From contig NZ_VFNC01000001.1 in the NCBI RefSeq assembly GCF_006715395.1, positions 1,612,001 through 1,676,000 on the forward strand: 64,000 nt of DNA. Direction: 5' to 3'. Under the pieces are notes generated by a model. That model ran no database searches and was not told the DNA's origin. It saw only the letters and a list, made by a program, of their open reading frames with translations. This document shows positions 1-64,000 of this stretch, in pieces. The first letter of the stretch is position 1. Each line of letters begins with the position of its first letter. The position numbers and the translations under genes are program-made. Source of the stretch: Streptomyces sp. SLBN-31. GTDB lineage: Bacteria; Actinomycetota; Actinomycetes; Streptomycetales; Streptomycetaceae.

Positions 1-1
1 C

Positions 2-691
2 GACGAGGACGTACCCGAGCGGGCCGCGGACGAGGTCTTCGCGTGGCTGCGCGAGGTCGACGCCCGGTTCAGCCCCTACCGGCCCGACAGCGAGGTGTGC
101 CGCCACGACCGCGGTGAACTGGAGCGGCACGAGCTCAGCGACGACCTCGTCGAGGTCCTCGACCTGTGCGAGCACTACCGCCGGGCGACCGGCGGCGCGT
201 TCGACGCGCGGCTGCCGGGGCGGGGGCTCGACCCCAACGCGGTGGTCAAGGGCTGGTCCGTGCAGCGGGCTGCCGACCTGCTGCGGGCGGCCGGGGCACG
301 ACGGTTCGTGCTGAACGCCGGCGGTGACGTGGTCGCCGCCGGCGGGCCCTGGCGGGTGGGAGTACGGCACCCCGAGCACGCCGACAAACTGTGCGCGGTG
401 CTGGAACTGACCGACGGCGCCGTCGCCACCTCCGCCCGCTACGAGCGCGGCGACCACATCGTCGACGGCCGGACCGGACGTCCGGCGACCGGGCTGCTGA
501 GCCTGACGGTCGTCGCCCCCTCGCTCACCGAGGCGGACTCGGTGGCCACGGCCGCCTTCGCGATGGGCACCGAGGGCATCGGCTGGGCCGCCTCGCTCCC
601 CGGGTGCGAGGTGTTCGCCGTGGACACCGGGGGCCAGGTGCTGCGCACGGAGGGCTTCCCCGTCGCGCGGGAGGATCCGGCACCCGGATGA
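2..691 (+). CDS. FAD:protein FMN transferase, ApbE family (5' partial)
   Basis: This is the C-terminal part of an ApbE-type flavin transferase. The family moves FMN from FAD onto a Thr of target membrane or periplasmic redox proteins. The frame is open from base 2, so the start lies outside the window; the GTG at 95 is internal. Near the left edge I see FSPYRPDSEVCR, the typical ApbE segment. Further on are FDARLPG, DPNAVVKGW, FVLNAGGDVVAAG, the VATSARYERG segment, HIVDGRTGRP and ADSVATAAFAMG, all in family order and including the conserved metal/FAD-binding C-terminal stretch. The protein ends normally at a TGA followed by a strong hairpin. The upstream neighbour, commonly an FMN-binding domain protein, is not visible. 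Confidence is high for the family; the target protein is unknown. Confidence 0.85.
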   Translation, partial: DEDVPERAADEVFAWLREVDARFSPYRPDSEVCRHDRGELERHELSDDLVEVLDLCEHYRRATGGAFDARLPGRGLDPNAVVKGWSVQRAADLLRAAGARRFVLNAGGDVVAAGGPWRVGVRHPEHADKLCAVLELTDGAVATSARYERGDHIVDGRTGRPATGLLSLTVVAPSLTEADSVATAAFAMGTEGIGWAASLPGCEVFAVDTGGQVLRTEGFPVAREDPAPG

Positions 692-697
692 GCCGAA

Positions 698-734
698 GGG
701 CGGGCCGCCGGCGGGGGAGTCCGGCGGCCCGCCC
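698..734. terminator. Bidirectional hairpin terminator
   Basis: A perfect 14-bp inverted repeat (698-711 and 721-734) with a 9-nt loop lies between the convergent ApbE and glycosyltransferase genes. It has no clear U-tract, as is usual for Streptomyces terminators. Confidence 0.7.
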
Positions 735-756
735 GCTCATGGGGTGGGGAAGAGGG

Positions 757-2787
757 TCAGGCGACGTCGGAGGCGTCCAGGCGGTACAGGCCGCTGTAGG
801 CGCTCACCGCCGTTCCATGGGCCTTGACCCAGGTGGAGACAGCGGAGTCGGTGCCCTGGCCGCCGCCTTGGCTGCTGACGACGACGTAGTGCAGCTTGCC
901 CGACTTCACCAGGCTCTTGAGCTTGGCCAGCGTCATCGCGTTGTCGCTGCCGGACCAGCCGCCCATGGAGATGACCGGCTGCCCCGACTCCAGAATGATC
1001 GAGGACGCGGTCTGGTCGGTGGCCACCGCCACCAGCCAGGTGGCGCCGTCCTGGTGCTTCTTCAGGTACGTGATCATCGCGGAGCTCACGCCACCGCCCA
1101 TGCCGCCGCCCATGCCTTCAGCGCTACGTCCGGCCTGCGACCGGCTGCTGCTCCCGGTACCGGTCGGCGGCTGCCCCATGGACTGCCCTCCGCCGACGCC
1201 TGATCCGCTCGGCGCGCCGCCCATGCCGCCACCACCGGGGCCGCCGCCCATGCCGCCGCCGGTACTGGGGCCGGCCGTCGGGTTGGTGCCGTTGGTGCTC
1301 GCCGTCGTCGCCGTCGAGACCGAGTAGGCGGCAGGACCGGCGAGCAGGGCCACGACCGCCGCGAGCGAGGCGAGACCGATCAGCCTCCGCCGCCGCGTGA
1401 ACCGCCCGGCCGCCAGCCCGAGCACCGCGGCCGCACCGGCGAGCGCGACCACGACCTCGGCGACCGTGTACACCGTGCCGGAGCCGGAGGCCCGTCGGAG
1501 CAGTACGACCGCCCAGACCGCGCTGACGGCGACCGCACCCGGCAGCACCCAGCCCCACCCGACCGCCGGCCGCTCCTTGAGGGCGCCGTACAGGATGACC
1601 CCGCCCGCACCCGACAGTGCCGCGATACCGGGGGCCATGGCGGTGACGTAGTAGGGGTGGAAGGTGCCCTCGGCGAGGGAGAAGGTCAGGTAGTGCAGGA
1701 CGAACCAGCCGCCCCACAGCATCAGCGCCGCCCGCCGGGCGTCCGTGCGCGGCGCCCGGCCGCGCAGCACCAGAGCGCCGACGAGCGCGATCGCGGCGAA
1801 CGGGATCAGCCAGGAGATCTGTCCGCCCATGATGTCGTTGAACATCCGGTAGATGCCCGAACTGCCGCCGAAGCTCGCGCCGTTGCCCTGCGAGCCGACC
1901 GACGAGCTCGCCCCGAGGATCCGGCCGAAGCCGTTGTAGCCGATGACCAGGTCCCAGACGGTGTTGTCGGTCGACCCGCCGATGTAGGGGCGGTCGGAGG
2001 CCGGGAGGAGGTCGACGATCACCATCCACCAGGCGCTGGAGACGACCAGTGCCACCGTGGCCACGGCGAGGTTGCGGATCCGCCTGCCCAACGAGGTGTT
2101 CGCGGCCCACAGGTAGACCACGAAGAACACGGGCAGGACGACGTACGCCTGCATCATCTTCGTGTTGAAGGCGAAGCCGATGGCGACCGCGGACCACACC
2201 AGCGGCATCGTCCGGCCGGAGCGCACGGCCTTCAGCAGGGCCGCCGCGCCGAGCAGCATCAGGAGGACGAGGACCGGGTCCGGGTTGGTGTCCCTGGTGA
2301 TGGCGACCGTGATCGGGGTGAGCGTCAGTGTCAGCGCGGCGATCGTGCCCGCCACCGCTCCGAAGTCCCGCTTGACCAGCCGGTACAGCAGGGCCACGGA
2401 GCCGGTGCCCACGGCCACCATCGGCAGCGTCAACTGCCAGGTGCCGTAACCGAACACGCGGGCCGAAAGGCCCATCACCCACAGCGCGAACGGCGGTTTG
2501 TCAACGGTGATGAAACTGCCGGAGTCCAACGCGCCGAAGAAGAACGCCTTCCAGCTCCTGGTCCCGGAGTAGACGGCCGCGTTGTAGAAGGTGTTGCCGG
2601 TGACGGAGGACAGGTTCCAGGCGTACAGGACCGTCGCGAGGAGCAGGATCGCCCACAGGGCGGGGCGGGCCCAGCGCGGGTCCCCGGGGGCGCCGGTGAA
2701 CAGCCTTCTCATCCGGGAGGCGGGCGGGGCGGCTGCCCGGTGCCTGCCCTCCTGGGCGGGCGCGGGAGGCGGGGCGAGGGTCGTCAT
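757..2787 (-). CDS. ArnT/PMT_2-like membrane glycosyltransferase (GT39 type)
   Basis: This is a 676-residue polytopic membrane protein of the actinobacterial GT39/PMT_2-like group, which uses polyprenyl-phosphate sugars to glycosylate lipids or proteins on the outer face of the membrane. The N-terminus has a first TM at about 43-62 and the catalytic-loop motif DKPP at residues 96-99 (SFITVDKPPFALW). About ten further hydrophobic segments follow. Residues about 500-570 form a Gly/Met/Ser-rich low-complexity linker (many GGGMGG units). A conserved soluble C-terminal domain of about 105 residues follows, probably extracytoplasmic. The start is the ATG at 2787, preceded by GGAG at about 10 nt; a longer frame to 2919 lacks a ribosome site. 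It is divergent from the osmoprotectant transporter. Donor and acceptor cannot be told from sequence. Confidence 0.85.
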   Translation of the reverse strand: MTTLAPPPAPAQEGRHRAAAPPASRMRRLFTGAPGDPRWARPALWAILLLATVLYAWNLSSVTGNTFYNAAVYSGTRSWKAFFFGALDSGSFITVDKPPFALWVMGLSARVFGYGTWQLTLPMVAVGTGSVALLYRLVKRDFGAVAGTIAALTLTLTPITVAITRDTNPDPVLVLLMLLGAAALLKAVRSGRTMPLVWSAVAIGFAFNTKMMQAYVVLPVFFVVYLWAANTSLGRRIRNLAVATVALVVSSAWWMVIVDLLPASDRPYIGGSTDNTVWDLVIGYNGFGRILGASSSVGSQGNGASFGGSSGIYRMFNDIMGGQISWLIPFAAIALVGALVLRGRAPRTDARRAALMLWGGWFVLHYLTFSLAEGTFHPYYVTAMAPGIAALSGAGGVILYGALKERPAVGWGWVLPGAVAVSAVWAVVLLRRASGSGTVYTVAEVVVALAGAAAVLGLAAGRFTRRRRLIGLASLAAVVALLAGPAAYSVSTATTASTNGTNPTAGPSTGGGMGGGPGGGGMGGAPSGSGVGGGQSMGQPPTGTGSSSRSQAGRSAEGMGGGMGGGVSSAMITYLKKHQDGATWLVAVATDQTASSIILESGQPVISMGGWSGSDNAMTLAKLKSLVKSGKLHYVVVSSQGGGQGTDSAVSTWVKAHGTAVSAYSGLYRLDASDVA

Positions 2788-3021
2788 GACACGTTCTCCA
2801 GGTGGGTGTTCGCCCCAACGGGCAGCTCGACGAGAGTGGTTCGCACGGCAACGATCGGCGCCCCGGCTGTGCGATCCCTGAGGGGGTACTGAGCGGAGAG
2901 TGAGAATCAGAGAACTCACAGGTCGACCACAGCGAACCGGCCATGATCCCGCAGAAGTGGCGAAACAATAGGGGTCTAGACTCGGCCTCCAACGGTCCAG
3001 ACCCGAAGGGTATTCGGCGTT

Positions 3022-4152
3022 TTGATACGAATAGATTCAGTCACCAAGCGCTACCCGGACGGCACGGTGGCGGTCGACAACCTGTCGCTGGAAATACCCG
3101 ATCGTGCGATCACGGTGTTCGTCGGACCGTCGGGCTGCGGCAAGACGACCACGCTGCGGATGATCAACCGGATGATCGAGCCGAGCACCGGCACGATCAC
3201 CATCGACGGCAAGGACATCACCAAGCAGCCGGTGAACACGCTGCGCAGGTCCATGGGTTACGTCATCCAGAACGCCGGTCTCTTCCAGCACCGCACGATC
3301 GTGGACAACATCGCCACCGTGCCCCGGCTGCTCGGCTGGGACAAGACCAGGGCGCGGGCCCGGGCCCGGGAGTTGATGGAGCGGGTCGGGCTCGACGGCT
3401 CCCTCGCCAAGCGCTACCCCTACCAGCTCTCCGGCGGCCAGCAGCAGCGCGTCGGCGTCGCACGGGCGCTCGCCGCGGACCCGCCGGTGCTGCTGATGGA
3501 CGAGCCGTTCTCCGCCGTCGACCCGGTGGTCCGCAAGGGCCTGCAGGACGAACTGCTGCGCATCCAGGACGAGTTGGGCAAGACCATCGTCTTCGTCACC
3601 CACGACATCGACGAGGCCGTCAAGATCGGCACCATGGTCGCCGTGATGCGCACCGGCGGCCACCTCGCCCAGTTCGCGCCGCCCGCCGAACTGCTGTCGG
3701 ACCCCGCCGACGCCTTCGTCGAGGACTTCCTCGGCGCCGACCGCGGCATCAGGCGGCTGTCCTTCTTCTCCTCCGCCGGACTCGACCTGCTGACCGCCCC
3801 GGTCGTCGCGGTCGACGCCACCGCCGAGCAGATCGCCGCCCGCGTCTCGAAGGACGTGCCCTACCTCCTCGTCACCGACGTGGCCGGCCTGCCCCTCGGC
3901 TGGAGCGAGCCGGGGCGGCTGACCGCGGGCGCCGTGGACACCGCCCGACTCCTTCCGTACGGGCGGCCCTTCGTGCACGGCAAGGAGTCCCTGCGCGCCG
4001 CCCTCGACGGCGCCGTCCTGTCGCCGACCGGCTGGGCGGTCGCGGTGGACGCCGGCGGCCGGGTCACCGGCGTGGTGTCCCAGCAGGCCATCGGCGAGGC
4101 CATCCGCACCGCCCACGCCGAGGGCCGCAGCGACGAGAAGGTCGCCGGATGA
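3022..4152 (+). CDS. Osmoprotectant ABC transporter, ATP-binding subunit (OpuCA/ProV-like)
   Basis: This is a 376-residue ATPase energising import of quaternary-amine osmoprotectants such as glycine betaine or choline. Visible motifs are Walker A GPSGCGKTT (about 33-41), Q-loop VIQNAGLFQH, signature LSGGQQQR, Walker B VLLMDEPFSAVD and switch VTHDIDEA. After the ABC domain a C-terminal extension of about 120 residues corresponds to the CBS-type regulatory module of OpuCA, which in characterised relatives senses ionic strength; here it is divergent. The start is TTG at 3022, which gives the family N-terminus IRIDSVTKRYPDG. It is first in a tight three-gene operon (4-nt overlap with the next gene). 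The cognate binding protein is not here but at 10232-11191, beyond an opposing conservon. Confidence 0.92.
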   Translation: MIRIDSVTKRYPDGTVAVDNLSLEIPDRAITVFVGPSGCGKTTTLRMINRMIEPSTGTITIDGKDITKQPVNTLRRSMGYVIQNAGLFQHRTIVDNIATVPRLLGWDKTRARARARELMERVGLDGSLAKRYPYQLSGGQQQRVGVARALAADPPVLLMDEPFSAVDPVVRKGLQDELLRIQDELGKTIVFVTHDIDEAVKIGTMVAVMRTGGHLAQFAPPAELLSDPADAFVEDFLGADRGIRRLSFFSSAGLDLLTAPVVAVDATAEQIAARVSKDVPYLLVTDVAGLPLGWSEPGRLTAGAVDTARLLPYGRPFVHGKESLRAALDGAVLSPTGWAVAVDAGGRVTGVVSQQAIGEAIRTAHAEGRSDEKVAG

Positions 4153-4859
4153 GCGGCGGGCTGTTCGACATACCGAGCGACCTGCAGAACTCCTACTGGG
4201 GTCTGGTCGGACTGCATCTGCGCGAGGCGCTGATCCCGGTCGCCGTCGGACTGGTGGTGGCGCTGCCCATCGCCCAACTCTGCGTGCGGCTGCGCTGGTT
4301 GTACCCGCCGGTGCTGTGGGTGACGACCGTCCTCTACGCCATCCCCTCACTCGCCTTCTTCGTCGTGCTGATCGACTACACCGGGCAGACCGAGACGACC
4401 GTGATGATCCCGCTGGCCGTCTACAGCCTGGTGGTGTTCGTCCCCGCGATCGTCGACGGTGTGCGATCGGTGCCGCAGGAGACGCTCGACGCGGCCACCG
4501 CGATGGGCCTCGGGCCCGTACGCCGTTATTTCCAGGTCCAGTTGCCCATCGCCGCGCCCGCGATCATCGCCGGTCTGCGGATCGCGACGGTCTCCAGCAT
4601 CTCCCTCGTCTCCGTCGGCATGCTGATCGGCAACCAGGGCGCGCTGGGCAACCTGCTCCACGACGGCCAGATCTACAACCAGCCCCGCCTGATCTGGCTG
4701 TCCGTCATCGGTACGGCCGTCCTCGCCGTCCTCGCCGACGCGCTCCTCGTCGTCGTACGCATCCTGGTGACACCGTGGATGCCGCGCGGCGGCCGTGCGC
4801 CACGCCCCGTGGACGAGCCCGAACCCCTCACGGCCGCCCTGGAGGACGCCGCCCGATGA
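4149..4859 (+). CDS. Osmoprotectant ABC transporter permease (OpuCB-like)
   Basis: This is a 236-residue inner-membrane permease. It begins MSGGLFDIPSDLQ and shows the family block LREALIPVAVGLVVALPIAQ, then about five to six TM helices. The coupling-helix (EAA) region is DAATAMGLGPVRRYFQVQLP at about residues 115-135, and the segment VGMLIGNQGALGNLLHDG is diagnostic of glycine-betaine/osmoprotectant permeases. The start ATG overlaps the stop of the ATPase gene by 4 nt and the stop overlaps the next ATG by 4 nt, so the three cistrons are translationally coupled. It presumably pairs with the following permease as a heterodimer. Confidence 0.92.
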   Translation: MSGGLFDIPSDLQNSYWGLVGLHLREALIPVAVGLVVALPIAQLCVRLRWLYPPVLWVTTVLYAIPSLAFFVVLIDYTGQTETTVMIPLAVYSLVVFVPAIVDGVRSVPQETLDAATAMGLGPVRRYFQVQLPIAAPAIIAGLRIATVSSISLVSVGMLIGNQGALGNLLHDGQIYNQPRLIWLSVIGTAVLAVLADALLVVVRILVTPWMPRGGRAPRPVDEPEPLTAALEDAAR

Positions 4860-5524
4860 ACGTCCTTCACCTCGTCAACGCCTTCTTCAGCGACGGCGCC
4901 CACTGGCACGGCTACGACGGCATCCCCACCCGGCTGCGCGAGCACGTCCAGTACACGCTGATCGCGCTGGCCATCGCCGCCGCCATCGGCCTGCCGATCG
5001 GCCTGCTCACCGGCCACACCGGCCGCGGCGGCAACGCCCTCGCCCTGGTCGCCACCGCGGGGCGCGCCCTGCCCAGCTTCGGCCTGCTGGTGCTGATGTT
5101 CGTCCTGCTGGGACTCGGCCTGACCCCGGTGATGATCCCGCTGGTCGTCCTCGCCGTCCCCCCGATCCTGGTCACCACCTACGAGGCGGTGCGCTCCGTC
5201 GACCCCTCTCCGGTGGACGCGGCCCGGGGCATGGGCATGTCGGAGTCCCGCGTCCTTTTCCAGGTCGAACTCCCGGTCGCGCTGCCGCTGATCCTCAGCG
5301 GCCTGCGCTCGGCGGCCATCCAGATCGTCTCCACGGCGACGATCGCCGCGTACGTCTCCCTCGGCGGCCTCGGCCGGTACATCGTGGACGGTCTCTACCA
5401 GCTCAACTACCAGAAGGTGGTGGGCGGCGCGACCCTGGTGGCCGCCCTGGCGCTGCTGACGCTCGGGTTCTTCGGCCTGGTGGCGCGGCTCACGGTGTCA
5501 CCGGGAGTGCGCCGCGGCAACTGA
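4856..5524 (+). CDS. Osmoprotectant ABC transporter permease (OpuCD-like)
   Basis: This is the second permease, 222 residues, homologous to the preceding one. It has an N-terminal periplasmic stretch (HWHGYDGIPTRLREH) followed by about five TM helices. The EAA-type coupling loop reads DAARGMGMSESRVLFQVELP, followed by the helix STATIAAYVSLGGLGRYI. It is the last gene of the operon; a perfect 9-bp hairpin follows directly. The usual fourth cistron (the binding lipoprotein) is missing at this point and is found 4.7 kb downstream in the same orientation. Confidence 0.92.
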   Translation: MNVLHLVNAFFSDGAHWHGYDGIPTRLREHVQYTLIALAIAAAIGLPIGLLTGHTGRGGNALALVATAGRALPSFGLLVLMFVLLGLGLTPVMIPLVVLAVPPILVTTYEAVRSVDPSPVDAARGMGMSESRVLFQVELPVALPLILSGLRSAAIQIVSTATIAAYVSLGGLGRYIVDGLYQLNYQKVVGGATLVAALALLTLGFFGLVARLTVSPGVRRGN

Positions 5525-5531
5525 CGCCCCG

Positions 5532-5558
5532 GGGCCCGGGGTCGGCGTTCCCGGGCCC
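5532..5558. terminator. Hairpin between convergent permease and cvnD genes
   Basis: A perfect 9-bp inverted repeat (5532-5540 / 5550-5558, arm GGGCCCGGG) with a 9-nt loop fills the 39-nt gap between the convergent transporter and conservon operons. It probably terminates both. Confidence 0.65.
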
Positions 5559-5563
5559 GTCCG

Positions 5564-6166
5564 TCAGCCCTCCGTGCGCGCCAGCGCCAGCTCCAGTACG
5601 ACGAGCAGCGCGTCCCGGACCGAGCCTCGCTCGCGGGCGTCGAACACCAGCACAGGGACGCGCTCGGCCACGTCGAGCGCCCAGCGCACCTCCTCCAGGG
5701 TGTGCTCGACCTTGCCGTCGAAGGCGTTGACGGCGACCGCGAACGGGATCTGCCGGTGCTCGAAGTAGTCGACGGCGGCGTAGCAGTCGTCGAGGCGGCG
5801 CGTGTCGACGATGACGAGGCCGCCGACGGCGCCCTCGACGATGTCGTCCCACATGAAGCCGAACCGCTCCTGCCCGGGCGTGCCGAACAGGTACAGCTTC
5901 AGGGTCGGGTCGATGGTGATGCAGCCGAAGTCCATCGCCACGGTGGTGGTGGTCTTGCTCGGGGTGTGGCTGAGGTCGTCCACGCCCGCCGCGACCTCCG
6001 TGATGGCGGCCTCGGTGGTCAGCGGCTCGATCTCGGAGATGGAGCCCACGGCGGTGGTCTTGCCCACGCCGAAGCCGCCCGCGATCACCATCTTGACCGG
6101 CAGCGGCGGTCGTACGGCGGCCACCGGAGCGGCCGCGACGGGGGCGGCCGGTTCAGTCGGAGTCAC
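5564..6166 (-). CDS. cvnD: Conservon GTP-binding protein CvnD (first conservon)
   Basis: This is a small Ras-like GTPase of the CvnD family, which acts at the membrane with CvnA-C in a complex likened to eukaryotic G-protein-coupled signalling. Visible are the P-loop GGFGVGKTT, the switch region TTTTVAMDFG, the G3-like FGTPGQERF and the conserved MWDDIVEGAVGGLVIVDTRR. The conserved AVNAFDG replaces a canonical NKxD, as is usual in this family. I chose the GTG at 6166 as start; it overlaps cvnC by 14 nt, the same overlap seen in the second conservon. A frame up to 6196 is open but adds residues not typical of the family. It is the last gene of cvnABCD. Confidence 0.92.
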   Translation of the reverse strand: MTPTEPAAPVAAAPVAAVRPPLPVKMVIAGGFGVGKTTAVGSISEIEPLTTEAAITEVAAGVDDLSHTPSKTTTTVAMDFGCITIDPTLKLYLFGTPGQERFGFMWDDIVEGAVGGLVIVDTRRLDDCYAAVDYFEHRQIPFAVAVNAFDGKVEHTLEEVRWALDVAERVPVLVFDARERGSVRDALLVVLELALARTEG

Positions 6167-6572
6167 GCAGTACCCCTCGGGAGTCGGGGATGGCACGCAG
6201 GGCGTCGATGACCCTGCGCAGGACGGTGGCGTCGTGGATGACGCCGGTGTCGGGGACGTGCACCGCCAGGAGTCCGGCGGCGCGCAGGTCCTCGGCGAGG
6301 ACCCGTACGACGTTGAGGTGCAGCCTGAGCCGGGCCGCGAGTTCGGCGACGGACTGCGGCTGCCGGCAGGCGGCGACGATGTCGTACTGCTCGAAGGTGA
6401 GGTCGTCGAGTTCGGCGAGACCCTCGGCGGTGGCCACCACCTGGGTCTCCACCGGCACCGGCCGGCCGGACGCGGTGGGCGCGACCCGGCCGGCGGTGAC
6501 CAGGAACGGCCGTACGGCGGGGGCGGGACCGACCGGTTCCGGACCGTCCGGCGGTGGGGAGCCGTCCGGCAT
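6153..6572 (-). CDS. cvnC: Conservon protein CvnC, DUF742
   Basis: This is a 139-residue DUF742 protein. It has a variable Pro-rich N-terminus, then VRPFLVTAGR and a winged-helix-like core (FEQYDIVAACRQPQSVAELAA, LNVVRVLAEDLRAAGLLAVH). CvnC proteins associate with CvnB and CvnD at the membrane and influence the GTPase; the fold suggests a degenerate HTH rather than a classical DNA-binding factor. The ATG at 6572 follows the cvnB stop by 59 nt, the longest gap in this operon. Confidence 0.9.
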   Translation of the reverse strand: MPDGSPPPDGPEPVGPAPAVRPFLVTAGRVAPTASGRPVPVETQVVATAEGLAELDDLTFEQYDIVAACRQPQSVAELAARLRLHLNVVRVLAEDLRAAGLLAVHVPDTGVIHDATVLRRVIDALRAIPDSRGVLRDSD

Positions 6573-6631
6573 GGGGTGTCTTCTTCCTCCTCGACCGCGC
6601 CCTCGGCCGAGGGCTTCGGACCGGCGACCGG

Positions 6632-7111
6632 TCAGCGCGCGGACGCGGCGCCGACGCTGTTCTTGAGCTGGAGCACGAGCTGGGGACTGAGCGCGCTGCC
6701 GGCCCGGTTGGCGAACAGCGTCATCTCGTAGGCGATGTTGCCGAGCTTGGCCTCCTTGTCGGTGACGACGCCGAGGACGGCGCCGCTGCCGATGGCGGAG
6801 ACCAGGACATGGCCGCCCTCCAGGTCGATGATGACCTTGTTGAGGCCGCCCAGGCCGTAGTTGCCGGAGGCGCCGGCGGCCAGGGACGTGATGCCGGAGA
6901 CGATCGCGGCCAGCCGCTCGGAGTCGGCGTGCTCGCGCAGCTCGGACACCGCGATGAGCAGCCCGTCGGACGACACCGCGATGGCGTCGACGACGCCCGC
7001 GGTCTCGGTCGCGAAACGGTTGAGCAGCCAGGTGAAGTCGGCTGCGGCGGCCTGCAGTTCGGCCGGCGTGGTGGCTCCCGCGGGGGGAGTGTCACCTGTC
7101 GACGTACTCAC
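6632..7111 (-). CDS. cvnB: Conservon protein CvnB, roadblock/LC7 domain
   Basis: This is a 159-residue protein with a single roadblock/LC7 domain (about residues 20-140), similar to MglB-like GTPase partners. Characteristic stretches are FATETAGVVDAIAVSSDGLL, SERLAAIVSGITSLA and GHVLVSAIGSGAVLGVVTDK. In conservons CvnB is thought to act on CvnD. Its GTG start overlaps the cvnA TGA as GTGA, so translation is coupled. Confidence 0.92.
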   Translation of the reverse strand: MSTSTGDTPPAGATTPAELQAAAADFTWLLNRFATETAGVVDAIAVSSDGLLIAVSELREHADSERLAAIVSGITSLAAGASGNYGLGGLNKVIIDLEGGHVLVSAIGSGAVLGVVTDKEAKLGNIAYEMTLFANRAGSALSPQLVLQLKNSVGAASAR

Positions 7112-9873
7112 TGCTCGGCTCCTTCCGGGAGGTGGTTCTGGTGGTGCGGGTCGGTGGTCGGACGCGGGGCGGATCCGCCGGGGCGGTCGTCGTCGTCCGG
7201 GGCACGGCTGTCGCGGTTGGCGCGTTCCACGGCCGCCTCGAACTCGTCGAGGGCGTCCCGGACGGCTGCCGCGTCGGCGGGGCGGGCGGGTTGCCGGGCC
7301 GCGTACTGGGCGGCGGCGTCGACGGTCGTACGCAGGGTGGCACCGCGCACGCGGCGGCGCAGAGGACGGGGGGAGTCGCCGGCCGACCGGTCGGACAGCG
7401 CTGTCTCGTCCGGCCTGACCTCGAAGGACGATACCGCCCGGCCTGCCTCGCCCGAGTGGGTGGGGGTGGTGTCCTCGGGCCGAGCGTGCACCACACCGGC
7501 CTCGGCTTCCCCACGGGCCCGCGGCACGAAGGGCCTCTCCTCGTCCTGCGCCGTGTCGGCGGACACCGAGTGGGCAATCGGAGCCGGTCCGGTTCCGGGC
7601 GTCGTGTCCGCGACGGGCTCCGGATCCGCGGGGTCCGGGTCCCTGCGGGGGACTCGGCGGGGGAGCGGGCCGGGGTGGCCGTCGCGCGTAGTGTTGTCCC
7701 GGGTGACGGCCGCCCGGCGCGGGCCGGCGGGCGTGCCGGGAAGCGGCGGTTCGGCGAACCCGCGGGCGGTGTCCGGGGCTTCGGCGACCGCCGTGCGGGC
7801 GGCGGCCGTCTCCGTCGGCGCCCCGGAAGCGGTGGCCCGGTCGACGGCTGCCGGTGTCCTCGCCGCACCGGCGGCGGTCCCCACCGGGCTCATCGCCAGC
7901 AGCAGCGAGGGCGGCACCGACACCTCCGCCGTCACACCGCCGCCCGGCGTGCGGGACAGGGCGACGCCGATGCCCCAGCGGCGGGCCAGCGTGCCCACCA
8001 CGAACAGGCCGAGCACCTTCGTCGGCACCACGTCCAGCCGCTCACGGCGGATGAGACGGGCGTTCTCCTCGGCGAGCCGGTCGGCGCCCATGCCCAGGCC
8101 GTGGTCGGCGACCACGATCGTCGCGCCGCCCGCGGCCTCCGCCGCCGAGGTGTCACGGACGTACACCTCGACCGGGCTGCCGGCGGGCGAGAACGACACC
8201 GCGTTCTCCAGGAGTTCGGCCACCATCAGGGTGAGGTCGCCGATGATGTCGGGCTCCACCATGACCTCGGTGCGCGCGTGCAGCTGCACCCGCCGGAAGC
8301 CCTCGATCTGACCGAGCGCCGCGCGTACGACGTTGGTCAGCGCCGTCGGCCCCGAGTCGAGGACGGTCTCGCGGATGCCGGCCAGCAGCATCAGACTGTC
8401 CGCGTTGCGCCGCAGACGAACGGCGATGTGGTCGATGGAGTAGAGGCGTTCGAGCAGCGCCGGGTCCGTCTCGCCGCGCTCCACCGCGTCGATCAACGAC
8501 AACTGACGTGCCGTCAGGTTGCTGACCCGGCGCCCGACGTTGCCGAACATCTCGGCCACGTTGCGCCTGCTGAGCACCTGCCGCTCCAGGAGCGCGATCG
8601 CGGTGGTCTGCACCCGGTTGAACACCTCGGCCAGCTCACCGATCTCGTCGTCCGCGGTGACCGGCATCTCGCGCAGCTTCGGCGGGCTGTCGTCCTCGTC
8701 GTCGTCGGCGACCCGGGCCAGTTCACGGCCGGCCACCTCGGCGACCTCCTGCGCGGCACCGGTGAGGGCCTGCACGGGCCGTACCACCGAGCGGCGCACG
8801 ATGACGGAGAACACGATCCACAGTGCGAAGCCGAGCAGACCGATGTTCAGCAGCAGACCGGCCCGCCAGGCGGCGTCGCTGCGGGCGCCGTCGGCGCGGT
8901 CCGCGATCTGGCCGATCAGCGAAGAGGTGATCTTCAGCCGGGCCTCCGCCTGCCGCGGGTAGGCGGGGTAGTCGCCCAGGGCGTCCTGGAACGCCCTCCT
9001 GACCTCGGCCGGGGAACCGGCCTGCAACGTGCTGGGAGCGACCTGCAGTTCGGCGTACGCCTCGGCGATCTCCCGCATGGCGTCGGTGTGCTCGACGCCC
9101 GACAGCTCGTCGGCCTGCTCCGGGCCGGCGAACCGGGAGAACCGCTCGACCTGGTTGTTGTAGAGCTCGTAGGCGCCGACGGCGGTCGTGAACTCGATCT
9201 GGGCGTTCGTGTCACCGGTCGTCGCGGAGAACACGCCGGTCTCGAAGGAGCCGTGCGCGGCGTCGGCCCGCAGCAGGGAGTCGAGCAAATTGCCGGTGAA
9301 GGTGGCCGCGAGCTCGGAGTTGCGGTCCAGGCCGAGCCCGCCGATCACGGTCCTGGCGGCGTTGTTGTAGGCGGGGTCGATGTTGCTGGCGGGCAGGTAG
9401 CTCTGCTCGACCGTGCCGCGCAGACTGGTGAGGCCCTCGACCTCCTTCAGCGCCTGCGCCTCACCGTCCGGCAGCCCGTCGCCGAAGGCCTCGCGCACCT
9501 TCACGATCTGTGCGTCGACCTTGTCCTGCGCCTTGCGGTAGCCGGCGAGGGTGGACTCGACGCCCTTGCCGCCGGCCTCGTAGCGTACGGACAGCAGGAT
9601 GGCCAGCTGGTGCTCGCTCTCCAGGTCGTTGACCAGCCCGGCCACCTGCTCGCTGTTGCGCACCAGGTCGGCCGCCGACGCCGCGTCCCTCGCCTGGCCC
9701 ACCTGGTCGGCGATGAGGTAGGAGAGCAGGACGGCCACGACGGCCAGCGGGATGCCGACGAGCAGATTGAGCTTTCGCCGGAACGGCCACCGGTCGGCGA
9801 AGTGCCGGAGACGACCGCGCCTGAGCCGCGGCGGAGCCGACCGGGGCGGCGCGTCCACCTCGTTCGTGGACAC
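7108..9873 (-). CDS. cvnA: Conservon sensor CvnA, nitrate/nitrite-sensing-domain histidine-kinase-like protein
   Basis: This is a 921-residue membrane sensor. A TM at about 35-53 is followed by a long extracellular NIT-type sensing domain (about 55-335), a second TM (LLLNIGLLGFALWIVF), HAMP, a DHp-like helix region without an obvious phospho-acceptor H-box, and an HATPase_c domain (N-box ELLENAVSFSPAGS, then GLGMGADRL). The last 270 residues are Pro/Ala/Arg-rich and presumably disordered. The start is GTG at 9873 with a strong AAGGAGG about 6 nt upstream. It heads the cvnABCD operon. The ligand is unknown; the flanking osmoprotectant genes make solute or osmotic sensing a reasonable but unproven idea. 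Confidence 0.92.
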   Translation of the reverse strand: MSTNEVDAPPRSAPPRLRRGRLRHFADRWPFRRKLNLLVGIPLAVVAVLLSYLIADQVGQARDAASAADLVRNSEQVAGLVNDLESEHQLAILLSVRYEAGGKGVESTLAGYRKAQDKVDAQIVKVREAFGDGLPDGEAQALKEVEGLTSLRGTVEQSYLPASNIDPAYNNAARTVIGGLGLDRNSELAATFTGNLLDSLLRADAAHGSFETGVFSATTGDTNAQIEFTTAVGAYELYNNQVERFSRFAGPEQADELSGVEHTDAMREIAEAYAELQVAPSTLQAGSPAEVRRAFQDALGDYPAYPRQAEARLKITSSLIGQIADRADGARSDAAWRAGLLLNIGLLGFALWIVFSVIVRRSVVRPVQALTGAAQEVAEVAGRELARVADDDEDDSPPKLREMPVTADDEIGELAEVFNRVQTTAIALLERQVLSRRNVAEMFGNVGRRVSNLTARQLSLIDAVERGETDPALLERLYSIDHIAVRLRRNADSLMLLAGIRETVLDSGPTALTNVVRAALGQIEGFRRVQLHARTEVMVEPDIIGDLTLMVAELLENAVSFSPAGSPVEVYVRDTSAAEAAGGATIVVADHGLGMGADRLAEENARLIRRERLDVVPTKVLGLFVVGTLARRWGIGVALSRTPGGGVTAEVSVPPSLLLAMSPVGTAAGAARTPAAVDRATASGAPTETAAARTAVAEAPDTARGFAEPPLPGTPAGPRRAAVTRDNTTRDGHPGPLPRRVPRRDPDPADPEPVADTTPGTGPAPIAHSVSADTAQDEERPFVPRARGEAEAGVVHARPEDTTPTHSGEAGRAVSSFEVRPDETALSDRSAGDSPRPLRRRVRGATLRTTVDAAAQYAARQPARPADAAAVRDALDEFEAAVERANRDSRAPDDDDRPGGSAPRPTTDPHHQNHLPEGAEQ

Positions 9874-10231
9874 CGAGCCTCCTTACAAGGGAATCCTCGG
9901 TCGCGCGAGACGCGCATGACCGATTCCGATCGATGCTGGATCGTGAAAGATGGTGCGGATGACACCGAAGCGGCCCCCGTATACCGCTGTGACCGACGCC
10001 AACTTCGGTGAGACTACCGCCTCTTCGAACGATCAAGCGTGTCGCCCTACGTCAAGAATCCGTTACAAAGCGCCTCCGATTCCACTGACGTCCGTTCACT
10101 CAGCCTTCACAACCAATCACTCATTGAGGCCAATTGGTGACCAGGGCGCTCTTGACTGAGTGAGAACAGGCTGGATTGGATCAGTTGCAGCGCTTGCTCC
10201 TCATCAATCCCCCGAGTCCGGAACGGGAATC
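9874..10231. promoter_or_regulatory. 358-nt divergent intergenic region (cvnA / osmoprotectant-binding protein)
   Basis: No gene is seen here. The region is AT-richer than its surroundings (for example 10060-10150) and must hold promoters for both divergent transcription units. An inverted repeat ACCAAT (10112-10117) / ATTGGT (10133-10138) and a TTGACT hexamer (10152-10157) lie upstream of the binding-protein gene. I see no convincing -10 element. Confidence 0.4.
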
Positions 10232-11191
10232 GTGACTTCCAACGCCCCACGCAGCAGGTCCATCAAGAGCTACCCCGCGGCGGCCGTCGCGCTCGCCGCG
10301 ACCACGGCCCTGCTGGCGGGATGTGGCTCCTCCGACGACAAGTCCTCCAACCCCCTCGACGGGGGCAAGTCCGACGGCAAGACGGTCGTCGTCGGCTCCA
10401 ACAACTTCGCCGAGAGCATCCTGATCGCCGACATCTACGGCGAGGCCCTCAAGGCCAAGGGTGTCAAGGTCACCTACAAGCCGAACATCGGCAGCCGCGA
10501 GACCACCTACGGCCTGCTGAAGAACGGCTCCATCACCGTGCTGCCGGAGTACAACGGCGCACTGCTGGCCTACCTCGACCCGAAGGCGACGCCCAAGACG
10601 GTTCAGGCCACCACGGCGGCCATCGAGGCCAAGCTGGACTCCAAGCTGACGCTCCTCGACCCGTCCGCCGCGCAGGACAAGGACTCGGTGACGGTCAACA
10701 AGGCCACCGCCGACAAGTACAAGCTGACCTCCGAGTCCTCCATCGCGGACCTCAAGGCCGTCGCGAAGGACCTCGCCATCGGCGCCTCGCCGGAGTTCCA
10801 GACCCGGCAGCAGGGCCTGGTGGGCCTGAAGTCCGTGTACGGCGTGGAGTTCAAGTCGTTCAAGGCGCTGGACGCAGGCGGCCCGCTGACCCTGGCGGCG
10901 CTGAAGAAGAACACCGTGCAGGCCGCGGACATCTTCACCACGGACCCGAACATCACCAAGGAGAAGTTCGTGGTCCTGCAGGACCCGAAGAACCTCTTCG
11001 GGTTCGAGAACGTGCAGCCGCTCGTATACAAGAGCGGTCTGTCCTCGGCCGGCGTCTCCGCCCTGAACGCGGTCTCGGCCAAGCTCGACACCAAGACCCT
11101 GCTGGACCTGGACTCCCAGGTCCAGCTCGACAACAAGGACCCGCTGGACGTCGCCAAGGCGTGGCTGAAGTCGGCGGGGCTGGCCTCCTGA
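10232..11191 (+). CDS. Osmoprotectant-binding lipoprotein (OpuCC/ProX-like)
   Basis: This is a 319-residue secreted lipoprotein. A type II signal peptide ends in the lipobox LLAGC with Cys31. The mature protein shows TVVVGSNNFAESILIADIYGEAL, the SRETTYGLLKNGSITVLPEY segment that contributes to the quaternary-amine pocket, and ADIFTTDPNI near the hinge. This is the OpuAC/type-2 periplasmic fold for betaine/choline/carnitine. I use GTG at 10232 (GGAACGGGA upstream) rather than the frame-open codon at 10160. It is the missing component for the 3022-5524 transporter, separated from it by the opposing conservon and carrying its own promoter region. A G/C-rich hairpin follows. Confidence 0.9.
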   Translation: MTSNAPRSRSIKSYPAAAVALAATTALLAGCGSSDDKSSNPLDGGKSDGKTVVVGSNNFAESILIADIYGEALKAKGVKVTYKPNIGSRETTYGLLKNGSITVLPEYNGALLAYLDPKATPKTVQATTAAIEAKLDSKLTLLDPSAAQDKDSVTVNKATADKYKLTSESSIADLKAVAKDLAIGASPEFQTRQQGLVGLKSVYGVEFKSFKALDAGGPLTLAALKKNTVQAADIFTTDPNITKEKFVVLQDPKNLFGFENVQPLVYKSGLSSAGVSALNAVSAKLDTKTLLDLDSQVQLDNKDPLDVAKAWLKSAGLAS

Positions 11192-11201
11192 TCCGTGCGG
11201 T

Positions 11202-11232
11202 GTGGGTGCCCTCCCCGGCGGAGGGCGCCCAC
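11202..11232. terminator. Hairpin terminator
   Basis: A 13-bp near-perfect inverted repeat (11202-11214 / 11220-11232, one G.U-type mismatch) with a 5-nt loop lies between the convergent binding-protein and GH43 genes. Confidence 0.65.
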
Positions 11233-11237
11233 AGCGC

Positions 11238-12644
11238 TCAGTACCCGACGCGGAAGGTCGCGTCCTGCTGGTCGGTGGCGCTGGAGATCGGGTCGATGCG
11301 CAGGACGAAGTCGGAGTGCCGGATGTAGCGGGTCGGGTAGTTGTACGACCGGAACGACGACCAGGACGAGTCGGCGAGGCCCGCCGTCCGGTAGAACGTG
11401 GCGTCCCCGGCGAACGCCGTTGTGCCGTCGTTGACGTCCAGCCGCAACTGGTAGTCGTAGTGCCGCAGGTAGCGCGTCGGGTAGTTGACCGACTGAAACG
11501 AGACCCCGGACGAGTCGGCGAGACCCGGCACCAGCTTCCACATCGAGTCGGTGTACGGGTCGAAGGCGTAGGCGTCGGTCCGCCCGACGTAGTCGGCGTG
11601 CCGGACGTAACGGGCCGGGTAGTTGTAGGACTTGAGCCGGTTCCAGGCCGGGGTGCCCCACCTGGCGACCAGGTTGTTGTACTCGGTCGCGGTGATCGGC
11701 TGGATGCCGCAGTGCTTGGAGTTGAGCGGCTGCGTGTACGCCTTCTGGTCGAGGGCGGTCCAGGTGCCGGCGGACAGACTGCTGGTCTGCCAGGCGTAGA
11801 AGACGCCGTTCGGTGACCAGGTGTCGCCCCACAGGTACCAGGTCGAGCCGGACGTCAGTGACTTGACGAGGGTGGGCGCCTCGGTGCCGCCGTGCGAGAC
11901 GGCGGTGCTGAACTCGGTGAAGCTGCCCGGGTCCAACGAGGTGGACCTCGCGCCGACCAGTGTCGAGTTCTTCTTGAAGTAGAGGTAGTTGACGCCGTTC
12001 ACGCCGACGGCCAGATCGCCGTCGATGACGTCGTAGCCGGGGTCGAAGAAGACCTGCGGGGCGCCGGCGGTCACGAAGTCACTCGTGTAGTTGACCATGA
12101 TGACGTTGTGGCCGCTTGAGTTCACGGCCGAGTAGATCACGCCGTACTGGCCCCGCCCCGCGTCCCAGAAGGCCTCCGGCGCCCAGCTGTGGGTGTTCAT
12201 GTCGTGCAGCTTCATCCGCCGGTAACCGGTGAAGGTGCGCAGGTCGCTGGAGTCCCAGACATGGATGTACTGGCTGACGTAGGTCCAGTCGGTGCCCTTG
12301 AGGTCGGTGGCGAGCACCACGAACGTGCCGTCCTGCTTGCGCAGGATGAAGGGGTCCCGCAGACCGGTGGAGCCCGCGGTCGGGGTGGCCACCGGGGCGT
12401 TCTGGTTCAGCGGGGTCCACTCCAGGCCGTCGGTGCTGACGGCCAGGTGCAGGCCGTAGTCGGCGGCGAGCATGTCCGGGGACTCGGTGAAGTAGCACAT
12501 GACGTAAGCCGAGTCGGTGGCCGCGCGGGCGGTACCGGCGCCGAGCGCGAGGGCGCCGGTCGCCGCCAGCGGGACGGCCGCGGCCATGCCGAGGAAGTGG
12601 CGCCGGGAGGGGTGGGGGAGAGGGTGCGACGGTCTGGCGTTCAT
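11238..12644 (-). CDS. Secreted GH43-like glycoside hydrolase with C-terminal AbfB (CBM42-like) domain
   Basis: This is a 468-residue secreted enzyme. A Tat signal (SRRHFLGMAAAVPLAATG) ends near AGTARA. The N-terminal half (about 45-320) is a five-bladed-propeller GH43-type domain with TGLRDPFILRKQDGTF, HSWAPEAFWD and the DVIDGDLAVG and GGTEAPTLVKS blocks, where the catalytic acidic residues of the family lie. The C-terminal 130 residues hold three beta-trefoil repeats (SYNYPARYVRHADY, SVNYPTRYLRHYDY, SYNYPTRYIRHSDF), the arabinofuranose-binding AbfB signature. The likely role is hydrolysis of arabinan or arabinoxylan side chains outside the cell. Two short dyads lie upstream (12695-12707 and 12733-12748). 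Exact substrate is inferred. Confidence 0.85.
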   Translation of the reverse strand: MNARPSHPLPHPSRRHFLGMAAAVPLAATGALALGAGTARAATDSAYVMCYFTESPDMLAADYGLHLAVSTDGLEWTPLNQNAPVATPTAGSTGLRDPFILRKQDGTFVVLATDLKGTDWTYVSQYIHVWDSSDLRTFTGYRRMKLHDMNTHSWAPEAFWDAGRGQYGVIYSAVNSSGHNVIMVNYTSDFVTAGAPQVFFDPGYDVIDGDLAVGVNGVNYLYFKKNSTLVGARSTSLDPGSFTEFSTAVSHGGTEAPTLVKSLTSGSTWYLWGDTWSPNGVFYAWQTSSLSAGTWTALDQKAYTQPLNSKHCGIQPITATEYNNLVARWGTPAWNRLKSYNYPARYVRHADYVGRTDAYAFDPYTDSMWKLVPGLADSSGVSFQSVNYPTRYLRHYDYQLRLDVNDGTTAFAGDATFYRTAGLADSSWSSFRSYNYPTRYIRHSDFVLRIDPISSATDQQDATFRVGY

Positions 12645-12694
12645 GGGCGCTCCGGTACGTGCGGTGGCGTTGGGGTGGCCAAGTGACGGTATTT

Positions 12695-12748
12695 CGAACG
12701 AGGTTCGGTAAACCGATCAGAAGGTAGGGATGTGACGCGTGTGCGTCA
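12695..12748. promoter_or_regulatory. Two dyads upstream of the GH43 gene
   Basis: CGAAC-GAG-GTTCG (12695-12707) and TGACGC-GTGT-GCGTCA (12733-12748) lie 51-104 nt upstream of the GH43 start. Such dyads often serve LacI- or ROK-type regulators of sugar genes, but no regulator gene is adjacent. Confidence 0.35.
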
Positions 12749-12773
12749 ATCACACGGTCGCGCTTGGCCGGTT

Positions 12774-12810
12774 CTCGTCGGTCCGGACCTCCCGGACCGG
12801 ACCCGACGAG
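12774..12810 (-). terminator. Hairpin after second conservon
   Basis: An inverted repeat of about 13 bp with a single bulge (12774-12786 and 12794-12810) lies just beyond the cvnD stop. Confidence 0.55.
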
Positions 12811-12831
12811 TGAACTACGTTCTGAAAAGCG

Positions 12832-13407
12832 CTAGTTGACGGCGGCGGCGATCAACTGGTCCAGCAGGGCGATCAGTACGTCCCGGCACGAGCCGCGCTC
12901 CCGTGCGTCGCACAGCAGCACCTGGACGTCCTCCGGCAGGGCCAGGGCGTCCCGGATCTCCTCGGGTGGATAGGGGTGTTCGCCGTAGAAGCCGTTGACA
13001 CCCACCACGAAGGGGATGCCCCGGCGCTCGAAGAAGTCGATCGCGGCGAAGCTGCTCTCCGGGCGACGGACGTCGATCAGGACGACCGCACCCAGCGCGC
13101 CCAGCGCGAGGTCGTTCCACATGAACCAGAACCGCTGCTGGCCCGGCGTACCGAAGAGATACAGGACCAGGTCGTCGCCGATGGTGATGCGGCCGAAGTC
13201 CAGGGCCACCGTCGTGGCCTTCTTCTCCTCGATGCCCTCGAGGTCGTCGACGCCCAGGCCGGCCTCGGTCAACGGTTCCTCGGTGCGCAGCGGAGCGATC
13301 TCGCTGACCGAGCCGACCATCGTGGTCTTGCCGACGCCGAAGCCGCCGGCGATCAGGATCTTCACCGTGTCGGGCGCGGCCCGGGTGACGGTGTCAGAGT
13401 CGGCCAA
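12832..13407 (-). CDS. cvnD: Conservon GTP-binding protein CvnD (second conservon)
   Basis: This is a 191-residue CvnD GTPase. The P-loop is GGFGVGKTTMVGS, switch ATTVALDFG, G3-like FGTPGQQRFWFMW, then VVLIDVRRPESSF and VGVNGFYG in place of NKxD. It is paralogous to the first-conservon CvnD, but the N-terminus is shorter. The only in-frame start giving a full P-loop is TTG at 13407, and it overlaps cvnC by exactly 14 nt, as in the other conservon. It is the last gene of the operon, before a hairpin. Confidence 0.9.
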   Translation of the reverse strand: MADSDTVTRAAPDTVKILIAGGFGVGKTTMVGSVSEIAPLRTEEPLTEAGLGVDDLEGIEEKKATTVALDFGRITIGDDLVLYLFGTPGQQRFWFMWNDLALGALGAVVLIDVRRPESSFAAIDFFERRGIPFVVGVNGFYGEHPYPPEEIRDALALPEDVQVLLCDARERGSCRDVLIALLDQLIAAAVN

Positions 13408-13750
13408 GGCCGTCCCTCACTTTCTGCAGCAGGTCCAGATCCGGGTTCTGGGACACCGGACGCGGCGGGCGGAGCGTGATCCGGCCCGCCTCCAGCAGAT
13501 CGCACAGCATGATCACGATCACACTCACCGGCAGGTCCAGCAGAGCGGCGAGTTCGGCGACGGCGATCGGCTCGGCGCAGTGGCGCAGGATGCGCTGCTG
13601 CTCCGGCTGCGGTCGGGTGGCCCAGGTCGGCGGCGGGTCCACCGCGGTCACCGTCGTGATGAGCGTGAAGTCGGCACGGCTCGGCCGGGTGCGTCCGCCG
13701 GTCAGCGCGAACGGTCGTACGAGACGGCCTGCCGTGTCGCCTCCGGCCAC
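13394..13750 (-). CDS. cvnC: Conservon protein CvnC, DUF742 (second conservon)
   Basis: This is a DUF742 protein of about 118 residues: GRLVRPFALTGGRTRPSRAD, LITTVTAVD, then a winged-helix-like core ending in LLEAGRITLRPP. I chose the GTG at 13750, immediately after the cvnB stop, because it places the family start a few residues before GRLVRPF. An upstream GTG at 13813 would add 21 residues and overlap cvnB by 62 nt. Neither start has a strong ribosome site, so translational coupling is likely. Confidence 0.85.
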   Translation of the reverse strand: MAGGDTAGRLVRPFALTGGRTRPSRADFTLITTVTAVDPPPTWATRPQPEQQRILRHCAEPIAVAELAALLDLPVSVIVIMLCDLLEAGRITLRPPRPVSQNPDLDLLQKVRDGLGRL

Positions 13751-13751
13751 C

Positions 13752-14183
13752 TCACGCGCCGGAGTCGACGGTGGGGCCGATGCCGGCCCGCGGCGCCGCG
13801 CTGAGGTGCTCACCGATCTTCTTGACCAGCATGTTCATCTGGTACGCCACCACGCCCACGTCGGCGCCCGCGCTGGTCAGAACGACCAGGTGGGCGCCGG
13901 GGCCGGCCGAGGTGAGGATCAGGAAGCTGTTGGCCATCTCGATCAGCGCCTGGCGGACCGGACCGCCGCGGAAGTCCATGCTGACGCCCTTGCTGAGGCT
14001 CATCAGCCCGGAGGCGGTGGCGGCGAGCCGCTCGGCGTCGTCGCGCAGGAACCCCGTGGACTTGCTGACGACGAGGCCGTCCTCGGAGAGCACCACGGCG
14101 TGGTTCACCTCGGCGACCCGCTCCACCAGTCCGGTGAGCAACTGGTCGAGCTGGGTGTGGGTGGCGGGGATGGGGCGTGTCAT
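13752..14183 (-). CDS. cvnB: Conservon protein CvnB, roadblock/LC7 domain (second conservon)
   Basis: This is a 143-residue roadblock/LC7 protein (QLDQLLTGLVERVAEVNHAV, VLSEDGLVVSKSTGFL, MSLSKGVSMDFRGGPVRQAL, GADVGVVAYQMNMLVKKIG). The ATG at 14183 matches the family start; the frame stays open upstream into cvnA, but those residues are not roadblock-like. It sits 13 nt downstream of the cvnA stop. Its role is as the partner of CvnD in the membrane complex. Confidence 0.92.
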   Translation of the reverse strand: MTRPIPATHTQLDQLLTGLVERVAEVNHAVVLSEDGLVVSKSTGFLRDDAERLAATASGLMSLSKGVSMDFRGGPVRQALIEMANSFLILTSAGPGAHLVVLTSAGADVGVVAYQMNMLVKKIGEHLSAAPRAGIGPTVDSGA

Positions 14184-14196
14184 GACGTGTCCTTCG

Positions 14197-17100
14197 TCAG
14201 CGGTCGGCGGGCGGGGGCGTATGAGTGCCGGCGCCTGTGTCGGCGGGCCCGGCGTCCGGTTCTGCCTGGTCCTGCGGTACGGGGTTCTCCTCCCGGTCGT
14301 CGTGGGCCCCGGCGTCGTCGTCACGCGCCCGGAGCGTGCCGCGCTGGAAGCCGCCGAGCGAGGAGGCGGCGCGTTCCGCGGTGAACTCACCGGCCTGCCC
14401 CTCCTCTTCGCCCGACAGGTCCTCACGCAACTCGGCGGCCAGACTGGACTGCGGGACACGGCGGGGCAAGGGGGCGAGCCCCGGACGCCGCCCCGAACCC
14501 CCCGGCCAGCCGGGCCGACGGCCCCCTCCGGCCTCACCGCCCCGCGCGGGAGCGCCTGCGCCCGGGCCTCCGTCCGCGCCGGCCGTGCGCCAGGAATCGC
14601 TGCCGTCGGTTCCGCCCGCGCTCGGGGTGTCGGCCCCTCGGCCCGGGTCGCCCGCTTCCGTCCGGCCGGGACCCGACGCCGCCCAGCCGTCCCTGGCCCG
14701 GGTGTCCCTCGCCCAGACGGCTTCCTCGATCCGTCTGGTCCTCGCCAGCCGGTTGCTGTACGCCGTGAGTCTGTCCAGACGCCCGCGGTCGGGCACTTCC
14801 GCGTCCGGCCCGGGATCGGTGTCCGTGTCGTGCGCGCCCTGCGTTCCGCGCTCGGCGCGGTCGGCCACGCCGTCCGGGCCGCCGAATGTAGGGAGGTCAC
14901 CGAGGTCTCCGAGGTCACCGAGGTCGCCGAAACGCCCGCGCCCGGTATCTGCCTGCCCGCGCTCGCCGTCCGCCCCGCCGTCGGCGTTCCCCGAACGCGC
15001 GGCGCCCGCCGGGCGTTCGGCCGTGCCCGTGTGCTCGGGGTCTCCGGCGTGCCAGGAGTCTTCCGCGTTGCGGGTGGCCTGTGCGGGCCAGGTGCTCCCC
15101 GTCTGTCCGGCGCCCGCCGGGCGTTCGGCCGTGCCCGTCTGCTCGGAGTCCCGGGCGTGCCATGCGCCTTCCGTGTATCCGGTGGCCTCGGCGGGCGAGG
15201 CGTCCTCCCTGTATCCGGTGGTGTCGGCCGCCCGGATGCCCGTGTCCGTCGTCTCGGCCGGGCGGGCGGTGCCCGGGGACGGGGGCGCCGTGTGGTCCGG
15301 CTCGGCCGACGGGCCGGTTTCGGCCGCGCGGGTGTGTTCCCCGTCCGCGAAGCCGGCCGTGTCGTACGCCGTGTCGGTCCCGGCGCTCCCGTGGCGCGCG
15401 CGGCCGGGGGCCGCGTCCGAGGTGCCGGGCTCCGGCGCTTCCCGTACGACGACGTCGTGCGGAATCAGGACGATCGCCGTCGTGCCGCCGTACGGCGACG
15501 GGCGCAGGGTGACGGCGATGCCGTGGCGGGTGGCGAGGCGGGCGATGACGAACATGCCCAGACGCAGGTCGTCCGCGAGCGCGACGACGTCGAACTGGGG
15601 CTCCACCGCCAGCTGTTCGTTGAAGGAGGCGTAGTCCTCCTCGGACATGCCGAGCCCGCGGTCCTCGATCTCCACGGCGAGCCCCTTGGCGACCAGCGCC
15701 GCCCGCACGGACACCGGCGCCGGCGCGGGGGAGTACGCGGTCGCGTTGTCGATCAGCTCGGCCAGCAGATGGATCACGTCGGCCACGGCCGGCGGCGCCA
15801 GGTACACGTCCTCGTCGGTGTGCACCTCCACGCGCGCGTACTCGGCGACCTCGCCGACCGCGCTGCGCATGATGTCGATCAGCGCGACCGGCTCCCGCCA
15901 GCTGCGCCGCGGCTGCTCACCGCTGATGATGACCAGGTTCTCCTCGTACCGCCGCAACTGGCTGGCCGTGGAGTCCAGTTCGTACAGACCCTTGAGGACG
16001 TCGGGGTCGGTGTGCTCCCGCTCCAGCGTGTCCAGCTTGGTGAGCTGGAGGTTGACCAGGTTCTGCGACTGCCGCGCGATACCGAGGATGACCTTCTGGA
16101 ACCCGCGCCGGGTGTCGGCGAGTTCGACGGCGGTGTGCACCGCGGTCCGCTGTGCCTTGTTGAACGCCCGCGCCACCTGGCCGAGTTCGTCCCGTCCGTA
16201 GTCCAGCGGCGGTGTCGCCTCGTCCGCGTCGACCTTCTCCCCCCGGTCCAGCCGCGCCACCACGTCCGGCAGCCGCTCCTCGGCCAGGCTGAGGGTGGCC
16301 TCCCGCAGGCCCCGCAGCCGCCGCGACAGCGAGCGGGTGATCCGCCAGGACATGCCGACGCACAGCAGCAGCGCGATCAGTCCGCCCGCGCTCAGTGAGG
16401 CGGCGGTCAGCAGCAGGTTGTGCGCCTTGTCGGCGCTGCGGTCGAGCAGGACCGACGTCTGCGACCGGATCATCCGCCCGTACTCGTCGCCGACCGTGGC
16501 GAAGGCGGCCGCCCACCTGTCCCGCGCGTCGGGCAGCGCGGCCCTGCCGTCGGCGCCGGGCCGGGCGGCGAGCACCTGGTCCTCGATGTCCTGCACGCTC
16601 CGCCACTCCGGGCTCTGCAGGATCCGCTCGGTCTCGGTCTTCGCGCCGCCCTGCAGCGAGGGCACGATCTGGTCCTCCACCAGCCAGCGCCGGGTGGCGA
16701 CCAGCTGGGAGAACGCCGCCCACTGCTTCTCCGTCAGCTTCCCCGTCGGCCAGGCCAGGGTGAGCTGCGCGTCCTCCTGCGCGACCACCTCCGCCGCGTG
16801 CTCCAGCGCGACCAGCGGGCCGGCCTGCGAGGTGAGGTCGCCGTCGTCGACCTGGGACAGTTCCTGGAAGGCGTGGATCTGGTCGTCGATGATCGAGCCG
16901 TACTGGCCGAGCGCCTGCGCGGAGGTGATGTCGGTCGGCTTGTCCACCTGCCCCCGGTAGTACTCGAGGCTGCCGACCGAGCCGAGCACCGAGTACAGCC
17001 GGTCCGAGATGCGCGCGGGCGCCTTGTTGATCGCGTCGGACTGGCCGACCAGCTTGGCGACCGCCTTGTCCGTGGCCCGGCGCTGCGCCTCCAGGGCGGC

Positions 17101-17364
17101 CCGGGAGCCGCGCGGGTCGCCGGCCAGCCAGGCCGCCGACAGGCTGCGCTCCCGCTGCAGCGCGAGTGTGGCCTCGGTGCCCATGGCGCCGGTGGACCGG
17201 CTCAGCTGGGTCTGTCCGCGCAGCCGCAGGCCCTCGGTGAACATCTGCGTCGTCGTCACGCCCCACATGGCGGCGAGCGTGACGCTGGGCACCAGGGCCA
17301 GCAGGATCAGGGAGAGACGTATGGAGCCGAGACGGCGGGGCCGGGCACCTGTCCGTGGAGACAT
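14197..17364 (-). CDS. cvnA: Conservon sensor CvnA, nitrate/nitrite-sensing-domain histidine-kinase-like protein (second conservon)
   Basis: This 1055-residue sensor starts with TM1 at about 15-35 (LSLILLALVPSVTLAAMW). A NIT domain follows, with the typical TEATLALQRERSLSAAWLAG and a C-terminal LLDRSADKAHNL. Then come TM2 (LTAASLSAGGLIALLLCVGM), HAMP, a helix pair, and an HATPase_c domain (ELIDNATAYSPAPAP, IEDRGLGMSEED). After about residue 635 the protein is about 420 residues of low-complexity, acidic Gly/Thr/Pro-rich sequence. This tail contains two copies of a 36-residue repeat (WHA..., TGTAERPAGA) and a run of GDL triplets. The tail is much longer than in most conservon sensors. It heads the second cvnABCD operon; the ligand is unknown. 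Confidence 0.9.
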   Translation of the reverse strand: MSPRTGARPRRLGSIRLSLILLALVPSVTLAAMWGVTTTQMFTEGLRLRGQTQLSRSTGAMGTEATLALQRERSLSAAWLAGDPRGSRAALEAQRRATDKAVAKLVGQSDAINKAPARISDRLYSVLGSVGSLEYYRGQVDKPTDITSAQALGQYGSIIDDQIHAFQELSQVDDGDLTSQAGPLVALEHAAEVVAQEDAQLTLAWPTGKLTEKQWAAFSQLVATRRWLVEDQIVPSLQGGAKTETERILQSPEWRSVQDIEDQVLAARPGADGRAALPDARDRWAAAFATVGDEYGRMIRSQTSVLLDRSADKAHNLLLTAASLSAGGLIALLLCVGMSWRITRSLSRRLRGLREATLSLAEERLPDVVARLDRGEKVDADEATPPLDYGRDELGQVARAFNKAQRTAVHTAVELADTRRGFQKVILGIARQSQNLVNLQLTKLDTLEREHTDPDVLKGLYELDSTASQLRRYEENLVIISGEQPRRSWREPVALIDIMRSAVGEVAEYARVEVHTDEDVYLAPPAVADVIHLLAELIDNATAYSPAPAPVSVRAALVAKGLAVEIEDRGLGMSEEDYASFNEQLAVEPQFDVVALADDLRLGMFVIARLATRHGIAVTLRPSPYGGTTAIVLIPHDVVVREAPEPGTSDAAPGRARHGSAGTDTAYDTAGFADGEHTRAAETGPSAEPDHTAPPSPGTARPAETTDTGIRAADTTGYREDASPAEATGYTEGAWHARDSEQTGTAERPAGAGQTGSTWPAQATRNAEDSWHAGDPEHTGTAERPAGAARSGNADGGADGERGQADTGRGRFGDLGDLGDLGDLPTFGGPDGVADRAERGTQGAHDTDTDPGPDAEVPDRGRLDRLTAYSNRLARTRRIEEAVWARDTRARDGWAASGPGRTEAGDPGRGADTPSAGGTDGSDSWRTAGADGGPGAGAPARGGEAGGGRRPGWPGGSGRRPGLAPLPRRVPQSSLAAELREDLSGEEEGQAGEFTAERAASSLGGFQRGTLRARDDDAGAHDDREENPVPQDQAEPDAGPADTGAGTHTPPPADR
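14893..15216 (-). repeat. Internal repeats in CvnA tail
   Basis: At 14893-14930 a 9-bp unit is repeated about four times (encoding GDLGDLGDL). At 15001-15216 a 108-bp unit occurs twice with substitutions (36 residues, both including TGTAERPAGA). Both keep the reading frame, consistent with tolerated expansion of a disordered tail. Confidence 0.7.
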
Positions 17365-17534
17365 CGTCGTCCTAGGCGATCAGCGGGAGCGGAGAGGAGA
17401 GCGGGCTACGGGGGTGGCCGTGAGCGGGGGAGAGAAGGGGTGCACAGGATGCTATCCGTACAAGTGACCGCATGAGCCACGGGCCCGAAGAATCTTTCGG
17501 GACAATGAGCCGTGAAGTGTCGCGCGGCGGCCCC

Positions 17535-18548
17535 TCAGCGGGTGCCGCCCGCCGCGAACTTGGCGACCGTCGCCACGTTCGCCTTCGTCACGAACGCCGG
17601 TCCGGTGAGCACGGGGGAGACACCGCCGCCGCTGATGTTGCCGTTGGTCCGGTACAGCCACAGCCCGTCCACCGCGAGGTAGCCCTGCAGATACGGCTGC
17701 TGGTCCACGGCGAACTGGACGCTGCCCTTCTGGACGGCCTCGACCAGGTCCTTGTTGAGGTCGAAGGTGGCGACTTTGGCCCGGCTCCCCGACGCCCGCA
17801 CCGACTTGACGGCGAGCAGCGAGAACTGGGCGCCGTTGGTGACCACTTCGTCGATCGTCGGGTCCTGCCGCAGCCGGGCGGTGATCACGGCGGTGGTCGC
17901 GGTGGCGTCGGTGCCCTCCACATAGAGGTTCTCGGTCCGGCCGCCGAAGGTCTTCTTCACGCCGGCGCAGCGGGCCTCCAGGGCGACGTTGCCGCGCTCG
18001 TGGATGACGCACAGGGCGTGCTTGACCTTCAGGGCGTCCAGCTTGTTGCCGACGGCCTGGCCGGCCACGCTCTCGTCCTGGCCGAAGTACTCCAGCAGCC
18101 CCTCGGACTGCCAGGAGTCGATACCGGAGTTGATGCCGACCACGGGTATGTCCGCCGCCCGGGCCGCGGCGATCGGCGCCTTCATCGCCTGCGGCTTGGC
18201 CAGGGTCACGGCGATGCCGTCGGCCTTGTTGCGGACCGCGTCGCGCACCAGTTCGGCCTGGCCGGCCGTGTCGGGGTCACTGGCGTAGGTCAGGTCCACG
18301 CCGTCCTTGGCCGCGGCCGCCTCGGCGCCCCTGCGCACCAGGTCCCAGAAGGCGTCGCCCTTCGCGCCGTGCGTGACCATGGTGATCTTGATACGGGAGC
18401 TGCCGCCCGCCTTGCCGACGGAGTCGGCGGTGGATTCCGACCGGTCGCCGGAGGCTGAACAGCCCGCCACGAGCAGCCCGGCGACCACGGCCAGGGCCGC
18501 GAGGCGAACCGGTCTGTGGGAGGCAGACGGTGGGGGAGGAGTCTTCAT
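17535..18548 (-). CDS. Orphan sugar-binding lipoprotein (RbsB/type I periplasmic-binding fold)
   Basis: This is a 337-residue lipoprotein with lipobox LLVAGC (Cys30). The mature protein has the ribose-binding-type fold: KITMVTHGAKGDAFWDLVRRG, GAEAAAAKDGVDLTY, the ADGIAVTLAKP block, IPVVGINSGID and the C-terminal FAVDQQPYLQGYLAVDGLW. The start is the ATG at 18548; a longer open frame reaches 18599 without a signal-peptide-like start. No permease or ATPase gene is adjacent. It lies directly upstream of the second conservon in the same orientation (170-nt gap after its stop is cvnA's 5' side), so it could deliver solute to a distant transporter or feed a sensor. Ligand is inferred only as a sugar-like molecule. 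Confidence 0.85.
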   Translation of the reverse strand: MKTPPPPSASHRPVRLAALAVVAGLLVAGCSASGDRSESTADSVGKAGGSSRIKITMVTHGAKGDAFWDLVRRGAEAAAAKDGVDLTYASDPDTAGQAELVRDAVRNKADGIAVTLAKPQAMKAPIAAARAADIPVVGINSGIDSWQSEGLLEYFGQDESVAGQAVGNKLDALKVKHALCVIHERGNVALEARCAGVKKTFGGRTENLYVEGTDATATTAVITARLRQDPTIDEVVTNGAQFSLLAVKSVRASGSRAKVATFDLNKDLVEAVQKGSVQFAVDQQPYLQGYLAVDGLWLYRTNGNISGGGVSPVLTGPAFVTKANVATVAKFAAGGTR

Positions 18549-18873
18549 CGAAGTGCGGCACCTCGCTGTGCGGCCGAGCTGGAGGAACAGCGCGAGCACG
18601 GCTTTGGACGACGTCCGAGGGGTCGTAGACCGTCCAGGCGACTCTCGCTGGCCGGAGCCAATCGCGTGTGACCGCCGGTAGTCAAGTGAGCAGCCACTTT
18701 CAGTGAGTTACTGCTCCCGCTTCGTGATGTTTGCTTACCGCGTCAGACCGTTTGCAGTCGAATGCCATCCGGCCGGAGCGGTTTCCGGCCATCGCCGAGG
18801 GCCGGTGGGCGGGGGCGCGGCGCCTAAACTGGTGCGGTTCGTACGACAGGGACCCGGACAGGAGAGCGACGAC
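18549..18873. promoter_or_regulatory. 325-nt divergent intergenic region
   Basis: No gene is seen here. Nested dyads lie at 18688-18716 (GAGCAG ... CTGCTC enclosing CACTTTCAGTG), in a comparatively AT-rich stretch between the sugar-binding lipoprotein and the ArsR gene. This is a candidate operator for the ArsR protein. Confidence 0.35.
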
Positions 18874-19224
18874 GTGGCGGCAGCCGGCAGTGGCTTCGAG
18901 GACCCCTCCGCCGACGTGCTCGACCGCGCGGCCGCGGCCTTCGGGCTGCTGGCCTCGCCCGCCCGGCTGCACATCGTGTGGGCGCTGGCGCAGGGCGAGA
19001 GCGATGTGACCGGGCTCGCCGAGCGGGTCGGCGGCGCGCTGCCCGCGGTCAGCCAGCACCTGACCAAGCTCAAGCTGGCCGGTCTGGTCCGTGCCCGCCG
19101 CGAGGGCCGGCGCCAGGTGTACCTGGTCGACGACCCGGACGTCGTGGACGTCGTACGGCTCATGGTGGACCGGCTCGCCGGCCGGGAGGGCGACATCCCG
19201 GTGCCCCGCCTCCGTGGCCTCTGA
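18874..19224 (+). CDS. ArsR/SmtB-family transcriptional regulator
   Basis: This is a 116-residue winged-helix repressor-like protein: AAAFGLLASPARLHIVWALA (alpha1-2), GESDVTGLAERVGGALPAVSQHLTKLKLAGLVRAR as the HTH (split here as two adjacent blocks), then the wing REGRRQVYLVDD. The usual alpha3 Cys pair is absent, and the alpha5 His ligands typical of the Ni/Co/Zn sensors are replaced by DPDVVDVVRLMVD, so the signal may not be a classical thiophilic metal. Start GTG at 18874 with GGAG 9 nt upstream. The 3' end overlaps the P-type ATPase start by 11 nt, so it almost certainly regulates that pump. Confidence 0.9.
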   Translation: MAAAGSGFEDPSADVLDRAAAAFGLLASPARLHIVWALAQGESDVTGLAERVGGALPAVSQHLTKLKLAGLVRARREGRRQVYLVDDPDVVDVVRLMVDRLAGREGDIPVPRLRGL

Positions 19225-22138
19225 GCCCGCCGCCGGCACCCGGCTGCAGGTGCTGCGGCACCTGGAGACCGGCCCGCGCGGGCTGACCGACGCCGAGGCC
19301 GCGGCCCGGCTGGCCGAGGTCGGCGAGAACACGCTGCCCGAACTGCGCGCACCCTCCTGGGCGCGCCGGTGCGCGCGCGGTCTGCGGGACCCCTTCACCG
19401 CCGTACTGCTCGTCCTCGGCCTGGTGTCAGCCGCCGTCGCCTCCTGGGGCACCGCCGCCGTCATCCTCGCCCTGGTCGCCGTCAGCTGTGTGCTACGGGC
19501 GAGCGGCGAGCACCGGGCCGACCGGTCGATGGCCGCGCTGCGCGGCTTGGTCGCCGGCACCGCCACCGTGCTGCGGCGCGGCGAGGGCGGACCGGCGGCC
19601 CGCGAGACACCCGTCACCGAACTGGTCCCGGGCGATGTGATCCGGCTCGGTCCCGGCGACCTCGTCCCCGCGGACGTACGGCTGCTGCGCTCCCGTGGTC
19701 TCACCGTGCACCAGGCCGCGCTCACCGGAGAGAGCACGCCGGTCGCCAAGTCCGCCACCGAGACACCCGCCGCTGCGGCCGACGGCCCCTTCGACGAGCC
19801 CCACCTGTGCTACCAGGGCAGCGGCGTCGCGACGGGCAGCGCCACCGCCGTCGTCCTCGAGACCGGTCCGCGCACCCGGCTGGGTGCCGCCCACGACGCC
19901 GGACCGCGGGCGGCACCGCGACGGCGCGCCGGCCGCTCCGGTGGGACGGTGCCGCCGGAGGCCGGCTCCTTCGACCGTTCCGTGCACGGCATCTCCTGGG
20001 TGCTGATCCGGTTCATGCTGCTGACGCCGCCGCTGGTGCTCATGGCGGGCGCCGCCCTGCGCGGGCGGGGGCTGGAGACGCTGCCGTTCGCCGTCGCGGT
20101 GGCCGTCGGGCTCACGCCCGAGATGCTGCCCGTGATCGTCACCACCTGCCTGGCCCGCGGGGCGGCGTTGCTCGCCCGCCGCCACGACGTGATCGTCAAA
20201 CGCCTGCCCGCGCTGCACGACCTGGGCGCGGTCGACGTCCTGTGCGTCGACAAGACCGGCACGCTCACCCAGGACCGGCCGGTCGTCGTACGCTCCCTCG
20301 GCCCGGCCGGCCACGACGACCCCGACGTCCTGCGCTGGGCGGCCGTGGGCGCCTGGTGGGGCCTGCAGCTCGCCGATCTCCCCGCCCCGGACACCCTCGA
20401 CGAGGCGCTGCTGCGGGCGGCGGGCGCGGCCGGCGAGGAGTACGACGGGGTGGGCGCCGTCCCCTTCGACCCGGTACGGCGCCTGGCCACCGCGGTCGTA
20501 CGGGGTCCCGGCCCCGGCACTCACACCGTCGTGGTCAAGGGCGCCGTGGAGGCCGTGCTCGACCGGTGCGCCACGGCCCCCGGGGAGCGCGACCGGGTGC
20601 TCGCCCTCGCCGCCCGCGAGGCCGAGTCGGGGCTACGACTGCTCGCCGTCGCCACCAGGCAGCGCCCCGTCCGTCCCCGCGACCGCACGCCCGCCGACGA
20701 ACGGGACCTGGACTTCCGCGGTTTCGTGACCTTCCGCGACGCCCTCGCCCCGAGCGCGGCCGAGGCAGTGCGCGACCTGGCCGCCCGAGGCGTCGCCGTA
20801 CACATCCTGACGGGCGACCACCCCGCGACGACGACCCGCGTCTGCCGGGACCTGGGCCTGAACCCGGGGCGGGTACACATCGCGACGGACGTCCTGGACC
20901 CGTCCGCCGAAAACGCCGGCGTGGTGTCAGCCGTCTTCGGAGCGGGCCCCGGGGAAACGGCGGTGGCCGCGGACGGGTCGGGACCGGCCGCCGGGGCGGC
21001 CTGTGTGGTCGCGGACGTCCCGGGAGCGGCCGCAGGGGACGCCGCCGTGGCCCGGAACGTCTTCGGGGCGGCCGCCGACGGCACCGCCCCCGGGACCCGA
21101 GAACCCCTGCGGGCCGCAGAACGCGTGTCAGCCGCCGTCGGGGCCCTCGGGACCCGAGAACCCCTGCGGGCCGCAGAACGCGTGTCAGCCGCCGTCGGGG
21201 CCCTCGGGACCCGAGAACCCCTGCGGGCCGCAGAACGCGTGTCAGCCGCCGTCGGCGAGAAGTCCCCCGGGTGCTCCACCGTCGTGGTCGCCCGTTGCAC
21301 CCCCGCCGACAAGGCCCGTGTCGTCGCCGGGCTGCGGGCCGCCGGGCACACCGTCGGGTTTCTCGGGGACGGCGTCAACGACGTGCCCGCGCTGCGGGCG
21401 GCGGACGTCGGGATCGCGCCGCGGGACGCCGTGGCCGTCGCCCGGGAGAGCGCCGACGTCGTGCTCGCGGCGAAGGACTTCACGGCGATCGGGCACGCGG
21501 TCACCGCGGGCCGCTACAGCAGCGGCAACATCGCCTCGTACCTGCGTGTGACGCTCTCCTCCAACCTCGGCAACGTCCTGGCGATGCTCGCGGCAGGCCT
21601 GCTGCTGCCGTTCCTGCCGATGCTCCCGGCCCAGGTGCTGGTGCAGAACCTCTGCTTCGACGCCGCCCAGCTCGCCTTCGCCCACGACCGCCCCGGCCCC
21701 GCCGCCCTGCGCCGCCCGGCCGGCCTCCGACCCCGGGCCTTCCTGAGGTTCATCACCGGCTTCGGCGTTCTCAACGCCGTCGCCGACCTCGCAACCTTCG
21801 CCGTCCTCGCACTCGCCCTGCCCGGTACCGAGGCGGTGGACGACGCCCCCGTCTTCCAGTCGGCCTGGTTCACCGAGAACCTCCTCACCCAGGCCCTGGT
21901 GATGCTCCTGCTGCGCACCGGCCGGCGTCTCGCCGAGGGCCGCGCGCCCGGTCCGATCGGCTGGTCCGCCACCGGCCTCGCGGCCGTGGGCCTGCTGCTG
22001 CCGCTCAGCCCGCTCGGCGCGGCCCTCGGCCTGACGGCCCTGCCCGCCGCCTACCACGTCCTGCTCACCGTCGTACTCGCCCTGTACGCGCTGGCCCTGC
22101 TCGCGGCCAGGGCCTGGTACGAGCGACGGCACGGCTGA
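19214..22138 (+). CDS. P-type cation ATPase, Mg2+-translocating (MgtA-like), with repeat insert
   Basis: This is a 974-residue P-type ATPase. It has LTGEST (A domain), the TPEMLP membrane motif typical of magnesium ATPases, DKTGTLT with phospho-Asp at about residue 346, KGAVEAV (N domain), LTGDHPATT and GDGVNDVPAL (P domain), and six C-terminal TMs including QVLVQNLCFDAAQLAFAHD. Between the TGDH and GDGVND blocks, residues about 563-683 form an Ala/Gly-rich insert absent from typical members; its end consists of three tandem copies of a 19-residue unit (TREPLRAAERVSAAVG...). The start is GTG at 19214, inside the end of the ArsR gene. The pump probably mediates Mg2+ uptake or related cation movement. 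The P-domain insert is the oddity. Confidence 0.88.
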   Translation: MASEPAAGTRLQVLRHLETGPRGLTDAEAAARLAEVGENTLPELRAPSWARRCARGLRDPFTAVLLVLGLVSAAVASWGTAAVILALVAVSCVLRASGEHRADRSMAALRGLVAGTATVLRRGEGGPAARETPVTELVPGDVIRLGPGDLVPADVRLLRSRGLTVHQAALTGESTPVAKSATETPAAAADGPFDEPHLCYQGSGVATGSATAVVLETGPRTRLGAAHDAGPRAAPRRRAGRSGGTVPPEAGSFDRSVHGISWVLIRFMLLTPPLVLMAGAALRGRGLETLPFAVAVAVGLTPEMLPVIVTTCLARGAALLARRHDVIVKRLPALHDLGAVDVLCVDKTGTLTQDRPVVVRSLGPAGHDDPDVLRWAAVGAWWGLQLADLPAPDTLDEALLRAAGAAGEEYDGVGAVPFDPVRRLATAVVRGPGPGTHTVVVKGAVEAVLDRCATAPGERDRVLALAAREAESGLRLLAVATRQRPVRPRDRTPADERDLDFRGFVTFRDALAPSAAEAVRDLAARGVAVHILTGDHPATTTRVCRDLGLNPGRVHIATDVLDPSAENAGVVSAVFGAGPGETAVAADGSGPAAGAACVVADVPGAAAGDAAVARNVFGAAADGTAPGTREPLRAAERVSAAVGALGTREPLRAAERVSAAVGALGTREPLRAAERVSAAVGEKSPGCSTVVVARCTPADKARVVAGLRAAGHTVGFLGDGVNDVPALRAADVGIAPRDAVAVARESADVVLAAKDFTAIGHAVTAGRYSSGNIASYLRVTLSSNLGNVLAMLAAGLLLPFLPMLPAQVLVQNLCFDAAQLAFAHDRPGPAALRRPAGLRPRAFLRFITGFGVLNAVADLATFAVLALALPGTEAVDDAPVFQSAWFTENLLTQALVMLLLRTGRRLAEGRAPGPIGWSATGLAAVGLLLPLSPLGAALGLTALPAAYHVLLTVVLALYALALLAARAWYERRHG
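21092..21256 (+). repeat. Three tandem 57-bp repeats inside the P-type ATPase gene
   Basis: Near-identical 57-bp units begin at 21092, 21149 and 21206; the third is cut short near 21256. Because 57 is divisible by three, the frame is kept and a 19-residue unit is repeated. Near-identity indicates a recent expansion. Confidence 0.9.
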
Positions 22139-22174
22139 GAGGGAGGCTCGGCGCACCCGCCCCATGGTTGTACA

Positions 22175-22192
22175 GTTGCGCAAAGTGGCAAC
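22175..22192. promoter_or_regulatory. GTTGC/GCAAC inverted repeat upstream of tatA
   Basis: Short arms (22175-22179 / 22188-22192) lie just before a TTGACG hexamer (22195-22200) in the 128-nt gap between the ATPase gene and tatA. It is a possible promoter/operator; no clear -10 is seen. Confidence 0.25.
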
Positions 22193-22266
22193 CGTTGACG
22201 GGTGTGCGGGCAACGCCGACCGTCCTTCGCCGACGTTGACGTAGTTGAGGAAAGGGAGGGTGCGGC

Positions 22267-22491
22267 ATGCTCCGCAACGGACTGGAACCCTGGCACCTGC
22301 TGATCGTGGCCATCGTCGTGATCGTGCTCTTCGGCTCGAAGAAGCTGCCCGACACCGCCCGCGCCCTGGGCAAGTCGATGCGCATCCTCAAGAGCGAGGC
22401 GAAGGCGATGAAGGACGAGAGCCCCGCCGCGGCACCCGCGCAGACGCTCGTGGAGCCGACGGAGGTCGGCAAGGGGGCCGCGGCCTCCTGA
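22267..22491 (+). CDS. tatA: Sec-independent (Tat) translocase subunit TatA
   Basis: This is a 74-residue TatA/TatE-type protein. It has a short N-terminal extracytoplasmic stretch (LRNGLEPWH), one TM helix ([13 protein letters not shown]), the hinge [22 protein letters not shown] as an amphipathic helix (given here as the diagnostic G-S-K-K-L-P block), then an acidic, Ala-rich tail. TatA oligomers form the Tat pore with TatC, which is not in this window. Start ATG at 22267 with GGGAGG upstream. It is shorter than the main TatA of many Streptomyces, so it may be an accessory copy. The GH43 enzyme in this window has a Tat-type signal. Confidence 0.92.
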
Positions 22492-22510
22492 GCCGCCGCC
22501 CGCTCACACG

Positions 22511-22561
22511 CACACGTGCAGGCCGACCCGGTACACGACTCCGGGTCGGCCTGCACGTGTG
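22511..22561. terminator. 20-bp perfect hairpin between tatA and the DUF6114 gene
   Basis: The arms 22511-22530 and 22542-22561 are exact complements over 20 bp, with an 11-nt loop. It lies between convergent genes and is the longest perfect stem in the window; probably a bidirectional terminator. Confidence 0.75.
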
Positions 22562-22596
22562 TCCTACGGCTGTTCGGCGGCGGTTCCGCGGCCCTG

Positions 22597-23049
22597 CTAC
22601 GGCACCTGGACCGCCTCCGCGGTCGCCCCCGATTCCGTGGCGGCCGCCGTGTCCTTCCGGCACTGCCGGCGGCTGCGGCGCGGTTCCTGGTCGGGCAGCC
22701 AGCCGAAGACCAGGCAGCTGCCCACCCCACCCAGGAGCAGGCCGATGAAGAAGCCGCCCAGGTTCGAGGTGAGCCACGTGCCCAGCGAGGACATGACGCC
22801 GATGATCGAGTAGAACAGGCGCTGACCGGGGCTGAGCAGCGCCAGCAGCCCGCACAGCACCATCACGACCGGCAGCAGATAGCCGGCCAGACCCTGCATG
22901 CCGATGTGCATGATGACCTTCAGCGAGGCCTTCTCGGTGAGCAGGATCTCCGCCCCGCCCAGGGTGAGCAGCAGCCCGCCCCAGAACGGCCGGCCCGCCC
23001 TCCAGCGACGGAAGGCGGGACCGAACCCTTGCTTCGGGGAGCCCGACAT
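22597..23049 (-). CDS. DUF6114 integral membrane protein
   Basis: This is a 150-residue membrane protein. It starts MSGSPKQGFGPAFRRWRAGR and has four TM helices: PFWGGLLLTLGGAEILL, IMHIGMQGLAGYLLPVVMVLCG, LFYSIIGVMSSLGTWL and GGFFIGLLLGGVGSCLVFGWLP (positions about 22-120). A charged, disordered tail follows. It matches the actinobacterial DUF6114 family, regularly found next to a DUF6230 gene; function is unknown. The ATG at 23049 shares a base with the stop of the upstream DUF6230 gene (TGATG), so the two are translationally coupled and probably work as a pair. Confidence 0.85.
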   Translation of the reverse strand: MSGSPKQGFGPAFRRWRAGRPFWGGLLLTLGGAEILLTEKASLKVIMHIGMQGLAGYLLPVVMVLCGLLALLSPGQRLFYSIIGVMSSLGTWLTSNLGGFFIGLLLGGVGSCLVFGWLPDQEPRRSRRQCRKDTAAATESGATAEAVQVP

Positions 23050-23720
23050 CAGCAACCCGAGTCGCTGAACCGGAGCTTGAGGCCCGGAAGCTTGAACACA
23101 CCGGCGGTGGTGGCGTAGTTGGTCTGCCGCAGGTTGTCGATGTGAACGGTGTCGGCCTGCTGGCTGAAGACGCCCGCCGGACCCTTGACCCCGGCCTTGG
23201 TGAGGGTGCTCGCGTCGTTGCCGATCTCGATGTTGTTGAACGAGGCGTCACCGGTCAGCTGCGTCGAGTCGGTGGTCAGGTTGCTCGCCTGCACCTTCGA
23301 GGAGCCGCTGCCCGCCGTGATGAGCAGGTTCGTGCCGCCCAGGTCCACGCTCTGGCAGAGGCTGTCCAGCGTCGCGTTCTTGATCGCGGAGGTCACGACC
23401 AGGACCTGACCGCCGGTGTCGCCCGCGTTCGGGCTGTTGTCGATCATGCTGTCGAGCGCGCCGAACTGCTCGAAGCCGGTGCCGTCCAGCGACTTGGCGG
23501 TGACGGTGAAGGGCATGCCGGAAATCGAGAACGACACCCCCAGGGCGCCCTGGGCGGTGAGGATGCCGAGGCCGGCGAGGGCGGCGACGGCGGGCACCGC
23601 CATCACCGCGGCGCGGCGGGCGCGAACCCGGCCGCGTCTGGCGGGCTCGGACGAGGAACCGCTTTCGGGGTTCTCGGGGGTGAGGTCGGCGGACGAGGTG
23701 ACGTCCGGGGACGAGGCCAT
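23049..23720 (-). CDS. DUF6230 family exported protein
   Basis: This is a 223-residue protein with a polar N-terminus of about 40 residues, one TM or signal anchor (AAVMAVPAVAALAGLGILTAQGAL shortened: VMAVPAVAALAGLGILTAQG) and an extracytoplasmic beta-rich domain beginning VSFSISGMPFTVTAKSLDG. It includes two Cys (SLCQSVD and the terminal SDSGC) and repeated NLTTDSTQL-like strands, as in DUF6230 proteins often annotated as cholesterol-esterase-like. I see no hydrolase motif, so that name is not supported. The start is the ATG at 23720, set by GGGAG 6 nt upstream; a frame to 23804 is open but unlikely. Two-gene operon with DUF6114. Confidence 0.85.
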   Translation of the reverse strand: MASSPDVTSSADLTPENPESGSSSEPARRGRVRARRAAVMAVPAVAALAGLGILTAQGALGVSFSISGMPFTVTAKSLDGTGFEQFGALDSMIDNSPNAGDTGGQVLVVTSAIKNATLDSLCQSVDLGGTNLLITAGSGSSKVQASNLTTDSTQLTGDASFNNIEIGNDASTLTKAGVKGPAGVFSQQADTVHIDNLRQTNYATTAGVFKLPGLKLRFSDSGC

Positions 23721-25046
<1,326 letters not shown>

Positions 25047-25064
25047 CGCACACAGGGCCGAGAT

Positions 25065-25994
25065 TCAGCGTCGACGCAGACGCAGGGCCAGGGCGGCGCC
25101 GCCGGTGAGCACCAGCACCGCGGCGGCGCCGCCCGCCAGCAGGGGCGCGGACGGACCTGAGTCCGCGGTCCCGGTGGAGGCGACGGGGGTGCTGTCGGGA
25201 CTCGACGGCGCCGGCGTCGCCTCCGTGTTCTGCGCGGGAACGGTCCGCGTACGGCGCTTTTCGGCCGTCGGGGACGGTGAGCCGCTGTTCGTGCGCACGG
25301 CAGTCGGAGTGCTGCCCCTCGTCTGCCCGGCGGCCGGGGTGCCGGCGCCCCCGGCCGCCGGGAACACCACGTCGGAGCACGAGTAATAGGTGTCCGTCGT
25401 GCTGCTGTTCTGCCAGATCGTGTAGAGCACCTGCCGTCCCGTCCGATCGGACGGCAGCTTGGCGGTGATGCGGTAGGCACCGTCCGTCAGCGCCGGGTCC
25501 TTGACCGTGGCGAATGGCCGGTCGGGCAGCTCCGACCAGGTCAGCGGCTTCGTCGGGTCGTAGCCCTGCTCGGTCAGATAGAGCTTGAACGTGCCGGTGT
25601 GCGGGATCGTCGAGGCGTACTTCATGGTGAGCGTCGCGCCCGGCTTCAGCCGCGTCGCCGGCCAGTCAGTGCGGGCAAGGTCCAGGCCCTTGTAGTCGGA
25701 CAGGCCTCCGCTGCACAGCTTTCCGTCCGGAATGGTCTGCCGGTCCCGCCCGTTCACGTCCGCCACGCGCAGGTTGTCCCAGAAGGTGAAGGGGGCGCCG
25801 TTCGCGGCCACGGCCGCTCGGCAGGCCGCCGACTTCGCGTTCGCCCCGCCGTCCGGGGAGCAGGCGTAGGCCCGGCTGACCGGGTCCGTGGGCGCGCCGT
25901 GCGCCTGCGCCGGGCCCGCCGCCCACAGCGGCAGCAGGAACGGGGTCACGAAGGCGGCCGCCAGGGCGGTGCGGTGTGCGGTCATCCGGGGCAT
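25065..25994 (-). CDS. AA10 lytic polysaccharide monooxygenase, membrane/cell-wall tethered
   Basis: This is a 309-residue secreted copper enzyme that oxidatively cleaves chitin or cellulose. The signal peptide ends GPAQA, leaving His as mature residue 1 (HGAPTDPVSRAYACSPDGG); the second histidine-brace residue is in SIPHTGTFKLYLT. Four Cys fit two disulfides. A Pro/Ser/Thr-rich linker (about 205-265) leads to a C-terminal PVASTGTADSG, one TM (LLAGGAAAVLVLTGGAALAL) and RLRRR. This resembles a cell-wall sorting signal, with VASTG close to the class E sortase LAxTG motif. The start is ATG at 25994 with GAGGAG 9 nt upstream. Most Streptomyces AA10 enzymes are freely secreted, so the tether is notable. 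Confidence 0.9.
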   Translation of the reverse strand: MPRMTAHRTALAAAFVTPFLLPLWAAGPAQAHGAPTDPVSRAYACSPDGGANAKSAACRAAVAANGAPFTFWDNLRVADVNGRDRQTIPDGKLCSGGLSDYKGLDLARTDWPATRLKPGATLTMKYASTIPHTGTFKLYLTEQGYDPTKPLTWSELPDRPFATVKDPALTDGAYRITAKLPSDRTGRQVLYTIWQNSSTTDTYYSCSDVVFPAAGGAGTPAAGQTRGSTPTAVRTNSGSPSPTAEKRRTRTVPAQNTEATPAPSSPDSTPVASTGTADSGPSAPLLAGGAAAVLVLTGGAALALRLRRR

Positions 25995-26466
25995 CCGGAT
26001 CGTCTCCTCGGCCGGCGCGGGAACGGGCTGCTCCCGTGGAGTACGGCGAGCCGGCCCCGTGCGTTCACCCGGTGACGTCCGTGGGGTGGGCACTCTTCGA
26101 TCCTCTGAAAACCAACCGGTCGCCCTGTACTCTGCCGGCCGCCCGCCCCGGTGTGCGCCTTCGAGTCCTCATCCGTTTTCGCGGGGTCCCCGCAGGGAAT
26201 GCCTCAACAGACCCTGGCGGCCCACCGGTTTGCGGAAGCGCAGGGTTACACGTGTCGTCGGGAGCCGCCCGAGCGGCGCGGTGGGCCAACTCCACGGCAG
26301 CTAAGGTGAGTCGACGGTCCTGAAAGGGCACCGTCCGTGCCGTCGCACGGTGAGATATCGTGTACGCGGAGTAAGAAACAAACGGCACGCCCCGTTCTTT
26401 CCAGTCCCGGGAGGGTTCAAGTCTTTCCCAGGAGTGTTCGGTTCCGGTCCCAGGAGAGTTCAGTCG
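25995..26466. other. 472-nt divergent intergenic region (LPMO / TetR regulator)
   Basis: No gene is seen. It must hold both promoters. A partial dyad at 26374-26402 (AAACAAACGG ... CCGTTCTTTC) lies 65-93 nt before the regulator start. A GGGAGGGTTCAAGTC stretch near 26409 resembles a tRNA T-arm by chance only. Confidence 0.4.
26374..26402. promoter_or_regulatory. Candidate autoregulatory element of the TetR/ScbR-like gene
   Basis: The imperfect dyad AAACAAACGG-N6-CCGTTCTTTC matches 7 of 10 arm positions and loosely resembles the AT-rich elements bound by gamma-butyrolactone receptors. It sits immediately upstream of such a regulator gene. Confidence 0.35.
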
Positions 26467-27114
26467 ATGGCGAGGCAGTTACGCGCCGAGCAGACCCGCG
26501 CGACGATCATCACAGCCGCAGCAGAACTGTTCGACCGTCGCGGTTACGAATCGACCAGCCTGAGCGACATCGTCGAGCACGCCCAAGTCACCAAGGGCGC
26601 GCTGTACTTCCACTTCGCGGCGAAGGAGGACCTGGCCCACGCCATCATGGAGCTCCAGTCCAAAGCCTCGCGCGAGGTGGCGAACGAGGTGGAGAGCCGG
26701 GGCTACTCCTCCCTGGAGACGCTGATGCGCATCACGTTCGGCATCTCCCGCATGTCCGTCGAGGGTCCGATACAGCGGGCCGGACTCCGTCTCGCGACCG
26801 GTCCGGTCGAGGTGCGCCCGCCGCTCGCCCATCCCTTCACCGAATGGCGCGATCTGGCCTCCCGCAAACTCCACGGTGCCGTCAAGGAGTCCGACATCCA
26901 CCCGGACATCGATATCGAGGCCACCGCGCATGCGCTGGTCAGCTGGTTCGTCGGCACCCGTGTCGTGGGCCGTACCCTCGAACCCGTCGCCCGCCAGCCC
27001 CGCCGGGTCGCCGAGATGTGGCAGGTCATGATCCGCGGCCTGGTTCCGGTCACCCGCCGCGCCCGCTACCTGAGCCTGGCCGCGCGCCTGGAGCGGGAGC
27101 CGAGAACCGTCTGA
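26467..27114 (+). CDS. TetR-family regulator, ScbR/gamma-butyrolactone-receptor-like
   Basis: This is a 215-residue TetR protein. The N-terminal HTH reads RATIITAAAELFDRRGYEST, then LSDIVEHAQVTKGALYFHFA and KEDLAHAIM. This 'VTKGALYFHF' signature is shared with ScbR/ArpA-type autoregulator receptors. The C-terminal ligand domain contains ISRMSVEGPIQRAGLRLATG and LVSWFVGTRVVGRTLEPV, also consistent with that group. The start is ATG at 26467 behind AGGAGAG. No butyrolactone synthase gene is nearby, so it would be an orphan receptor-like regulator. Its last eight codons (LEREPRTV) and stop form the first unit of the 41-bp array that follows, so the C-terminus probably arose or changed with that repeat. 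Confidence 0.88.
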   Translation: MARQLRAEQTRATIITAAAELFDRRGYESTSLSDIVEHAQVTKGALYFHFAAKEDLAHAIMELQSKASREVANEVESRGYSSLETLMRITFGISRMSVEGPIQRAGLRLATGPVEVRPPLAHPFTEWRDLASRKLHGAVKESDIHPDIDIEATAHALVSWFVGTRVVGRTLEPVARQPRRVAEMWQVMIRGLVPVTRRARYLSLAARLEREPRTV

Positions 27115-27475
27115 GCCGCCCCAGTTATGTGGAGCGGGAGCCGAGAACCGTCCGGGCCGCGCCACTCGTCCGGAGTGGGAGCCGAGAAGCGTCCGGGCCG
27201 CGCCACTCGTTCGGAACGGCAGACGAGTAGCGTCCGGGTCGTGCCACTCGTCCGGAGTGGGAGCCGAGAAGCGTCCGGGCCGCGCCGCGCGTCCGGAGCG
27301 GGAGCCGAGGACCGTCTGAGCTGCGCCAGTTCTGTGGAGCGGGAGCCGAGTAGCGTCCGAGCCGTGCCACTCGCCTGGAGCGGGAGCCGAGAAGCGTCCG
27401 GGCCGCGCTGCGCGTCTGACCCCCGCCGTGCGTCTGGAGCGGCAGCCCGGGGCCGTCCGAGCCGCGCGATACGGT
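27090..27475 (+). repeat. 41-bp tandem repeat array at the 3' end of the TetR gene
   Basis: Units starting with GGAG(C/T)GGGAGCCGAG begin at 27090, 27131, 27172, 27213, 27254, 27295, 27336 and 27377, an exact 41-bp period. A ninth, displaced by an 18-bp partial duplication, begins at 27436. A second conserved block CGTCCGGGCCGCGCC follows in each unit. Unit one contains the last codons and stop of the TetR gene; the last ends just before the ARMT1-like gene. 41 is not a multiple of three, so this is not selected as coding repeat. Units differ at several positions, so the array is not brand new. Confidence 0.92.
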
Positions 27476-27482
27476 GAGCCGC

Positions 27483-28652
27483 ATGCCCCACGCCCCGTCC
27501 GCGCCCGTGATCCTCGGCAACGAGCCGGGTTCCTTCCCGCGCAGCGTCCTCGCCGAGCGCCACCCCGCGATCATCCGGCAGGTGCGCGAAGCCTTCCCGT
27601 ACGACCCCGCGACGCATCGCGCCCTCGACGCGCTCCTCGACAGCTGCACCAAGGGCGCGATCGAACCGCTCCCGGCGGCCGCGAGCGACCGGGACCGCTG
27701 GGAGTCCTGGGGCCTCGCCGAGTATGCGGGCCGTTCCTGGTACGACGTGCCGTGGCTGTGGTCGGAGAGCTATTTCTACCGTCAACTCCTCGATGCCGTT
27801 GGCTACTTCGAGCCAGGCCCCTGGCAGGGCATCGATCCGTTCCGCCCCTTCAAGCTCGCCGAACTCCACGCCCCGGAGACGGACGAGGAACTCGCCGCCC
27901 TGGACGGCCTGTCCGCGCGGGACACGGGCCCGGCCCTGCTCCACGGCTCCCTCTGGGGCAACCGCGCCGACCTCGGCTTCCGGCTCTCCGACGCCAGTGC
28001 CGGCACGGCGGCGGCCGTCCCCGGACTGGTGGCCGACGACAGCGACACCCTGTGGTCCCTGCTCCCGCCCTCCGGTACCGGCACGCTGTCCCTGATCGCC
28101 GACAACGCGGGTCGCGAACTGGTCCCCGACCTGGTGCTGATCGCCCACCTCCTCGACGGCGGACGCGTGGAGCGGGCGGTGCTGCACGTGAAGCCATATC
28201 CCTACTACGTCTCCGACGCCACCCCGGCGGACGTCCTCGACGCGGTCCGGCGGCTGGTCGACGCGCCGGGTGCGGCGGCCGCGTACGGCCGTACGCTCTG
28301 GTCGGCGATGACCGACGGCCGTCTCACCGTCCGCGCCCACCCCTTCTCCTGCGCTCCGCTGCCGTACGAGGACATGCCGGACGACCTGCGCCGGGAACTC
28401 GCCGGTGCCACGCTGACCGTGGTCAAGGGCGACCTCAACTACCGCCGTCTGGTGGGCGATCGCCGGTGGCCTCCGACGACCCCGTTCGCCGAGGTCACCG
28501 CCCATTTCCCGGGCCCGGTGGCCGCCCTGCGCACCCTGAAGTCGGATGTGATCACCGGCCTCGACGCCGACACTGAGGCCGCGTTGGTGGCGGCGGAGGG
28601 ACAGCGGTGGCGGACCAGCGGAACGCACGCCCTGGTGCAGGTGCGCGCGTAG
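27483..28652 (+). CDS. ARMT1-like damage-control phosphatase (DUF89 family)
   Basis: This is a 389-residue protein of the DUF89/ARMT1 family, metal-dependent phosphatases that remove damaged or excess sugar phosphates. Diagnostic stretches are VILGNEPGSFPRSVLAERHP, WLWSESYFYRQLL, SLWGNRADLG, IADNAGRELVPDLVL (metal/phosphate site), LHVKPYPYYVSD and VVKGDLNYRRLVGDRRW (closely matching the eukaryotic ARMT1 signature). I use ATG at 27483 with GGTGAG just upstream; a GTG at 27474 is possible. The gene starts only a few bases after the 41-bp array, so the array is its 5' region. It is convergent with the P450 gene with a 6-nt gap. The substrate is not determined. Confidence 0.88.
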   Translation: MPHAPSAPVILGNEPGSFPRSVLAERHPAIIRQVREAFPYDPATHRALDALLDSCTKGAIEPLPAAASDRDRWESWGLAEYAGRSWYDVPWLWSESYFYRQLLDAVGYFEPGPWQGIDPFRPFKLAELHAPETDEELAALDGLSARDTGPALLHGSLWGNRADLGFRLSDASAGTAAAVPGLVADDSDTLWSLLPPSGTGTLSLIADNAGRELVPDLVLIAHLLDGGRVERAVLHVKPYPYYVSDATPADVLDAVRRLVDAPGAAAAYGRTLWSAMTDGRLTVRAHPFSCAPLPYEDMPDDLRRELAGATLTVVKGDLNYRRLVGDRRWPPTTPFAEVTAHFPGPVAALRTLKSDVITGLDADTEAALVAAEGQRWRTSGTHALVQVRA

Positions 28653-28658
28653 GCGTCG

Positions 28659-29921
28659 TCAAGCCACCGACACCGGAAGCGACTTGATCCCGTTGATGAA
28701 GTTGGAGGTCAGCCGCCGGGCCGGTCCCGCCGTCCGCAGGACCGGCACCTCCCGCAGGATCTCCTCGTACAGCACCCGCAGTTGCAGTCGGGCGAAGTGC
28801 GCGCCGAGGCAGACGTGCGGGCCGTCGCCGAAGGAGACGTGCGGGTTCGGTGTGCGGGCGAGGTCGAGGAGGTCGGGGGAGGCGAAGACCCGTTCGTCGC
28901 GGTTGGCGGAGGCGTGGAAGACGACCACCTTGTCCCCGGCGCGGATGCGCCGGCCGGCCAGCTCGGTGTCCTGGGCGGCGGTGCGGCGGAAGGTGAGCAC
29001 GGGTGGATGCCACCGAAGCAACTCCTCCACAGCGGAGGAGAGTTCGAACCTTCCGGCATGAAGTCCCTCGTATCCCGACGGGTGTTCGGCCAGTGCCAGC
29101 AGTCCGCCGGGTGCCGCGCTGCGGACCGTGTCGTTGCCCGCGACGGTGAGCAGGAAGAAGAACATCTCCAGCTCCGCGTCGGCCAGTTCGGGATCGTGGG
29201 CGAGGGTGGTCAGCACGTCGTCGGCCGGGTGGCGGCGCTTGTCCGCGGCCAGCCGCTGCGCGTAGTCGAACATGTCCCGCAGGGCCGCGGGGGAGCGCGG
29301 GTTCACCGGCCTGCCCGCCGCGTCCAGCAGGGGCGGGCCCGCTTCGTCCGGGTCCTGGTAGCCGATGATCCGCTTAGTCCAGTGCAGCAGCAGTCCGCGG
29401 TCGACGGCCGGGACGCCGAGCAGGTCGGCGAGGTTGAGGAGGGCGTATTCGTCGGTCACGGCGGTGACCAGATCGACCGTGCCGTCGGCCGCGCGGGCCG
29501 CCCGCAGTGCCTCGGCGAGCAGGGTGCGGGCCCGTTCCCGGGCGACGGCCGTGAAGCGGTCGACCCGGCCGGGCGTGAAGGCGCGGCTCACCAGGCGTCT
29601 GAGTCTGCCGTGCCCCGGCGGGTCCTGGTTGAGCATCATGCGCCGGATGAAGGGCAGGTCGTCGGGATCGGGGTCGCGGATCTGCGTCGCCCCCACGTAC
29701 GAGGAGTACGTCGCCGAGTCCTTCAGCACCCGCACCACGTCCGCGTGCCGGGTCACCGCCCAGAATCCGGGCCCGGCCGGCCAGCCCAGCACCTCCGACT
29801 CCGCCTGCCAGGCCACGGGGTGATGATCGCGCAGGACGCGATAGGCGTCGTACGGCACCTCGACGGCGTACTGCCGGGGATCGAAGACGTCCGGAACGGG
29901 CGGGGCCTCACGTGCGCTCAT
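28659..29921 (-). CDS. Cytochrome P450
   Basis: This is a 420-residue soluble bacterial P450 monooxygenase. The I-helix oxygen-binding motif is LLTVAGNDTVRSA, the K-helix ExxR lies in VEELLRWHPPVL, and the heme loop is VSFGDGPHVCLGAHFARLQL with Cys as axial ligand. NQDPPGHGRLRRLVSRAFTP is the conserved C-helix region. The AGNDT core and overall layout resemble actinobacterial CYP124/CYP125/CYP142-type enzymes acting on sterol or fatty chains, but family assignment needs comparison. No ferredoxin gene is adjacent. The start is ATG at 29921 (weak ribosome site). It is divergent from a solute transporter, with a perfect palindrome in between. Confidence 0.92.
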   Translation of the reverse strand: MSAREAPPVPDVFDPRQYAVEVPYDAYRVLRDHHPVAWQAESEVLGWPAGPGFWAVTRHADVVRVLKDSATYSSYVGATQIRDPDPDDLPFIRRMMLNQDPPGHGRLRRLVSRAFTPGRVDRFTAVARERARTLLAEALRAARAADGTVDLVTAVTDEYALLNLADLLGVPAVDRGLLLHWTKRIIGYQDPDEAGPPLLDAAGRPVNPRSPAALRDMFDYAQRLAADKRRHPADDVLTTLAHDPELADAELEMFFFLLTVAGNDTVRSAAPGGLLALAEHPSGYEGLHAGRFELSSAVEELLRWHPPVLTFRRTAAQDTELAGRRIRAGDKVVVFHASANRDERVFASPDLLDLARTPNPHVSFGDGPHVCLGAHFARLQLRVLYEEILREVPVLRTAGPARRLTSNFINGIKSLPVSVA

Positions 29922-30017
29922 GGGACCACGGTGACGTGGCGGCCGGTGCCCGGCAAGGCACCGGAAGCCGAGGGCCCCCTGGGGTGCGACGAGCGGATCG
30001 CGGCGGGAACACTTCCA

Positions 30018-30033
30018 TGCTCTTCGAAGAGCA
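30018..30033. promoter_or_regulatory. Perfect 16-bp palindrome TGCTCTTCGAAGAGCA
   Basis: This sits in the 169-nt gap between the divergent P450 gene and the NrtT/SsuA-like transporter operon, 58-73 nt before the transporter start. It is a strong candidate operator for a dimeric regulator controlling one or both units. Confidence 0.55.
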
Positions 30034-30090
30034 CCGGTTCCAGCGATCGATCTGTGGTGATCATGACAGAACCCTGATAGGCATGCCCGC

Positions 30091-31104
30091 ATGGCGTTAC
30101 ATCGATTGCGGGTGGGAAGCCGAGTGCGCCCAGGGCGTCGGTCCGGGGCCACGGGAACCCGGAGGCCGGCGGCCGCTCTGGCCGCTCTGGTCCTGCTCCT
30201 CGCGGGCTGCGGGGAGGGTGGCGGCTCCGGCTCCGCCGACGGCGACGGACTGACCCACATCACGGTCGCCGCACTGCCGTTGACCGACTCGGCCGCGCTC
30301 TACCTCGCCCGGGACCGCGGGCTGTTCGAGAAGGAGGGGCTGAGTGTCCGGATCCAGCCCGTCCAGCAGAGCATCCAGGCGCTGCCGGCCCTGTCCAAGG
30401 GACAGGTCGACGTGATCGCGAGCGCGAACTACGTGACGTTCCTGCAGGCCCACGAGAAGGGCACCCTGGACCTGCGCATCCTCGCCGAAGGCGTTCGTAC
30501 GGCGCCGCACATGATGGACGTCCTCGTGCCCCGGGACTCCGGCATCAAGAGCGTCGCCGACCTCGCCGGCAAGAAGGTCGCCGTCAACATCCTCAACAAC
30601 ATCCAGTCCCTCACCCTCGACGCGATCCTCGACCGGCAGGGCGTCGGCCGGCCCGTGTACCGGCAGATCGCGTTCCCGCAGATGGGGCCGGCGCTGGAGC
30701 GGAACCAGGTCGACGCCGTCCATGCCGTGGAACCCTTCGACAGCGCGATACAGGGGCAGTTGAAGGCGAGGGTGCTGCTGGACGGGGCGACGGCGCCGGT
30801 ACGGTCGCTGCCCATCAGTGGCTACGTCACCACGGGGAAGTTCGCGACCGGTCACGCCAAGGCCGCGGCCTCGTTCCGGCGGGCCATCGAGGCCGCCTCG
30901 AAGATCGCCTCCACCGACCCGTCGGCGGTACGGGCCGAGCTGCCCGAGTACACCAAGGTGACCGCGGAGCAGGCCAGGACCATCCACCTGCCGTCCTACC
31001 CCGCGACCGCGGACGCGGCCCAGTTGCGCCGGCTCGCCCAACTGATGAAGAAACAGGGGCTGTTGCAGAAGGACATCGACCCGGCGACGCTGTTGGTGAA
31101 GTGA
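30091..31104 (+). CDS. Substrate-binding lipoprotein, NMT1/SsuA/NrtT family
   Basis: This is a 337-residue lipoprotein. The signal peptide has lipobox LLLAGC with Cys40. The mature domain shows HITVAALPLTDSAALYLARD, GLFEKEGLSVRI, LSKGQVDVIASANYVTFLQA, LAGKKVAVNILNNIQSLTLD and GPALERNQVDAVHAVEPF, the NMT1/SsuA-like fold for nitrate, sulfonate, taurine or thiamine-precursor uptake. It is the first gene of a four-gene operon with two permeases and an ATPase. Nothing in the sequence fixes the substrate. Confidence 0.88.
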   Translation: MALHRLRVGSRVRPGRRSGATGTRRPAAALAALVLLLAGCGEGGGSGSADGDGLTHITVAALPLTDSAALYLARDRGLFEKEGLSVRIQPVQQSIQALPALSKGQVDVIASANYVTFLQAHEKGTLDLRILAEGVRTAPHMMDVLVPRDSGIKSVADLAGKKVAVNILNNIQSLTLDAILDRQGVGRPVYRQIAFPQMGPALERNQVDAVHAVEPFDSAIQGQLKARVLLDGATAPVRSLPISGYVTTGKFATGHAKAAASFRRAIEAASKIASTDPSAVRAELPEYTKVTAEQARTIHLPSYPATADAAQLRRLAQLMKKQGLLQKDIDPATLLVK

Positions 31105-31110
31105 CGCGGG

Positions 31111-31917
31111 GTGAACGGGCGGACGGGACGACGTCGGGAGCCGTGGCTGGGTCCGGCCGGAGTGCTGATCGCCTTCGGGATCTGCGAGGTCGTCGGGCGC
31201 GTCGGCCTCGTGCGGCGGAGCTACCTCCCGCCCGCCTCCGAAGTCCTCACCCGTGCGGTGCAGTTGGCGGCCGACCGGGCCTTCCTGAACGGCGTCGGCG
31301 CCACCCTGCGTGCGTGGGCGCTCGGACTCGGGCTCGCCGTCGCGATCGCCGTACCGCTCGGGCTGCTGCTCGGCAGCCTGCCGGTCGTCGACTCCGCCGT
31401 ACGCGTGATCGTCGAGTTCCTGCGGCCGCTGCCGTCCGTCGCACTCATCCCCCTGGTGTCCCTGCTGCTGGGCGCCGGCACCGGGACCGAGGTCGCCCTG
31501 ATCGCGTATGCCTCCCTCTGGCCGGTCCTGTTCAACACGGTCTACGGCCTCGGTGAGACAGACCCGCTCGCCAAGGACACCCTGCGCGCCTTCGGCTTCG
31601 GCCGGCTCTCGGTCCTGCTGCGCGTCGAACTGCCCGGCACGGCACCCTTCATCGCCGCCGGCGTCCGGATCTCCGCGGCCTTCGCCCTCATCCTCGCCGT
31701 CGCCACCGAACTCCTCTCCGGCTTCGGCGAGGGCCTCGGCATCTTCATCGCCCAGGCCGGACTGGCCACCGACGGAACCCGCGACGTCCTCGCCGGCGTG
31801 GTCTGGGCCGGCACCCTGGGGCTCGCCGTCAACGGCGCGCTGGTGTGGGGGGAACACCGTCTGTTCCCCTGGACACCGGACCGGCAGGCGACGACCGCCC
31901 GGCGGGTGGGGGCATGA
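31111..31917 (+). CDS. ABC transporter permease, SsuC/TauC-like (first)
   Basis: This is a 268-residue permease with about six TM helices. It begins (GTG) with a cytoplasmic Arg-rich stretch, TM1 is VLIAFGICEVVGRVG, and LPPASEVLTRAVQLA is the family-typical periplasmic loop. The coupling loop reads LRAFGFGRLSVLLRVELPGT (about 165-185), followed by FIAAGVRISAAFALILAVATE. It is 7 nt downstream of the binding protein and overlaps the next permease by 4 nt. It would form the heteromeric membrane core with that permease. Confidence 0.9.
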   Translation: MNGRTGRRREPWLGPAGVLIAFGICEVVGRVGLVRRSYLPPASEVLTRAVQLAADRAFLNGVGATLRAWALGLGLAVAIAVPLGLLLGSLPVVDSAVRVIVEFLRPLPSVALIPLVSLLLGAGTGTEVALIAYASLWPVLFNTVYGLGETDPLAKDTLRAFGFGRLSVLLRVELPGTAPFIAAGVRISAAFALILAVATELLSGFGEGLGIFIAQAGLATDGTRDVLAGVVWAGTLGLAVNGALVWGEHRLFPWTPDRQATTARRVGA

Positions 31918-32726
31918 ACGGGGAGAGGGGGCGTACGTCCCCCACGTCCCGCCGCGCCCTCCTGCTGCGCCTCCTGGTCCTCCTGCTCACCCTGGCCGTC
32001 TGGCAGTCGGTCGCGCGAGCCCACGGCAGCGTCTACTTCCCGCCCCCGAGCCGTATCGCGCGTCGCGCCCACGACCTGTGGTTCTCCGGGCCCGCGCGGC
32101 ACCTCTTCCTCACCGACGCGGCCGTGGGGAACGTCCTGCCGAGCCTGGGGCGGATGGCGGCCGGATTCGGGATCGCCGCCGCCTGCGGGATCGGCCTCGG
32201 CGTGGCGGTCGGGCGGTCCCGGTGGGCGTACGCGCTGTGCAACCCGGTGCTGCAGTTCGCCCGCGCCGTGCCACCGCCGGCCCTGGTGCCCGTCTTCGTC
32301 GTGGTCCTTGACTTCGGCACCCCCATGCAGATCACGGCGATCGCCTTCAGTGCCGTATGGCCGGTGCTGATCAACACGGCGGAAGGGGTGCGCAACACCG
32401 ACCCGCTCCGGCTGGACGTCGCCGCCGTCCTCCGCCTCAACCCCGTCGAACGGCTCGGTTTCCTGCTCCTCCCGTCGGCCCTGCCCCGCATCTTCGCCGG
32501 CCTCCGCCTCAGCCTCTCCCTCTCGCTGATCCTCATGGTCTTCTCCGAACTCCTGCCCGGCACCGCCGACGGCATCGGCTACACCCTCACCGACGCTCAG
32601 TCCCGCTCCGACCTGCTCACCGTCTGGGCGGCCCTGCTCCTGCTCGGCGTCCTCGGCCACCTCCTCAACACCGCTTTGCTCGCGGTCGAACGACGGCTGC
32701 TCGGACAGGGAAGGACGACGGCATGA
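31914..32726 (+). CDS. ABC transporter permease, SsuC/TauC-like (second)
   Basis: This is a 270-residue permease, a divergent homologue of the preceding one. TM1 is LLLRLLVLLLTLAVWQSVA, then the periplasmic YFPPPSRIARRAHDLW. The coupling region is AVLRLNPVERLGFLLLPSAL and the C-terminal helices are LSLSLSLILMVFSELLPG and LLTVWAALLLLGVLGHLLN. The ATG at 31914 overlaps the previous stop (ATGA); a longer in-frame reading from 31845 is not needed. Two non-identical permease genes are less common in the SsuC family, which usually has one. Confidence 0.9.
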   Translation: MNGERGRTSPTSRRALLLRLLVLLLTLAVWQSVARAHGSVYFPPPSRIARRAHDLWFSGPARHLFLTDAAVGNVLPSLGRMAAGFGIAAACGIGLGVAVGRSRWAYALCNPVLQFARAVPPPALVPVFVVVLDFGTPMQITAIAFSAVWPVLINTAEGVRNTDPLRLDVAAVLRLNPVERLGFLLLPSALPRIFAGLRLSLSLSLILMVFSELLPGTADGIGYTLTDAQSRSDLLTVWAALLLLGVLGHLLNTALLAVERRLLGQGRTTA

Positions 32727-33475
32727 CCCTCCGCCTCGACGCCCTCGGCCAGCGCTACGGCGACCACCCCGTCCTGCGCGACGTCACCCTCACCGTCCCC
32801 GACGGCCAACTCCTGTGCGTCGTCGGCCCGTCGGGATGCGGCAAGTCCACACTCCTGCGCACCGTCGCGGGGCTGCGGCCCGCCCACGAGGGCACGGTCA
32901 CCCTCGACGGCACGCCCGTCACCGGCGTACCCGACCACCTCGCCGTCGTCTTCCAGGACTACGGCCGCTCCCTCTTCCCCTGGCTCACCGTCCGCGACAA
33001 CGTCGCCCTGCCACTGCGCCGCCGCGGCCTGGCGCGTGCCGAGCGGCGGGCCGAGGCCGAGCGCATCCTGGAACGCGTCGGCCTCGACGGCGCGGGCCGC
33101 CGGCACCCCTGGCAGCTGTCCGGCGGCATGCAGCAGCGCGTCGCCATCGCCCGCGCCCTGGTCTGCCGCCCCTCGCTGCTGCTCATGGACGAACCCTTCG
33201 GCTCGCTGGACGCCCAGACCCGCGAGGACCTCGAAGACCTCCTCCTGGAAGTGCACCGCACCGAGAACACCACCATCCTCCTCGTCACCCACGACATCGA
33301 CGAGAGCGTCTACGTCGGCGACCGCGTCGTCGTCCTCTCCCCCGGCCCCGGCGCCCGCGTCGTCCTCGACCTCCCCGTCGAACTGCCCGGCAGGCGCGAC
33401 CAGATCGGCACCCGCGGCCTGCCGGAGTTCGTCGCGCTCAGGTCGCGGGTGGGGCGGGCCGTACGGGGCGCCTGA
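32723..33475 (+). CDS. ABC transporter ATP-binding protein, SsuB/TauB-like
   Basis: This is a 250-residue ATPase. Walker A is GPSGCGKST (about 36-44), Q-loop VVFQDYGRSLFPWLTVRDNV, signature LSGGMQQRVAIARAL, Walker B LLLMDEPFGSLD, H-loop VTHDIDESVYVGDRV. These match the nitrate/sulfonate/taurine subfamily. The start overlaps the second permease stop by 4 nt. It is the last gene of the operon; geoA starts 139 nt later in the same direction, so read-through into geoA is possible. Confidence 0.92.
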   Translation: MTLRLDALGQRYGDHPVLRDVTLTVPDGQLLCVVGPSGCGKSTLLRTVAGLRPAHEGTVTLDGTPVTGVPDHLAVVFQDYGRSLFPWLTVRDNVALPLRRRGLARAERRAEAERILERVGLDGAGRRHPWQLSGGMQQRVAIARALVCRPSLLLMDEPFGSLDAQTREDLEDLLLEVHRTENTTILLVTHDIDESVYVGDRVVVLSPGPGARVVLDLPVELPGRRDQIGTRGLPEFVALRSRVGRAVRGA

Positions 33476-33605
33476 GAAGACGCCGGCCGGACCGTCCGAA
33501 GCGTGAACGCCCCAAGACGCCGCGGACGCTCCCGGATCGGCCCCCGTTCACGCGATGGTGTGATCATGTCCCGCTCCGCGGATGCCGCCGCGGGGCCACG
33601 GGTAG

Positions 33606-35771
<2,166 letters not shown>

Positions 35772-35799
35772 CGTACCGAGAGTTTTTCGCCATTTTGTG

Positions 35800-35816
35800 C
35801 GGAATACGGTATTCCG
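35800..35816. promoter_or_regulatory. 17-nt palindrome between geoA and the multicopper oxidase gene
   Basis: CGGAATAC-G-GTATTCCG (8-bp arms, 1-nt centre) lies in the AT-richer 120-nt gap. The tiny loop makes it an unlikely terminator and a plausible regulator-binding site for the oxidase gene. Confidence 0.5.
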
Positions 35817-35891
35817 GGGAACTTCGCCGAGGCGCCACGAGTCCAGTGAGGTGAGAGAACAAGACCACAGAACACACGGGGGTGTTCGACC

Positions 35892-37766
35892 TTGACCGAC
35901 ATCATCGAGAGGATCGCCGGCGACGGCACGGGGGAAGCGGCACCGGCTCCGGACGAACTGGCGCCGTACGTCACGCCGTTGCCGGTCCCGCCCGTCCTGC
36001 GCCCCGGCACTGGTGACGTGCTGCGCGAGACCGAGATCGCGGTGCGCCCCACCTGGGTCCGCCTGCATCCGCAGCTTCCGCCGACCCTGATGTGGGGCTA
36101 CGACGGGCAGGTACCGGGGCCGACCATCGAGGTCCGGCGCGGGCAGCGCGTGCGCATCGCCTGGACCAACCGGATTCCCAGGGGCAGCGAGTACCCGGTC
36201 ACCTCGGTGGAGGTGCCCGCCCGCACGCCCGGCACCCCGCCGCCCAGCACCGAGCCGGGCCGCGAGGGAGCGGAGCCGAACAAGGACGTCGCCGCCCTGC
36301 CCGCGTGGACGGTGACGCACCTGCACGGAGCGCAGACGGGCGGCGGCAACGACGGCTGGGCGGACAACGCCGTCGGATTCGGCGACGCCCAGCTGTCCGA
36401 GTACCCGAACGACCACCAGGCGGTGCAGTGGTGGTACCACGACCACGCCATGAACATCACCCGGTGGAACGTGCACACGGGCCTGTACGGCACCTACCTC
36501 GTCCGTGACGAAGAGGAGGACGCCCTGCAACTCCCGTCCGGCCACCGCGAGATACCGCTGCTGCTCGCCGACCGCAACCTCGACACCGACGAGGACGGAC
36601 GGCTCAACGGCAGGCTGCTGCACAAGACGGTGATCGTCCAGCAGCGGAACCCGGAGACCGGCAAGCCGGTCTCCATCCCGTTCACCGGCCCGTACACGAC
36701 GGTCAACGGCCGCATCTGGCCGTACGCCGACGTGGACGCCGCCTGGTACCGCTTCCGGCTCGTCAACGCGTCGAACGCGCGCATCTACGAGCTCGCCCTG
36801 GTCGACGAGGACGGCAACCCGGTGCCGGGCGTCGTCCATCAGATCGGCAGCGACGGCGGACTGCTGCCCCGGCCGGTACCGGTCGACTTCGACGGCGCGC
36901 TGCCGACCCTGACCGTGGCGCCGGCCGAGCGCTTCGACCTGCTGGTCGACTTCCGCGGTCTGGCCGGCAGGAGGCTGCGGCTGGTCAACAAGGGACGCAA
37001 CCAGCCGCCCGGCGTGCCCGACCCGGCGGGTGACGTGCGCTACCCGGCGGTGATGGAGTTCCGCGTGGGCGAGGACGGCTGCGAGGACACCTTCGAACTG
37101 CCCGAGGTGCTCTCCGGTTCCTTCCGCCGCCTCACCCACGACATTCCGCACGGCCACCGTCTGATCGTGCTGACCGTGCCCGGCACCAAGGGCTCCGGCG
37201 GGCACCCGGAGATCTGGGAGATGGCCGAGGCCGACGACCCCGGCGACCTCCGGATCCCCTCGGACGGCGTCATCCAGCTCACCGGCGCCGACGGCTCGAC
37301 GAAGACGTACCGGCGCATCTCCCGGACGTTCAACGACGGCCTCGGCTTCACCATCGCCGAGGGCTCCTACGAACAGTGGAGCTTCCTGAACCTCGCGCCG
37401 ATCGTCCACCCGATGCACATCCACCTGGCCGACTTCCAGCTGATGGGCCGTGACGCCTACGACGTCTCGGGCTTCGACCCGGCGGTGGGCGGCACGCGCA
37501 CACCGATCGCCTTCGACCCGGCGAAACCGCTCCCCCTGGCGCCCAACGAACTCGGCCACAAGGACGTCTTCCGGGTGCCGGGCGGTCAGATCCTGCGCGT
37601 CATGGGGAGGTTCGACGGCGCGTACGGCCGGTTCATGTACCACTGCCACCTCCTCGAACACGAGGACATGGGCATGATGCGGCCCTTCGTCGTGATGCCC
37701 GAGGAGGCGATGAGGTTCGACCACGGCGGGGCACACGGCGGCCACGGAGAAGGTCACACGGGCTGA
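35892..37766 (+). CDS. Multicopper oxidase, phenoxazinone synthase/CotA-like
   Basis: This is a 624-residue laccase-type multicopper oxidase with three cupredoxin domains. All copper motifs are present: HLHG (domain 1), WYHDH, then [10 protein letters not shown] and [14 protein letters not shown] near the C-terminus (type 1/type 3 sites). The arrangement resembles phenoxazinone synthase (PhsA), which couples o-aminophenols, and bacterial spore-coat laccase CotA. No signal peptide is seen; the protein is probably cytoplasmic, as PhsA is. A His/Gly-rich tail ends the protein. The start is TTG at 35892; no better start is visible. Adjacent to geoA but with its own 5' region, so a functional link to geosmin is not shown. 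Confidence 0.9.
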
Positions 37767-37874
37767 CGCACGCGCCCCGGGCCGGTCCTTCACCCTTGGG
37801 CGGCGGGCAGTCTCACTCGTTCGTGGCTCGTCGTGCGCCGGCGCGCAGGGTAGGGCTCCTGCCGGAGGCGAGAC

Positions 37875-38459
37875 ATGGAACAGACTGCGTTGCGTCCCAA
37901 GCCGATGCCCGGCCAGGACCCCGGCGGCGGTGCCGCGCCCGAGGCGCGCGTGCGTCGGCCGCACGCCGTGCGACGGAGGGGCCGGCGGCTCAGGACCGCG
38001 CTGTTGGCGCTGTTCACCGGCACCCTCCTGGTGTTGTCCGGAGTCGGCCTCGGCGCCGTCGGTGTCACGGCGATCGGCATGGGCAGGCTGGCCGACCTGC
38101 AACGTCAGGCGCACATCCCGGGCGACCCGGCGGGCGCGGCCCATCCCGTGCCCTCGTCGCGGCCCGCACCGGGGACCGCGTCCCCCGCGCCCCCGGCGGC
38201 GACCCTCGGTCTGGAGGCCGTCGACGCGGACAAGGCCGGCGCCCTGGTCGTCGGCGTTCATGTCCCCGGTCCCGGCTACGCGGCCGGCCTGGTCCGCGGT
38301 GACGTCCTCCTCGCCCTCGACCGGACCCGCATCGACTCGGCGGCCGACCTCGCCCGCGCGGTCGCCCACGCCCGCCCCGGCACCCGGGTGGCCCTGATGA
38401 TCCGTCACCGAAGCGGCGGCTACCAGCAGTTGATCGCCGTGCCCGGCGTCGTCACATGA
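37875..38459 (+). CDS. Single-pass membrane protein with C-terminal PDZ domain
   Basis: This is a 194-residue protein. A cytoplasmic Arg-rich N-terminus (about 45 residues) precedes one TM (LRTALLALFTGTLLVLSGVGL) and a Pro/Ala linker. An extracytoplasmic PDZ-like domain follows (about 110-190: VVGVHVPGPGYAAGLVRGDV, LLALDRTRIDSAADLARAV, RPGTRVALMIRHRSGG). There is no protease domain, so it is a stand-alone PDZ module that could bind C-termini of exported proteins or anchor a partner. Its stop overlaps the convergent phosphoesterase gene by 8 nt. Confidence 0.82.
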   Translation: MEQTALRPKPMPGQDPGGGAAPEARVRRPHAVRRRGRRLRTALLALFTGTLLVLSGVGLGAVGVTAIGMGRLADLQRQAHIPGDPAGAAHPVPSSRPAPGTASPAPPAATLGLEAVDADKAGALVVGVHVPGPGYAAGLVRGDVLLALDRTRIDSAADLARAVAHARPGTRVALMIRHRSGGYQQLIAVPGVVT

Positions 38460-39207
38460 CCACCCGGAAGTGCGTGGTCAGGCGCCCGGTGTCGCCCAGC
38501 ACGTGAAAGGCGAGTCCGACCGGGGCGTCCCGGTCGGCAGCGCCCTCGCCCTCCCACGGCAGGCGCAGCGTCCACGTCACCGCGGGGCCGACGACCAGCG
38601 GCCGCCCGGCGAAGACACTCGCGGCGCCGGTGTGCGCGTGACCGGTGATCAGCCCCGCGATCTCCGGCCGCCGCTCCAGCAGTGCCGCCAGCCGGCCCGG
38701 TCCGGCCAGCCGGCCGGCGTCGGGCAGGGAGTGGTGCAGGACGGCCGGCGGGTGGTGGAAGGCGAGCAGCACGGGCAGGCTCCCGTCGAGTTCCTGGAGG
38801 GTCGCCTCGATCCAGTCGTACGTCTCCTCGTCCAGGGCCCCCTCGTCCCGCCCCGGGATGCTGGAGTCGCACATCAGCACCGCTCCCTCGTCGAAGACGT
38901 GCGCGCTGTTGGCCGGCCCGTCCGCCGCCGGACGCCCCAGCAGGGCCTTGCGGTACGGCCCCCGGACGTCGTGGTTGCCGGGGCAGGTCAGCACCGGGAA
39001 CGGCGCCCCGCCGTCGCGCAGCCCCAGGATGCGGGCCGCCTCCTCGTACTCCGCCTCCGTCCCGTGGTCGGCGATGTCGCCGGTCACCAGCAGTGCGTCC
39101 ACCCGGCCCGGCAACCCCCACGGCCGGTCCCGCACCCGCTCGGCGCGCTCCGTCGCCCGCCGGCTTCCGTCGAGATGCAGATCGCTGATGTGTGCGAGTA
39201 CGAGCAC
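38452..39207 (-). CDS. Metallophosphoesterase, CpdA/cyclic-nucleotide phosphodiesterase-like
   Basis: This is a 251-residue calcineurin-like phosphoesterase. Metal-binding motifs are complete: HISDLHLDG, VTGDIADHG, CPGNHD, AFHHPP and TGHAHTG. Spacing fits the class III (CpdA-like) cyclic-AMP phosphodiesterase or related phosphodiesterase group. The start is GTG at 39207. The gap upstream is AT-rich and carries direct repeats shared with the divergent LysE gene. Substrate not determined. Confidence 0.9.
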   Translation of the reverse strand: MLVLAHISDLHLDGSRRATERAERVRDRPWGLPGRVDALLVTGDIADHGTEAEYEEAARILGLRDGGAPFPVLTCPGNHDVRGPYRKALLGRPAADGPANSAHVFDEGAVLMCDSSIPGRDEGALDEETYDWIEATLQELDGSLPVLLAFHHPPAVLHHSLPDAGRLAGPGRLAALLERRPEIAGLITGHAHTGAASVFAGRPLVVGPAVTWTLRLPWEGEGAADRDAPVGLAFHVLGDTGRLTTHFRVVM

Positions 39208-39228
39208 GGGCGTGTGCCTCCCGAGAGC

Positions 39229-39270
39229 TGACTAATGGCTTACGCGCATCTAAGCATTAATGACTAATGG
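39229..39270. promoter_or_regulatory. AT-rich direct repeats between the phosphoesterase and LysE genes
   Basis: TGACTAATGG occurs at 39229-39238 and again at 39261-39270. Between them an imperfect dyad AATGGCTTA ... TAAGCATT (39235-39259) is present. A TTGACG hexamer follows at 39282-39287. This island is strikingly AT-rich compared with its flanks and is a likely promoter/operator. Confidence 0.5.
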
Positions 39271-39334
39271 TTGGCGAGGCTCTTGACGTTAGGCGCGGGA
39301 AAAGCGCTGGTCCCGGAACCCGGCCCGGGCCACG

Positions 39335-39970
39335 ATGGCCCTCATGCTGAGCACCCTCCTCGCCTTCCTCGGCGCGTGCACGCTCATCGCCGCCTCGCCC
39401 GGGCCCAGCACGGTACTGATCGTCAGACAGTCGCTGCGCAGCCGTCGCTCGGGCTTCCTGACCGTTCTGGGCAACGAGACCGGGGTCTTCACCTGGGGCG
39501 TCGTCGCCGCCTTCGGGCTGACCGCGCTGCTCGCGGCCTCCGAGGTGGCCTACGGCGTGATGCGCTTCGCCGGCGCGCTCGTCCTGGTCGTCTTCGGCGT
39601 CCAGGCGCTGCGGCGGGCCCGGCGTACCGGGGACGGCGAGGAGGCCGAGGACCTTGGCGAAAGTCGCGTCAGGACCGGCTGGGCCGCCTACCGCGGCGGA
39701 CTGCTGCTCAACCTCGCCAACCCCAAGGCCGCCGTCTTCGCCATGTCCTTCCTGCCGCAGTTCGTGCCCACGGGCGCCCCGCACCTGCCCGCCATGATCG
39801 GCCTCGCCGCGCTCTGGGCGGTCTACGAGGTCGGTTACTACGGCCTGTACGTATGGTTCGTGGGCCGCCTGCGCGCCGTGCTGTCCCGTGCCGGGGCGCG
39901 CAGGCGCCTGGAGCAGGTCTCCGGAGGCGTGCTGCTGCTCCTCGGTGTCCGGCTCGCCCTGGAGGGCTGA
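39335..39970 (+). CDS. LysE/RhtB-family amino-acid or metabolite exporter
   Basis: This is a 211-residue membrane protein with about six TM helices. The family hallmark ASPGPSTVLIVRQSL is at residues 20-34, the next cytoplasmic GFLTVLGNETGVFTWGV follows, then LLLNLANPKAAVFAMSFLPQ (the NPK motif) in the middle. The ATG at 39335 or the in-frame ATG at 39344 may be the start. It is divergent from the phosphoesterase gene. Likely exports an amino acid or homoserine-like compound. Confidence 0.88.
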   Translation: MALMLSTLLAFLGACTLIAASPGPSTVLIVRQSLRSRRSGFLTVLGNETGVFTWGVVAAFGLTALLAASEVAYGVMRFAGALVLVVFGVQALRRARRTGDGEEAEDLGESRVRTGWAAYRGGLLLNLANPKAAVFAMSFLPQFVPTGAPHLPAMIGLAALWAVYEVGYYGLYVWFVGRLRAVLSRAGARRRLEQVSGGVLLLLGVRLALEG

Positions 39971-40087
39971 GGCGGTGAGCGACGAGGCGGTCGAAAGATC
40001 CGCAGACCGGTCGCGCCGCCCCCGGTGTACGGGCAGGATGCTGCCCGTAGTCCCTTGTGGTCCCTTCACCCGACCAGGGAGGCCCGG

Positions 40088-41215
40088 ATGACCGGCAGCA
40101 CGCCCGCGCCCTTCACCGCCGACGACTACCGGGCCCGCATGGACCGTGCGGCGCGGGCGGCGGCCGACGCCGGGCTCGCCGGGCTCCTCGTGGCCCCGGG
40201 ACCGGACCTGGTGTGGCTGACCGGCTACGCGCCCCCCGCGGCCACCGAACGGCTCACCCTCCTGGTCCTCGCCCCCGGACGCGCCCCCGTCCTGGTCGTC
40301 CCCACCCTGGAGGCCCCGGACGCGGCGAAGGCGGCCGGCGCCCCGGCCCTGAGCCTGCGGGACTGGACCGACGGCAAGGACCCCTACGCCGCCACCGCCG
40401 CCCTCCTCGACGTCGACGGGCGCTTCGGCATCAGCGACAACGCCTGGGCGATGCACCTGCTCGGCCTGCAGCGGGCGCTGCCCGGCACCACGTACGCCTC
40501 GCTCACCCAGGCTCTGCCGATGCTGCGGGCCGTCAAGGACGAGGCGGAACTGGAACTGATGGCAGCCGCGGGCGCGGCTGCCGACGCGACGTTCGAGGAG
40601 ATCCGGAAGGTTCCCTTCACCGGCCGCAGGGAGTCCGAGGTCGGCGCCGATCTCGCCGACCTGCTGCGGCGGTTCGGCCACTCCCAGGTCGACTTCACCA
40701 TCGTCGCCTCGGGACCCAACGGCGCCAATCCGCACCACGAGGTCGGCGACCGCGTCATCGACCGCGGCGACATGGTCGTCCTCGACTTCGGCGGCCTGAA
40801 GGACGGGTACGGCTCCGACACCTCCCGCACCGTGCACGTCGGCGAACCCACCGACGAGGAACGCCGGGTGCACGACCTCGTGCGCGAGGCCCAGGAGGCC
40901 GGCTTCCGGGCGGTCCGGCCCGGGGCCGCCTGCCAGGACGTCGACCGGGCCGCCCGCACGGTCATCGAGGCCGCCGGGTACGGCGAGTACTTCATCCACC
41001 GGACCGGGCACGGCATCGGCGTCACCACGCACGAGCCGCCGTACATGATCGAGGGCGAACTGCAGCCCCTCGTGCCCGGCATGTGCTTCTCGGTGGAACC
41101 CGGCGTCTACCTGCCCGGCCGCTTCGGCGTGCGCATCGAGGACATCGTGACGGTCACCTCGGACGGCGGCCGCCGCCTCAACGACACCGACCGCGAGATG
41201 GTCATAGTGGACTGA
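40088..41215 (+). CDS. M24 family metallopeptidase (Xaa-Pro peptidase-like)
   Basis: This is a 375-residue creatinase/aminopeptidase-P fold protein. The N-terminal domain (about 1-130) is GLAGLLVAPGPDLVWLTGY-type. The C-terminal pita-bread domain has all five metal ligands: LDFGGLKDGYGSDTSRT (two Asp), TGHGIGVTTHEPP (His), FSVEPGVY (Glu) and RIEDIVTV (Glu). Cytoplasmic Xaa-Pro dipeptidase/aminopeptidase activity is expected. The start is the ATG at 40088 with GGGAGG 6 nt upstream; longer frames are not supported. The next gene begins 7 nt after its stop and is probably in the same transcript. Confidence 0.92.
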   Translation: MTGSTPAPFTADDYRARMDRAARAAADAGLAGLLVAPGPDLVWLTGYAPPAATERLTLLVLAPGRAPVLVVPTLEAPDAAKAAGAPALSLRDWTDGKDPYAATAALLDVDGRFGISDNAWAMHLLGLQRALPGTTYASLTQALPMLRAVKDEAELELMAAAGAAADATFEEIRKVPFTGRRESEVGADLADLLRRFGHSQVDFTIVASGPNGANPHHEVGDRVIDRGDMVVLDFGGLKDGYGSDTSRTVHVGEPTDEERRVHDLVREAQEAGFRAVRPGAACQDVDRAARTVIEAAGYGEYFIHRTGHGIGVTTHEPPYMIEGELQPLVPGMCFSVEPGVYLPGRFGVRIEDIVTVTSDGGRRLNDTDREMVIVD

Positions 41216-41222
41216 GCGATCC

Positions 41223-42197
41223 ATGAGCCCCCGTACACCCCCGAGTGACAACGGCGCGACCATGACCCAGGCACCGACACCCACCGCGGACACCGTCCGC
41301 CGACTGGTCAGTTCCCTGCTCAAGGACGGCACGGGCGCCGCCGGGCCAGAGGTGCGGCCGGTCGCCGAGGGCGGTGGGCACTCCACCTGGTGGGTCGGCA
41401 CCCGCCACGTCCTGCGCCTCGCCCCCGACCGCGACGCCGCGCTGCGCCAACGCCGCGAACTGCGCCTGCGGGACCTCGTGCGCCCGCACCTCCCGCTCGC
41501 CGTGCCGACCAGCGTCGCGCACGGCGAGTGGGCGCCCGGGCTGACGTACACGCTCGACACCAAGGTGCCCGGTGGCACCGCCGAGCGGCACGACGTGTCG
41601 GCCGTCGGCGAGGCCGACCTGGCGGGACTGCTCACCGGGCTGCGCGAGGTGCCCGCCCGGCAGGCCGAGGCGCTCGGCGTCCCGCGTGCCGCCCCGCGCT
41701 CCCTGGAGGTGCTGCGCAGGGCCGCGGAGAAGGCCGCCGTGCGGCTGGCAGCGGCCGACGAGTTCGACCCCGCACGCCTCCACCAGCTCACCCCGCCGGC
41801 CGCCGTCCAGCTCGCCGCGCAGCCCGGCACCGCGGTCCTCGTCCACCACGGCCTGCGCGGCGAGCACCTGGTCGTCAGCGCCGACGGCCGGGTCCGCGGC
41901 GTCCTCGACTGGACCGCCGCGGCGATCGGCGACCCCGCGGAGGACATCGCCGGTCTCGCCGTCGCCGTCGGCTCCCCGGCCGCGGTCCGCGCCGCCACCC
42001 TCGCCGGCTACGGCGCCCGCCCCTGCCTGCGAGGCCTGTGGCTGGCCCGCTGCGACACGGTGATCCACCTGGCCCGTCAGCTCGACGCCGGCGACAAGGC
42101 CGCACTGCCGCTCCTGCAACTCCAGCTCCGTCATGCCTGGGAGGCCATCCTCCTGGAACGGGTGACGGAACTCAGAGGCGAGGACACGGGGGCGTAG
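41223..42197 (+). CDS. Aminoglycoside-phosphotransferase-like protein with degenerate catalytic loop
   Basis: This is a 324-residue APH/choline-kinase-fold protein. The nucleotide-binding lobe is at about 60-110 (HSTWWVGTRHVLRLAPDRDA). In the catalytic loop I read VLVHHGLRGEHLVVSADG, where relatives have HxDLxGEH: the catalytic Asp position is Gly, and no nearby Asp replaces it. The DFG-like GVLDWTAAAIGDPAEDIAG is intact. It could be an inactive pseudo-kinase, an alternative-chemistry enzyme, or carry a base error. Start: ATG at 41223 (7 nt after the peptidase) or the internal ATG at 41262; neither has a strong ribosome site. Confidence 0.8.
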   Translation: MSPRTPPSDNGATMTQAPTPTADTVRRLVSSLLKDGTGAAGPEVRPVAEGGGHSTWWVGTRHVLRLAPDRDAALRQRRELRLRDLVRPHLPLAVPTSVAHGEWAPGLTYTLDTKVPGGTAERHDVSAVGEADLAGLLTGLREVPARQAEALGVPRAAPRSLEVLRRAAEKAAVRLAAADEFDPARLHQLTPPAAVQLAAQPGTAVLVHHGLRGEHLVVSADGRVRGVLDWTAAAIGDPAEDIAGLAVAVGSPAAVRAATLAGYGARPCLRGLWLARCDTVIHLARQLDAGDKAALPLLQLQLRHAWEAILLERVTELRGEDTGA

Positions 42198-42233
42198 CGC
42201 CTGCCGGGTGCCCTGCACCGCCCGCCCCCGCGC

Positions 42234-43979
42234 TCACCCCTGCAGCAGTACCACCGCGGACTCGCCAGGTACGTGCAGTACGCCGTCGGCGCCCGGCGGC
42301 TGAACCGGTTCCCATGCGGCCAGTACGCGCGCGTGGCGCGGTCCGAGCGGGATCGCGGCCGGGGCCTTGGCGAGGTTCACGGCGACGCGTACGTCCCCGC
42401 GCCGGAAGGCCAGCCAGCGTTCCCGCTCGTCGTAGGCCACCTTGGTGTCGCCGAGGTCGGGGTCGGTGAGGTCGGCCTGTTCGTGCCTGAGGGTGATGAG
42501 GCGGCGGTACCAGGCGAGCACGCGCGCGTGCGGGTCGCGCTCCGGCTCGCTCCAGTCGAGGCAGGACCGGTCCCGCGTCGCCGGGTCCTGCGGGTCGGGC
42601 ACGTCCTCCTCGGCCCAGCCGTGCGCCGCGAACTCCCGCCGCCTGCCCCGCCGTACGGCCTCCGCGAGCTCGGGATCGGTGTGGTCGGTGAAGAACTGCC
42701 AGGGCGTGCCCGCGGCCCACTCCTCGCCCATGAACAGCATCGGCGTGAAGGGCGCGGTGAGGGTGAGCGTGGCCGCGCAGGCCAGCAGGCCGGGGGAGAG
42801 CGTCGCGGACAGCCGGTCGCCCTGGGCGCGGTTGCCGACCTGGTCGTGGGTCTGGCTGTAGCCCAGCAGCCGGTGCGCGGCCACGCGCGTGCTGTCCAGG
42901 GGACGCCCGTGGTGACGGCCGCGGAAGCTGGAGTACGTGCCGTCGTGGAAGTAGCCGCGGGTCAGCGTCCTGGCGATCGCGGCCAGGGGAGCGCGCGCGA
43001 AGTCGGCGTAGTAGCCCTGGGACTCACCGGTCAGCGCGGTGTGCAGGCAGTGGTGGAAGTCGTCGTTCCACTGCGCCTGCAGGCCGTATCCGCCCTCCTC
43101 GCGGGGCGTGATGAGCCGCGGGTCGTTCAGGTCGGACTCGGCGACGAGGAACAGCGGCCGCCCCAAGTCCGCGGAGAGGGTGTCCACCGCCGTCGACAGC
43201 TCCTCCAGGAAGTGGCACGCGCGGGTGTCCTTCAGGGCGTGCACGGCGTCGAGCCGCAGCCCGTCGATCCGGTAGTCCCGCAGCCACGCGAGCGCGCTCT
43301 GCAGAAGGTAGTCCCTGACCTCGTCCGAACCCGGCGCGTCCAGGTTCACCGCGGAGCCCCACGGGGTCTGGTGCGTGTCCGTGAAGTACGGCCCGAACGC
43401 CGGCAGGTAGTTGCCCGACGGCCCCAGGTGGTTGTGTACGACGTCCAGGACCACCCCGAGACCCAGCTCGTGCGCCCGGTCGACGAACCGTTTCAGCCCC
43501 TCCGGGCCGCCGTACGGCTCGTGTACGGCCCACAGCGACACGCCCTCGTAGCCCCAGCCGTGCCGTCCCGGGAAGGGACACAGGGGCATCAACTCGACGT
43601 GTGTGACACCGAGTTCGACAAGGTGCTCGAGCCGCTCGGCGGCCGCGTCCAGGGTGCCCTCACGGGTGTACGTGCCCACGTGCAGCTCATAGAGCACCGC
43701 ACCCGGCAGCGAACGCCCGGTCCACTCGGCGCGCCAGTCGTACCGGCCGTGGTCGACGACCGCGCTCAGCCCGTCCGGGCCGTCCGGCTGCCTGCGCGAG
43801 CGTGGGTCGGGCAGCACGGGACCGTCGTCCAGCGCGAACCCGTACCGCGAGCCGTCCCGCGCCTCCGCCTCGCCGCGCCACCAGCCCTCCCGTTCAGGAT
43901 CGGGTTCCAACGCGCGCGTGACGTCCTCGCACTGGAGCGTCACGCGGCCGGCCTGTGGTGCCCACACCTCGAACTGCAC
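42234..43979 (-). CDS. treZ: Malto-oligosyltrehalose trehalohydrolase
   Basis: This is a 581-residue GH13 enzyme that hydrolyses the alpha-1,4 bond next to the trehalose end of maltooligosyl-trehalose, releasing trehalose. The N-terminal beta-sandwich (FEVWAPQAGRVTLQCED) is characteristic of TreZ. The catalytic barrel has the nucleophile region YRIDGLRLDAVHAL, the acid/base Glu in FLVAESDLNDP and the third acid in YSQTHDQVGNR. The C-terminal beta domain ends in a ligand-free GESAVVLLQG. The start is GTG at 43979. It acts after TreY (50636-52990), and GlgX (53081-55204) supplies linear chains; about 6.6 kb of unrelated genes separate it from treY. Confidence 0.95.
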   Translation of the reverse strand: MQFEVWAPQAGRVTLQCEDVTRALEPDPEREGWWRGEAEARDGSRYGFALDDGPVLPDPRSRRQPDGPDGLSAVVDHGRYDWRAEWTGRSLPGAVLYELHVGTYTREGTLDAAAERLEHLVELGVTHVELMPLCPFPGRHGWGYEGVSLWAVHEPYGGPEGLKRFVDRAHELGLGVVLDVVHNHLGPSGNYLPAFGPYFTDTHQTPWGSAVNLDAPGSDEVRDYLLQSALAWLRDYRIDGLRLDAVHALKDTRACHFLEELSTAVDTLSADLGRPLFLVAESDLNDPRLITPREEGGYGLQAQWNDDFHHCLHTALTGESQGYYADFARAPLAAIARTLTRGYFHDGTYSSFRGRHHGRPLDSTRVAAHRLLGYSQTHDQVGNRAQGDRLSATLSPGLLACAATLTLTAPFTPMLFMGEEWAAGTPWQFFTDHTDPELAEAVRRGRRREFAAHGWAEEDVPDPQDPATRDRSCLDWSEPERDPHARVLAWYRRLITLRHEQADLTDPDLGDTKVAYDERERWLAFRRGDVRVAVNLAKAPAAIPLGPRHARVLAAWEPVQPPGADGVLHVPGESAVVLLQG

Positions 43980-44152
43980 GGACGGTTCCCCTTCGTCTGC
44001 TCACCGTGATGTAGCCCGTCCATGGTGCTTCAAACGAGATCAATCCGCTTTCCAATGACCTCTTTTACGGCGGGTCTCGCCCCGCACGCACGCGTGGCGG
44101 CCGTATTCTCGTTTCCTGGACACCCGGGGTTCACTGACCGACAATCACCAAC

Positions 44153-44704
44153 GTGACGTCGTCCTTCGAGTTCAACACGTACCCCGCGCGGCTTTCGGAC
44201 GCGGAGCGCGACAAGGCGCTGAAGGTGCTCCGCGACGGCGTCGCCATGGGACGGCTGTCGCACGACACGTTCATCCGCCGCATGGAGCTGGCCCTCGCGG
44301 CCCGCGGTTCGGACGAGCTCGCCGTCCTCACCGCCGACCTGCCCCAGGAGAGCCGCGTCTCCCGCCTGGTGTTCGGCACCGTCGAGGCCGTCTCCGGCTT
44401 CACCGTGCGGCTGCGCAGGGCCTGGCAGGCCGAGCGCCTGCCCAAGCTGCTGCTGCCGCACCCGGCGGGCGGCCACCCGCTGCGGATAGGTCGGGATCCG
44501 GCCAACGGACTGCGGCTGACGCACGAGACGGTCTCACGGGTGCACGCCGAGCTCAGCCGGCAGGGCGGCATGTGGGTGCTGCGGGATCTGGGCTCCACCA
44601 ACGGCACGACGGTCAACGGCCGGCGGGTCATCGGCGCCGCCGTCGTCCGCGAGGGCGACCAGGTCGGCTTCGGACGGATGTCCTTCCGGCTCGCAGTCGA
44701 CTGA
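44153..44704 (+). CDS. DUF1707-FHA domain protein
   Basis: This is a 183-residue soluble protein. The N-terminal DUF1707 region has RLSDAERDKALKVLRDGVA, GRLSHDTFIRRMELALAAR and LAVLTADLP. The C-terminal forkhead-associated domain (about 105-180) has LRIGRDPANGL, SRVHAELS and LGSTNGTTVNG, which bind phospho-Thr peptides. FHA proteins usually work with Ser/Thr kinases; no kinase is in the window. Start GTG at 44153. It is divergent from treZ, 173 nt away. Confidence 0.9.
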   Translation: MTSSFEFNTYPARLSDAERDKALKVLRDGVAMGRLSHDTFIRRMELALAARGSDELAVLTADLPQESRVSRLVFGTVEAVSGFTVRLRRAWQAERLPKLLLPHPAGGHPLRIGRDPANGLRLTHETVSRVHAELSRQGGMWVLRDLGSTNGTTVNGRRVIGAAVVREGDQVGFGRMSFRLAVD

Positions 44705-44864
44705 CGGGCGACTGAGCCGGACCTTAGCTTTGGCCTGAGCATGACACCGGGTTGACCTGGTGTGATGGCTCAAACCCGGTTCCTCTCCGCGGTGTTGACG
44801 TACCCCGCAACTCGTGACTGACTGTGCGTACGCCATGTACGTCAGGTGAACCGACGGCACCGCA

Positions 44865-46229
44865 TTGTGGAGGTGTGCCCTGCCGCCCCTCCAGCGCTAC
44901 CCGACCGTCGACGAACTCGGCGCCCGGGCGGCCGCACTCGTCGCCCGCCACCCGCGCGACGCACGGCTGCGCCGCGTGGGCACCTCGCGCGCGGGCACTC
45001 CCATGTGGCTGCTTTCCATCGGTCACGGCAGCCGCCAGGCCCTGATCGTCGCCGGCCCGCACGCGAACGAACCCGTCGGCGGCGCCACGGTCCTGCGCCT
45101 GGCCGAACGCGCGCTCGCCGACCCCCGCTACACCGAGGGCGCCGACGCCACCTGGAACCTGCTGCTCTCCCTCGACCCCGACGGCCTGCGCCGCAACGAG
45201 GGCTGGCTACGGGGCCCGTACACCCTCGGCCGCTACTTCCGGAACTTCTTCCGGCCCGGCTTCCACGAACAGCCCGAATGGCTGCCCGACGGCGCCGCGG
45301 GCGCCGCGCTGCCGGAGACCCGCACCCTGCTCCACCTCCAGGACGAGCTGCGGCCCTTCCTGCAGTGCTCGCTGCACGGCGTCGACGTCGGCGGCGGGTT
45401 CGTCGAGCTCACCCACGACCTGCCCGGCCTCGCCCAGCGCGTCGCCGGCACCGCCGCCCGCCTGCGCGTCCCGCGCGAACTCGGCCCCTACGACACCTTG
45501 TACTGGCCCTGCCTGGGGCCCGCCGTCTACCGCATCCCGCCGCCCCGCATCGGCGACCTGGCAGCCGCCATCACCGAGGCCGCCGTCGAGTCGACCTGGT
45601 ACCACCCCTACCGGTACGGCACGGTGACCGCCATCGTCGAGGCCCCCATGTGGGGAGTGGCCGCCGTCGAGGACGGCTCCCCGCCCGCCGACGCGACCGG
45701 CGTGCTGCGCACCGTCAGCCACACGCTGCGCCACGACACACGGTTCCTGGAGCGGCTCCTGGCGGTGGTCCGGCCGCACCTCGCGGACGTGCCGGACGCG
45801 GCCCGTCTGCTCGCGCCGGTGGACGACTATTTACTGGTCTGCCCCGGCCTCGCCGACACGTGGGACCCCGACGTCGCCGACGGGGCGCGCCCGCTTCCGC
45901 CGATGAGCACCGCCCACCTGGCCGCGCTGCGCATCGCCGGACGGCGGCTCGCCCTGCGAACGGCCGGTCTGCTGCACCAGCTCGTCACGAGCGCCGGACG
46001 CGATCCGGCGGACGTACTCCCGGAGCTGGACCGCCTGATCGACGAGTGGTGCGTCGACTACCGCGACGGCTGCGGCGCGCGCTGGATACCGGTCACGCGC
46101 CAGGTGGAGTACCAGTCCCGGGTGGTGCTCGCCGCGTTCGAACTCGCCGTCCAACAGGCGCCCGCGTGCTCCCGTTCGGGTGAGTCGGGGTGGGGTTCCC
46201 AGGCCGCCGTGCCGATGCATCTGGAATGA
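44865..46229 (+). CDS. M14-family zinc carboxypeptidase (first paralogue)
   Basis: This is a 454-residue carboxypeptidase-A-type metallopeptidase. Zn ligands are H66 and E69 in GPHANEP and H171 in LQCSLHGVDVGG; the general-base Glu is E259 in VTAIVEAPMWG. There is no signal peptide, so it is probably cytoplasmic. The coordinates use TTG at 44865. However, the best ribosome site (GGAGG, 44869-44873) lies inside those first codons, 6 nt before an in-frame CTG at 44880, which fits the paralogue's start better (both then begin just before LPPLQRYP/LLPVLRYP). The stop overlaps the start of an exported protease-inhibitor gene by 4 nt. Confidence 0.85.
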   Translation: MWRCALPPLQRYPTVDELGARAAALVARHPRDARLRRVGTSRAGTPMWLLSIGHGSRQALIVAGPHANEPVGGATVLRLAERALADPRYTEGADATWNLLLSLDPDGLRRNEGWLRGPYTLGRYFRNFFRPGFHEQPEWLPDGAAGAALPETRTLLHLQDELRPFLQCSLHGVDVGGGFVELTHDLPGLAQRVAGTAARLRVPRELGPYDTLYWPCLGPAVYRIPPPRIGDLAAAITEAAVESTWYHPYRYGTVTAIVEAPMWGVAAVEDGSPPADATGVLRTVSHTLRHDTRFLERLLAVVRPHLADVPDAARLLAPVDDYLLVCPGLADTWDPDVADGARPLPPMSTAHLAALRIAGRRLALRTAGLLHQLVTSAGRDPADVLPELDRLIDEWCVDYRDGCGARWIPVTRQVEYQSRVVLAAFELAVQQAPACSRSGESGWGSQAAVPMHLE

Positions 46230-46648
46230 CGATCAGCACCACAGCGAAAGCGGTACGGGGCGGTCTGCTGACGGCCGTCCTCCTCCTGGCCGGCGCGGCC
46301 CCGGCGCAGGCGGCGGCCGCGCCGCCCTACCCGCTCTCCGGCGACTACCTCTACCTCACGGTCACCAAGGGCGACGCACGCTCCAGCGACACGCGGGGCA
46401 CCCTCCTCATGTGCGACCCGCCCCAGGGGCACACGCTCGCCGCCGAGGCGTGCGCGGAACTGTCCGCGGCGGACGGCGACATCGCGGCACTCCCGCCCAA
46501 GAACGTCTTCTGCCCGATGGTCTACGCGCCGGTCAGCGTCCACGCGCGCGGGACGTGGGACGGCCGGCAGATCGAGTACGCGCAGACCTTCCCCAACGGC
46601 TGCGCGATGTCGGCGCGCACGGGCTCGGTGTTCGCGTTCGGTGACTGA
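46226..46648 (+). CDS. Streptomyces subtilisin inhibitor-like protein (SSI family, I16)
   Basis: This is a 140-residue exported protease inhibitor. The signal peptide (about 1-32: GGLLTAVLLLAGAAPAQA) is followed by an SSI domain with the family's four Cys (LLMCDPP, AAEACAEL, FCPMVY, NGCAMSA) forming two disulfides. The reactive-site loop CPMVYAPV places Met98 as P1 and Val99 as P1', as in SSI. It ends SVFAFGD. SSI proteins inhibit secreted subtilisin-type serine proteases. The ATG overlaps the preceding carboxypeptidase stop (ATGA), so expression is coupled to an apparently intracellular metallopeptidase, an odd pairing. It is convergent with the second carboxypeptidase. Confidence 0.9.
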   Translation: MTISTTAKAVRGGLLTAVLLLAGAAPAQAAAAPPYPLSGDYLYLTVTKGDARSSDTRGTLLMCDPPQGHTLAAEACAELSAADGDIAALPPKNVFCPMVYAPVSVHARGTWDGRQIEYAQTFPNGCAMSARTGSVFAFGD

Positions 46649-46708
46649 GGGGCGACCGCCGAGGGCTGACGGCACGCGCGCGTGACCCGCGGTCTCGCGG
46701 CCCGGGGC

Positions 46709-47968
46709 TCAGGCTGTGCGGTCGCGCGCGTGCAGCGCCGCGGCCACGACCGTGCGGGCCTGGTGCTCGATCTGGTGCTCCAGCGGGACCCAGCGGGCGC
46801 GGAAACTTTCCGCGAAGGCATCGCTCCACGTCGCCACGAGCCGCTCCATGCGCGGCGCCGCACGGTCGTCACTCTCCTGCAGGACCCGCAGCAGCATCGC
46901 CGCCGCCCTCAGCGGCAGCCGCCGCCCGAACGCGTCCACGCTGCCGACGTACGCCATCGTGTCGTCGGCGGGCGGCGTGCGCATCCAGTCCTCGGCCAGC
47001 CCCGGGACCAGGTCCAGTGCCCATCTCGCCGCCCGCAGCAGCGGCCCGTCGACACCCTCCAGGCGCGGCAGCGCGTCGGCGAGGACCCGTTCCACCTCCA
47101 GGGCGTCCCGCAGCAGCCGGCTCGCCAGCCGTCGTATCGCCTCGGCGGGCGCGGGATGCGGCGCCGGATCGTCCACCAGGTCGCTCGCCCACATCGGCAC
47201 CTCCACCACCGCGGTCAGACCGCCGTAGCGGTGGGTGCGGTACCAGGTGCTCCGCCGTGCGTCGTCCGGCATGCTCGGATACGCGGCGCCCGCTCCGGGC
47301 GAGGGCATCACATGCACGCCGGGCCCGGACGCCGCCCAGCCCACCGCGTCCGAGGCGCCCGTCTCCACCGGGATGTGCAGCTCCGCCGCGGACTTGGCGA
47401 ACGGCTCGGCGAGCCCCGGCACGTCCCTGGTCAGCTGCACCCAGGTGCCGCCCAGGTCCGTCCCGTGCAACGTCACCTGCAGATACGGGCGCAGCTCGTC
47501 GATGACCCGGGTCAGCGTCCGCGTCTCGGGCGGCAACCGGTCCGGCGGCAGCACCGACGGCGCCCACTCCGGCTGCTCCTCGGCCGCCGGCCGGAAGAAG
47601 CCGAGGTGGTAGTCGAACAGGCTGCGCGGCGCCGGGGTGACGTGCAGGCTCGCCCCGTCCGGGTCCGCGCACAGCAGGAAGTGCCACGAGGTGTCGGTGC
47701 GCAACTCCCGCTCCCGCAACACACGTTCGGCCAGGGCGAGCAGGGTGGGACCGCCCGTGGGCTCGTTGGCGTGGGCGCCGGCGACGACCAGTACGGCCCG
47801 CCGGGCACGGCCCACGGACAGCAGATACAGGGGCCTGCCCGCGCGGGAGACACCCACTTGCCTCAGCGCGCACAGGGTGGGTCGATGAGCGGCCAACGCC
47901 CTTGCGGAGGAGATGAGTTGGATCATGGTGGGGTAGCGCAGCACCGGCAGGAGACTCACCCCCGTCAC
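46709..47968 (-). CDS. M14-family zinc carboxypeptidase (second paralogue)
   Basis: This is a 419-residue M14 protein clearly paralogous to 44865-46229. Zn ligands are H66 and E69 (AGAHANEP) and a third His in LQVTLHGTDLGG; the base is Glu in VVEVPMWASD. From the start chosen here (GTG at 47968) the first two ligands have the same residue numbers as in the paralogue. A frame reaching 48001 and an internal ATG at 47926 are alternatives. No signal peptide. It faces the first paralogue with the SSI gene between them. The two probably arose by duplication and inversion. Confidence 0.88.
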   Translation of the reverse strand: MTGVSLLPVLRYPTMIQLISSARALAAHRPTLCALRQVGVSRAGRPLYLLSVGRARRAVLVVAGAHANEPTGGPTLLALAERVLRERELRTDTSWHFLLCADPDGASLHVTPAPRSLFDYHLGFFRPAAEEQPEWAPSVLPPDRLPPETRTLTRVIDELRPYLQVTLHGTDLGGTWVQLTRDVPGLAEPFAKSAAELHIPVETGASDAVGWAASGPGVHVMPSPGAGAAYPSMPDDARRSTWYRTHRYGGLTAVVEVPMWASDLVDDPAPHPAPAEAIRRLASRLLRDALEVERVLADALPRLEGVDGPLLRAARWALDLVPGLAEDWMRTPPADDTMAYVGSVDAFGRRLPLRAAAMLLRVLQESDDRAAPRMERLVATWSDAFAESFRARWVPLEHQIEHQARTVVAAALHARDRTA

Positions 47969-48099
47969 ATCCGCCCGGCCTCGCAATCCGCAGTACCCCA
48001 CGGCCGCCGGGAACTGTCAAGCCGGCCCCCGGGTCGGCTCCAGGGGGCGCTCGGATGCATTCACCGCCGACGTGACGGGGCGTCGCCGTGGGACCCGGC

Positions 48100-49614
48100 T
48101 CACTGCTGGTGCAGTCCGCGTCCGGCCAGTGTCAGGAACGCCTCCCCGACCGCCTCGGACAGCGTGGGATGCGGGTGGACGTGCCGGGCGACGTCCGAGG
48201 CGTACGCGTCCCAGCCGACGATCAGCTGGCTCTCCGCGATCATCTCGGAGACGTGCGGTCCCACCAGATGCACACCGAGCACCTGACCGCCGCCGGCCTC
48301 CGCGACACCTTCACCATGCCGCCCTGCCCGTGCACCATGCCCTTCGCCACCGCCGTCAGCGGCATGGTGTTGACGGCGACCTCGTGCCCACGCGCGCGTG
48401 CCTCCCCCTCGCTCAGCCCCACGGCCGCGGTCTGCGGGGACGAGTACGTCAACCCTGGGGACGGACGCGTAGTCGACCGGGACGGACTCCACGCCGGCCA
48501 GCGTCTCCGCCACCAGCAGCCCCTCCGCGAACGACGCGTGCGCCAGGCCCAGGGACGGCGGCGGCAGCAGGTCGCCCACGACGTGGACGCCGGACACCGC
48601 GGTCTCCAGCCGCGCCCAGTCGGCGGGTGCGACGAAGCCGCGCGTCTCCGTCCCCAGTCCCGCAGCGGCCAGGTGCAGGCCCTCGGTGACCGGAGCCCGC
48701 CCCACCGCCACCAGCAGCCGCTCCACCTCGACCGTGCGGGTCTCGCCGCGGGCCGTGCGCACGCGTGCGCGTACGCCGTTGCCCAGCAGCTCGGCGTCCA
48801 GCAGCCGGGCACCCGCCTGAACGTCGATGCCGCGCTTCTTCAGACCGCGTGTCAGGTGACGGCTCACGTCGGCGTCCTCCAGCGGCACGATGCGGTCCGC
48901 GGCCTCCACGAGCGTGACCTCCGCGCCCATGGAGCGGTGGAACGAGGCGTACTCGACGCCGATCGCACCGCCACCGAGCACCAGCACGGACGCCGGGAGC
49001 CCGGGCGCGAAGAGCGCGTCGTCGCTCGTCACCACGCGCCGGCCGTCCGGCTCGAGCCCCGGGAGGGTGCGCGGGCGCGAGCCCGTCGCCAGGACGATGC
49101 CGCGGCGCGCGGCGAGGTCGTGCGCGCGGGGCGCGGGTTCGGTGGGAGCGCCGGTCGCCGGATTGTGCGCGCCTGGCGCGTGCTGACTGCTCACGCCGGG
49201 CGTGGAATTTTCACGCACGCCCTCGACGCGCACCGTGCGCTTTCCCGTCAGGCGCGCGCTGCCCCGCACGACCCGCACGCCGGCGTGCGCGAGATGCGCC
49301 TCCACGCCCCGGTGGTTGCGCGTCACGATGTCGTCGCGCGTCGCGACCAGCGCCGACCAGTCCACGGCGTCCAGGCTCGCCTTCACACCCCACCGTTCGC
49401 GCGCCTCGGCGATGCCGTCGACGAGTTCGGCGGCGTGCAGCATCGCCTTGCTGGGGATGCAGCCGCGGTGCAGACAGGTCCCGCCGACCTTGTCGCGCTC
49501 CACGAGAACGACGTCGAGGCCGAGGGCGGCGGCGCGCAGGGCGGTGCTGTATCCGCCGGTGCCACCGCCGATGACGACGACGTCCGCGGTGCTGGGGTCT
49601 CTTGAGTTGTCCAT
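48100..49614 (-). CDS. lpdA: Dihydrolipoyl dehydrogenase with paired frameshifts
   Basis: This is a flavoprotein disulfide reductase, E3 component type. FAD-binding VVVIGGGTGGYSTALRAA, redox-active disulfide GGTCLHRGCIPSK, NAD-binding VLVLGGGAIGVEYASF and the C-terminal dimerisation domain (HLVGPHVSEMIAE, HPHPTLSEAVGEAF with catalytic His) are all present. Between 48451 and 48306 the expected YSSPQTAAVGLSEGEARARG and VNTMPLTAVAKGMVHGQGG read in a different frame. An extra base at about 48451 and a missing base at about 48306 compensate, so the frame remains open but about 48 residues are scrambled. There is also an extra loop of about 30 residues before VLATGSRPRTLPG. Either sequencing errors or a real inactive allele. 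Start ATG 49614, divergent from a LysR gene. Confidence 0.85.
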   Translation of the reverse strand: MDNSRDPSTADVVVIGGGTGGYSTALRAAALGLDVVLVERDKVGGTCLHRGCIPSKAMLHAAELVDGIAEARERWGVKASLDAVDWSALVATRDDIVTRNHRGVEAHLAHAGVRVVRGSARLTGKRTVRVEGVRENSTPGVSSQHAPGAHNPATGAPTEPAPRAHDLAARRGIVLATGSRPRTLPGLEPDGRRVVTSDDALFAPGLPASVLVLGGGAIGVEYASFHRSMGAEVTLVEAADRIVPLEDADVSRHLTRGLKKRGIDVQAGARLLDAELLGNGVRARVRTARGETRTVEVERLLVAVGRAPVTEGLHLAAAGLGTETRGFVAPADWARLETAVSGVHVVGDLLPPPSLGLAHASFAEGLLVAETLAGVESVPVDYASVPRVDVLVPADRGRGAERGGGTRAWARGRRQHHAADGGGEGHGARAGRHGEGVAEAGGGQVLGVHLVGPHVSEMIAESQLIVGWDAYASDVARHVHPHPTLSEAVGEAFLTLAGRGLHQQ

Positions 49615-49703
49615 GCCCCCAACCGTCCGCCCCGCCCTTGCCATAAGTCCAAGGCAATGTTCTTCTGGATCCGATGCAGCATGTTTATGGATCGGGGGCG
49701 GCG
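49615..49703. promoter_or_regulatory. Divergent lpdA/LysR control region
   Basis: The 89-nt gap contains CCATAA (49641-49646) and TTATGG (49685-49690) as an inverted pair, in an AT-richer stretch. LysR proteins usually bind such divergent regions. Confidence 0.4.
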
Positions 49704-50615
49704 ATGAGCCTGCGGCAGATGGAGTACTTCCTGGCGGTCGTCGAGGAGGCCTCGTTCACCCGCGCGGCCGAGGTGCTGCACGTCTCCCAGCCCGCGCTGT
49801 CGCACCAGATCAAGGCGCTGGAGCGTGCGGTGGGCGGCGCGCTCCTGGAACGCATGCCGCGCGGGGTGCGCCCGACCCCGATGGGCCGCGCCTTCCTGCC
49901 GCACGCCGAGCACGCCGTCCGCAGCGCCGCCCAGGCCCACCGCGCGGCCCGTGCCGCCGCCGGTGCCGAGGGCGGCGAACTGCACGTCGCCGCCGTCCAC
50001 TCGGTGGCGGTCGGCGTCCTGCCGGACGTCTTCGCCCGCTGGCGCGCGGCGCATCCCCAGGTCCTGCTGCACCTGCACGAGTACGCCACGACGCAGGCCC
50101 TGGAGGAGGAGGTCGAGCGCGGCACCGCGGACCTGGCCGTCGGGCCCGCCCCGTCCGACTGGCCCGGCACCGTCGTGCCCGTCGGCGAGGAGGAGGCGGT
50201 GCTGGTGGTCCCCTTCGACGACCGTTTCGCGGGCCGTACGACGGTGACCCTGCCCGAACTGGCCGACCGCCACTGGATCCGCTGCGCGATGGAACCGGTG
50301 GTCCACGGCGAGCGCTTCCTCGACCGGGCGTGCGCCCGCGCCGGCTTCCGGCCGCGCACCGCCGTCTGGACGGAGCACACCTCGACGGCCGTGCGGATGG
50401 CCGCCGCCGGAGTCGGGGTGTGCCTCGCGCCCTCCCACATCGTGCGCGGCGCGGTCGGCGAGGACGGCGCGGTCCTCTCGCACGCCCCGTCCTGGACACG
50501 CGAGACGACGGTCTTCGCACGCGTCCCACCGACCGGCGCCGCCGAGGCATTCGTGGAGCTGCTGCGAGCGACCTGGCCGAAGCCCGCGGCTCCGGGCTCA
50601 CACGCGCGCGTCTAG
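49704..50615 (+). CDS. LysR-family transcriptional regulator
   Basis: This is a 303-residue LTTR. The N-terminal HTH is MEYFLAVVEEASFTRAAEVL, then VSQPALSHQIKALERAVGG. The C-terminal effector domain (about 90-295) has GGELHVAAVHSVAVGVLPDV and AAAGVGVCLAPSHIVRGAV. The start is ATG at 49704 with GGGGG about 8 nt upstream. It is divergent from lpdA, which is its likeliest target. Convergent with treY with a 20-nt gap. Confidence 0.9.
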   Translation: MSLRQMEYFLAVVEEASFTRAAEVLHVSQPALSHQIKALERAVGGALLERMPRGVRPTPMGRAFLPHAEHAVRSAAQAHRAARAAAGAEGGELHVAAVHSVAVGVLPDVFARWRAAHPQVLLHLHEYATTQALEEEVERGTADLAVGPAPSDWPGTVVPVGEEEAVLVVPFDDRFAGRTTVTLPELADRHWIRCAMEPVVHGERFLDRACARAGFRPRTAVWTEHTSTAVRMAAAGVGVCLAPSHIVRGAVGEDGAVLSHAPSWTRETTVFARVPPTGAAEAFVELLRATWPKPAAPGSHARV

Positions 50616-50635
50616 CGCGGCCCCACGCCACGCGG

Positions 50636-52990
50636 TCAGCCCTCGTCGGCCCGCTCCAGCAGCACCACCGGCAGTCGTGCGAAAAGGTCCTCCACGCGTG
50701 CGTGGCCCGTGAACTCCCGCTCCGGAGCCAGTACGTCCGACCACCGTCCGGGCGGCAGCGGCAGCAGTGTGTCCTGCCAGCCCCCCGCCTCCGCCAGCCG
50801 CAGCGACAGGCGCGTCACGGCCGTGACGACCTCGCCGGAGCGCGCGAACGCCAGACAGTGCTCCGCCGCCGGTCCCTCCGCCGTCAGCGGCGTGTACGTG
50901 GCCGTGTCCCCGAAGGCGGCCGGCCGCCGTGCGCGCAGCCGCAGCGCGGCCTCCGTCAGCGCCCCCTTGTCGCCGGGGTCCTCCGGCGGGTACCGCACCG
51001 GCCGCCGGTTGTCCGGGTCGACGAGGGCCAGGTACTCGCTCTCGGTGCCCTGGTAGACGTCGGGCACGCCGGGCATCGTCAGATGCACCAGGGCGGTGCC
51101 AAGCACGTTGGCCCGGATGTGGGGCTCCAGCTCGGCGCGCAGGGCGGCGACGTGCTCGGCCGGCGCCCCGCACGGGCCCGCCGCCACGAACGCCGCGACG
51201 GCCTCCTCGTAGGCGGGCTCCTGTTCCGTCCAGCTGGTGAACAGGCCCGCCTCGCGCACGTGCTTCAGCAGCGCCTGCTGCACCCGTTCCCCGTCCGCGG
51301 GGCCGAGCCCGAACACCGTCTGCCAGGCCGCCCACGCCAGCTGCGCGTCCGGCACGCTCTCCTCGGCGTGGGTCACGTCGGCCAGCAGGTCCGCCCAGCG
51401 CCCGGGGCACTCCGTGAGCACGGCCAGCGCCGCCCGCACGTCGGCGCTGCGCTTGGTGTCGTGCGTCGAGACGACCGTCCCGGTCGTCGGCCAGTCGCGC
51501 TGCACGCGCGCGCAGTAGGCGTGGAAGTCGTCCGGGGACACCGACGGACTCCCCGGCTCGCCGCCGACCTCGTTCGCCGACAGCAGCGGGACGTAGCGGT
51601 AGAACGCCGTGTCCTCCACGGACTTGGCGCGCAGGGCCGAGGCCGTCTGGGCGAACCGCGTGAAGAACTCGGCCTGCTCGGGACCGGCGTCGGCCCGCCC
51701 GAGCACCAGGTCGCGCACCACGTCGACCGCGCCGGCCTCCTCCGGGACGGCGAAGGCGCCCCGCGCCTCGGCCGCGGCGTCCTCGGTGACGACCAGGGCC
51801 GGGTCGCCGGAGGTGTAGGGCCGGTAGACCTCCAGCCGGACCAGGAGTTCCTGCAGAGCCGTGCGCAGCGCCCAGGGGGCACGGTCGCGCAGGGCGGGGT
51901 CCGGGGCGGTGGCGCAGACCTTGACCGCCGCCCGGGTCAGCCGGTCGACCTCGGTGGCCAGCTCGTGCGTGAGCACCTTGTACGCCGCCCGCCGCACCGT
52001 CGCCGCCCAGTCGCCGCCCCGGTCCGTCTGCGGGGCGGCGAAACGCCGGTACAGGCCCAGCAGCTCCCCGCACCCTGCCGGGTCGGTGAAGAGCCCGTCG
52101 ATGCGGCGCAGGGCGTCGTAGCCGGTGGTGCCGGCGACGGGCCAGGAGGCCGGGAGGGGCTCCGCGTCCGCGAGGATCTTCTCCACGACTGTCCAGCGGC
52201 CGCCGGTCGCCTCGTGCAGCCGCGCCAGGTAGGCGTCGGGGTCGGCGAGCCCGTCAGGGTGGTCCACGCGCAGCCCGTCGACCACGCCCTCGCGCAGCAG
52301 CTGCAGGATCTTCGCGTGCGTGGCCTCGAACACCTCGGGGTCCTCGACCCGCACTCCGATCAGCTCCGAGATGCTGAAGAAGCGCCGGTAGTTCAGCTCG
52401 GTCCGGGCCAGCCGCCACCACACGGGCCGGTACCACTGGGCGTCCAGGAGCTGCGGCAGGGGCAGCTCCTCGGTGCCTTCACGGAGCGGGAAGGCGTGCT
52501 CGTAGTAGCGCAGTACGTCACCGTCGACCCGCAGCTCGTCGACGACCGAGCCGAGCGGGCCGCCCAGCACCGGCAGCAGCAGCTGGCCGTCCTGTGCCTC
52601 CCAGTCGATGTCGAACCAGCGCGCGTACGGCGACTTGGGGCCCTCGCGCAGGACCTCCCAGAGGGCGTGGTTGTGGCGCGGGGACATCGCCATGTGGTTC
52701 GGCACGATGTCGACGACCAGGCCGAGGCCGTGCTCGCGCGCGGTGCGGGCCAGGGCGCGCAGCCCCTCCTCGCCGCCGAGCTCGTCGCGCACGCGCGCGT
52801 GGTCGACGACGTCGTAGCCGTGCGCCGAGCCGGGCACGGCCTCCAGGACGGGGGACAGGTGCAGGTGCGAGACGCCCAGGGAGGCCAGGTACGGTACGGC
52901 CGCCGCCGCGGCGGTGAACGGGAAGTCGGGCTGCAGCTGGAGCCGGTAGGTGGCCGTGGGCACCGCGGGGTCGGGTCGCACAGATGTCAT
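50636..52990 (-). CDS. treY: Malto-oligosyltrehalose synthase
   Basis: This is a 784-residue GH13 enzyme that converts the reducing-end alpha-1,4 linkage of maltodextrins to alpha-1,1, giving maltooligosyl-trehalose. The N-terminus TYRLQLQPDFPFTAAAAAVP and SHLHLSPVLEAVPGSAHGYD are TreY-specific. The barrel motifs are IVPNHMAM, VDGLRVDHPDGLADP (nucleophile Asp), WTVVEKILADAEPLP (acid/base Glu) and VVSTHDTKRSADVRAALAVL (third acid). Conserved MPGVPDVYQGTESEYLALVD is near the C-terminus. Start ATG at 52990. It is downstream of glgX in the same orientation, with a hairpin between them. Confidence 0.95.
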   Translation of the reverse strand: MTSVRPDPAVPTATYRLQLQPDFPFTAAAAAVPYLASLGVSHLHLSPVLEAVPGSAHGYDVVDHARVRDELGGEEGLRALARTAREHGLGLVVDIVPNHMAMSPRHNHALWEVLREGPKSPYARWFDIDWEAQDGQLLLPVLGGPLGSVVDELRVDGDVLRYYEHAFPLREGTEELPLPQLLDAQWYRPVWWRLARTELNYRRFFSISELIGVRVEDPEVFEATHAKILQLLREGVVDGLRVDHPDGLADPDAYLARLHEATGGRWTVVEKILADAEPLPASWPVAGTTGYDALRRIDGLFTDPAGCGELLGLYRRFAAPQTDRGGDWAATVRRAAYKVLTHELATEVDRLTRAAVKVCATAPDPALRDRAPWALRTALQELLVRLEVYRPYTSGDPALVVTEDAAAEARGAFAVPEEAGAVDVVRDLVLGRADAGPEQAEFFTRFAQTASALRAKSVEDTAFYRYVPLLSANEVGGEPGSPSVSPDDFHAYCARVQRDWPTTGTVVSTHDTKRSADVRAALAVLTECPGRWADLLADVTHAEESVPDAQLAWAAWQTVFGLGPADGERVQQALLKHVREAGLFTSWTEQEPAYEEAVAAFVAAGPCGAPAEHVAALRAELEPHIRANVLGTALVHLTMPGVPDVYQGTESEYLALVDPDNRRPVRYPPEDPGDKGALTEAALRLRARRPAAFGDTATYTPLTAEGPAAEHCLAFARSGEVVTAVTRLSLRLAEAGGWQDTLLPLPPGRWSDVLAPEREFTGHARVEDLFARLPVVLLERADEG

Positions 52991-53048
52991 GCAGACCTAC
53001 GTACCCGCCCCGCGGCTCTTCGTGTCATCCCGTGCGCCGAGAGCCCGC

Positions 53049-53079
53049 GCGGGTGCCCGGCCGGCGGCCGGGCACCCGC
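53049..53079 (-). terminator. 14-bp hairpin after glgX
   Basis: A perfect inverted repeat (53049-53062 / 53066-53079, 3-nt loop) lies two bases past the glgX stop, in the 90-nt gap before treY. It may terminate or attenuate transcription from glgX into treY. Confidence 0.6.
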
Positions 53080-53080
53080 T

Positions 53081-55204
<2,124 letters not shown>

Positions 55205-55383
55205 GGATACGACTCTTTCAGGTGGAGCGCGCCCCAGGTGGCGCCTTGGCGTCGAGTCTCCCCGAAAGTGATGGAACCACCTATGACTTACGCCCCTCTT
55301 ACCGATCGACCTGGCATACGCGGTATGCCGAACCAGTGGGGCAGACACGTACTCCCGTGACCAAGGGGGAGTAGGGGGAAGAT

Positions 55384-56196
55384 GTGCGCAAGATAGTGCA
55401 CCGCCATCTGGGCAAGGTGGTGGCCGGTGCGGCCATCGCGGTGGCCGGGACCGCCGTGATGGTCGGGATCACGCTGCCGGGGACGGCAGGGGCGGACGAA
55501 ACGGGAGGGAAGACGGGCACCCGGGCGGGGCAGCAGGCCGGCCAGGGGCAGGACGGGGCGGTACCGGCGGGCGTCGTCGAGCAGGCGCCGGCCCAGGGGG
55601 ACAAGGGCAAGGGCGGTGATCCGCTGACCGACGACGAGATGAAGCGCGCCGAGCAGATCGCCGCGAGCCGGCAGCTGCTGAAGTCCGCCGAGAACGTCGA
55701 CGGCAAGCGCGGCCCGCAGCGCCTGACGGTCGACCTCGCCGACCCGGAGAACGACGAGACCGACGACCCGTCCGCGCCGCGGCGGGCCGACGTGACGTTC
55801 TACGACTACAGCAACGACACGCTCGTCACCAAGACCGTCAACCTCGACACCGGCAAGGTCGAGGACACCGGCGTGCAGCACGGCGTGCAGCCGCCGCTGA
55901 GCCGCGCCGAGAACGCCGAGGCGGCCACGCTGCTGATCGCCGACCCGCTCGGCAAGGGCCTGCGGGCCGATTACAAGGACGCCACCGGCAAGGACCTCAC
56001 CTCAGCCGACCAGCTGCTGCTCAACGGCGCCGTCTACCGTGCCACGCCGGGCGCCCAGCCCGCCGTGCTCGACAAGTGCGGCGAGCACCGTTGCGTGCGG
56101 CTGTTCCCCAAGGTCGTCAACGGCCCGTGGATCGACGCGAGGTCCTTCGTGATCGACCTGAGCGCCCACAAGGTCGCCCAGCTCAAGCGCGGCTGA
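55384..56196 (+). CDS. Secreted protein resembling the N2-N3 domains of copper amine oxidases
   Basis: This is a 270-residue exported protein. Signal peptide or anchor is HLGKVVAGAAIAVAGTAVMV (about 8-30), then a Gly/Gln-rich linker. Residues about 78-95 (DPLTDDEMKRAEQIAASRQL) look like the N2 helix of copper amine oxidases. RADVTFYDYSNDTLVTKTVN, then LDTGKVEDTG and GVQPPLSRAENAEAATLLIA resemble the N3 domain (strand-turn-strand, G-V-Q-P-P, then a helix). There is no catalytic domain; the next gene (56255) encodes one. One Cys pair (KCGEHRC) is near the end. The start is GTG at 55384 near an upstream GGGGGAAG. The two genes are 58 nt apart and presumably co-transcribed. Confidence 0.7.
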   Translation: MRKIVHRHLGKVVAGAAIAVAGTAVMVGITLPGTAGADETGGKTGTRAGQQAGQGQDGAVPAGVVEQAPAQGDKGKGGDPLTDDEMKRAEQIAASRQLLKSAENVDGKRGPQRLTVDLADPENDETDDPSAPRRADVTFYDYSNDTLVTKTVNLDTGKVEDTGVQHGVQPPLSRAENAEAATLLIADPLGKGLRADYKDATGKDLTSADQLLLNGAVYRATPGAQPAVLDKCGEHRCVRLFPKVVNGPWIDARSFVIDLSAHKVAQLKRG

Positions 56197-56254
56197 GCCC
56201 GCACTCCATCCACTTTTCCAACTTGCTCCTCCTGTGCAAGGGAGTCACCTCGTC

Positions 56255-57574
56255 ATGCCCGTCAAGAGAATGAGCCGCGCCCGCACCCGGGCGGCCGTGG
56301 GCCTGTCGGTGGCCGCGCTGGCCGCCGGCGCGACCACCGGAGCCGCCCCGGCCACCGCCCAGCCGAGGACCGCCGGCGCGGCGGCCGCCGACTGCAGCGC
56401 CGCCTACAAGATCGAGCAGAAGCTCTCCAGCGGCACCACCTGGCGGATGTGCTGGCGCTACGACAGCAAGGCAGGGCTGGTCCTCGACAACGTCTCCTAC
56501 CAGCCCAAGGGCGAGAGCGCGCCGATCAAGGTCCTCAACAGCGCCCGGCTCGCCCAGATCGACGTCCCCTACGACGACGGCAGCGTCGAGTACGACGACC
56601 TCACCGGCTTCGGCTTCGCCCAGGGCCTGATGAACCTCGCGCCCGGCGAGTGCCCCGGCGGCACCATCAAGACGGTCAAGGTCCCCGACGCCTGGGACCC
56701 GCAGCACCCGAACGTCAACGGCCTGTGCACCACCACGCGCTCGCGCGGGCACGCGTACCGGATGCAGGGCGACACCGCGAACAAGGTCTACCAGGCCCAG
56801 GGCAAGGACCTGCTCGTCTACACGGTCAACCAGGTCGGCTGGTACGAGTACATGACCGAGTGGCGCTTCCAGGACGACGGCACGGTCAACATGAACGTCG
56901 GCGCCACCGGCAGCCTGTCCTACGACGACTACGACGCCGGCGACGGCCGCGGCTGGCCGCTGGGCAAGGGCGCCAAGGCCTACGCCACCAGCCACAGCCA
57001 CAACGTCTTCTGGCGGCTCGACTTCGGCCTCGACGGGTCCTCCAAGACGAAGGTCGAGCAGTACGACTCGACCGTCAGCGCGCCCGCGCACGGCCAGGAG
57101 GCGCCGAGCGCCAAGACCACCCGCACCAAGGTCGCCAAGGAGCTCGGCGGCGACTACAAGGCCTACCGCTGGTGGCGGGTGGTCAGCGCCACCGGCAAGA
57201 ACAAGGACGGCCACGCGCGTTCGTACGAGGTCGTCCCCGGCCCCACCACCAAGTACGCGGGCCGCAGCTTCACCAAGCACGACGTGTACTTCACCGAGTA
57301 CAACAAGTGCGAGCAGTTCGCCACCAACAACACCGGCAACTGCCCCGCCGGAGCGGGCAAGTCGGTGGAGAAGTGGGTCAACGGCCAGACGCTCACGCAC
57401 CCGATCGTCTGGATGAACGTCGGCTTCCACCACATAGCGCGTGACGAGGACCAGCAGCCCATGCCCATCCACTGGCAGGGATTCTCCATCGCCCCCAGGG
57501 ACGTGACCGCTATGAATCCGCTCACTCCGGACGAGCTCTCGTGGCAGAACGGCCACTGGCGGCCGCGTAGTTGA
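56255..57574 (+). CDS. Secreted copper amine oxidase catalytic-domain-like protein, divergent active site
   Basis: This is a 439-residue exported protein with signal peptide residues about 1-42 (RAAVGLSVAALAAGATTG). It corresponds to the C-terminal catalytic domain of copper amine oxidases. The three copper His are readable: H247 and H249 in TSHSHNVFWRLDFGLDG, and H393 in VGFHHIARDEDQQPMP. The position of the topaquinone Tyr is Y197 in QVGWYEYMTEW, where typical enzymes have GNYDY: Tyr is kept, the preceding Asn is Trp. The region expected to hold the catalytic-base Asp (LTGFGFAQGL) has no Asp. N2-N3 domains are missing but appear to be supplied by the preceding gene. Start ATG 56255 (GGGAG upstream). 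Enzyme activity is uncertain. Confidence 0.8.
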   Translation: MPVKRMSRARTRAAVGLSVAALAAGATTGAAPATAQPRTAGAAAADCSAAYKIEQKLSSGTTWRMCWRYDSKAGLVLDNVSYQPKGESAPIKVLNSARLAQIDVPYDDGSVEYDDLTGFGFAQGLMNLAPGECPGGTIKTVKVPDAWDPQHPNVNGLCTTTRSRGHAYRMQGDTANKVYQAQGKDLLVYTVNQVGWYEYMTEWRFQDDGTVNMNVGATGSLSYDDYDAGDGRGWPLGKGAKAYATSHSHNVFWRLDFGLDGSSKTKVEQYDSTVSAPAHGQEAPSAKTTRTKVAKELGGDYKAYRWWRVVSATGKNKDGHARSYEVVPGPTTKYAGRSFTKHDVYFTEYNKCEQFATNNTGNCPAGAGKSVEKWVNGQTLTHPIVWMNVGFHHIARDEDQQPMPIHWQGFSIAPRDVTAMNPLTPDELSWQNGHWRPRS

Positions 57575-57677
57575 GAAACGACCCTGTCCATCCGGCTGCA
57601 TCGCCGACCGCTCCCGGAGTACCCTTCCTTGATCGTTGGCAAGGGGAGTGCTCGGGGGAGCGGAAGGCGGTGCGCGG

Positions 57678-58925
57678 GTGGGCTCGGGAGGGCTGGAGTT
57701 GCCCCCTGGTGACGAGGGTCACGAGGGGAACTCCGCAGACGTCCCGCCCGGCACGGTGTCCCTGGCCAGGCCGATGGAGACGACGTCCATCGGACCGGAG
57801 CTGGACTGGGACGCCGACGCCTGGCGCGAGGTGCGTACGCGCGCCCAGCGGGCCGGCCGGGCCTACATCTGGCTGAACCTCGTCGAACAGCGGCTGCGCG
57901 CGGTCGTGGCCGCTGTTCTGCGTCCCATCTACGAACCCGTCCACGGCGACGAGTGGGTGATCGCCGCGGCCGGGCCGGCGGGCCAGGAGTGGGTGCAGCG
58001 CGCGGTCGCGGTCCGCGAAGTCAGCCGACGCAAGGGCTACTTGCTCGATCCGGCCGACGACAACGTCCTCAGCTTCCTCACCCTGCCCCAGCTGCGCGAG
58101 CTCATGGTGCAGCACTGGCCGTGCTTCGAGCCCTACGTCGACGACCGCCGCGACGTCGAACTCGCCCTGGACGAGCTGGAGGTGACCCGCAACGTCGTCT
58201 CCCGCAACCGGGCCCTGTCGGAGGCCGTCCTGAACCAGGCCGAGCGGGCCTCGGCCAGGCTGCTGGACGCCCTCGGCGCGGGCGGTGACGTGCCGTCGGC
58301 CCGCCGCCTGCCGGTCGACGCGGTCGAGGACCTGGTGGGCGACCGGTACGCCGACGTGGTCGCCGTACACCCCGACCGGGTGCGGCTGCTGCGTCAGTTC
58401 CCCGCCGAGGACATCTTCGGCGGCGCCCGCCGTCTCGACGCCGTCGGCATCGGCCTCAACCTGCTCGTGCAGAACTTCTCCGGCCGCCGTCTGGTCCGTC
58501 TTGCCGAGGCCGGCTGCCGGGTGCGGCTGCTGTTCCTCAACCCCGCCTCCAGCGCGGTCAAACGGCGCGAGCGGGAACTCGGCATGAAACGCGGCGAACT
58601 GAGCCGCGCGGTCGAGATGAACATCCTGCACATGCGCCGGGTCCGCTCCCGGCTGCGCGACCCGGGCGCCTTCGAGATCCAGGTCTACGACGAGACACCG
58701 CGCTTCTCCGCCTACCTCGTCGACGGCGACGGCGCGGACGGCGTCGCCGTCGTGCAGTCCTACCTGCGCCGGTCCCGGGGGATGGAGGCGCCGGTGCTCG
58801 TCCTGCGCAACGGCAGCCGCGTGGTCAAGTCGGACGAGAAGAACGAAGGGGTCGACAGTGGTCTCTTCCCGACATACCGCGAAGAGTTCGAAACGACCTG
58901 GGTGGATTCGCGTCCCGTGTCCTGA
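57678..58925 (+). CDS. SAV2148-family HEPN domain protein
   Basis: This is a 415-residue cytoplasmic protein matching the conserved Streptomyces family named after SAV2148. The N-terminal half includes LDWDADAWREVRTRAQRAGR and a HEPN-like helical bundle (VRTRAQRAGRAYIWLNLVEQ, VIAAAGPAGQEWVQRAVAVR, LTLPQLRELMVQHWPCF). A later Rossmann-like region holds LVGDRYADVVAVHPDRVRLL and GCRVRLLFLNPASSAVKRRE. HEPN proteins are often RNases or nucleic-acid associated; the usual Rx4-6H motif is not obvious here. The start is GTG at 57678, though the open frame runs from 57636. The function is unknown. Confidence 0.82.
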   Translation: MGSGGLELPPGDEGHEGNSADVPPGTVSLARPMETTSIGPELDWDADAWREVRTRAQRAGRAYIWLNLVEQRLRAVVAAVLRPIYEPVHGDEWVIAAAGPAGQEWVQRAVAVREVSRRKGYLLDPADDNVLSFLTLPQLRELMVQHWPCFEPYVDDRRDVELALDELEVTRNVVSRNRALSEAVLNQAERASARLLDALGAGGDVPSARRLPVDAVEDLVGDRYADVVAVHPDRVRLLRQFPAEDIFGGARRLDAVGIGLNLLVQNFSGRRLVRLAEAGCRVRLLFLNPASSAVKRRERELGMKRGELSRAVEMNILHMRRVRSRLRDPGAFEIQVYDETPRFSAYLVDGDGADGVAVVQSYLRRSRGMEAPVLVLRNGSRVVKSDEKNEGVDSGLFPTYREEFETTWVDSRPVS

Positions 58926-59027
58926 ACTGTCCGAAGCGGCAAGCGGAATGCGGTCCTCTGATTGTCAGTGGCGCATGGGAAGGTGGAGACCACTGGGGGA
59001 AAGCACGACCAAGAAGGGGGGCCGCCG

Positions 59028-59750
59028 ATGGCCTGGCACCGGGAACTGCTGATCGGCTTCGACCTGGAGACGACCGGTACGGATCCGCGCGAGGCGCGCA
59101 TCGTCACGGGGGCCGTGATCGAGGTCAGGGGCGGACAGCCCATGGGGCGCCGGGAATGGCTGGCGGATCCGGGCGTGGAGATCCCGGCCGACGCGGTGGC
59201 CGTGCACGGGATCAGCAACGAGCGGGCGACCGCCGAGGGCCGCCCGGCCGACCAGGTGGCCGACGCCATCGCGGACGTGCTCACCTCGTACTGGACAGCG
59301 GGCGTCCCGGTCGTCGCCTACAACGCCGCCTTCGACCTGAGCCTGCTCTCCGCCGAGTTGCGCCGCCACGCACTGCCCTCCCTGAGCGACCGCCTCGGCG
59401 GCCTCGACCCCGCGCCGGTCATCGACCCGTACACCATCGACCGCTGGGTCGACCGGTACCGCCGCGGCAAGCGCAACCTCGAAGCGGTCTGCGCGGAGTA
59501 CGGCGTCCCCCTGGAGGCCGCCCACGACGCCTCGGCCGACGCCCTCGCCGCGGCCGGCCTGGCCTGCGCGATAGCCGACCGCCACCCCAAGATCGCGGCC
59601 CTCGGCCCGGCGGAACTGCACCGCCGCCAGATCGAGTGGTACGCGCAGTGGGCGGCGGACTTCCAGAGCTTTCTGCGCCGCAAGGGCGACGCGACGGCGG
59701 TGGTCGACGGGACCTGGCCGCTGCGGCAACTGACGGACGAACCGGTCTGA
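59028..59750 (+). CDS. 3'-5' exonuclease, DEDDh (DnaQ-like)
   Basis: This is a 240-residue exonuclease-fold protein with LIGFDLETTGTDPREARIV (Exo I, D and E), VVAYNAAFDLSLLSAELRRH (Exo II, D) and LEAAHDASADALAAAGLA (Exo III, H-x4-D), a complete DEDDh site. The rest of the protein (QIEWYAQWAADFQSFLRRKG) is a short C-terminal extension typical of actinobacterial stand-alone members. The start is ATG at 59028 (GGGGGG before it), although the frame is open from 58962. A repair or proofreading-like role on DNA or RNA 3' ends is likely. Confidence 0.9.
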   Translation: MAWHRELLIGFDLETTGTDPREARIVTGAVIEVRGGQPMGRREWLADPGVEIPADAVAVHGISNERATAEGRPADQVADAIADVLTSYWTAGVPVVAYNAAFDLSLLSAELRRHALPSLSDRLGGLDPAPVIDPYTIDRWVDRYRRGKRNLEAVCAEYGVPLEAAHDASADALAAAGLACAIADRHPKIAALGPAELHRRQIEWYAQWAADFQSFLRRKGDATAVVDGTWPLRQLTDEPV

Positions 59751-59751
59751 C

Positions 59752-59771
59752 GGGCGGCCGTCGGGCCGCCC
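59752..59771. terminator. Hairpin between convergent exonuclease and EamA genes
   Basis: GGGCGGCC / GGCCGCCC arms (59752-59759 / 59764-59771) with a 4-nt loop lie directly after the exonuclease stop. Confidence 0.55.
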
Positions 59772-59775
59772 CCGA

Positions 59776-60696
59776 TCAGCCGCCCACGGGGCTCGCGACA
59801 AGGAGGTCCGGGCTCTCCGTGCGCCGTCGGCGGTCCGCGCGTTCCACGGACTGCCCCCAGTAGGTGCCGGCGACGAGCAGGGCCGCGCCGAGGACGGTGA
59901 GCACACCGTAGCGCTCGCCGCCGAGGGCGACGCCGGCCGCGACGGCCCAGACCGGTTCCGTGCCCAGCAGCAGGCTGGCGCGGCTGGCGGAGGTGCGCTG
60001 CACGGCCCAGGTCTGCGCGAGGAAGGCGAACACGCTGCAGAACAGGGCGAGATACACCAGCTGCGTCCAGGTCGCCGCGCCGGCCCGGGACAGCGCGGGC
60101 AGACCGTTCGCGGCGCCGGGCAGGAACAGGCAGGTGCCGACCAGAGCCTGCACGGTCGTCAGATGCAGCGGACGGACGGCCCGGCCACCGGTGAGCCGCC
60201 CGACGAAAGCGACATGGCCCGCCCGTATCACCGCGGCGCCCAGCATCAGGAGGTCACCGAGGCGTGGGGTGTGGAATCCGTTGCCGGACATCAGCAGCCC
60301 GACGGCCAGGACGCACACGCCGGCGGCTGCGAAGTAGGAGGCGGGCAGCGCGCCGCGTGAACGGTCCAAAAGCGGGGTGAGCACGATGGTGAGGCTGATG
60401 ATCAGCCCCGCGTTGGCGGCACTGGTGTGGGCGACGCCGTACGTCTCCACGACCAGGACCGCGGCCTGCGTCACGCCCAGCGGAAGCCCGGCCCGAAGCT
60501 CGTCCCGGGTCCATGGACGCGGTCCCCGGCGGGCGGCGACCAGCCCCAGACAGGCCAGCGCGGACAGGGCGTACCGCGCGAACAGCACCGTCAGGACGGG
60601 AAGCGCGAAGGTGGCGGTCTGGGCGGAGAGATAGCTCGAACCCCAGACGACGGCGACAAGGAGGAGCACGGCATCGGTGCGGCGGACGTCGGTCAT
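59776..60696 (-). CDS. EamA/DMT-superfamily transporter
   Basis: This is a 306-residue membrane protein with ten TM helices in two EamA repeats. TM1 is AVLLLVAVVWGSSYLSAQ, the repeat signature is LPLGVTQAAVLVVETYGVAH, and the second half has VYLALFCSVFAFLAQTWAVQ and RASLLLGTEPVWAVAAGVAL. A short Arg-rich tail follows. Start ATG at 60696. It is divergent from a LysR gene (94-nt gap), a typical regulator-exporter pair. Likely exports an amino acid or drug-like metabolite. Confidence 0.9.
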   Translation of the reverse strand: MTDVRRTDAVLLLVAVVWGSSYLSAQTATFALPVLTVLFARYALSALACLGLVAARRGPRPWTRDELRAGLPLGVTQAAVLVVETYGVAHTSAANAGLIISLTIVLTPLLDRSRGALPASYFAAAGVCVLAVGLLMSGNGFHTPRLGDLLMLGAAVIRAGHVAFVGRLTGGRAVRPLHLTTVQALVGTCLFLPGAANGLPALSRAGAATWTQLVYLALFCSVFAFLAQTWAVQRTSASRASLLLGTEPVWAVAAGVALGGERYGVLTVLGAALLVAGTYWGQSVERADRRRRTESPDLLVASPVGG

Positions 60697-60790
60697 CCGC
60701 CCACGGTGCACCGGAACGGTCCCTGAAGCCCAGTACCACTTCCTGAAACGATCTTTTAGAAGAACTACATCGACTTCCTACACTCGGACC

Positions 60791-61699
60791 ATGGACGAAC
60801 GTCAGTTGCGGATCCTGCGGGAGCTCGGCGAGCTGGGCAGTGTCACGGCGGTCGCCGAGGCGCTGCTGGTCACCCCTTCGGCGATCTCCCAGCAGCTGCG
60901 GCTGCTGCAGCGGTCGATCCCGGTGCCGCTCACCGAGCGCCAGGGGAGACGGCTGGTGCTCACCGACGCCGGTCAGGCGCTGGCGAGGGCGGCGATCGAG
61001 GTGGAGACGGCGCTGGCCCGGGCCCGGCACAGCGTCGGGGAGTTCCTGGACCAGGGGGCGGGCGAGGTCTCCGTGGCGGCGTTCCACAGCGCGGGCACGA
61101 CGTTCTTCCCCCTCCTCCTGCGCGCGCTCACGGGGCCCGGCGCCCCGGTCGTCAGACTCGCCGACGAGGACGTGGCCCAGGAGGACTTCCCCCGGCTCAC
61201 CCGCGAGTACGACCTGGTGCTCGCCCACCGCCTGGTCCACGCCCCGCCCTGGCCGGACACGGTGACGGTGACCACGCTGCTGCGCGAACCCCTCGATGTG
61301 GCGATGCCCGCCGACCACCCGCTGGCCGCCAAACGCCGAGTCACCCCGCGCGATGTCGCCGACCAGCCGTGGATCACCGTCCACGACGGCTTCCCGGTCC
61401 TGGCGACGATCGAGGCGATCGCGGCCGCGGCCGGCCGGCGCCTTCGACTCGTCCATCGCATCAACGAGTTCACGGTGGTCGCCGAGGCGGTGGCAGCCGG
61501 CGGCGGCCTCGCCCTGATGCCCCGCTGGACGATGCGACCGCATCCGGAACTGGTCCTGAGGCCCCTGAGCGGCGTGCGGGCCAGACGCCACATCGACGTC
61601 CTCCACCGCCCCGAACGCGCGGCCCGGGCAGCGGTGCGATGCGTCCTCACCGAGCTTCGCCGGGCGGCGCACACGATCCGGAACGGCGAGACCGCCTAG
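60791..61699 (+). CDS. LysR-family transcriptional regulator
   Basis: This is a 302-residue LTTR. The HTH is LRILRELGELGSVTAVAEAL, then LVTPSAISQQLRLLQRS. The effector domain is at about 90-295 (GEVSVAAFHSAGTTFFPLLL, AMPADHPLAAKRRVTPRDVA). The start is ATG at 60791, the first codon in frame after the shared intergenic region. It probably controls the divergent EamA gene. It is convergent with the APH gene with a 16-nt gap. Confidence 0.9.
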   Translation: MDERQLRILRELGELGSVTAVAEALLVTPSAISQQLRLLQRSIPVPLTERQGRRLVLTDAGQALARAAIEVETALARARHSVGEFLDQGAGEVSVAAFHSAGTTFFPLLLRALTGPGAPVVRLADEDVAQEDFPRLTREYDLVLAHRLVHAPPWPDTVTVTTLLREPLDVAMPADHPLAAKRRVTPRDVADQPWITVHDGFPVLATIEAIAAAAGRRLRLVHRINEFTVVAEAVAAGGGLALMPRWTMRPHPELVLRPLSGVRARRHIDVLHRPERAARAAVRCVLTELRRAAHTIRNGETA

Positions 61700-61715
61700 A
61701 CCGGCACGGCCTCGG

Positions 61716-62579
61716 TCAGAACGGATACCACCGCACGCCCTCGTCCCCGTCCCGCAGCGACGCCACCCTGCGCCGGAACTCGGCCAGCGCATTGGGGTTG
61801 CTCGGCGCGTGCTGGGCCACCCACGCACAACTGGCCGTCTCCCTGGCGCCGCGCAGGACCGAGCACCCCTCCCACTCCCGTACGTCCCAGCCGTACGCCT
61901 CGGTGAACGAGTCGTAGGCCTCGGCCGCCAACCCGTACCGGTCCCGGGAGAGTGCCATCACCACCAGATCGTGCTCACGGAAGTCCGAGGCGAAGGTCTC
62001 CAGATCCACCAGCACCGGCCCGTCGGGACCGACGTGCACATTGCGGGGCAACGCGTCCCCGTGGATCGGCCCCGGAGCCAGCCGCGGCGTCAACGCGCCC
62101 GCGGCCGCAGCGAACCCGTCCCGCCGCTCGCGCAGATACGCGGCGTCGGCCGGGTCGATCGCGTCCCCCGCGAGCCGCAGCCACCGCTCCACCCCGCCCA
62201 GCAGTTCACGCGGCGGCAGCGCGAACGCGGGCGCGGGCAGGGCGTGGACCACCCGCAACAGTTCGGCCAAATCCCGGGGTTCGGCGGGCCGCACCGCGTC
62301 CGGCATCCGCTGCCACACGGTCACCGGGTGCCCCTCGACCAGCAGCGGCTCCGGCCGCGCCGCCCGTACCGCCGGCACGCCGGCCTCGGCCAGCCACAGC
62401 GCGATGGCCAGTTCGCGCCGCGCCCGGTCGAGCAGCTCCGCGTCCCGGCCCACCTTGACGACCAGGTCACCGGCGGCGAACACGGCGTTCTCGCCGAGGG
62501 CGAGGAGCCGCGCGTCCCGTGCCGGGCCGGGCAGCACGTCCGCCGCGGCCAGTACGTCCCGCGCCCGTGCCTCGTCCAT
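61716..62579 (-). CDS. Aminoglycoside-phosphotransferase-family kinase (APH fold)
   Basis: This is a 287-residue kinase-fold protein. The N-lobe is ARLLALGENAVFAAGDLVVK (shortened from the family block), the catalytic loop is APGPIHGDALPRNVHVGPDG with the HGD...N residues intact, and the DFG-equivalent is VLVDLETFASDFREHD. Unlike the APH-like protein at 41223-42197, the active site is complete. Start ATG at 62579. Substrate is unknown; most chromosomal family members are not antibiotic-resistance enzymes. Confidence 0.88.
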   Translation of the reverse strand: MDEARARDVLAAADVLPGPARDARLLALGENAVFAAGDLVVKVGRDAELLDRARRELAIALWLAEAGVPAVRAARPEPLLVEGHPVTVWQRMPDAVRPAEPRDLAELLRVVHALPAPAFALPPRELLGGVERWLRLAGDAIDPADAAYLRERRDGFAAAAGALTPRLAPGPIHGDALPRNVHVGPDGPVLVDLETFASDFREHDLVVMALSRDRYGLAAEAYDSFTEAYGWDVREWEGCSVLRGARETASCAWVAQHAPSNPNALAEFRRRVASLRDGDEGVRWYPF

Positions 62580-62765
62580 CGTCCGCCTCCCATGTCCGCG
62601 TATGCACCGGTGGACGGCGTCGAGAACGCGCCATCCATCGGCCAGTCTCGCATTCGCACAGGTCGGGGGGTGTGCGCGCTGCCTTGACGGCGCATGCCTC
62701 CTTCACGACCATGACACGGGCCCGCCGGGTGCGAACGTCACGAGCCGTGCGAAGGAGCCGATGAC

Positions 62766-63707
62766 GTGACCTTGGTGACCGCGACGAAGCGGTCGGCGCA
62801 GCGCACGCCGCGCGCCGCCGGCGGCCCGGACCGGCCGCTCCGCGACCGCGGGGCCTGGTTCCTCGTCCTGCCCGCGCTGATCCCGATCCTCGTCCTGAGC
62901 GTCGGACCGCTGCTCTACGGCATCCTGCTGGCCTTCACCGACTCCCAGTCGGGCCGCACCCAGCCCACTCGGTGGATCGGCGGCCTCAACTTCCAGGACC
63001 TGCTGCACGACACACTGTTCTGGGAGTCGTTCCGCATCGGACTGGTGTGGGCGGTCGGCGTGACCGTGCCGCAGTTCCTGCTGGCACTCGGCCTCGCCCT
63101 GCTGCTCGGCCAGGACCTGCGGCTGAGGTGGCTGGCCCGTGCCCTGGCGATCATCCCGTGGGCCATGCCCGATGTGGTCGTCGGCATCATGTGGCGGCTG
63201 GTCTACAACCCGGACGCGGGCGTCCTCGCCGAGACCCTGCACGACCTCGGCCTCGGCGGCGGCCACGACTGGCTCAGCGGTCTGGGCACCGCCCTGCCCG
63301 CGGTGATCGTCGTGGGCGTCTGGGCCGGCATGCCGCAGACCACGGTGGCACTGCTCGCCGGCCTGCAGAACACCCCGCGCGAGCTGCACGAGGCCGCCGC
63401 CGTCGACGGAGCGGGCGCCTGGCGCCGCTTCCGCACGGTCACCTGGCCCGCCCTCAGACCGGTCGCCCTCGCCATCACCGCCCTCAACCTCATCTGGAAC
63501 TTCAACTCCTTCGCCCTGGTCTACGTCCTGACAGGCGGCGGTCCCGGGGGTCGCACCCGGCTGCCCATGCTGTTCGCCTACGAAGAGGCCTTCCGCTACG
63601 GCCAGTTCGGCTACGCGGCGGCGATGGGCTGCGTGATGGTCGCCGTGATCTCGGTGCTCCTCGCCCTGTTCCTGGTGGGCCGGCTCAGGGGAGGCGACGA
63701 CCGTTGA
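62766..63707 (+). CDS. Carbohydrate ABC transporter permease, MalF/UgpA type
   Basis: This is a 313-residue permease with six TM helices. TM1 is AWFLVLPALIPILVLSVGPL. The EAA coupling loop is ELHEAAAVDGAGAWRRFRTV (about 215-235), followed by TWPALRPVALAITALNLIWN and FNSFALVYVLTGGGPG; the last motif is typical of MalF-type sugar permeases. The start is GTG at 62766. The stop overlaps the next permease start by 4 nt. The substrate is not evident; the binding protein and ATPase lie outside the window. Confidence 0.92.
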   Translation: MTLVTATKRSAQRTPRAAGGPDRPLRDRGAWFLVLPALIPILVLSVGPLLYGILLAFTDSQSGRTQPTRWIGGLNFQDLLHDTLFWESFRIGLVWAVGVTVPQFLLALGLALLLGQDLRLRWLARALAIIPWAMPDVVVGIMWRLVYNPDAGVLAETLHDLGLGGGHDWLSGLGTALPAVIVVGVWAGMPQTTVALLAGLQNTPRELHEAAAVDGAGAWRRFRTVTWPALRPVALAITALNLIWNFNSFALVYVLTGGGPGGRTRLPMLFAYEEAFRYGQFGYAAAMGCVMVAVISVLLALFLVGRLRGGDDR

Positions 63708-64000
63708 GGACCTCGACGACCGCGCGGGCCGGCCAGTACGCGGCCCTGCTCGCCTATCTCGCCTTCCTGGCCTTCCCGTTCCTCTGGCTGGTCTCGACCG
63801 CCTTCAAGTCGCCCCGCGAGCTGGGCAGTCCGCACCCGACCTGGATCCCGCGTCATCCCACCCTCGACAACTTCCGACAGGCCTTCGACGCGCAGCCCCT
63901 GCTGCACGCCGCCCTCAACTCCCTGCTGGCCGCCGTCGGTGCCGCCGTCGTCGCCGTGGTGATCGCGACCCCGCTGGCCTACGTCATGGCCCGCCGCCGT
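63704..64000 (+). CDS. Carbohydrate ABC transporter permease, MalG type (3' partial)
   Basis: This is the first 99 codons of the partner permease, starting TTG at 63704 inside the previous stop (TTGA). It reads AALLAYLAFLAFPFLWLVST as TM1, then AFKSPRELGSPHPTWIPRHP and DNFRQAFDAQPLLHAALNSL. It is cut by the window edge in TM2. The family block F-K-S-P-R-E and P-T-L-D-N-F are typical of MalG-type permeases. Confidence 0.9.
   Translation, partial: MRTSTTARAGQYAALLAYLAFLAFPFLWLVSTAFKSPRELGSPHPTWIPRHPTLDNFRQAFDAQPLLHAALNSLLAAVGAAVVAVVIATPLAYVMARRR

Follow-up and report, generated by a model that had tools for sequence, protein, structure and literature searches.

The locus and its two chains

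In the window, meaning the whole 64,000-nucleotide stretch of DNA that was analysed, two genes that we call P1 and P2 share a strand and lie in different reading frames (Table 1), with a divergent glycogen-debranching-type gene on one side of the pair and a HEPN_SAV2148 gene on the other. An earlier note on this DNA had described two adjacent secreted proteins, and this reading holds, as the two ORFs lie 58 nt apart and both chains begin with a hydrophobic, export-type stretch when inspected by eye. Residues 1-44 of P2 have pLDDT under 50.

Table 1. Features of the P1-P2 locus. Equivalents in AGAO (Arthrobacter globiformis phenylethylamine oxidase) were read off the P2-AGAO alignment. Counts refer to 155 split-family rows, which leave out L001, L002 and L032 (copies or near-copies of the window) and include duplicates (146 distinct of 157 loci), the truncated copy L151 and the partial L157; the single-chain rows are 10 loci picked from many.
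Feature	Position	Strand	Basis or remark
P1 gene, exported D2-D3 chain	55384..56196	+	270 aa, GTG start; NCBIfam match, fold and profile-profile comparison
P1 N-terminal export signal, residues 1-37	55384..55494	+	By eye; possible cleavage after AGA
P1 residues 71-270, D2 then D3	55594..56193	+	Superposition, hhalign; boundary at about residue 167 from secondary structure
P1-P2 intergenic gap	56197..56254	+	58 nt
P2 gene, exported catalytic chain D4	56255..57574	+	439 aa, ATG start; PF01179 match, AGAO alignment
P2 N-terminal export signal, residues 1-35	56255..56359	+	By eye; possible cleavage after ATA
P2 residues 44-428, D4 fold	56384..57538	+	
Y106 (AGAO Y284)	56570..56572	+	155/155 rows
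D115 (AGAO D298), catalytic base	56597..56599	+	Asp in 155/155 split-family and 10/10 single-chain rows; AGAO alignment
W196, replacing AGAO N381 before the cofactor Tyr	56840..56842	+	W in 150 and Y in 5 of 155 rows; Asn in 10/10 single-chain rows
Y197 (AGAO Y382), topaquinone precursor	56843..56845	+	155/155 rows
H247 and H249 (AGAO H431, H433), copper ligands	56993..57001	+	155/155 rows
H393 (AGAO H592), third copper ligand	57431..57433	+	155/155 rows

P1 is the D2-D3 (N2-N3) part of a copper amine oxidase, as the earlier note had proposed, although the profile match expected for it was obtained only in part. P1 alone matched nothing in Pfam or among PDB sequences, its family profile found no amine oxidase in the PDB, and the Pfam N2 models were touched by just 2 of 33 P1 relatives (E 0.047 and 0.091). 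However, the NCBIfam model PRK11504 (primary-amine oxidase) matches residues 79-188 at 3.7e-5, profile-profile comparison (hhalign) leads to the same identity, and in fold comparison residues 71-270 superpose on residues 17-210 of HPAO (Hansenula polymorpha amine oxidase), 93-281 of ECAO (Escherichia coli amine oxidase, TynA) and 10-192 of AGAO. Both D2 and D3 are present, on a chain of their own.

P2 carries the catalytic domain assigned to it earlier, with a match to PF01179 (copper amine oxidase enzyme domain) at 1e-39 and 137 bits, against a curated cut-off of 27; the same model matches 35/35 relatives, and P2 is its sole match in the window genome. The three copper-ligand His and the topaquinone Tyr are kept, and the Asn before that Tyr is indeed replaced by Trp, all as first reported, but the catalytic-base Asp said to be missing is there: D115 aligns with AGAO D298 and is Asp throughout the split family. 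Y199 (AGAO Y384) is likewise found in 155/155 rows, and M403 (AGAO M602), C133 and C158 are invariant in the family.

Asn stands before the cofactor Tyr in 0 of 155 split-family rows. Compared with the topaquinone-site consensus given in PMC3382800, the window reads Gln-X-X-Trp-Tyr-Glu, with the consensus Thr replaced by Q193 in P2. Residues invariant in the split clade only, among them H320, H392, H406, W407, Q408 and D416, show that the catalytic region is altered in a way shared across this clade. The Asn is described in PMC3382800 as strictly conserved in copper amine oxidases, and according to the account of AGAO in PMC9491219 its side chain rests on the quinone ring, which can flip without it; the same source reports that Y284 hydrogen-bonds the cofactor O4 and that N381A lowers kcat to 1/160 and cofactor formation to 1/180. 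In HPAO, N404A is given as leaving 5-10% of the cofactor (PMC3382800).

Linkage and selection of the pair

Across actinomycetes P1 and P2 are conserved as neighbouring genes. Among 199 Streptomyces genomes, P2 occurs in 86 and P1 in 85 of those 86, and at 90/94 P2 places P1 is the immediate upstream neighbour in the same orientation, at a distance of 41-332 nt. These counts apply cut-offs of 270 bits for P2 and 107 bits for P1, the latter removing 11 P1 rows that are mostly fragments. The four P2 places without an adjacent P1 make no strong case for separation of the genes: one lies at a contig edge (G150), one is a truncated second copy (G104), one is a stop-containing fragment (G102), and one falls at an assembly gap with the start of P1 visible (G180).

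At class level, where the best 4 or best 6 candidates per genome were scored in 394 genomes, 39/40 strong P2 have an adjacent P1, counting P2 rows of at least 233 bits and, for pairs, P1 rows of at least 209 bits. Independent occurrence of the genes, a point raised in the earlier note, was not seen in this set, as no strong P1 lacked P2 among the best 4 or 6 candidates per genome. The genomes with the pair belong to the window's own family (f1) and five further families (f17, f19, f26, f28, f36). Weak matches to the P1 profile were not beside a catalytic domain in 6/26 cases (G565, G707 twice, G313, G546 and G334); the two in G707 (C40 and C80) score 27.8 bits, and no copper amine oxidase match was found among the best 4 candidates of that genome. 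The plasmid records gave no P1 match, and their P2 matches are all under 60% identity.

In the loci that we fetched, the pair is present in 154/157, always with P1 before P2, with a median gap of 57.5 nt; in 19 loci the genes are predicted to overlap by 4-8 nt. The three frame offsets between the genes are mixed (30, 64 and 60 loci), and none of the 154 pairs is a natural fusion with D2-D4 on one polypeptide. In 7/7 tested pairs dN is below dS for both P1 and P2, and in all seven dN is higher for P1, indicating that P1 evolves faster. Profile scores, fold, dN below dS and gene linkage together establish that the pair is more than chance. A genuine exception is found in one genome (G554, locus L130), where an intact-looking P2 with a lipoprotein-like (lipobox-like) start keeps all active-site residues and the profile found no P1 in the genome. 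An LPxTG-type protein that contains an Asp/Val/Ala repeat is encoded upstream of this P2.

A putative two-subunit amine oxidase

We propose that P1 and P2 together form, as its two subunits, a single copper amine oxidase outside the cytoplasm, which we regard as the likely reading. The complex is inferred from domain complementarity and gene linkage, and its stoichiometry, the topaquinone, the activity, the substrate and the role of W196 are inferred with it. P2 would bind Cu(II) via H247, H249 and H393, and copper and O2 would most likely convert Y197 to topaquinone, with D115 acting as the base and Y106 holding the quinone oxygen. P1 would supply D2 and D3; in single-chain enzymes these two domains pack against D4 and take part in forming the entrance for the amine. 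The chains would be exported separately and then come together outside the membrane, where a D4 dimer would most likely be the core of a (P1-P2)2 heterotetramer that oxidises a primary amine to the aldehyde, with release of ammonia and H2O2. Throughout the clade the residue before Y197 is aromatic (Trp, rarely Tyr) and would probably stack on the quinone ring and prevent flipping in place of Asn, a packing role suggested by the AGAO Asn lying on that ring. Several observations count against a two-subunit topaquinone enzyme, namely the lone P2 of G554, the heavy cost of Asn loss in AGAO and HPAO, the missing consensus Thr, the split-specific His residues (H320, H392 and H406), and the DUF305 gene considered below, which has no counterpart in the flanks of 34/46 loci or beside the window pair.

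It is unlikely, in our judgement, that P2 alone is the enzyme, as a D4 homodimer, with P1 serving as a membrane-tethered helper for folding, copper loading or cofactor formation instead of a lasting subunit. The intact-looking P2 of G554 suggests that, in that genome at least, D4 may function on its own, and such a helper would also fit the faster evolution of P1 and the P1 relatives that begin with a hydrophobic stretch lacking an obvious cleavage site by eye; but the fold of P1 is that of D2-D3 and not of a chaperone, P2 keeps nothing in the place of D2-D3, and the P2 of G554, which has the longest branch in the D4 tree, may be a derived exception.

In galactose oxidase a Trp stacks on a Tyr radical near copper, and P2 could be a repurposed oxidase of this kind, without topaquinone, or a protein that only binds copper. 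An aromatic residue at the Asn position in 155/155 rows and the invariant H320, H392, H406, W407, Q408 and D416 are consistent with such a change of function, which we nevertheless hold to be improbable, given that Y106, D115, Y197, Y199, the three His and M403 are all invariant and that D115, a base for amine chemistry, is not known to serve any function in a radical oxidase. We give an equally small chance to a two-chain clade on the amine oxidase fold in which the Trp- or Tyr-held Tyr would mature to a Tyr radical or a chemically different quinone, while an interchangeable or surface-anchored D2-D3 chain would govern substrate access. Broken copies of the pair do occur in some genomes (e.g., G102, G146 and the second copy in G196), but the idea that P1 and P2 are pieces of one gene, broken by a frameshift or in decay, is refuted, and next to inconceivable, as both have a start and an export signal of their own, the frame offset between them differs among loci, dN is below dS in both genes, and the pair is intact across several families.

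Known enzymes, relatives and neighbours

AGAO resembles the pair in its D2, D3 and D4 folds, the three copper-ligand His, the topaquinone Tyr, the catalytic Asp and the two further Tyr (Y284 and Y384) with equivalents in P2 (Y106 and Y199), even though identity over D4 is about 21%; it differs in being a single chain with Asn381, where the window has two chains and Trp (or Tyr elsewhere in the clade). ECAO has the same D2-D4 folds and is exported, as P1 and P2 would be by their export-type N-termini, but it is a single chain with an extra D1 domain and keeps the Asn. HPAO-1 is a single, peroxisomal chain and keeps Asn404.

Copper amine oxidases are described in PMC3382800 as homodimers of one D2-D4 chain. 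Our search of papers available without subscription returned no description of either a copper amine oxidase encoded by two genes or an Asn-to-Trp clade, and a term search of the main text of a 2025 tree-of-life paper (PMC12058724) found no mention of Streptomyces or actinobacteria. What Streptomyces and other, related soil bacteria carry as a split pair is probably a two-part form, so far unstudied, of a familiar amine-oxidising enzyme. This clade breaks both the single-chain rule and the conserved-Asn rule with the rest of the catalytic set kept, and provides a natural experiment on the function of D2-D3 and on cofactor retention without Asn.

In the D4 tree one branch (96/89) sets off the split rows, and another (100/99) separates them, together with four single-chain Trp-Tyr rows (L158-L161), from the single-chain sample, a grouping from which the Trp may predate the split, tentatively given the long branches. 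These four proteins share with the split clade the Trp before Tyr (WYRY, 4/4) and the same three His, but they are one chain, show no export signal and sit on a very long branch; Pfam scores of 25 and 22.1 bits narrowly miss the cut-off of 27.

Of 46 distant loci, 12 (L112-L117, L120, L125 and L131-L134) have a DUF305 gene directly downstream of P2 in the same orientation; five of these calls were checked with Pfam and the others with a profile built from those five. The examined flanks of the remaining 34 loci hold none, and neither do the surroundings of the window pair, whose genome has two such genes elsewhere. The DUF305 protein CopM is described as copper-binding and periplasmic, partly extracellular (PMC4335983), and the neighbour is possibly a copper-delivery partner, providing a lead on metal supply to exported copper enzymes.

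The C-termini of P2 at three loci (L114, L116 and L125) show by eye a Pro/Thr-rich linker, an Ig-like part and an LPxTG-like end, suggesting a cell surface location for some P2; a single Pfam anchor match was obtained (0.012). An aldehyde dehydrogenase neighbour was rejected as a rule, being seen at one locus only (L146), where this gene lies upstream of the pair and a beta-lactamase-fold gene lies downstream.
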